The notes under the pieces were generated by a model. It made no database searches. It was given only the letters and a program-made list of their open reading frames with translations, and had not been told where the DNA came from. From NCBI GenBank assembly GCA_030700125.1, contig JAUYKE010000014.1, positions 1 through 33,189 on the forward strand: a DNA stretch of 33,189 nt. Direction: 5' to 3'. Source of the stretch: Candidatus Colwelliibacteriota bacterium. Its GTDB lineage: Bacteria; Patescibacteriota; Minisyncoccia; UBA6257; Colwellbacteraceae. Positions 1 to 33,189 of this stretch are shown piece after piece. The position numbers and the translations under genes were made by a program. How positions within the stretch are numbered: position 1 is the stretch's first letter; the number at the start of each line of letters is the position of its first letter.

Positions 1-230
1 CCTGTACTACCAGTATCGGCTGGGGTGGAAAAGCGAGCGGTGACGGGGCTTTCATGGGTCCTGGTGGGAGTTCGGCCGCCTACTACCAGAGTGGGCCGGA
101 AGTGCCTACGGCGATAAGCAATCTTTATCATAACAACAAACGCTATTTCCGATACAGGGTGGTTATAGAGAAAGATGGGGCGGCAACAACGCCGGTCGTC
201 CAGTATATTATTATCAACTGGTCACCATAG
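1..230 (+). CDS. C-terminal fragment of a secreted/surface protein (5' truncated by window edge)
   Basis: Open frame from position 3 to TAG at 228-230; translation ends ...NNKRYFRYRVVIEKDGAATTPVVQYIIINWSP, typical of C-terminal beta-rich surface protein tails. Confidence 0.55.
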   Translation, partial: CTTSIGWGGKASGDGAFMGPGGSSAAYYQSGPEVPTAISNLYHNNKRYFRYRVVIEKDGAATTPVVQYIIINWSP

Positions 231-339
231 GAAATTTAAAAATCAAAAATCAAAAATAAAAATGACAAAGTGCAAATTTAAAGATTTTATACTTTTAAGC
301 TGTCATTTTCCATTTTAATATTTACATTTTCAATTGAAG

Positions 340-777
340 ATGAGATATAAGGCGAAAATTTGGATAAGGCAAAAATCAGGAGCAGTAACCTTACCTGTCT
401 TTTTACTAATCACACTTATTGTTACTGAGCTTGCGCTTGCCGGATTAGTAACGGCTAATGCTCTTAATAATACTTTGTTTGGCGAGCGGTTGGCGATTGA
501 AGCATCGCAGGCCGCCAGAGCCGGCGTCCAGGATGCCATTATGAGGGTCATTCGAAGCTGTCCCCTTAGTAATTGTTCTCCCAGCAGTTACTCTCTTTCA
601 GTGGGTTCAAGGAGTTCGTCCACTGTATCAATTTCCCGAGATGTAGTTTCAGGTAATATAACTATCAATTCAACCGGATCGTCTTTTACTCGCAAGAAAA
701 AAATGGAAGCAATTTTGGGGGTTGATCAAACTACCGGTAAGGTGCAAATTCAGTCATTGAAAGAAGTAGCCTTCTAA
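340..777 (+). CDS. PilX-like pilus assembly/minor pilin protein
   Basis: N-terminal hydrophobic helix GAVTLPVFLLITLIVTELALAGLVTANAL followed by ...EASQAARAGVQDAIMRVIR, resembling PilX-type proteins; ATG at 340 preferred over TTG at 334. Confidence 0.55.
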   Translation: MRYKAKIWIRQKSGAVTLPVFLLITLIVTELALAGLVTANALNNTLFGERLAIEASQAARAGVQDAIMRVIRSCPLSNCSPSSYSLSVGSRSSSTVSISRDVVSGNITINSTGSSFTRKKKMEAILGVDQTTGKVQIQSLKEVAF

Positions 778-779
778 TA

Positions 780-2240
780 ATGAAAATTATAAAACGGTTG
801 TTAGTTTTGATCTCGCCCCAGCCACCTCTTGTCGGATTGGAAGTCAGCGATTCAACTATTCGCTTAGGTGGCGGACGGGACAATTCCAAGCAGGTTTCCT
901 TGCACCTGCCGCCGGGAATTATTGAGGGAGGTCGGCTAAAAAACCGTGATGGATTTAAGGCAGTCCTTAGAGAACTCTACCGAAGACTTCCTCCAAAAAT
1001 TAGAAAACATTTGAATGTAGTCTTAACTATTCCGGCGAATGATGTTTTTATTCAAACATTTACTCTGCCGCCGCAAGTTTCCGGCAATCTAGAAGAGGCA
1101 GCCGAACTTAATCTGCAGATGGTCTCGCCTCTTAATTTAAAACAATCCTACTATGACTGGCAAAGAATGGGCGGGAGCGACCCGGCCGGCAAGACAATTG
1201 AGCTTTTGGGCGCCTTCGTCCTGCGGGAAATTGTCGATGGATTTGTCCAAGCTCTCGAAGAAACTGATTTCAACGTTGCGGCGGTTGAGTTTACGAGTTT
1301 AAGTCTAATTCGGGAGTTGAAACGTCAAGGACGGATAGAGTCCGGGCAATCTCACTTGGTAGTTGAGGTAAAACCGGAAGGAATAACTTTTATCTTGACT
1401 CGCAATAGTCAGCTTCTTTTTCACTCTTTTACTCCTTGGGGTACTATTGCGGGAGAAGGGGGAGCGATAGTAACGAAGGATTTTATAAATGCTCTTACCG
1501 ATGAGGTAAACACTATTTCTAATTTTTATGGTGCTCATTGGGGAGGGGCAGTTAGTAATCTCATCTTTATTACTTCCCGCGACTTTCAGAGTGAAATTAA
1601 AGAAGCCCTAGGAGATAGGCCTTTGACTTTTTTTGATCCCGAAGAGTTAAATAGCGCCGCCGGAGCCGCTTCCCGCTCCCTCCTTCAAGAAACGAAAGAG
1701 ATAAGTCTTCTCGGGGCAAGCTACTTGGAAATCTTCAAACAGAACCAGATTCTAAGTTTTGTCAGTCTGTGGCGGAGCATTCTTATTGCCGCTACGAGCT
1801 TCCTGCTTTTACTCTCTATCGGTGCGGACTTATTTCTCCGTCAATTAGCCCGAGAGACAGAAGCGGCAACCACTCTAAGTCTTAACCAGCCGAGCCATAA
1901 AGAACTTGCTGAATTAGAAGAGAAAGCTTCAGAATTTAACCAGTTAGTTTTTCTTATTAAGGAAATTCGGCAAGAAGAGCCGCAGGCAGGATCAGTATTA
2001 AAGTTAATTAATAATTTGGCCGGAGCGGGGATAAGAATTAGCCGAATCTCTATTCCCTCGCTTGACGGCCTAATTGCTGTTTACGGCACCACTTTTAATG
2101 AACAGTCGGCAATAGAGTTTAAAAACCGTTTGGCTAACGAGGGTAGTTTTACTGATGTTGATTTACCCCTTTCTGGAATCATGCCCGGGATTGAAGGCCA
2201 AGTGTCTTTTTCCGTCAGTTTCAAAATAAAGAACCCCTAA
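780..2240 (+). CDS. PilM-like actin-fold domain fused to TM helix and PilN-like C-terminal domain
   Basis: N-terminal PPLVGLEVSDSTIRL... PilM-like half, TM ILIAATSFLLLLSIGADLFL, then coiled coil and PilN-like C-term (LKLINNLAGAGIRISRISI...GQVSFSVSFKIKNP). Confidence 0.6.
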   Translation: MKIIKRLLVLISPQPPLVGLEVSDSTIRLGGGRDNSKQVSLHLPPGIIEGGRLKNRDGFKAVLRELYRRLPPKIRKHLNVVLTIPANDVFIQTFTLPPQVSGNLEEAAELNLQMVSPLNLKQSYYDWQRMGGSDPAGKTIELLGAFVLREIVDGFVQALEETDFNVAAVEFTSLSLIRELKRQGRIESGQSHLVVEVKPEGITFILTRNSQLLFHSFTPWGTIAGEGGAIVTKDFINALTDEVNTISNFYGAHWGGAVSNLIFITSRDFQSEIKEALGDRPLTFFDPEELNSAAGAASRSLLQETKEISLLGASYLEIFKQNQILSFVSLWRSILIAATSFLLLLSIGADLFLRQLARETEAATTLSLNQPSHKELAELEEKASEFNQLVFLIKEIRQEEPQAGSVLKLINNLAGAGIRISRISIPSLDGLIAVYGTTFNEQSAIEFKNRLANEGSFTDVDLPLSGIMPGIEGQVSFSVSFKIKNP

Positions 2241-2747
2241 CTTTCCGAATAAATTTTGGAGAATCCGTCTCTCTCCCGCCGGAATCTTTTTAAGGACTAG
2301 CTCACTCGCTTTTACTCGCCGAGCCTGCCTGCCGGCAGGCAGGGCTTTAGTGGGCCTAACACCAATTCGAAGACGATAAAATTTATTTGTCTTTAATGAT
2401 TTAATAACTGATTCGATTCCTTGATGACCGGCGGAGCCGCGACCGAATGATAATTTGAAGCTGCCTAAGGGAAGGTCGGAGTCGTCATGAACCACTAAAA
2501 TCTCCCGGGGTTTAGAATTGAAATATTTTCTGGCGTTAAGAGTTGCTCCTCCCGACTGATTCATAAAAGTTAGGGGTTTTACTAAAGTTAGCAGGTTGGT
2601 AAGTTGAAAATACTCAAAAGAGCTTCTCCTCTTAAAATTGGCCCTTTCGCTCGCTAGGTGGTCAATAAACAACCGGCCGACGTTATGATAAGTGTTTCTG
2701 TATTCCGGCCCGGGATTACCTAGGCCGATCGCAAGTTTGATTTCCAT
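2163..2747 (-). CDS. pth: Peptidyl-tRNA hydrolase
   Basis: MEIKLAIGLGNPGPEYRNTYHNVG, PLTFMNQSGGA, VVHDDSDLPLGSFKLSFGRGSAGHQGIESVIKSL signatures. Confidence 0.95.
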   Translation of the reverse strand: MEIKLAIGLGNPGPEYRNTYHNVGRLFIDHLASERANFKRRSSFEYFQLTNLLTLVKPLTFMNQSGGATLNARKYFNSKPREILVVHDDSDLPLGSFKLSFGRGSAGHQGIESVIKSLKTNKFYRLRIGVRPTKALPAGRQARRVKASELVLKKIPAGERRILQNLFGKLGVLYFETDGKRHLAFNPGHDSRKG

Positions 2748-2774
2748 CTTTTAATTGTATTAGAATGCTCCCAG

Positions 2775-3293
2775 ATGAGGCAACGTCTTTTAAGGTTTTT
2801 AGAGTTATTAGAGATCCTGGCGGTGACGGCGATTGCGGTTGGAGTAGTCGCTTTTATTGCACAGCCCTTTAGGGTTCAGGGAGCGAGCATGACGCCAAAT
2901 TTTTTCTCCGGCGACTATGTATTAGTTGATAAAGTGAGTTATCACTTCCGACCCTTAGATCGAGGAGAGGTAATCGTTTTCAGGAATCCCGAAAATGAAT
3001 CGGAATATTTCATCAAGCGAGTAGTTGGTTTGCCGGGGAAAGTAGTGAGCATCTCCGACGGCCAGGTGTATATTGACGGCAAGCTTTTGAAGGAGGGATA
3101 TCTCCCGGCGGAGACGGAATCCACCGGGGAGGCCGATTTTATTTTAGGGCCGGATGAATATTTTGTAATGGGAGATAATCGAGCCCAGAGTCGCGATTCG
3201 CGAAGCTGGGGAGCGCTCACGCGAGATAAAGTGGTGGGGCTTGTGAGATTACGTTTTTGGCCACCTGATGAGCTTGGTGTTTTTGCTTATTAA
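2775..3293 (+). CDS. lepB: Signal peptidase I
   Basis: N-terminal TM, FRVQGASMTPNF (catalytic Ser), FIKRVVGLPG (catalytic Lys), YFVMGDNRAQSRDSRSWG. Confidence 0.95.
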   Translation: MRQRLLRFLELLEILAVTAIAVGVVAFIAQPFRVQGASMTPNFFSGDYVLVDKVSYHFRPLDRGEVIVFRNPENESEYFIKRVVGLPGKVVSISDGQVYIDGKLLKEGYLPAETESTGEADFILGPDEYFVMGDNRAQSRDSRSWGALTRDKVVGLVRLRFWPPDELGVFAY

Positions 3294-3299
3294 TCCAGT

Positions 3300-4613
3300 A
3301 TGTCTAAAGAAGAATCTTCACCAAAAAAGAACGTCAAGAAAGAAGCCAAATCATTTCTTTTGCAGTCGCCAAAGGGGATGCACGATATTCTCCCTCAGGT
3401 GATGCCTTTATGGGATAAAGTAAGAGAGGAGGCGCGGCAGATCGCCGATTTTTACGGTTTTGCTAAAATCGAGACCCCTATTTTAGAAGCAGAGGAGCTC
3501 TTTCATCGGGGTACGGGCGAGACGACGGATATTGTTGAAAAAGAAATGTATATTGTTAAAACCAAGGGCGGTGATCGGCTGGCTTTGCGGCCGGAATTTA
3601 CTCCCTCAATGATTCGGGCATATCTTCAGCACGGGATGCACCGTTTGCCCCAGCCGCAGCGGTTCTATTCTACCGGACCCGTTTTTCGCCATGAGCGGCC
3701 TCAAGCCGGCCGCTACCGGCAGCACCACCAAATTAACTTTGAGATTATCGGTGGGGAGAGTAATCCTGTAAGCGACGCACAGGTAATTATCGTTTTCTAT
3801 CGCTTGATGGAAGAGCTGAAATTAAAACCACTTTTGGTCCAAATTAACAGTATTGGTTGCCGGATTTGCCGCCCTAATTACCGAAAGAAGCTGGTGGAGT
3901 ATTATCGGAGCCAGCCGGTTTGTCGAGATTGTGAAAGGCGATTGAAAATCAATCCCTTACGTCTCTTAGATTGCAAAAAAGAGAAGTGTGAGGAGTTTAA
4001 GGCGGGAGCGCCGAGCATCCTTGATAGCGTGTGCAGCTTGTGCCGGAATCACTTAAAACAGGTGCTGGAATTTTTGGAAGAAGTCAATTTACCGTATACG
4101 GTTAATCATCTCTTGGTAAGAGGGCTAGATTACTACAGCCGCACCGTTTTTGAGATTTTTCTTGAAGAGAAAGATCTGGCTTTGGCCGGCGGCGGCCGCT
4201 ACGACTATCTAGCCGAAGTTATAGGAGGTCGGCCGACAACTGCAGTTGGCGGGGCGATGGGAATTGAGCGAGTGGTGGAAATCATTAAAGAAACCCAGCC
4301 AAACGCCCTAAAGGAGAGAATTAAGCCGAAGATATTCTTGGTTCACATTGGAGATTTGGCCAAGAAAAAAAGTTTGTCTTTGACGGAAGAATTTCGGCAA
4401 AATAATATCCCGGTAATAAATGTTTTGGGTAAGGATTCTCTTTCTCAGCAATTAGAAGCTGCAGATAGGATGAATTCGCCTTTGGCCTTAATTCTGGGGC
4501 AGCGGGAGGTATATGAGAATAGTATTATTATTCGGGACATGGATAGCGGCGCTCAGGAGTCGGTGCCATTGCGCAACATAATTGAGGAGGTAAAACGAAG
4601 ACTAAAGGGATAA
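3300..4613 (+). CDS. hisS: Histidyl-tRNA synthetase
   Basis: PKGMHDILP, RPEFTPSMIRAYL, FRHERPQAGRYRQHHQINFE, RGLDYYSRTVFE, GGGRYDYL motifs. Confidence 0.95.
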   Translation: MSKEESSPKKNVKKEAKSFLLQSPKGMHDILPQVMPLWDKVREEARQIADFYGFAKIETPILEAEELFHRGTGETTDIVEKEMYIVKTKGGDRLALRPEFTPSMIRAYLQHGMHRLPQPQRFYSTGPVFRHERPQAGRYRQHHQINFEIIGGESNPVSDAQVIIVFYRLMEELKLKPLLVQINSIGCRICRPNYRKKLVEYYRSQPVCRDCERRLKINPLRLLDCKKEKCEEFKAGAPSILDSVCSLCRNHLKQVLEFLEEVNLPYTVNHLLVRGLDYYSRTVFEIFLEEKDLALAGGGRYDYLAEVIGGRPTTAVGGAMGIERVVEIIKETQPNALKERIKPKIFLVHIGDLAKKKSLSLTEEFRQNNIPVINVLGKDSLSQQLEAADRMNSPLALILGQREVYENSIIIRDMDSGAQESVPLRNIIEEVKRRLKG

Positions 4614-4615
4614 TT

Positions 4616-5038
4616 TTGATGGACTGCTTATTCTGTAAAATAGCTAGTAAGGAAATCCCAGCGGAGGTGATTTATGAAAACGGGGGAGTGGTCGCCTTTT
4701 TGGACATTAATCCTATGACTTTGGGGCACACGGTTATTATTCCCAAGAATCATGCCGAAAATATTCTTGATTTACCGGATGACGAGGTCGAGCCCACTTT
4801 CTTGGCGGTGAAGCTTGTAACGGGGATGCTCATGCGGGCTTTGAATCCAAAGGGATTTACAATTGGCGTTAATCACGGCAGAATGAGTGGTCAGACGGTT
4901 CCACACCTCCATATCCACGTGATTCCTCGCTATTCCGGCGATGGGGGTGGTTCGATTCATTCTGTGGTCAAGTATCCACCTAAAGAAGGGATAAAAGAAA
5001 CAAAAGAGAAAATTATAAAAACAAATAATGGCGATTAA
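4616..5038 (+). CDS. HIT family (Hint-like) nucleotide hydrolase
   Basis: CLFCKIASKEIPAEVIYE... and HIT motif HLHIHVIPR. Confidence 0.95.
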   Translation: MMDCLFCKIASKEIPAEVIYENGGVVAFLDINPMTLGHTVIIPKNHAENILDLPDDEVEPTFLAVKLVTGMLMRALNPKGFTIGVNHGRMSGQTVPHLHIHVIPRYSGDGGGSIHSVVKYPPKEGIKETKEKIIKTNNGD

Positions 5039-5249
5039 CGCTAAAAGGAGAGACGGAGAGTCAGCTAACTCGCTTATTTATCGTTTTACCAAAAGAGTTC
5101 AGCAGAGTGGGGTTCTAAGGGAAGCGAGGGCGAGACGATTCAATAAACGGCCGATTAATCGGAGAGGTCGTCGCGTTTCCGCGCTTCACCGAGAAAAGAA
5201 GCAAGCTGAAGTCAGGCGACTGAAGAAGCTTGGTGTTTTTTGGAAATAA
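5028..5249 (+). CDS. rpsU: 30S ribosomal protein bS21
   Basis: Small basic protein ...SLIYRFTKRVQQSGVLREARARRFNKRP...; overlaps upstream HIT gene by 11 nt. Confidence 0.85.
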   Translation: MAINAKRRDGESANSLIYRFTKRVQQSGVLREARARRFNKRPINRRGRRVSALHREKKQAEVRRLKKLGVFWK

Positions 5250-5254
5250 TAGTC

Positions 5255-5731
5255 ATGTCTTTAATTGATCAATTAAAGAAGGATTCGGAGGCGGCGTTAC
5301 GATCAGGCGACATTCTGAAGACCGAAACCCTTCGGGGGCTTTTGGCGGCGTTGCACAACAAGGAAATTGAGCTGCGAGGCAAGGGAGGGAAATCAGTTCT
5401 CCCAGCAGACAGGTTAGATGAAGAAGAGGTGATAGCGGTTTTGGGGAAAGAGGCCAAGAAAAGGAAAGAGGCCAATCAGATTTATGCTGGAGCTGGAAGA
5501 ACTGATTTAGCCGATAAGGAATTGAAGGAACTCACGTTTATCAATGCTTATTTGCCGCCGGAGCTCGGTGCCGACGAGATTGAAGTAATTGTAAGGAAGG
5601 TGGTTCACGAAGGAGTGAGGGATTTTGGCCAGGTGATGAGGGGGGTTCTTAAAGAAACAAGAGGACGAGCGGAACCGGGAACAGTAAAGGAGATTGTGGA
5701 GAGAGTACTAGAGCTAGAAAACAGAAAGTAG
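5255..5731 (+). CDS. GatB/YqeY domain-containing protein
   Basis: MSLIDQLKKDSEAALRSGDILKTETLRGLLAALHNKEIE...AYLPPELGADEIEVIV; ATG at 5255 preferred over TTG 5240. Confidence 0.9.
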   Translation: MSLIDQLKKDSEAALRSGDILKTETLRGLLAALHNKEIELRGKGGKSVLPADRLDEEEVIAVLGKEAKKRKEANQIYAGAGRTDLADKELKELTFINAYLPPELGADEIEVIVRKVVHEGVRDFGQVMRGVLKETRGRAEPGTVKEIVERVLELENRK

Positions 5732-5746
5732 AAAATAGAATCTAGA

Positions 5747-6169
5747 ATGGGGAGGAGGAATGAAGTGGTGGTGGTGGCTTTGGATAAGAGATATAAAAAG
5801 CTGGAGAAGGGCCTTATTAAGACAACCGAGAAGGCCTTCGATTTTTTAAGACAATCGGGAGTAAAAGTTGAAATTTATCTGGTAGGAACCTCCAGGATTA
5901 GAGCTCTTAATCGGCAATACAGAGGGAGGGACGAGGCGACTAATGTTCTGGCATATGAGTCGCCTGGTTTTCCGGAACCTCAATCTTCCCGTCGTTTGCT
6001 CGGTGAAATTTACCTTTGTCCGCCTTACATTAAAGGAAAGAGAGAAGATATCGGCTTTCTTTTAGTCCACGGACTGCTTCATCTCGTAGGATTTAATCAT
6101 CAAAAGGAAAGTGATAGAATGACTATGGTTCGCATGGAAAAGCAACTGATACAATGGCTCAATCGTTAA
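5747..6169 (+). CDS. ybeY: Endoribonuclease YbeY (rRNA maturation)
   Basis: LNRQYRGRDEATNVLAYE, LGEIYLCP, metal motif HGLLHLVGFNH (Asn instead of usual Asp before last His). Confidence 0.9.
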   Translation: MGRRNEVVVVALDKRYKKLEKGLIKTTEKAFDFLRQSGVKVEIYLVGTSRIRALNRQYRGRDEATNVLAYESPGFPEPQSSRRLLGEIYLCPPYIKGKREDIGFLLVHGLLHLVGFNHQKESDRMTMVRMEKQLIQWLNR

Positions 6170-7380
6170 TTCTCGGTTTAGACATCGGCTCCAGCACGGT
6201 CAAAGCAATTATTGCCGAGCCGACCTCTGGAAAGAATTTTGTTTTACATGCGGGGCTTATTCGGCAAGCACGGGGAATAAGGCGAGGCATGGTGGTTGAC
6301 ATGGATGCGACAGTGGCGGTGGTTGGCGATATCCTCCAAGAGGTTAGGCAACTCTCAAAAACGGCTCTTAAGAACGTTTATCTGCGGGTCGGCGGTTCGG
6401 ATGTGCGGGTTCAGACCTCGCGCGGGATTACAGCCGTTGCCCGAGCTAACGCCGAGATCTATAAGGACGACATCGACCGGGTAGTCCAGGCCTCGGAAGC
6501 GGTCAATCTTCCCTCCAATCGGATGGTTCTCCATACCATCAAGCAGGAGTTTATTGTCGATGGAGTGGGCGATATTCAGGATCCCCTGGGGATGGTGGGA
6601 GCGAGATTAGAGGTGATCAGCTTAATAATTGACGCATTTCAACCGGCGGTGAGGAACCTCGCAAAGTGCGTTGAACTTGCGGGGGGAAGCATCGGCACCT
6701 TAATCTTTGGTCCGACGGCCGCGGCTTCCTCCGTTTTAACTCATAATCAGAAAGAGTTAGGCGTGATAATGATTGATGTCGGTTACGGGACAACCGGAAT
6801 TGCGATTTTTGAAGAAAATAAACTTTTACACACTAAAGTCATACCTCTCGGGGCGGGACACATTACAAGCGACCTGGCTATTGCCTTAAAAATTCCGGTT
6901 GAAACCGCAGAGAAGGTGAAGCTTTCTTACGGTTATGCCGTCTCAGGTGAGGTCTCCACCAAAGATAAAATTGACTTACAGAAAATTGATAATGAAGCCA
7001 AAGGAGCACCTTCCCGAAGGTTTATTGCCGAAGTAATAGAGTCCCGATTATCGGAAATCTACGAATTGATTAATAAGGAACTTGCTTCTATCGGTAAAGA
7101 GAGACGGTTGCCGGCCGGAGCGGTCTTAACCGGCGGGGGGGCTAAAATGCCGGGGATTGTGGAGCTGGCTAAGAGAGATCTTAAGCTTGGAACTCAGATC
7201 GGTTTGCCTAATCAGGCCAACTTTGAATTCGGCTCCTCGAGCATGGTAGAATTTCTGGAATCACCGGAGTATGCTTCAGTTCTAGGGCTAATCCTCTGGA
7301 ATCGGGAAGTCCAGCCTCGACGGCAGAGGTCGGCCACTGGCCGCCCGGTGTTTAAATTTTTCAGAAACTTCCTGCCCTAG
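6154..7380 (+). CDS. ftsA: Cell division protein FtsA
   Basis: GLDIGSSTVKAIIAE, actin-like fold motifs, VLTGGGAKMPGI; directly upstream of ftsZ. Confidence 0.93.
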   Translation: MAQSLILGLDIGSSTVKAIIAEPTSGKNFVLHAGLIRQARGIRRGMVVDMDATVAVVGDILQEVRQLSKTALKNVYLRVGGSDVRVQTSRGITAVARANAEIYKDDIDRVVQASEAVNLPSNRMVLHTIKQEFIVDGVGDIQDPLGMVGARLEVISLIIDAFQPAVRNLAKCVELAGGSIGTLIFGPTAAASSVLTHNQKELGVIMIDVGYGTTGIAIFEENKLLHTKVIPLGAGHITSDLAIALKIPVETAEKVKLSYGYAVSGEVSTKDKIDLQKIDNEAKGAPSRRFIAEVIESRLSEIYELINKELASIGKERRLPAGAVLTGGGAKMPGIVELAKRDLKLGTQIGLPNQANFEFGSSSMVEFLESPEYASVLGLILWNREVQPRRQRSATGRPVFKFFRNFLP

Positions 7381-7392
7381 AAGGGCTTGTCT

Positions 7393-8769
7393 ATGGCTAG
7401 AAAGAAAAAGAAGACGACAAAGAAAATGACTAAGAAAACCTCTTCTGGGAAGGCTAAGAAAGCTTCGACTCCTAAGGGAAGCAAGCCTAAGAAAACTAAA
7501 GTAAAGAAGAAGAAGGTAAAGGAAAAGAAGCCAAGAGCTAGTAAGAAGCCGAAGATTGTTGAGAGGGTTCGTCGCCGGCGGGTAAAAAGGAATCCTGTTC
7601 GACAGTCCTCTGCTTCTCGCGGGAAGCACTTTGTTCGTATCAAGGTAGTGGGAATTGGCGGCGGGGGAGGCAATGCGGTTACCCGGATGAGAAGAGATTT
7701 CCACACTCGGGGAATTGAGTTTGTGGTAATTAATACCGATCTCCAAGATCTGGAGAGTTGCGATGCTCACCGAAAGCTTCACATCGGCCGAGCATTGACC
7801 AGAGGAATGGGCGCGGGAATGAATCCCGATTTAGGTCAGCAGGCGGCCGAGGAGAATCGCTCGGAAATTGCCGAGGCGATCCAGGAAGCGGACATGGTTT
7901 TTCTAACGGCCGGGTTTGGCGGCGGGACCGGTACCGGAGCTACGCCAGTGGTAGCTGACATTGCTAAAGAATTAGGAATTTTAACCGTGGCGGTTGTTAC
8001 CAAGCCGTTTGCTTTTGAAGGAGCGGCCAGGATGAGGATTGCCGAGGACGGACTTATGAGAATTAAGGATAAAGTGGACACTCTTTTAGTTATTCCCAAC
8101 GACCGGATTTTTAACATTATTGATAAAAACACTCCGGTAGTTAAGGCATTTGAGAAGATAGACGATATTTTGAAAAGCGCGGTTCAGGGAGTAGCCGAAA
8201 TTATTTCTGCCTCCGGATTGGTGAACGTTGATTTTGCTGACGTAAGATCCATTATGTCCGCGACTGGAATGGCGGTAATCGGTGTCGGTTATGGAGGAGG
8301 GGCAGACCGAGCAGTAAAAGCAATTGGTGAGGCGGTCAGCTCCCCGCTTTTGGATATTTCGATTGATGGTGCAAGGAGCGTGCTCTTCGGAGTGGCGGGT
8401 GGCCGCGATCTTAAAATGACCGAAATCAATGATGCAGCCAAAATCATTGCCGATTCGGTTGATCCGGAGGCAAGGATAATTTTCGGCGCTTATTACGACC
8501 GGAAACTTAAGAACGGGCAGGTAAAAGTAATTATCGTAGCTGCCGGATTTAACGGAATGGCGATGAGGCGGGAGGAACCCTTGAACTTGTTTAACTCCGA
8601 GCTTGAACCGATGGAAGAATCAGTGAATGAGGTTGGTGGAGGTAAGAGAGCCAAAATCGGCAAGGCAACAACTAATAGCCAAATTCCTAAAACTCCAGAG
8701 GAAGAAAGCGGACTAAGTGAAGACATCTGGGAGGTGCCGGCGTTTTTGAGGAGAAAAGGCAGAAAATAG
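7393..8769 (+). CDS. ftsZ: Cell division protein FtsZ with a long Lys/Arg-rich N-terminal extension
   Basis: KVVGIGGGGGNAV, FGGGTGTGATPVVA (tubulin signature), C-terminal peptide EVPAFLRRKGRK; about 75 extra basic residues at N-terminus. Confidence 0.95.
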   Translation: MARKKKKTTKKMTKKTSSGKAKKASTPKGSKPKKTKVKKKKVKEKKPRASKKPKIVERVRRRRVKRNPVRQSSASRGKHFVRIKVVGIGGGGGNAVTRMRRDFHTRGIEFVVINTDLQDLESCDAHRKLHIGRALTRGMGAGMNPDLGQQAAEENRSEIAEAIQEADMVFLTAGFGGGTGTGATPVVADIAKELGILTVAVVTKPFAFEGAARMRIAEDGLMRIKDKVDTLLVIPNDRIFNIIDKNTPVVKAFEKIDDILKSAVQGVAEIISASGLVNVDFADVRSIMSATGMAVIGVGYGGGADRAVKAIGEAVSSPLLDISIDGARSVLFGVAGGRDLKMTEINDAAKIIADSVDPEARIIFGAYYDRKLKNGQVKVIIVAAGFNGMAMRREEPLNLFNSELEPMEESVNEVGGGKRAKIGKATTNSQIPKTPEEESGLSEDIWEVPAFLRRKGRK

Positions 8770-8892
8770 GCTACGAAATATGAATTTCTTACGAACATAC
8801 AAAAAAAGCAAAAAATATTTTGCGGTCGTTCCGAACTTTTCCTCGAAAAAGAGCTCAAACTCTTAATAGTTTCTATCTTGTTGACCTATGTT

Positions 8893-8966
8893 TAAACCTA
8901 GTATTAAACATATGTTTAATACTAGGTTTACTATAGTAATTCAGCGATCGCTGAATTACTATAGTA
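8893..8966. repeat. Two abutting 38-bp perfect palindromes (8893-8930 and 8929-8966) sharing TA
   Basis: taaacctagtattaaacat|atgtttaatactaggttta and tactatagtaattcagcga|tcgctgaattactatagta, both exact self-reverse-complements. Confidence 0.97.
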
Positions 8967-9066
8967 GGATTATATTTTCCGGTTTTCTGGCTGTACTTGA
9001 AAAGAAGAGGGTGGAGGGGATAGAGTAAGAAAATAGTCGTGGCACTACGCCCCAAGTCGGGATTAG

Positions 9067-9471
9067 ATGGGTATTATCCAAAAAGTAAAAGAGCTTAATT
9101 TGCCTAATGGAAGTTATGTCGTGGTGGGGAGCGGGACGCTGGCTGCTTTAGGAATTAGAGAAGCTCAGGATGTAGATTTAGTTATTTCGTCGGAAGTTTA
9201 TAAAAAACTGAGACAAGAAGATTGGAAAGAGAAATCTCATGACGATGGTTCCAGCTCCCTTGTAAAAAATACTTATGAAGCGTTTCTTACTTGGGATAGT
9301 AAAGACACCAAGTCCAATTTATTAGAGGATTTGTTAGGTGACGCCCATGTCATTGATGGAGTACCGTTTGTGAATATAAAACGATTACTGGAGTGGAAAA
9401 AGCGGAAAGGGAGAGATAAGGACTTGACGGATGTGGAGCTAATAAAAGATTATCTTAAGGGGAAACCATGA
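9067..9471 (+). CDS. Small nucleotidyltransferase-fold protein
   Basis: VVVGSGTLAALGIREAQDVDLVIS: GS...DxD pattern typical of the NTase fold. Confidence 0.6.
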   Translation: MGIIQKVKELNLPNGSYVVVGSGTLAALGIREAQDVDLVISSEVYKKLRQEDWKEKSHDDGSSSLVKNTYEAFLTWDSKDTKSNLLEDLLGDAHVIDGVPFVNIKRLLEWKKRKGRDKDLTDVELIKDYLKGKP

Positions 9472-9860
9472 AATCAGTTGCTATTTGCGGCAGTAGTCGT
9501 TTCAAGCTGGAGATAAAAGAATTTACTCGAAGACTCGAGGAGTTGGGAGTAGTTGTTTATCCACCCTATTTGTTTGGTAACCCAGACCAAGACGGATGGA
9601 AAAACCTGACTGACGAGCAAAAGAAATTTGTTGCCCTAGGTTTAACCCACGACCATTTTTACAAGATAAGAATGGCTGATGTAGCGCTTCTGTTCAATAA
9701 GGACGGCTATGCAGGGAATAGTACCACTTTGGAAATGGGCTATGCTGTCGCTTTAGACAAACCTATCTACGCAATTTCGGACAAAGATGAGGAAATTTGT
9801 AGACACGTTCTTTTTAGCGGTTTTATATCGTCCCCAGAGGAATTAATAAAATTCCTATAA
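9468..9860 (+). CDS. Nucleoside 2-deoxyribosyltransferase-like / SLOG-type Rossmann protein
   Basis: MKSVAICGSSRFK..., DVALLFNKDGYAGNSTTLEMGYAVALDKPIYAIS; ATGA 4-nt overlap with upstream gene. Confidence 0.6.
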   Translation: MKSVAICGSSRFKLEIKEFTRRLEELGVVVYPPYLFGNPDQDGWKNLTDEQKKFVALGLTHDHFYKIRMADVALLFNKDGYAGNSTTLEMGYAVALDKPIYAISDKDEEICRHVLFSGFISSPEELIKFL

Positions 9861-9885
9861 ATTTTATAATTGCGGGTCGGGAATT

Positions 9886-9909
9886 TGCTACTGAGTGTGC
9901 TCAGTAGCA
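9886..9909. repeat. Short perfect hairpin (TGCTACTGAG-TGTG-CTCAGTAGCA)
   Basis: 10-bp stem, 4-nt loop, intergenic between 9860 and the next CDS; no U tract. Confidence 0.8.
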
Positions 9910-9927
9910 GGGTATATAGCTAGCAAA

Positions 9928-10722
9928 ATGATGACTACTACTAAAGAATTTATTAGAAATCGGAAGGGGCAGAAATTGGCGATCCTTATTGAAAAACAGG
10001 AAAACCAGCAAGGATTGGCTTTTGTGATGCATGGCTTGGGCGGATTTAAAGAACAGCCGCACATTCAAACTTTTGCGCAAGCATTTCTCGATAACGGCTA
10101 TACGGTAGTGCGTTTTGATACAACAAATACTTTTGGTGAGAGTGACGGAAAATATGAAGACGCGACTACCACGAACTACCATGAGGACCTAGAAGATGTA
10201 ATCGAGTGGGCGAAATCACGAAGCTGGTACGAGGAACCGTTTTGCCTTGCAGGACATAGTTTAGGTGGAATTTGTACAGCGTTGTATGCCGAAAAACATC
10301 CGGACAGGGTTAAAGGATTAGCGCCTATCTCCACTGTTGTTTCGGGGAAGTTGAGCGTAGAGACTCCTGCGCATCAACAAGTTGCCGAAGAATGGGAGCG
10401 GACTGGTTGGCGGGAACAGCCGAGTGGATCTATACCCGGTCTTGTGAAACGGCTTAAGTGGGCACATGTAGAAGATCGCTTGAAATATGATTTGCTTCCC
10501 AACGTTAGCAAGCTTGCTATGCCAGTACTGCTCATAGTCGGGGAGCAAGATATTAATACACCACCAGAACATCAGCGATTGCTTTATGAGAAACTCCCCG
10601 GCAAAAAAGAAATCCATATTATTAAAGGAGTGAATCATGACTTTAGAAGCAACGGCGAACTTAGCGAAGCTGCCCTCAAAGAAGTGAAAGATATATTTAG
10701 CGAGTGGATTAAGAGTCTTTAG
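9928..10722 (+). CDS. Alpha/beta hydrolase
   Basis: VMHGLGG oxyanion region, nucleophile elbow GHSLGG, acid VGEQDINTP, GVNHDF catalytic His. Confidence 0.85.
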   Translation: MMTTTKEFIRNRKGQKLAILIEKQENQQGLAFVMHGLGGFKEQPHIQTFAQAFLDNGYTVVRFDTTNTFGESDGKYEDATTTNYHEDLEDVIEWAKSRSWYEEPFCLAGHSLGGICTALYAEKHPDRVKGLAPISTVVSGKLSVETPAHQQVAEEWERTGWREQPSGSIPGLVKRLKWAHVEDRLKYDLLPNVSKLAMPVLLIVGEQDINTPPEHQRLLYEKLPGKKEIHIIKGVNHDFRSNGELSEAALKEVKDIFSEWIKSL

Positions 10723-10739
10723 TAAATTTAAGTAGATTC

Positions 10740-11273
10740 TTAAACCAATATCTCTTCCATTTTTTCTAATGCTTCGAGAGTAGCTTTATCAGTTATTAAT
10801 TCTCTCGCTTCATTTAATGTAGCCCAGCGACTGTTGTGAAATTCTTTAGGACTGGCATTGATTTCGTTTTCAGTCATTGGAATGCGATACCAGATATCAA
10901 GATGTTCTTTGCAGGGCTGAACCGAATTATCAATAGGAGTGATGGTTAGAAGAAAGGGTTTAATCTTCTCCGTTATTTTATCTTTAATTCCGAGTTCCTC
11001 GTCAATCTCCCGGTTAAGAGTTGCTATAAGACCTCCTCCTTTGTCTATATGCCCACCTGGAGAAAGCCATAAACCTGATTTTTTATGGTGAATAATAAAA
11101 ACTTTTCTTATTTCTTTGTTGTAGGGTAGGAAGTAAACGCAGAAATGTGTCTTTGGATTCTCATCTCTAGTTAAGCTTCCCCTTTTTAATCTTTCAGCGA
11201 ATCTTAAGATGACCGATTCTTGCGCGATGTCGTTGTTGATAACTGATTTTATCTCACTAGCTAGGTCGGTCAT
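10740..11273 (-). CDS. NUDIX hydrolase (degenerate first Glu in Nudix box)
   Basis: SPGGHIDKGGGLIATLNREIDEELGI matches Gx5Ex7REUxEExGU except first E is G. Confidence 0.85.
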   Translation of the reverse strand: MTDLASEIKSVINNDIAQESVILRFAERLKRGSLTRDENPKTHFCVYFLPYNKEIRKVFIIHHKKSGLWLSPGGHIDKGGGLIATLNREIDEELGIKDKITEKIKPFLLTITPIDNSVQPCKEHLDIWYRIPMTENEINASPKEFHNSRWATLNEARELITDKATLEALEKMEEILV

Positions 11274-11482
11274 GCTCCAATAATACTACAACTCTACTTA
11301 TCCGTTTGTCCGCGGGATTTTCTGCTCGCCTGGGCACGCAGAACACAAAATTTTGAAGTCGGAGCTCTATCGATCTATCAAAGAAGCCGGGGTGGTCTAA
11401 GTTTTTGTAAAGCAATGTGATTTCATCGGAGGTTCACCTCCCGGTTCTTAATCTCTGTCAAATTTAGTTCTGGAGGGGCTTG

Positions 11483-11511
11483 CCCCGTGGCGGCGGAGCC
11501 GCTTTACGGGG
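11483..11511. repeat. Nested hairpin upstream of RNR gene, with competing flanking GGGG/CCCC hairpins (11474-11519)
   Basis: CCCCGT-GGCGGCGGAGCCGCTTT-ACGGGG; alternative GGGGcttgCCCC and GGGGttatCCCC pairings overlap its arms. Confidence 0.7.
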
Positions 11512-11606
11512 TTATCCCCAGATTTTGGCTTGTGGTAAATTGCCGAGCTGCTTGGTAGAATTGTCCTGCGAGATGAGGAGAGTCGAAAATAAAATAGATT
11601 ATTAAA

Positions 11607-14006
11607 ATGGTCACGGAGAAAAGAAAGAAAGAGGTGAACGAGTCGTTTTCAGAGAATGCGTTGAAGATGATGCGCAAGCGTTATCTCGTTCACGATGCAA
11701 AAGGGAAGCAGGAGATGCCGGCGGACATGTTTATGCGAGTGGCTAAAGCTCTTGCGGCGGTTGAAAAGGATTACGGCAAGAGCAGTCAGTCTATTAAGAA
11801 GACCGAAAAAGATTTTTTTGAAATTATGGCCAGCAAAGAATACACTCCGGCTGGCCGAACGATGACAAACGCCGGTTCAAGCACGCCTCTAATAGCAAAC
11901 TGCATTGTTTTGCCGGTGGCCGACTCAATGGAGGATATTTTTCAAACTCTGAAAGAAGCGGCACTACTTCAACAAGCAGGATCGGGACTAGGATTTGCTT
12001 TTGATCGCTTGCGACCGAGTATGTCACTTACAGTAAAGTCTCGCGGTAGCTCTTCCGGCCCGGTAAGTTTTCTAAAAATTTATAACGAAGCTTTCGGAAT
12101 TATTAAGCAGCAGGGACGTCACGGGGCGAACATGGCAATGATGGGCATTGACCATCCTGATGTTTTAGATTTTCTCCGCTCGAAAGAAGTTGAAGGGGCG
12201 ATTCGGAATTTTAACATCTCGGTTAAAGTGACCGATGAGTTTATGAAGAAATTAGTCGAGAGTCCAGACGAGCAATGGTACTGCACTTGGAAAGGAAAAA
12301 AGGTTAAGCCGCACCGGGTGCTCCGCCACGCTAACGGCAGCGTTTACGGCTCGGAAGAAATTGATATTACCGCAGGGGAAATTTTTGACGAGATTGTTCA
12401 CTACGCTTGGACAAACGGCGAGCCAGGAATTGTTTTCATTGACACAGTTAATCGAACTAATCCCTTACCCGGATTGGGAATGATTGAAGCATCCAATCCT
12501 TGCGCGGAGCAATTTCTCCATCCGTACGATAACTGCAATCTCGGTTCAATTAATCTGGATGTATTCGTAAAAAGCGGTAAAGTGGACTACAAAAGGTTGG
12601 CAGAAACAACGAAAATTGCGGTGAGGTTGATGGACAACGTAATTGATCGGTTTGATTTTCCGGTGCCGCAAGTGACGGAGTTGGCCAAAAAGAATCGCAG
12701 AATTGGCTTGGGCATTATGGGCTTTGCCGACATGCTCTATCAGCTGGGCATTAAATACAACTCCGAGAGGGGGCTAAAAACGGCCGAAAAGATGATGGGG
12801 ACGATCCAAAAAGCGGCCCACGAGATGTCTCAGCAGTTGGCTAAAGAAAAAGGTGCTTTCCCGCACTGGAAGCAAAGCGTTTTTGCTAAGAAGAAAATTA
12901 AAATGAGGAACGCTGCCTTGACGACGGTGGCGCCGACTGGCTCTATTTCAATGATGTTTGACACTTCTTCCGGAGTTGAACCGAACTTTGCTTTGGCCTA
13001 CATCAAACAAGATAAGGACGGTGTTCAATATTCTTACTTTAATCGCCATTTTGAAGCGGCCCTCACGAAACACAACTTCAGTGAGGAAGAACGCGAGAAA
13101 CTAAAAGAAGAAGTGATTAGAACCGGCACCATTCAGCACTTAGCTTACTTGCCCCAGGAATTAAGAGATACGTTTGTCGTGTCAATGGATATGTCAGGCG
13201 AGGATCACGTGCGTATGCAGGCCTCTTTCCAGCGACACGTTGATAACTCTATCTCTAAAACAATTAATTTTCCCAATAGCGCTACCAAGGAAGACGTTAA
13301 ACAGAGTTATATTATGGCGTGGGAGCGGGGATGCAAGAGTTGCACGGTTTACCGCGACGGCAGTCGGTTGATTCAGATTCTAAATGTCGGTGAGGCCGAT
13401 AAAATCACTTCAACCGTTGAAGATCCGTCGAAGAAGGTCAAAGCTAAAGAGGTTGAAGTGGTAGAAGGTAATAATGGTAAATTCAGACCTAGATCAAGAC
13501 CGGAAGGAGTGCTTCTCGGTGCTACCTATAAAATTAAAACCGGTTACGGTAATCTCTACATCACGGTTAATGACGGTCACGACAATCAGCCGCTAGAAGT
13601 GTTTGCCACTATCGGTAAAAGCGGTGGATTCTTCCAGGAACAGTCAGAAGCAATCTGTCGAATGGTTTCTCTGTCCTTACGGGCGGGGATAAGTGTCAAT
13701 GAAGTAATCGACCAACTAAAAGGAATCAGGGGGCCAATGCCGATTATGACTGCGAAAGGAACGGTCCTTTCTCTGCCGGATGCAGTAGCTCAAGTTTTAG
13801 AGGAACACTTAGAGCGCAAGAGGGGTGGAGACAAGGTTGAAGTTAAAGAAGAAGTCCTTGTAGTGGCACCCAAACAGGTGGCTGCCGGGACCAAGCAGAT
13901 TGCTGATTTTGGTTACATGCCGGAATGCCCGGACTGCGGAGCCTCACTCATTATGGCCGAGGGCTGCATCAACTGCCCAAGTTGCGGATACAACCGGTGT
14001 ATGTAG
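11607..14006 (+). CDS. nrdJ: Adenosylcobalamin-dependent (class II) ribonucleoside-diphosphate reductase
   Basis: IANCIVLPVADSMEDIF, ASNPCAEQFLHPYDNCNLGSINL, APTGSISMMFDTSSGVEPNFALAY, C-terminal CPDCG...CPSCGYNRC. Confidence 0.93.
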   Translation: MVTEKRKKEVNESFSENALKMMRKRYLVHDAKGKQEMPADMFMRVAKALAAVEKDYGKSSQSIKKTEKDFFEIMASKEYTPAGRTMTNAGSSTPLIANCIVLPVADSMEDIFQTLKEAALLQQAGSGLGFAFDRLRPSMSLTVKSRGSSSGPVSFLKIYNEAFGIIKQQGRHGANMAMMGIDHPDVLDFLRSKEVEGAIRNFNISVKVTDEFMKKLVESPDEQWYCTWKGKKVKPHRVLRHANGSVYGSEEIDITAGEIFDEIVHYAWTNGEPGIVFIDTVNRTNPLPGLGMIEASNPCAEQFLHPYDNCNLGSINLDVFVKSGKVDYKRLAETTKIAVRLMDNVIDRFDFPVPQVTELAKKNRRIGLGIMGFADMLYQLGIKYNSERGLKTAEKMMGTIQKAAHEMSQQLAKEKGAFPHWKQSVFAKKKIKMRNAALTTVAPTGSISMMFDTSSGVEPNFALAYIKQDKDGVQYSYFNRHFEAALTKHNFSEEEREKLKEEVIRTGTIQHLAYLPQELRDTFVVSMDMSGEDHVRMQASFQRHVDNSISKTINFPNSATKEDVKQSYIMAWERGCKSCTVYRDGSRLIQILNVGEADKITSTVEDPSKKVKAKEVEVVEGNNGKFRPRSRPEGVLLGATYKIKTGYGNLYITVNDGHDNQPLEVFATIGKSGGFFQEQSEAICRMVSLSLRAGISVNEVIDQLKGIRGPMPIMTAKGTVLSLPDAVAQVLEEHLERKRGGDKVEVKEEVLVVAPKQVAAGTKQIADFGYMPECPDCGASLIMAEGCINCPSCGYNRCM

Positions 14007-14024
14007 GGGGATTATAGTTGCTTC

Positions 14025-14810
14025 ATGGATACAAAAATCAGGAACTACTTAGGAATTGCTCTCATCGTCGCAGTGCTTGTCGTTGCTCTGGCAACTTTTA
14101 ATTTTAGCTACTCTTATTCCCGCTCGGTTGATCCTCTGACCGCGCCAAACATTCGAGTTACGGGTGAAGGCAAAGCGATAGCCGTTCCCGACATAGCCCA
14201 ATTTAGTTTCAGCGTTATTACCGAGGGAAACAATATTCAGCAGATTCAGGGTGACAATGCAAAAAAGATAAACCAAGCAATTGATTATCTTAAATCCGAA
14301 GGAGTAGCCAAAGAGGACATTGAAACAAAAAGCTATGACCTCCAGCCCCGCTATGAATATTCAAGCTGTCCGCCAACGTCAATGCCCATTGGCGAGGAGG
14401 GCAGAGCCTGCCCTCCGCCGCGGATAGCCGGTTATACTCTTAGCCAAACAGTTGCCGTGAAATTAAGAAATTTTGACAAGACCGGAAGCATTTTAGCCGG
14501 CGTAGTCGCAAGAGGCGCTAACTCCATCTCTCAACTCTCTTTTACAATTGATGACAGAGTTAAAGTTGAGAGTGAAGCCCGGGCGAAGGCCATTGCCCAG
14601 GCAAAAGTAAAAGCTGAAGCCGCGGCTCAGGCGGCGGATGTAAAACTTGGCCGCTTGCTGAGCATTTCCGAGTTTACACCTTATCCTTCTCTTGGATTTG
14701 AAGGGATGGGAGTGGGAGGCATGGAGAAGGCAATAACTCTCACGCCGCAAATTGAACCCGGCTCCGACGAAATTACCATTACGGTAGACCTTATCTACGA
14801 AATCCGATAG
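14025..14810 (+). CDS. SIMPL domain (DUF541) protein, membrane anchored
   Basis: N-terminal TM; NIRVTGEGKAIAVPDIAQFSFSVITEG...YTLSQTVAVKLRNFDK...EITITVDLIYEI. Confidence 0.9.
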   Translation: MDTKIRNYLGIALIVAVLVVALATFNFSYSYSRSVDPLTAPNIRVTGEGKAIAVPDIAQFSFSVITEGNNIQQIQGDNAKKINQAIDYLKSEGVAKEDIETKSYDLQPRYEYSSCPPTSMPIGEEGRACPPPRIAGYTLSQTVAVKLRNFDKTGSILAGVVARGANSISQLSFTIDDRVKVESEARAKAIAQAKVKAEAAAQAADVKLGRLLSISEFTPYPSLGFEGMGVGGMEKAITLTPQIEPGSDEITITVDLIYEIR

Positions 14811-14824
14811 ATAACATTTTTTCG

Positions 14825-15493
14825 CTAAGTTTTAGCAATTACAAAAGCAGAGATATTTTTTGCTCCGGAACGTCGGAGAGCTCGCATCGCTTCTTTCATG
14901 GTTGAGCCGGAAGTATAGACATCATCGACCAAAATCACGTTTTGATGTTGAGGCCATCCAGGCCTTTCTCTAACGGTAATGCTATTTTTCACGTTTTCTT
15001 CCCGCTCCTTAGCGTTCTTCATCCCGATTTGTGGCTTGGTGTCTCGGGTGCGCTCCAATAAGGCCTTTTCTACGGGAAGTTGGAAAAGCTGGCTTAGGAC
15101 TTCGGCAATTAGCTCCGCCTGGTTGAAGCCGCGTGCTCTTAAACGGCTTCTGTGGAGGGGAATGGGAACTAGTAAGGAACGAGGAGGCAGGAAGTGAGAA
15201 ACCAGGGAGGAGTTAGTGCTTAGCCATCTCATCATGAGCTTTTCGAGAGGCGCTCGGGCTGCTAGGAAGCCATTGTATTTAAAATAATGGAGAAGTTCCC
15301 TTAGGGCACTTGTTTCATAAGAACCGAGCGCTATGAGGTTGAATCGGGGGTCAGGTCTAAAGATATTGGAGTAGACCTTAATTCCGGTAAAGCAGATATC
15401 ACAAAGGAGATTTTCTTTTTCTTCCAGTCCATTAAGGTAAGTTCGGCAATTAAGACAGATTGGAGGGAAGAGGATATCTAATAAACTCACCAT
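14825..15493 (-). CDS. comF: ComF family protein (phosphoribosyltransferase domain)
   Basis: CLNCRTYL...LLCDICF zinc ribbon, RARGFNQAELIA, PRPP motif VILVDDVYTSGSTM. Confidence 0.93.
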   Translation of the reverse strand: MVSLLDILFPPICLNCRTYLNGLEEKENLLCDICFTGIKVYSNIFRPDPRFNLIALGSYETSALRELLHYFKYNGFLAARAPLEKLMMRWLSTNSSLVSHFLPPRSLLVPIPLHRSRLRARGFNQAELIAEVLSQLFQLPVEKALLERTRDTKPQIGMKNAKEREENVKNSITVRERPGWPQHQNVILVDDVYTSGSTMKEAMRALRRSGAKNISAFVIAKT

Positions 15494-15527
15494 ATAACCT
15501 TATGATACAATTATATTATATAGAGCT

Positions 15528-16616
15528 ATGCCTTCTTCAGGTTTTTTTAATTCAGCCAAAAATTTCTTTAGAGAAGATTCTTACTTAGCAGTAGATATTG
15601 GTACAGCTTCAGTTAAAATAGTTGAGCTTGGAAGTTCAAATGGGAAACCACTGCTTAAAAATTATGCCCTTCTCGAAACTAGCGGCCACCTTGAGAGGTT
15701 AAATGATGCCATCCAGACAAGTAGTCTAAAGATTGTTGACAAAGAAACTGTAGGGCTTGTTAAGGTTCTATTGAAAGAGATGAAAACGAAAGCTAAGTCT
15801 GTTATCGCTTCATTGCCAGCATTCTCCGCTTTTACTGCCCTATTGGATATTCCAGTAATGTCGACTAAAGAAATATCTCAGGCACTGCAGTACCAGGCAG
15901 GAAATTTTGTCCCTCTACCTCTAACGGAGGTTACTATCGATTGGCTGCGGGTGAAGGAATTTGAGGACGAAAAAGGAGTGAAGAAGCAGAGGCTTTTTCT
16001 AGTGGCGGTTCCTAACGAACAGATTAAAAGATACCAAAATATTTTTAGATTGGCCGGTTTAAACCTGCAGGTTCTGGAAATTGAAACTTTAAGCTTAGCG
16101 AGGATTTTAACGAGGGACGATCCCACTACCACTCTTATTGTTGATATTGGTGCCCGGTCAACAGCGATCGCTATCGCCGGCGGTGGATTTCTCAAATATA
16201 ATTCTCAGACTGATTTTGCCGGAGGGTTCTTAACCCAAGCAATAAGCAACGGCCTAGGTATTAATATTCGTCGGGCGGAAGAGTTGAAAAGACGCCGGGG
16301 TCTTTTAGGGACTGGGGGGGAGTACGAAATATCCACATTAATGATTCCGTATTTAGATGTTATACTTGGAGAGGTAAGGCGAGTGAAAAATTTGTATGAG
16401 AAAAACTACCAGGAGAAAGTAGAGCGGGTTATCCTTGCCGGTGGAGGGGCTAATCTCCTGGGTCTCGAGAAATACGTTGCCGACGAGTTCAAACTCCCTG
16501 CCTTAAAAGCCAGTCCTTTTAGTAAGTTCGGTTATTCGCCTGTTATGACTCCCTTAGTCGGCAGTTTAGGAGCGCCCTTAGCTGTCTCTATCGGGTTAGG
16601 AATAAGACAAATTTAA
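15528..16616 (+). CDS. pilM: Type IV pilus assembly protein PilM
   Basis: YLAVDIGTASVKIVELG...; MSTKEISQALQYQAGNFVPLPLTEVTIDW; VERVILAGGGANLLGLEKYV. Confidence 0.92.
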   Translation: MPSSGFFNSAKNFFREDSYLAVDIGTASVKIVELGSSNGKPLLKNYALLETSGHLERLNDAIQTSSLKIVDKETVGLVKVLLKEMKTKAKSVIASLPAFSAFTALLDIPVMSTKEISQALQYQAGNFVPLPLTEVTIDWLRVKEFEDEKGVKKQRLFLVAVPNEQIKRYQNIFRLAGLNLQVLEIETLSLARILTRDDPTTTLIVDIGARSTAIAIAGGGFLKYNSQTDFAGGFLTQAISNGLGINIRRAEELKRRRGLLGTGGEYEISTLMIPYLDVILGEVRRVKNLYEKNYQEKVERVILAGGGANLLGLEKYVADEFKLPALKASPFSKFGYSPVMTPLVGSLGAPLAVSIGLGIRQI

Positions 16617-16617
16617 A

Positions 16618-17175
16618 ATGCCTCCTCAATACTCAAATCCAAGTTTAAATAACCAGCTCTTGACCGCGCAGGAGAGAATTCCATCCGGGGTACCTCGGGG
16701 ATTTTTAGCTTTCAACATTATTCTTTTTCTAGCCATGTTGCTTGGTTATTTAGCTTTGACTTTCGGCTACGGCCCATATCTTAAAGGGGAGATAAAGGAT
16801 TCGAAAGACAAACTAGGTGCCCTGGAAAAACAGGTTTCGATTGAAGATCAGGAGGAACTCGTTCGCCTTTACTCTCAAATTAATAACATTGATGGATTAT
16901 TATCTTCTCATGTTTTAGCTTCTCGGGTATTGGCGTTCCTGGAGGCGAATACCGCCAAGCGGGCGACCTATGCCGGGGCCGATCTTTCTGTATTGGACAG
17001 ACGTCTTATTCTTGAGGGGGTAGCTGCCTCCTATGACGAACTGGTGCAGCAGTTAGCGGCCTATGAGCGGGCGCCGGAAGTAGAGCGAACAAATTTGGAG
17101 GGGTCGGATGCAAGCGGCGGGGTAGTGAGATTTAAAGTCAGTTTGACTCTAAAACCTGAAGTATTTAAACCATGA
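16618..17175 (+). CDS. PilN-like pilus assembly protein
   Basis: Single TM then coiled coil and alpha/beta domain; position between pilM and pilO-like. Confidence 0.7.
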   Translation: MPPQYSNPSLNNQLLTAQERIPSGVPRGFLAFNIILFLAMLLGYLALTFGYGPYLKGEIKDSKDKLGALEKQVSIEDQEELVRLYSQINNIDGLLSSHVLASRVLAFLEANTAKRATYAGADLSVLDRRLILEGVAASYDELVQQLAAYERAPEVERTNLEGSDASGGVVRFKVSLTLKPEVFKP

Positions 17176-17729
17176 AACCAGCGACGAAAAGATTGGTATC
17201 CATTTTGATTAGCTTGGTATTTCTCGTTGGAGCGGTAATTCTTTTTACCTCACTGGTTCTTCCTGCGTACAGAACAATTCAGGAATTAAGGGGGGAGAAA
17301 AGCGCTTTAGCCGCCGTATTTGAAAAAGAAGAGAAATTAGTGAAAGCGGCCGGTCGTTTGCTTAACGAATACCAGAATGCCCGTGATGTTCGAGACACCT
17401 TATCGCTTGTTCTGCCGACAGAAGAAGCTACTTCGGGCATAATTAATCAGGTGCAGGGTATTGCCAAAACCACCGGCGTTGCAGTTGACGGGATTAATGT
17501 GGAGGCCGCACCTCTCGAGTTCCAGGACACAGGCTCGGTAGCTGAACCAGTTGGCATCCTCAAAATAACGGTAAGATTAAGGGGAAGTTACGAAGGGTTA
17601 AGGTCGTATATTCAGTCAATTGAAACTAATGTGAGAATTATTGATGTTGACTCCTTCGTGGTTGTCGGAGGAAGTACCAAAGATCCGCTTAGTGCTAATT
17701 TGGTTATCCGTACTTATTACCAAAGATAA
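17172..17729 (+). CDS. PilO-like pilus assembly protein
   Basis: N-terminal TM, coiled coil, GYEGLRSYIQSIETNVRIIDV-type ferredoxin-like domain; pil gene order. Confidence 0.75.
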   Translation: MKPATKRLVSILISLVFLVGAVILFTSLVLPAYRTIQELRGEKSALAAVFEKEEKLVKAAGRLLNEYQNARDVRDTLSLVLPTEEATSGIINQVQGIAKTTGVAVDGINVEAAPLEFQDTGSVAEPVGILKITVRLRGSYEGLRSYIQSIETNVRIIDVDSFVVVGGSTKDPLSANLVIRTYYQR

Positions 17730-18032
17730 ATGGCTATTTTAGTGGAAGAAGAAACAGGAAGAAAAGGTGTTTTTGGCGTTTTCATTATTGCAGCTATTGT
17801 AATTCTTCTTGGGGCGGCGACTTACTATCTTTTTTTTGCTCCGACACCATTTATTGAAGTAGTTATCCCTTCGAGGCTGGAGACAGTTTCAAAAATTTCG
17901 GAAAGCGGTTTCAATACATCGGCCGTTTTCAACTCCCCCGTTTATAGGTCCTTGCGGCAGTATGTAGACGAGCCGGTTCTAGGAGAAATTGGAAGACCTA
18001 ATCCCTTTAGCCCATGGACGACAAGACCTTAG
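17730..18032 (+). CDS. Small single-TM pilus-locus protein (PilP-position)
   Basis: TM FGVFIIAAIVILLGAATYYLFF and C-terminal LGEIGRPNPFSPW; located between pilO-like and pilB, overlaps pilB by 19 nt. Confidence 0.55.
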   Translation: MAILVEEETGRKGVFGVFIIAAIVILLGAATYYLFFAPTPFIEVVIPSRLETVSKISESGFNTSAVFNSPVYRSLRQYVDEPVLGEIGRPNPFSPWTTRP

Positions 18033-19753
18033 TTGATGCTCTGGTTGGGGATTCTCTAATTTCGGTTGAGTTGGCCGAACAAATTCTTAAAGAAGCATCT
18101 GTTTCTAATAAATCAGCCGAGGAAGTAATTTACGGCCGCCGGCTGGTAGATGAAGAGACGGCCGCCGGTGTCAAAAGTAAAATTTTAGGTATTCCTTATC
18201 GGAAGATAAAGTCGAACGATATCCCGGAAGCGGTCCTTAAATTGATTTCCCAGGAAACAGCAACTACTTATGGAATGATTCCCTTGGAGCTCAAAGACAA
18301 GATGCTCATTGTAGGGATGATTAGGCCATGGGATGTAAGAGCCCAAGAGGCGCTACGCTTCGTCGCTAAAAGGAATCAATTGAGTTTAGGAGTTTTTGTT
18401 ATTACGCCGAATGATTGGGAGATGGTGCTGCGGCGTTATGCCCCTTATCAGTCGGAGATTGAGAAAGCTCTTAGGGCAGTGGGTACCATTAAGTCGGGCA
18501 CCGGCCTCTCGCCCCTTCTTAAAGGGGTCGGCCTCGAAGAAGGGATTACTGTCGAGGAGGCACCAATTATAAAAATTGTCGCCTCTACATTGAAGACAGC
18601 CGTCGAGCGAGAGGCTTCCGATATTCACATTGAGCCTCAGCGGTCAAGATTGAGAGTGAGATTCAGGATTGACGGTTTGCTTCAGGAGGTTGCTTCTCTT
18701 CCTATTGAGCTTCACCAGCCAATTGTCTCCCGAGTCAAAATCCTCTCTAACCTAAAGATAGATGAGACAAGAATTCCTCAAGACGGCCGTTTTCGGACTG
18801 TAATTTTCGGAAAAGATATTGACTTCCGGGTTTCTACCTTTCCGACTCCGCCTGGTGAAAAAGCAGCTATTCGGGTGCTTGACCCAAAAATCGGATTAAG
18901 GCGAGTTGCTGATTTGGGTTTGGTCGGGAAGACGGCCGAGCTGGTGGGGGATGCAATTAAGAAACCCTTCGGAATGATTCTTGTTACCGGTCCGACAGCC
19001 AGTGGTAAGACAACTACTATCTATGCCTTACTTCAGATTCTGAATAAAGAAGATACTAATATCCTTAGCCTTGAAGACCCGGTTGAATATTTCATTGACG
19101 GGGTCAACCAGTCTCAAGTAAGGCCGGAAATAGGTTACAGCTTTGCTTCCGGCTTGAGGCAAATTCTGCGTCAGGATCCGGATGTAATTATGGTAGGTGA
19201 GATTCGAGACAGTGAAACAGCCGGATTGGCGGTTCATGCCGCGCTGACCGGCCAGATAGTTTTAAGCACTCTCCATACCAATAACGCTATCGGTGCTATT
19301 CCCCGTTTGATTGATATGAAGGTAGACCCCTTCCTCTTACCTTCGTCGCTCAACCTGATGATGTCTCAGAGATTAGTAAGCCGCCTGTGCCAAAATTGCC
19401 GAGAGGAGGTAGCCGCGCCGCCAGAGGTAGAAAAAATTATAAGCGAGGAGCTAGGAAAACTGCCCGGAGCGCTAAAAACAGAAATTAAGTACAAGCCACC
19501 CTATAAATTGTTCCGGTCTCGAGGATGTAAAACTTGCCGAGATAAAGGAGTAAGCGGCCGGATTGCCATCATTGAAGCTTTCTCGATGACCAGAGAGTTA
19601 GAGGAGATTATAAATAGCGAACCAACCGAGAGGAGGATTTATGATGAAGCGGTAAGACAGGGGATGGTGTCTCTGAGGCAAGACGGGATTCTGAAAGCGT
19701 TGCAAGGGATAGTGTCAATTGAGGAAGTATTGAGGGAAACAGCTGAGAGCTAG
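18014..19753 (+). CDS. pilB: Type IV pilus assembly ATPase PilB/GspE
   Basis: ASDIHIEPQ, GPTASGKTTTIYALL Walker A, LRQILRQDPDVIMVGEIRDSETA, CxxC zinc pairs. Confidence 0.95.
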   Translation: MDDKTLVDALVGDSLISVELAEQILKEASVSNKSAEEVIYGRRLVDEETAAGVKSKILGIPYRKIKSNDIPEAVLKLISQETATTYGMIPLELKDKMLIVGMIRPWDVRAQEALRFVAKRNQLSLGVFVITPNDWEMVLRRYAPYQSEIEKALRAVGTIKSGTGLSPLLKGVGLEEGITVEEAPIIKIVASTLKTAVEREASDIHIEPQRSRLRVRFRIDGLLQEVASLPIELHQPIVSRVKILSNLKIDETRIPQDGRFRTVIFGKDIDFRVSTFPTPPGEKAAIRVLDPKIGLRRVADLGLVGKTAELVGDAIKKPFGMILVTGPTASGKTTTIYALLQILNKEDTNILSLEDPVEYFIDGVNQSQVRPEIGYSFASGLRQILRQDPDVIMVGEIRDSETAGLAVHAALTGQIVLSTLHTNNAIGAIPRLIDMKVDPFLLPSSLNLMMSQRLVSRLCQNCREEVAAPPEVEKIISEELGKLPGALKTEIKYKPPYKLFRSRGCKTCRDKGVSGRIAIIEAFSMTRELEEIINSEPTERRIYDEAVRQGMVSLRQDGILKALQGIVSIEEVLRETAES

Positions 19754-19760
19754 CATATGT

Positions 19761-19904
19761 CCCACCACCTATTGCCTATCGGAACTCGGAATAATTTTGC
19801 TCCAGCGGCAAAATTTTCCTACCTCTCGGCTTGCCAGTCCGATGTGCGTCGGACACCAAGCTGGCAAGCCTCCGAGGATGTTCCGTACGGCAATAGATGG
19901 TGGG
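19761..19904. repeat. About 144-nt nested multi-hairpin element between pilB and pilT
   Basis: Outer arms cccaccacctattgcctatcggaac (19761-19785) / gttccgtacggcaatagatggtggg (19880-19904); inner hairpins 19793-19815 and 19822-19877 with apical tccga...tcgga. Confidence 0.85.
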
Positions 19905-19935
19905 TTAATGCTTTGATTGTAATATAATTAAAGAG

Positions 19936-21006
19936 ATGGATTATAAGACTAAACTTAACGACTTATTGGTGGTGGCTGCCAAGCAGAATGCTTCTGACTT
20001 TCATCTCGCTGTTGGTAAAAAGCCGACCTTGAGAGTGGACGGGATGCTTATTGGGCTGGAGCAGGAACAGATTTTGACTCCCGAAGATACTCAAGGGTTG
20101 GTCTTGGCGCTTCTTACGCCCGCGCAGAAAGAAAAATTTTTGAAATACGGCGATCTTGATTTTTCCTATGCTCTTGAGGATAAGGCCCGCTTTAGGGTCA
20201 ATGCCTATTTTCAGCGGGGCTTTATGGCTGCGGCTCTTCGTTTAATTCCGGCAGTGATTAGAACCGTTGAGGAGCTTAATCTCCCGCCGGTTTTTAAAAA
20301 ATTCACTAGTTTAAATCAAGGGTTTGTTTTGGTAGTGGGACCGGCGGGGCACGGTAAGAGTACCACCTTAGCGGCTCTTTTAGATGAGATTAATCATTCT
20401 CGGATGGATCATATTATTACGATTGAAGATCCGATTGAGTATCTCTTTGTTCAAGACCGCTCGATTATTTCCCAACGGGAAATTCAAAGTGATAGCCCAA
20501 GCTTCCATCGGTCACTGCGGTCTCTTTTGCGTCAGGATCCGGACGTCATTATGATCGGGGAGATGCGGGATCAAGAGTCGATTGCAACGGCGCTCACAGC
20601 CGCTGAAACGGGGCATCTAGTTTTCTCCACACTCCATACCAATTCGGCTGCCCAAACAATTGACCGAATTATCGATTCTTTCCCGGGCCCTCAGCAAGGT
20701 CAGATCCGTTCGCAGCTGGCGGCCACTTTAGTGAGCATCGTTTCCCAGCGGTTAGTGCCAAGGATTGAGGGCGGGCGGATCCCGGCTGCCGAAGTGATGT
20801 TTATTAACTCGGCTATTCGCAACCTTATTAGAGAGAATAAGGTTTATCAGATAGATTTGGTGATCGAGACAAGCGTCCAGGAGGGGATGGCGACATTAAA
20901 TCGATCGCTTGCGGAGCTCGTAAGAAGAAAAGAAGTAACGTTTGATAACGCCGAGCTTTATTCACCAAACCCTGCTGAGTTAAGGGTGCTTTTAGAAAGA
21001 ATGTGA
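19936..21006 (+). CDS. pilT: Twitching motility ATPase PilT
   Basis: ASDFHLAVGKKPTLRVDG, GPAGHGKSTTLAALLDEIN, LRSLLRQDPDVIMIGEMRDQESIATALTAAETGHLVFSTLHTN. Confidence 0.95.
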   Translation: MDYKTKLNDLLVVAAKQNASDFHLAVGKKPTLRVDGMLIGLEQEQILTPEDTQGLVLALLTPAQKEKFLKYGDLDFSYALEDKARFRVNAYFQRGFMAAALRLIPAVIRTVEELNLPPVFKKFTSLNQGFVLVVGPAGHGKSTTLAALLDEINHSRMDHIITIEDPIEYLFVQDRSIISQREIQSDSPSFHRSLRSLLRQDPDVIMIGEMRDQESIATALTAAETGHLVFSTLHTNSAAQTIDRIIDSFPGPQQGQIRSQLAATLVSIVSQRLVPRIEGGRIPAAEVMFINSAIRNLIRENKVYQIDLVIETSVQEGMATLNRSLAELVRRKEVTFDNAELYSPNPAELRVLLERM

Positions 21007-21045
21007 GGGCTTGATTGACCGCCGCAGGCGGGCAGTTCAAACCTT

Positions 21046-21147
21046 ACCCCGCACATAAATTTATAAAAAGATGGTTCAAATAAAAGACAGAGGAATAGAA
21101 TTTACATCAAGAGTTGAGGGATACCAGCTTAAATTTATGTGCGGGGT
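21046..21147. repeat. 18-bp perfect inverted repeat pair bounding 66 bp in pilT-pilC intergenic region
   Basis: accccgcacataaattta (21046-21063) and taaatttatgtgcggggt (21130-21147). Confidence 0.95.
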
Positions 21148-21186
21148 GCTCGTGTTTATAGCTATTCGCTTCGCTCATAGATAAAC

Positions 21187-22404
21187 ATGGCAAGGTTTAG
21201 ATACAAGGCTAGAACTCAAAAAGGAGAACTGCAAATTGGTTTCGTTGACGCTGCTACGAGGAATGAAGCAGTCAATCTTTTAACCGGTCACCAACTTTAC
21301 GTCCTTCTAATTGAGGAGATTACGCAGGGCGGTTGGTATAATCGCATTGTTGGTTACTTCAATCGGGTTAAGACCAAAGAGTTGGTTGTCTTTACGCGGC
21401 AGTTTGCTACCCTTTTATCGGCTGAAATTGCCTTAAGCGATGCTCTTCAAACGCTCGAGCGCCAGACGGTTAATCCATTTTTGAGAGCAACAATACGAGA
21501 AGTGGTAACCGACGTTGATTCTGGCCTCTCTTTATCCCAGGCGCTGGAGAAGCATGATTATGTCTTTTCGCCTTTTTTCATTAATTTAATTAAGTCCGCC
21601 GAGATTACCGGACGAGTAGCTGAAGCGGTTAACTATCTGGCTGATTATACTGAGAAGCAGTCGATTTTAATGAGCCGAGTAAGAAATGCCCTTATGTATC
21701 CGGTGATTACAATCCTCTTGTTTTTGGTGGTCGTGGGGGTGATGACGGCTAAAGTATTCCCGGCAATCGGTCCGGTTTTTGTCGAGGCGGGAGTAGAGAT
21801 GCCGTTTTTCACTAAAATCTTAATAGGGGTTGGGGGAATTATAGCCGTTTGGTGGTGGGCGATACTTTTAGCCCTAATTCTCTTGATATTTTTCACTCTC
21901 GACTATTTGCGGACGACCGAAGGCCGGACCCTGCGGGATGAAATCCTTTTGCGACTCCCATTTTTCAAGAATCTTTTAAAAGAGCTTTACGTAGCCCGGT
22001 TTGCCGAATCGTTAAGCGTTCTCTTAAAGGGAGGGATTCCAATTGCTCAAGCGATTGAGATTACCGGTCGGGTAATCGGAAACGTTGCTTACAGGGACCT
22101 CTTGCACCAGATGGCGATTGACGTTACCCGTGGCGAGACTTTGTCCCAGTCATTATTAAAGAAGCAGGAACTTTTCCCGCTTTTAGTAAGTCAAATGGTG
22201 GGTATAGGAGAGACCACCGGCCGGCTGGACGAACTCTTGGGGCGAGTTTCCCAATTCTACACCCGAGAGGTTGATGACATTGTTGATAATTTAGTAGAGC
22301 TAATTCAGCCGGTTTTAATGATTGTAATTGGGATTTTTGTGGGGCTACTCTTCGCTTCAATACTTATTCCCATCTACAGTTTAGTGCAGTCTCTTCAAGT
22401 GTGA
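21187..22404 (+). CDS. pilC: Type IV pilus inner membrane protein PilC / type II secretion F family
   Basis: FTRQFATLLSAEIALSDALQTLE..., duplicated T2SF domains, multiple TM helices. Confidence 0.95.
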   Translation: MARFRYKARTQKGELQIGFVDAATRNEAVNLLTGHQLYVLLIEEITQGGWYNRIVGYFNRVKTKELVVFTRQFATLLSAEIALSDALQTLERQTVNPFLRATIREVVTDVDSGLSLSQALEKHDYVFSPFFINLIKSAEITGRVAEAVNYLADYTEKQSILMSRVRNALMYPVITILLFLVVVGVMTAKVFPAIGPVFVEAGVEMPFFTKILIGVGGIIAVWWWAILLALILLIFFTLDYLRTTEGRTLRDEILLRLPFFKNLLKELYVARFAESLSVLLKGGIPIAQAIEITGRVIGNVAYRDLLHQMAIDVTRGETLSQSLLKKQELFPLLVSQMVGIGETTGRLDELLGRVSQFYTREVDDIVDNLVELIQPVLMIVIGIFVGLLFASILIPIYSLVQSLQV

Positions 22405-22446
22405 TAAGATAGGAGGTAGGAAATGGTGAGCTAGTGTGATAATAGT

Positions 22447-22923
22447 ATGAAAGAATTTGAGAAAGGCAGCAATCAGGGATTTACCTTGATTGAGATGCTT
22501 GTAGTTATCATTATCATCTCCTTTTTGATGGGTATTGTTTTAACCGGGACTCTTGGATTTCAAGCTTTGGCAAGGGATACCCGTCGGGCCGGCGATCTAA
22601 GAAATGCTCAGAATTTCCTTGAGCTCTACCTTACCAAGTGCGGCCACTATCCGGGAGATGGGAATTGCAGCACAGCGTATGGTACAAAAACCTGGCCTAC
22701 TTTGGCAGGTATAATGGTTAGTGCTAACATCACTACTCAATTTCCAAAAGAACTTTCCGGTAGGAACTATTATTATGGCGTAAGTGCCGATGGATTAAGC
22801 TACACATTGGGAGCCGAGCTTGAACGCGATCATAACGTCCTCAAGGATGACATTGACGGCACCTCTAACGGCGTGAATTGCGGCAGTGTTACCGACGATA
22901 AAGTTTACTGCATTTCTTCCTAG
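22447..22923 (+). CDS. Type IV prepilin (major pilin-like)
   Basis: Class III signal GFTLIEMLVVIIIISFLMGIVL; C-terminal Cys residues. Confidence 0.88.
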   Translation: MKEFEKGSNQGFTLIEMLVVIIIISFLMGIVLTGTLGFQALARDTRRAGDLRNAQNFLELYLTKCGHYPGDGNCSTAYGTKTWPTLAGIMVSANITTQFPKELSGRNYYYGVSADGLSYTLGAELERDHNVLKDDIDGTSNGVNCGSVTDDKVYCISS

Positions 22924-23775
22924 ATGAATGTTGCTCCAGACGGGGGAGCTTATTACTTAATTCTATTTATTCTTGGGACTCTAATTGGAAGCTATCTTAA
23001 TGTAGTTAGTCTTCGTTTCTCGCGGGAGGAGGGTTTTAGAGCCAGCCGCAAGGGGAGATCGCATTGCCCTCATTGCGATAAGACCCTTAAGTGGTACGAG
23101 CTTATCCCTCTTTTGAGTTTTTTAATTCAAAGGGGTAAGTGTCGTTCTTGCCCATGGCGGATTAGTTTGCAGTATCCGATAGTTGAGCTTCTCGCCGGGT
23201 TGAGCTTAGTGCTTACCCCTTGGCAGTTAGGATGGAGTCCCCTCACAATTCTCTGGATTTTAGCCTTTCTTCTTTTTATTCTTATTGCCGCTATCGATTT
23301 ACGTTTAGGTATTATTCCAGATAAACTCAACATTTTAGTGGCTGTCTTGGGCTTATTGGTAGCTCTTCTTGTTTACTTCGGCAGTGGCTTGGACACTTCA
23401 TTCTTAGGAAGCTATGCTCTACTTTTTCAATTAGGAGAAGGTAGTTTTTGGGTTCATCGACTGGCGGGGGCAATGTTCGGCCTCGTCTTTTTCGGGGGCA
23501 TTTATCTTTTTACTCGAGGTAAGGCAATGGGTTTAGGCGATGTTAAGCTCGCCGGAGCCATAGGGTTCCTCTTAGGTTGGCCTGATATAGCTTTGGCTCT
23601 GGTCTTGGCATTTTTCGTCGGTTCTATCTTTGCCATCCCTCTCCTTCTTATGAAGAGAAAGACGTTGAAGGATGCTCTGCCTTTTGGGCCATTTATAGTG
23701 GCAGGGGTGACATTAGTCTTCTTTTTCGGATACCATATTATTAATGGCTACTTTTACCTCTTCAACTTCTATTAA
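22924..23775 (+). CDS. pilD: Prepilin peptidase (A24 family)
   Basis: GTLIGSYLNVVSLR, CPHCDKTLKWYELIPLLSFLIQRGKCRSC, AIDLRLGIIPD, GLGDVKLAGAIG. Confidence 0.95.
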   Translation: MNVAPDGGAYYLILFILGTLIGSYLNVVSLRFSREEGFRASRKGRSHCPHCDKTLKWYELIPLLSFLIQRGKCRSCPWRISLQYPIVELLAGLSLVLTPWQLGWSPLTILWILAFLLFILIAAIDLRLGIIPDKLNILVAVLGLLVALLVYFGSGLDTSFLGSYALLFQLGEGSFWVHRLAGAMFGLVFFGGIYLFTRGKAMGLGDVKLAGAIGFLLGWPDIALALVLAFFVGSIFAIPLLLMKRKTLKDALPFGPFIVAGVTLVFFFGYHIINGYFYLFNFY

Positions 23776-24331
23776 GGGTGAGCATAGAGGGCGGAGGGGG
23801 TTTACCCTAATCGAGCTCGTAGTGGTAATGGCGATTACAGCGGTTTTGATTTCGATGGTTCTCGGTTATAGCAAGGAGAGCACTCGCCAGTTGGTTCTTA
23901 CAAGCACACAGGCTAAAATGCTAAGCTTAATCAACCGGGCAAAATTTTTGAGTATTGAAACTTTCTTTGGAGGGGAAAGAAGCGGTGATCAAAGGATCTG
24001 CTCCTACGGAGTAAGGGTTGATCGTTCGAATCAAGAGATCTTCATCTTTCAGGATCTTTCTTCTTCCGCCGAATGTCCCGGCAATAGCAATAATGTTTAT
24101 GATAAAGGCGAAGAGTTAAGCGGAGAACTTAACAGGGTTAACTTGAAAGATACTGTAATCACTTTTACCGAGAACACTACTTTAACGGAGGTGGTTTTTA
24201 TTCCCCCTGACCCCAAAACGAAGATTAATAATAGTGGTACGACAGAAGCCAGGGTCGAAGTTAAAATAAGAGAGGGCAAAGGCCAATTTACAATTACAGT
24301 TAATAATGCCGGACAAATTAGAACAGAGTAG
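23744..24331 (+). CDS. Prepilin-like minor pilin (GspH/FimT type)
   Basis: RRGFTLIELVVVMAITAVLISMVLGY; overlaps pilD 3' end by 32 nt. Confidence 0.8.
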   Translation: MATFTSSTSIKGEHRGRRGFTLIELVVVMAITAVLISMVLGYSKESTRQLVLTSTQAKMLSLINRAKFLSIETFFGGERSGDQRICSYGVRVDRSNQEIFIFQDLSSSAECPGNSNNVYDKGEELSGELNRVNLKDTVITFTENTTLTEVVFIPPDPKTKINNSGTTEARVEVKIREGKGQFTITVNNAGQIRTE

Positions 24332-24860
24332 CCCAGTAAAATCGCTTCGCGATCACGGGATAAAGGGACAGACGCTGGTGGAGCTTATGATTGCGATGAG
24401 CGTGATGTCGATCGGGTTTTTGGCTGTTTTTGCCGTGCTATCACAAACTTTAGGGATGAATAAAATAACTGCTAATCAGTATACCGCTGCCTATCTGGCT
24501 GCCGAGGGAATCGAGATAGTGAAAAACATCTCTGACAGCAACGTGGTCAAAAAGGGGCCTTGGAATGATGGCTTACCGAATGGGAACTTCGGAGTTCAAT
24601 ATGACACCGGAACTTTGGGCGCAATGAATAAGGATTGGGCTAATCGAAAACTACCCTTAAACTTTAATCCTGATACCGGGATATATAGCTATGATGTGGG
24701 AACGCCGACGAATTTCGTTCGCACTATTACAATCGACAATATCACTCCCAATAGACCCAATGAAATCCGGGTAAACTCTGAAGTTAGATGGCGCGACAGG
24801 GGAGGAATAGAGTTAAATATAAACTTGGAAGACCACCTGTTTAATTGGCATGAACTTTAA
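24306..24860 (+). CDS. Minor pilin, PilV-like
   Basis: KGQTLVELMIAMSVMSIGFLAVFAVL...AAYLAAEGIEIVKNI. Confidence 0.75.
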   Translation: MPDKLEQSSPVKSLRDHGIKGQTLVELMIAMSVMSIGFLAVFAVLSQTLGMNKITANQYTAAYLAAEGIEIVKNISDSNVVKKGPWNDGLPNGNFGVQYDTGTLGAMNKDWANRKLPLNFNPDTGIYSYDVGTPTNFVRTITIDNITPNRPNEIRVNSEVRWRDRGGIELNINLEDHLFNWHEL

Positions 24861-25368
24861 TATGAATAAGGAAGGGGGGTTTACCCTAATCGAGCTTGTT
24901 GTTTCATTCACCATATTCATTTCCCTTATCTCTCTTACTACCCTTACTTTTGCCCAAACCTTACAAACCAGGCGGGTTATAAGCGACTTAAATGCTTCAA
25001 TGAATAGCATTGCTTTTGTGACCGAACAGATGGTGCGTGAGATAAGGACCGGGACTGACTTTAAGAATTTTGCCGGTGAGGAAACTATCCGATTCACTAA
25101 CGCTAATGACGAAAAAGTGAGCTATAAAAAAATTAATGGCGGAATCGGGCGGTGCGTTGGAGGAAGTTGCAATGTCGATTTGGTCTATAAGGCCTTAACT
25201 TCACCTGACGTTAAGATTGATAAGCTCAAATTTATTCTGAGGGGTACAGAGCGGGGTGATGGCTTTGCTCCTCGAATCACTATTATCACCGGTGTCGCTG
25301 GCCCAAAGGGAATCAATGTCCCCTTACAAACAACGATTAGCGCTAGAGTAATTGAAGAAGACAGCTAG
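24850..25368 (+). CDS. Minor pilin, PilW-like
   Basis: GGFTLIELVVSFTIFISLISLTTLTF...MNSIAFVTEQMVREIRTG. Confidence 0.75.
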   Translation: MNFNMNKEGGFTLIELVVSFTIFISLISLTTLTFAQTLQTRRVISDLNASMNSIAFVTEQMVREIRTGTDFKNFAGEETIRFTNANDEKVSYKKINGGIGRCVGGSCNVDLVYKALTSPDVKIDKLKFILRGTERGDGFAPRITIITGVAGPKGINVPLQTTISARVIEEDS

Positions 25369-25390
25369 AATTAATTTTGAATTTTGAAAC

Positions 25391-25768
25391 ATGAAGAGAA
25401 ATAATAGCGAAAAAGGGCAGGCCCTTCGGCATAGCTCAGGGCAAGCGATGCTTCTTACGGTGATGCTTCTAACCGGTGTTATTTTAAGCACAACTTCTCT
25501 GGCGGCGCTTATTACTCTTTATCAAATGCGCCAGGCGACTGATGCGGCTTCTTCTAATCAAGCGATTTTTGCGGCTGATGCCGGCATAGAGTGCGCTCTC
25601 TATAAAAAATTTAAGGAGGAAAAAGGTAACAGGGAGCTTGAGGAAGAATGCAGTGAAATCAATTTCGGCAACAAAGCCGAAGTTAAAGTAGTGGCTGAAG
25701 GCGGTTCGATTAAATCGGTCGGTAAATCCAGAAGGTCTGCCCGGGCCTTTGAGGTAACTTTGAGGTAA
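25391..25768 (+). CDS. PilX-like pilus assembly protein
   Basis: GQAMLLTVMLLTGVILSTTSLAALITLYQMRQATDAASSNQAIFAADAGIECALY. Confidence 0.75.
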   Translation: MKRNNSEKGQALRHSSGQAMLLTVMLLTGVILSTTSLAALITLYQMRQATDAASSNQAIFAADAGIECALYKKFKEEKGNRELEEECSEINFGNKAEVKVVAEGGSIKSVGKSRRSARAFEVTLR

Positions 25769-25771
25769 TGA

Positions 25772-27829
<2,058 letters not shown>

Positions 27830-27835
27830 TTAATT

Positions 27836-27895
27836 TACGAAATACGAAAAGTGTACGAAAATTTCGTATATTACGTAAGTAATTCGTATTTCGTA
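27836..27895. repeat. TACGAAA-type inverted-repeat cluster between ligA and gatC
   Basis: Perfect 13-bp arms tacgaaatacgaa (27836-27848)/ttcgtatttcgta (27883-27895), inner tacgaaa-a-tttcgta (27854-27868) and ttacgtaa (27871-27878). Confidence 0.85.
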
Positions 27896-27900
27896 GCCAT

Positions 27901-28173
27901 ATGGATATTAAATATTTTGCTAAATTAGCTAGGATTAAACTGACTTCCGGGGAAGAAAAGAAATTCAGCAATGACCTAGGGGAAGTTCTGGGCCATTTTA
28001 AACAACTTCAAGAGATTGATACTAACGGTGTTCCACCAATGGCGGGGGGGACGGAATTGAGAAATGTTTTTCGGGAAGATGAACCGAGACAATCAAGATT
28101 AGAGCGCACTGGGATAGAGCAGTTCCCGGAGGCAGAAAGCGATTTCTTAAAAGTACCGAAGGTTTTTGAATAA
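27901..28173 (+). CDS. gatC: Asp/Glu-tRNA amidotransferase subunit C
   Basis: YFAKLARIKLTSGEEKKFSNDLGEVLGHFKQLQEIDTNGV; upstream of gatA. Confidence 0.9.
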   Translation: MDIKYFAKLARIKLTSGEEKKFSNDLGEVLGHFKQLQEIDTNGVPPMAGGTELRNVFREDEPRQSRLERTGIEQFPEAESDFLKVPKVFE

Positions 28174-29603
28174 TGGACTTAACAAGCTCCACAATTAAAT
28201 CACTTCACCAGGGCTTAAAGGAAAAACAGTTTTCGGCTGCCGAAGTGACCGAAGCTTATTTAAAAGAGATTAAGAAGAGAGACAAAGATCTCGGAGCCTA
28301 TTTGGCTATTGATAGAGACGGAGCATTAAGTACTGCTCAAAGAGTAGACGAGATAATTGCTCGGGGAGGTCCAATCGGTCAACTGGCTGGGATCCCTCTG
28401 GCGATTAAAGACAATATTTTAATTGAAGGTCGGCCCGCTACGGCGGGGTCAAAAATCCTTAAAGATTACACCGCCGCTTATGATGCGACTGTTGTTGAGA
28501 AGCTAAAGCAAGAAAATGCTGTTCTTCTCGGTAAAACTAATCTAGATGAGTTTGCGATGGGGAGTTCGACGGAGAACTCGGGATATAAAATAACGAAGAA
28601 CCCTCACGATCTATCGAGAGTGCCCGGCGGTTCTTCTGGGGGATCGGCGGTGGCGGTAGCCGCTAATATGGCGGCCGGGGCTTTGGGATCGGATACCGGG
28701 GGATCAATTCGGCAGCCGGCTGGCTTTTGCGGCGTGGTTGGCCTAAAACCGACCTACGGGGCAGTTTCACGCTATGGATTGGTTGCTTTGGCCTCTTCAC
28801 TTGATCAAATTGGCCCCCTAACTAAAACAGTCGAGGACGCGGCGATTCTTTTTGGGGCGATTGCTGGCCACGACAAAAATGATTCAACCAGCGTTTTAGG
28901 GGCGAGCTATGAGGGATTATTTGAGCCCCGCTTAGAAGATTTGAGAAAACTAACTATTGGTATCCCCGAAGAATATTTTGTCGAGGGATTGGACAATGAA
29001 GTAGCCGAGAGCATTAATGAAGTACAAAAATCGCTGGAAGGCGCTGGGTTTAAATTTAAGAAAATTAGTTTACCTCATACTAAATATGCCTTGTCAGTTT
29101 ACTACATCATCCTGCCGGCTGAAGCGAGCACGAATTTGGCAAGGTATGATGGAATTCGTTATGGCACGAGGGGTGGGGCAAGTAATTTAATGAATCTATA
29201 TGAGGAAAATAGAGGTGAGGGTTTCGGGCCGGAAGTGAAGCGGCGCATTATTCTGGGGACATTCGTCTTGTCAGCCGGTTACTACGATGCTTATTATTCA
29301 AAAGCACAGAGAGTCCGGACTTTGGTAAAGCAAGATTTTGAGGAAGCATTTAAATCAGTGGATGTAATTCTCGCCCCTACTGCACCGACTCCGGCATTTA
29401 AGATAGGGGAGAAGACAACTAATCCGCTTGAGATGTATCTTTCCGATGCTCTCACCCTACCGGTCAACCTCGCCGGTCTTCCGGGGGTATCTGTTCCGGT
29501 AAAGGGGAGGGAGGATAAATTACCGATCGGCTTCCAGTTGATCGGAAAACCATTCTGCGAAGCCGATATTTTAGGGGTAGGGCGGGTTTACGAGGGGTTG
29601 TAG
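28173..29603 (+). CDS. gatA: Asp/Glu-tRNA amidotransferase subunit A
   Basis: Amidase signature: GIPLAIKDNILIEGRPATAGSKIL, FAMGSSTENSGY, VPGGSSGGSAVAVAA, GALGSDTGGSIRQPA. Confidence 0.96.
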   Translation: MDLTSSTIKSLHQGLKEKQFSAAEVTEAYLKEIKKRDKDLGAYLAIDRDGALSTAQRVDEIIARGGPIGQLAGIPLAIKDNILIEGRPATAGSKILKDYTAAYDATVVEKLKQENAVLLGKTNLDEFAMGSSTENSGYKITKNPHDLSRVPGGSSGGSAVAVAANMAAGALGSDTGGSIRQPAGFCGVVGLKPTYGAVSRYGLVALASSLDQIGPLTKTVEDAAILFGAIAGHDKNDSTSVLGASYEGLFEPRLEDLRKLTIGIPEEYFVEGLDNEVAESINEVQKSLEGAGFKFKKISLPHTKYALSVYYIILPAEASTNLARYDGIRYGTRGGASNLMNLYEENRGEGFGPEVKRRIILGTFVLSAGYYDAYYSKAQRVRTLVKQDFEEAFKSVDVILAPTAPTPAFKIGEKTTNPLEMYLSDALTLPVNLAGLPGVSVPVKGREDKLPIGFQLIGKPFCEADILGVGRVYEGL

Positions 29604-29604
29604 A

Positions 29605-30294
29605 TTAGAAAGCTAAAAGGTTTTTAGCTAAATTAATTGGTTTTGCGCCCGCAATGTGCATTGGTTCTCGTATGTCGAGTTGTGGCTGAGTTTTTGATTG
29701 GGTTCTGAAAGCAATGGCCATGACTCCAATTACCTTATTTGTTTCAAGATCAATAAGGGGAGAGCCACTATTTCCTGGATTACTAATTGCGTCAAGAATA
29801 AACCAATTCCTCTTATGTTCAGGATCTACGCCATCCTTCTTTATATTACTGATGATTGTTTTATTAACGACGAGCGTTACGCCAAATCCATCATTAATAA
29901 GTTGAGCAGCGTATGGAAAGCCGATAAAGTAAGCTTCCTGTCCGACTTCTACCTTTTCCGAATCGCCGAGCTCCACTTTCTTTAAAAGAGAGTCTTGATA
30001 AGTTTCCAGCTGAAATACCACTAAATCATTCTGATCATTTTTATCCACCAAGCTTATGGGTATCCAGCGATAAGCTTCAAGACCATTTTCTTTTTGTTCA
30101 ACCATAACGAAAGCTTTCAGATTTCTCTTTTGATTTTCATCTAGCGGGTTATAAAGGTGGGCCGACGATAAGATTTTCCCGTCATTTGAAATGCAAAAAC
30201 CACTTCCCACGATAGTGATTTGCTGAGGGTTTGGGTTGAAGCCGATTGCAACAATAGAGCTTCGAATCTTTTTAATTTCTTCACTCAAGGCCAT
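29605..30294 (-). CDS. Trypsin-like/S1C-family serine protease, no obvious signal peptide
   Basis: Triad context SSAHLY (His), QNDLVVFQ (Asp), NPGNSGSPLI (Ser). Confidence 0.85.
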   Translation of the reverse strand: MALSEEIKKIRSSIVAIGFNPNPQQITIVGSGFCISNDGKILSSAHLYNPLDENQKRNLKAFVMVEQKENGLEAYRWIPISLVDKNDQNDLVVFQLETYQDSLLKKVELGDSEKVEVGQEAYFIGFPYAAQLINDGFGVTLVVNKTIISNIKKDGVDPEHKRNWFILDAISNPGNSGSPLIDLETNKVIGVMAIAFRTQSKTQPQLDIREPMHIAGAKPINLAKNLLAF

Positions 30295-30326
30295 AAACTT
30301 TTAATTCAAATCGGCGATCCCCTTAT

Positions 30327-30509
30327 TTTGCGGGCGCGACCGGAATCTCACGTCGCTCATCTCCATTCGCTCCCTAAAACCCCTCGGTTTTAGTATTTCC
30401 GCCAAGGGAAACTCCCGTTTCCCTGCCCCTTCCCGTTCGAATCCGGCCGGATATACAAATCAGATATACCATAAAGGTATCCTGATTTGTATTTGCGGGC
30501 GCGACCGGA
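30327..30509 (-). repeat. tRNA-linked element, copy A (3' of tRNA-Asp), bounded by an 18-bp direct repeat of the tRNA 3' end
   Basis: tttgcgggcgcgaccgga at 30327-30344 and 30492-30509; core 30374-30440; inverted T-arm copy gttcgaatccgg 30435-30446. Confidence 0.9.
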
Positions 30510-30569
30510 TTCGAACCGGCGATCTCCTCCGTGACAGGGAGGCATGTTGGGCCACTACACCACGCGCCC
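30497..30569 (-). tRNA. tRNA-Asp (GTC)
   Basis: GGGCGCGTGGTGTAGTGGGCCAACATGCCTCCCTGTCACGGAGGAGATCGCCGGTTCGAATCCGGTCGCGCCC cloverleaf; anticodon loop CTGTCAC. Confidence 0.95.
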
Positions 30570-30589
30570 TAAATTACGTAAAGAGTATA

Positions 30590-31801
30590 CTAGGCCCTTA
30601 TTTTTTTGACAATTCTGGTGAATCCTTTGCCGCGATCTTTGTAGTTTTTGAACATATCAAAGCTGGCGGCGCCGGGAGAGAAGATAACGATATCTCCGGA
30701 TTTAGCTGCTTGGAAAGCGATTTTAATTGCTGATTTTAGATCTTTGGTGGGTTTGGTTTTGGCGACTTTATCTAATGCCAACTGAATCTTCTTCTTATTT
30801 TCTCCAAAGATAACCACTAATTTTATGTTTTCTGTATAGGCGGCTTCTGCAACTGGTTCATAGTCCAGATTTTTGTCCTTGCCGCCCATAATGATGATTT
30901 TTAGGTGATTTGGAAAAGACATAATGGCGGCTGCGGTTGTTTCCGGGTTGGTGGAGGCGGAGTCGTTGTAAAACTTTACACCTTTTACGGTCCTTACGAG
31001 TTTTAAGCGGTGGGGGAGTCCACCAAAGCTTTTAAGGGTCTTTAGGATGGTCTTTTGAGGAACCTTGGATTGTTTAGCCACAGCCATGACCATGGCGGCA
31101 TTTTTGCGATTATGCTCTCCGGGGATTTTGAGATCGGCAATATTTTTATCCGGAGCGACAGCTATTTTTTTACCATTGCTTTTTAAGGCGATGTTTCTTG
31201 ATTGTTTATTGCCGGAAAAATAAAAAACTAAGTCACCACTTTTCTGGTTTTTAATAATATTACTCTTTGCTGCCAGATATTCTTTTAAATCTTGATGCGC
31301 ATCCAGATGGTCCGGGAAAACGTCCAGGATAATAGCAATATGAGGGGAGTGTTTGAGATCTTGGAGTTGGAAACTTGAAAGCTCAAGCACCGTAATTGAA
31401 TTTTTCTTAAGTTTTGGTAGAAGCTCAATGGCCGGCTTGCCGATATTTCCGCCCAGATAAACATCACGACCGGCATTTTTTAAGACTTTATAAATTAGGG
31501 TGCTCACGGTGCTTTTTCCCTTGGTGCCGGTAACTCCAATAATAATTCCTTTAGCTTGCTTGAAAAATAAGTCAGTGGCGCTTGAAAATTTTACTCCTTT
31601 CTTAATGGCGGATTGAATTTGAGGGAGGTTATAGGGGATACCGGGGGAGCGGTAAACAATATCAAATTGCCCTAGATTTTTAAGGTAATTTGAGTCGCGC
31701 TTCTTATCTAAAATAACCGGCTTGATGCCAGGTTGAGTTTTCTTAAGAAACTTCAAAACCGCTTTTCCTTCCTGCCCAAATCCGAGAATTGCGATTTTCA
31801 T
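30590..31801 (-). CDS. murD: UDP-N-acetylmuramoylalanine--D-glutamate ligase
   Basis: GVTGTKGKSTVSTLIYKVL, DVFPDHLDAHQDLKEYLAAKSNI, PHRLKLVRTVKGVKFYNDSASTNPETTAAAI, FSPGAASFDMFKNYKDRGKGF. Confidence 0.95.
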   Translation of the reverse strand: MKIAILGFGQEGKAVLKFLKKTQPGIKPVILDKKRDSNYLKNLGQFDIVYRSPGIPYNLPQIQSAIKKGVKFSSATDLFFKQAKGIIIGVTGTKGKSTVSTLIYKVLKNAGRDVYLGGNIGKPAIELLPKLKKNSITVLELSSFQLQDLKHSPHIAIILDVFPDHLDAHQDLKEYLAAKSNIIKNQKSGDLVFYFSGNKQSRNIALKSNGKKIAVAPDKNIADLKIPGEHNRKNAAMVMAVAKQSKVPQKTILKTLKSFGGLPHRLKLVRTVKGVKFYNDSASTNPETTAAAIMSFPNHLKIIIMGGKDKNLDYEPVAEAAYTENIKLVVIFGENKKKIQLALDKVAKTKPTKDLKSAIKIAFQAAKSGDIVIFSPGAASFDMFKNYKDRGKGFTRIVKKIRA

Positions 31802-31803
31802 AG

Positions 31804-31878
31804 TGGTGCCGACGGAAGGAATCGAACCTTCGACCTAGGGTTTATGAGTCCCTCGCTCCACCACTGAGCTACGCCGGC
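31804..31878 (-). tRNA. tRNA with CAT anticodon (elongator Met, or Ile if lysidinylated), CCA encoded
   Basis: GCCGGCGTAGCTCAGTGGTGGAGCGAGGGACTCATAAACCCTAGGTCGAAGGTTCGATTCCTTCCGTCGGCACCA. Confidence 0.93.
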
Positions 31879-31933
31879 AAGGTAAACAGTTGTTATTCTA
31901 TCAGGTTTTTCCATTAATTCCAGGCTCGCCTTT

Positions 31934-31961
31934 TTGACAATCGGCAGATTTTAATTAGAAT
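31934..31961 (+). promoter_or_regulatory. Sigma70-like promoter for tRNA-Met
   Basis: TTGACA (31934-31939) - 16 nt - TAGAAT (31956-31961), 5 nt before mature tRNA 5' end. Confidence 0.65.
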
Positions 31962-31966
31962 AAAGC

Positions 31967-32046
31967 CGCGGGAGAGTGAAACGGATAACTTAAATCACGC
32001 AAGGCTCATAACCTTGAAATAGTGGGTTCGACTCTCACACCCGCAA
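31967..32046 (+). tRNA. tRNA-Met (CAT), initiator-like (C1:A72 mismatch)
   Basis: CGCGGGAGAGTGAAACGGATAACTTAAATCACGCAAGGCTCATAACCTTGAAATAGTGGGTTCGACTCTCACACCCGCAA; D, anticodon and T stems form. Confidence 0.85.
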
Positions 32047-32230
32047 CCGTAAAACTAAGGCCGCTATTTAAGGCGGCTTTAGTTTTACGGTTATGTGGGC
32101 GAGTGAGAGTCGAACGGGAAGGGGTAGGGAAACGGTAGTTTCCCTTGGCGGAAATACTAAAACCGAGGGGTTTTAGAAAACTCTCCGCCATATAGCGGAG
32201 AGTTTTGTGAGATTCTCTCACACCCGCAAC
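32032..32230 (+). repeat. tRNA-linked element, copy B (3' of tRNA-Met), bounded by a 16-bp direct repeat of the tRNA 3' end
   Basis: ctctcacacccgcaac at 32032-32047 and 32215-32230; core 32110-32176; inverted T-arm copy gtgagagtcgaac 32103-32115. Confidence 0.9.
32177..32206 (-). terminator. Hairpin with A4/T4 flanks, possible terminator for the minus-strand PheRS gene
   Basis: aaaactctccgc-catata-gcggagagtttt, perfect 12-bp arms, downstream of PheRS stop. Confidence 0.45.
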
Positions 32231-32240
32231 AAAGAAAACT

Positions 32241-33189
32241 TTACCTCACGATCGCTCCAAATACAGATGCGGTTTTCTCCTCGAGCGTCTTATGAAGTTT
32301 ATCTACTTCTTCGCCGACGAGAGTCCTGTCCACACTTCTGTAAATTATCCTGTAGGTGTAGCTAATCTTATCCTTTCCAAACTTTGATTCATCCTCATAC
32401 TTATCTATCAGTTCCACTTCTTCGACTAGGTCGTTGGCTATCTCACGAACCAAGTCGAAATAGTCGTTTGGAATAAAGTTTTTATCTACAATAAAAGAAA
32501 TATCTCTTATAATCGGCGGGTACTTGCTAACCTCAACAAACGGTTGACCGAGAACAAGTTGTTTCTTAACGCGTTCGTCATCTGACCAGAGAAGTCGAAT
32601 ATCAGGCAGCTTCATACCGGCAATGGCAAGTCGTTCGAGCCCAAAACCGTATGCCCAGCCGTTGTAACCCGTGATTCCCATATTCGCGAGCACTGCCTTC
32701 TTTGGCATACCGCCGCCGAGAAGCTCAACCCATTCGCCTTCTGATTGAAGTTCAACTTCAAGAGAAGGATCGGTGTATGGAAAAACATCTTCATTAAAGC
32801 GATACACGGCGTCCTTGCCGAATACGGTTTTGACAATTTCGGCGAGGACGTTTTTTAGGTCGTCTATCTGGAAAATATCGTCGCTGTCCGGCCTTAGATA
32901 CCAGCCGCCCATCTGATGGAAAACATTCATATGATGACGGTCTATTTCGTCTTTGCGGTACACCTTGCCGTAACAAAGCGCCCCCATGCTTTCACGATTT
33001 GCTATTCGTTTTTTAATCTCAGGCAAGTTCCAGTAGTAATACCAAAATACTGTATCGTGCGTGCGCAGAAGGTTTTTGCCGTCAGCATAGTATGTATCCG
33101 ATTTACTTCTGTTCGGGTGGTCGGGCGCAAAATTGAATAGGTCGAAGCTGACTTCAACCGGAACAAGCTCTGGAATATTGATTATGTCG
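32241..33189 (-). CDS. Single-chain phenylalanyl-tRNA synthetase: PheS-like catalytic domain fused to FDX-ACB domain (5' truncated by window edge)
   Basis: Frame stays open to edge: ...FDLFNFAPDHPNRSKSDTYYADGKNLLRTHDTVFWYYYWNLPEI...DEIDRHHMNVFHQMGGW...GYNGWAYGFGLERLAI...KYPPIIRDISFIVDKNFIPNDYFDLVREI...YRSVDRTLVGEEVDKLHKTLEEK. Confidence 0.92.
   Translation of the reverse strand, partial: DIINIPELVPVEVSFDLFNFAPDHPNRSKSDTYYADGKNLLRTHDTVFWYYYWNLPEIKKRIANRESMGALCYGKVYRKDEIDRHHMNVFHQMGGWYLRPDSDDIFQIDDLKNVLAEIVKTVFGKDAVYRFNEDVFPYTDPSLEVELQSEGEWVELLGGGMPKKAVLANMGITGYNGWAYGFGLERLAIAGMKLPDIRLLWSDDERVKKQLVLGQPFVEVSKYPPIIRDISFIVDKNFIPNDYFDLVREIANDLVEEVELIDKYEDESKFGKDKISYTYRIIYRSVDRTLVGEEVDKLHKTLEEKTASVFGAIVR

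Follow-up and report, generated by a model that had tools for sequence, protein, structure and literature searches.

The window, the whole 33,189-nucleotide stretch of Candidatus Colwelliibacteriota DNA analyzed here, carries after ftsZ a pair of palindromes that are copies from two unrelated dispersed families. Comparison of sequences across the order makes it likely that these are two solo copies from two families of protein-recognition palindromes, palindrome 2 being the predicted site of a Cas2-like protein, spread in a manner resembling REP-RAYT repeats. Palindromes of this ~36-bp kind flank the gene of a small DNA-binding protein that has a Cas2-like domain and probably both recognizes and spreads them. 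The families, their linkage to a gene, the matching of their arms, their turnover, their intergenic placement and the domain make-up of the linked protein are direct observations.

Both palindromes are perfect, with 19-bp arms that are 100% complementary and without a loop, and their centers differ, being CATATG (8909-8914) in palindrome 1 and GCGATCGC (8944-8951) in palindrome 2 (Table 1). The initial annotation had thus correctly described two different, abutting 38-bp palindromes that share a TA, and had correctly placed them between ftsZ and the next genes. Its statement that the pair lacks a loop holds, and what it says about the missing U tract is approximately correct at best: ATTATATTTT, which is T-rich, lies 3' of the second stem, and a simple scan calls it terminator-like. 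The RNA folding of the palindromes is very strong (z about -8 to -10), and no Rfam match was found at them. Chance origin is negligible, because block-shuffled versions (1.2 Mb) contained 0 palindromes of score at least 13, against 68 observed. A viral origin was rejected, as neither the viral-contig scan nor PHROGs returned a relative. Neither a Cas2-like nor an AbrB-like gene adjoins the palindromes in the window, so both window copies are solo.

Table 1. Palindromes and neighboring genes in the window
Feature	Position	Strand	Description
Palindrome 1	8893..8930	.	38 bp, perfect; member of second dispersed family
Palindrome 2	8929..8966	.	38 bp, perfect; 36-bp core 8930-8965; solo copy, family of winged-helix/Cas2-like gene
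Shared TA	8929..8930	.	Fits the usual TTTA/CTA flank of the palindrome 2 family, not a constant TA duplication
Near-invariant center CGATCG, palindrome 2	8945..8950	.	Candidate cleavage or crossover point
ftsZ, upstream neighbor	7387..8769	+	460-aa ORF; match in 56/60 relatives
Next downstream gene	9067..9471	+	134-aa ORF; without Pfam match

The genome scanned (G000; 555 kb in 41 contigs) holds many long perfect palindromes overall. The second window 38-mer recurs exactly on its contig C19. The pattern ACTA-N10-GCGATCGC-N10-TAGT describes ten 36-bp sites of the genome, of which palindrome 2 is one and two others flank the partner gene on contig C13. Family A, with the core ACTATAGTAA-N4-GCGATCGC-N4-TTACTATAGT, comprises five perfect copies on five contigs, the window's included, and one imperfect copy in this genome, which also has a sister set (ACTAAACAAA-WW-CCGCGATCGCGG and so on); some family copies here contain A6/T6 tracts. 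One further, near-exact copy of the 36-bp family lies in an independent MAG (JAUSIQ010000013.1). An assembly artefact, which the initial annotation had proposed to check for, is ruled out by these copies on other contigs and in another MAG, and by the exact match of the palindrome 1 core in genome G239. The flanks past the T/A-rich edge are mostly unrelated among copies, which makes the palindrome alone the repeating unit; palindromy reaches past the core in most copies. Insertion at TA targets was likewise rejected, since 4 of this genome's 9 intact copies carry C:G as their 19th pair, so that the TA is not a constant target duplication.

Related genomes have their own versions of the palindrome, namely ACTATTGTAATTCCACGATCGTGG.. 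in G050/G069, ACTAAACAATTTCCACGATCGTGG.. in G026, ACTATGATAAATCCACGGCCGTGG.. in G199, ACTATGTTATACATGCGATCGC.. in G139 and TCTATTTAAATTCCGCGATCGCGG.. in G029. The common skeleton was matched in 18/245 genomes of the order and most matches are palindromic; a minority of weaker ones (e.g. in G178, G038 and G211) are probably due to chance. Copies are near-identical inside one genome and different between genomes, solo and gene-flanking copies are near-identical to each other, and a genome may hold up to 17 near-identical solo copies beside few gene units. Pairs of copies 565-820 bp apart enclose an ORF of ~190 codons in G187, G199, G139, G029 and G050; some of these palindromes in G187 and G139 are imperfect, and G050 has two close pairs, one of which encloses a different gene. 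The partner gene in this genome (C13:39558-40136, 192 aa) stands between an imperfect palindrome at C13:39501-39536 and a perfect one at C13:40167-40202. The imperfect palindrome is a hybrid that combines a ACTAAACAAA arm with a ACTATACCAT arm and so is intermediate between the genome's two families.

For an unbiased test of this linkage, the order was searched for the protein and not for the palindrome. The protein is present in 137 of 245 genomes, in up to 13 copies, and in 65 of the 71 loci read its gene is flanked by palindromes (44 on both sides, 21 on one side, none in 6). At ftsZ control loci from 29 relatives a single unrelated hairpin was seen, and otherwise no such palindrome was nearby. 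The flanking palindromes lie downstream of the gene in 60 cases and upstream in 49, and their centers are 626-826 bp apart (median 702). The center CG[AG][CT]CG is nearly invariant and the outer arms are variable: among the half-sites of 108 gene-flanking palindromes, position 16 is C in 100% and position 17 is G in 99%. Over the outer 13 positions, left and right arms are 0.92 identical within a locus vs 0.38 between loci, and the own partner is the best arm match in 41/43 cases (the maximum in 2000 permutations was 0.48). Similarity of protein and similarity of arms are correlated significantly but weakly (Mantel r 0.15). Where the center is asymmetric, the two copies of a unit are in direct orientation in 4/5 cases. 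Within a sample of the phylum, relatives of the protein occur in 84/287 genomes, nearly all outside this order, and about 10 of 27 loci of these relatives show like palindromes, often with CGGCCG. The search for each palindrome in the genome and its relatives that the initial annotation had suggested places each in a dispersed family tied to its own DNA-binding-protein gene.

The genomes contain several other palindromes as well. A further family in G050 (contigs C11 and C19; loci L105-L124) has the core CTGATATxCTTAAGxATATCAG, with outer arms that differ and stay palindromic; examples are C11:23190-23229, C11:27648-27685, C19:46972-47007 and C19:108782-108809, and another lies in G087 (L175:2242-2283). 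The same G050 contig C19 carries two copies of a ACTATCACGCGTGATAGT family at C19:119734-119767 (L120) and C19:25480-25511 (L116), one of them ~700 bp from a PaaX/Cas2-like gene; this palindrome and gene may form a unit with another center. A further family in G000, centered on CGGAAATTTCCG, occurs at C13:40471-40512, C10:8408-8443 and C5:60-93. In G189, which carries 10 PaaX/Cas2-like genes, several different long palindromes, at least five, lie within ~300 bp (L150, positions 1436-1746, C37:6493 region), and locus L165 holds a cluster of two different palindromes.

The linked protein begins with a winged-helix half, and its C-terminal domain is of the PaaX_M/Cas2-like type (PF20803, E 1e-13 to 1e-15, with a score above the curated cut-off); its match to PF09827 is weak. 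Seven residues are invariant in 71 relatives (F124, D125, P127, E128, R134, W136 and S152). The AlphaFold model (pLDDT 86.8) has its best PDB fold matches in E. coli PaaX (probability 0.94) and in Cas2 proteins (up to 1.00), none of them at E<=0.001. The protein scores 23-27 bits against the PaaX equivalog TIGR02277, whose cut-off is 264.55, and 25.0 bits against the Cas2 model TIGR01573, whose cut-off is 24.5. No cas1 gene or CRISPR array was evident in the units read, and no phenylacetate (paa-type) genes lie near the gene in the loci examined, where the neighbors are unrelated.

Palindrome 1 belongs to a family with the core CCTAG-N2-TT-N-AAC-N4-GTT-N-AA-N2-CTAGG. The full 38-mer has no second copy in this genome; its 30-bp core, CCTAGTATTAAACATATGTTTAATACTAGG (8897-8926), is exact in G239, a member of another family of the order, and the pattern is found also at G000 C6:21923, at G000 C19:20000, in G016 and in G125 (a reversed control pattern gave matches in 2/244 genomes). 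In G239 and at the C6 site the pattern lies directly upstream of a gene for an AbrB/MazE-like protein of 57-61 aa (PF04014, E 1.3e-7 for the C6 protein). Its distance to the start codon ranges from a few bases to about twenty, and it adjoins a box resembling TATAAT or TATGAT. Palindrome 1 looks like a solo copy of this autoregulator's operator-like site, against which a copy of the palindrome 2 family abuts.

Comparison of orthologous loci shows that the palindromes come and go. Within genus g9, G026 has solo palindromes at its uvrA-uvrC, glyS-exonuclease, parA and beta-glucosidase loci; its congeners showed nothing comparable and intact at the orthologous loci, G022 having a decayed-looking palindrome at uvrA-uvrC. 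A gene unit stands beside trxB in G000, G026, G018 and, more degenerate, G025, and its arms have diverged. The motif GTGGATAAG (GTTGATAAG in L212), the reverse complement of the DnaA-box-like TTATCCAC, adjoins the trxB-locus palindrome in three species (L220, L212 and L214) and one solo copy (bgl, L210), which suggests co-copying of ~13 nt. G050 and G069, at ~75-83% nucleotide identity, have site F in common and site E with different arms; several more sites, A, D and G among them, have a palindrome in just one of the two genomes. The G069_C34 site is filled and its G050_C19 counterpart empty. A single filled/empty pair aligns well, and its two sequences differ by ~68 bp, a length greater than that of the palindrome. 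Neither a precise junction nor a clean target duplication could be identified. The nested insertion at TA suggested by the initial annotation is supported insofar as units occupy sites that are empty in relatives, and fails with respect to the TA targets. On contig C34, the copy that follows a glycosyltransferase gene has a counterpart of 97.5% identity in an independent MAG despite flanking genes of ~70% identity, so a host function may explain why some copies are retained. Together, the filled and empty sites and the conserved C34 copy speak for gain and loss, plus strong conservation of some copies.

In three genomes, 32 copies were examined, and every one of them is intergenic. By simple ORF-based gene calls, 10 of them (31%) lie between convergent genes, vs 11.5% of gaps, and 3 of the 32 between divergent genes. 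Copies that are all intergenic, enriched between convergent genes and few between divergent ones are not placed as ordinary operators would be.

We propose a compact unit in which a palindrome, a gene of ~190 codons and a second palindrome follow one another with centers ~700 bp apart, and we infer that the linked protein binds, cleaves and transposes the palindromes. Palindrome 2 would be a cognate site of the C13:39558-40136 protein, which is encoded elsewhere in the genome. The winged helix would read the variable arms, and the Cas2-like domain would pair two subunits symmetrically over the CG[AG][CT]CG center, where it may also cut. Palindromes would thereby be copied to new intergenic places and stay there as solo sites, following the logic of REP-RAYT systems by means of an unrelated protein. 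A point against this model is that the family A arms are unlike the arms at the single partner gene detected in this genome (ACTATAGTAA vs ACTAAACAAA); both share ACTA and GCGATCGC, and one gene-flanking copy is a hybrid, and a single protein may serve both. No Cas2-like domain is known to transpose DNA. The broader proposal, that a protein combining a Cas2 fold and a winged helix drives an undescribed class of palindrome-based mobile DNA by recognizing gene-specific arms, acting at an invariant center of the CGATCG type and dispersing perfect palindromes across ultra-small bacterial genomes, could equally prove right or wrong.

The main rival explanation casts the Cas2-like protein as a conventional repressor of the PaaX type and the palindromes as its operators, with the flanking ones for autoregulation and the solo ones for a regulon, and nothing moving. 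The nearest solved full-length relative is indeed the repressor PaaX, the palindrome 1 family resembles an AbrB-type operator, and the palindromes, with arms matched to the gene, suit a dimeric regulator; in this respect the initial annotation, which had offered a dimeric-protein site, was on the right track, as the palindromes are of the kind that a symmetric protein would bind. However, solo copies are not promoter-centered (10/32 convergent against 3/32 divergent), they vary among congeners, palindromes are no less frequent downstream of the gene than upstream, and the Cas2-type motif is invariant, D125 included. A repressor with a regulon explains poorly why a copy flanks the gene downstream, why copies favor gaps between convergent genes and why they turn over, and we consider it unlikely; if the protein were merely a repressor with scattered operators, the novelty of the system would be lower. 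Solo palindromes could also be scars, left when a whole unit moves and recombination between its palindromes deletes the gene, as in solo LTRs. The direct orientation of the asymmetric-center units and the near-identity of solo and gene-flanking copies are consistent with such an origin, which is nonetheless quite unlikely given up to 17 near-identical solo copies vs few units per genome, and no intermediate was seen.

It is very unlikely that the palindromes are in essence bidirectional intrinsic terminators or intergenic RNA hairpins. Their strong RNA folding, the T-rich tail after the pair, the enrichment between convergent genes, the A6/T6 tracts of some copies and the palindromy past the core in most would all fit termination, which may be a secondary use of the palindromes. 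A simple terminator has no need, though, of a fixed CGATCG center, gene-matched arms or paired copies round a gene, and no U tract lies within the arm of the window copy; the initial annotation likewise called a standard terminator unlikely. Cruciform formation, another of the initial suggestions, would on its own leave sequence families with a fixed center and matched arms unexplained. An origin as classical REPs that a Y1 (RAYT) transposase mobilizes, or as miniature insertion sequences with TA target duplications, would fit the layout, which is that of REP-RAYT units (PMC2817692), and the TA flanks of some copies. It is extremely improbable, as the Y1 transposase domain PF01797 was matched neither in G000 nor in five further genomes with palindromes (G026, G050, G069, G187 and G150), most copies lack a loop or unpaired tag, and the edge is C:G in nearly half of the intact copies of this genome. 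G029, G139 and G199 hold Y1 genes, yet the gene between the palindromes there is the Cas2-like one.

The closest known parallel to the Cas2-like-linked palindromes is the REP/RAYT system, in which short palindromes flank a small DNA-processing gene and scatter between genes, often downstream of ORFs, with arms that are species-specific yet still palindromic (PMC2817692, PMC3733652). Both systems feature a gene flanked by two copies of a repeat dispersed elsewhere in the genome (here 44/71 on both sides and 21 on one), and the trxB-locus unit keeps its place while its arms change, just as orthologous RAYT genes keep their place while the flanking REPs change (PMC2817692). They differ in that the linked protein here combines a winged helix with a Cas2-like domain in place of a Y1 HUH transposase, and that the palindromes are loopless and mostly perfect, with a fixed CG[AG][CT]CG center and without a GTAG/CGTC tag. 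Each genome has about 10-17 copies, a number that REPs often exceed, and flanking copies are mostly direct where orientation is readable. The absence of a Y1 domain from this genome, and of a loop or tag from the palindromes, argues that this is not a REP/RAYT system.

Resemblance to other systems is similarly partial. The linked protein shares a winged helix and a central PF20803 domain with PaaX regulators (E. coli PaaX, PDB 8a39, its top fold match), but has ~190 aa vs ~300, with palindromes on both sides and many solo sites. With CRISPR Cas2 it shares the FDIPE...R...QKSVW motif and the ferredoxin-like fold, which is here fused to a DNA-binding domain and accompanied by palindromes rather than spacer-repeat arrays. 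Like mobile elements, the palindromes have filled and empty orthologous sites, but unlike IS630/Tc1-like TA-duplicating elements they show no constant TA duplication. As for intrinsic terminators, one T-rich tail follows palindrome 2, and termination would leave the fixed center and matched arms unexplained. Palindrome 1 resembles the sites of AbrB/MazE-type autoregulators in that a same-core palindrome lies immediately upstream of the gene in G239 and at G000 C6, and differs in that the window copy has no such gene and has AAACC instead of TTGCCC as its outer bases.

No published description of a Cas2-like palindrome system was found in the open-licence literature, and an earlier account may exist elsewhere. 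Since only its general layout is shared with known repeat systems, we regard the system as new in kind, and the class of ~36-bp palindromes linked to Cas2-like genes is apparently widespread and undescribed. If our reading is correct, likely binding sites can be assigned for a protein family found in 137 of the order's 245 genomes, and dozens of natural protein/site pairs of differing specificities become available for decoding how winged helices read the arms. It would also reveal a DNA-mobilizing role for the Cas2 fold outside CRISPR, which bears on the open question of what Cas2-like domains do there and where they originated. Overall, these palindromes and their gene would then represent a second, independent solution to the role filled by REP-RAYT repeats, built on the Cas2 fold.
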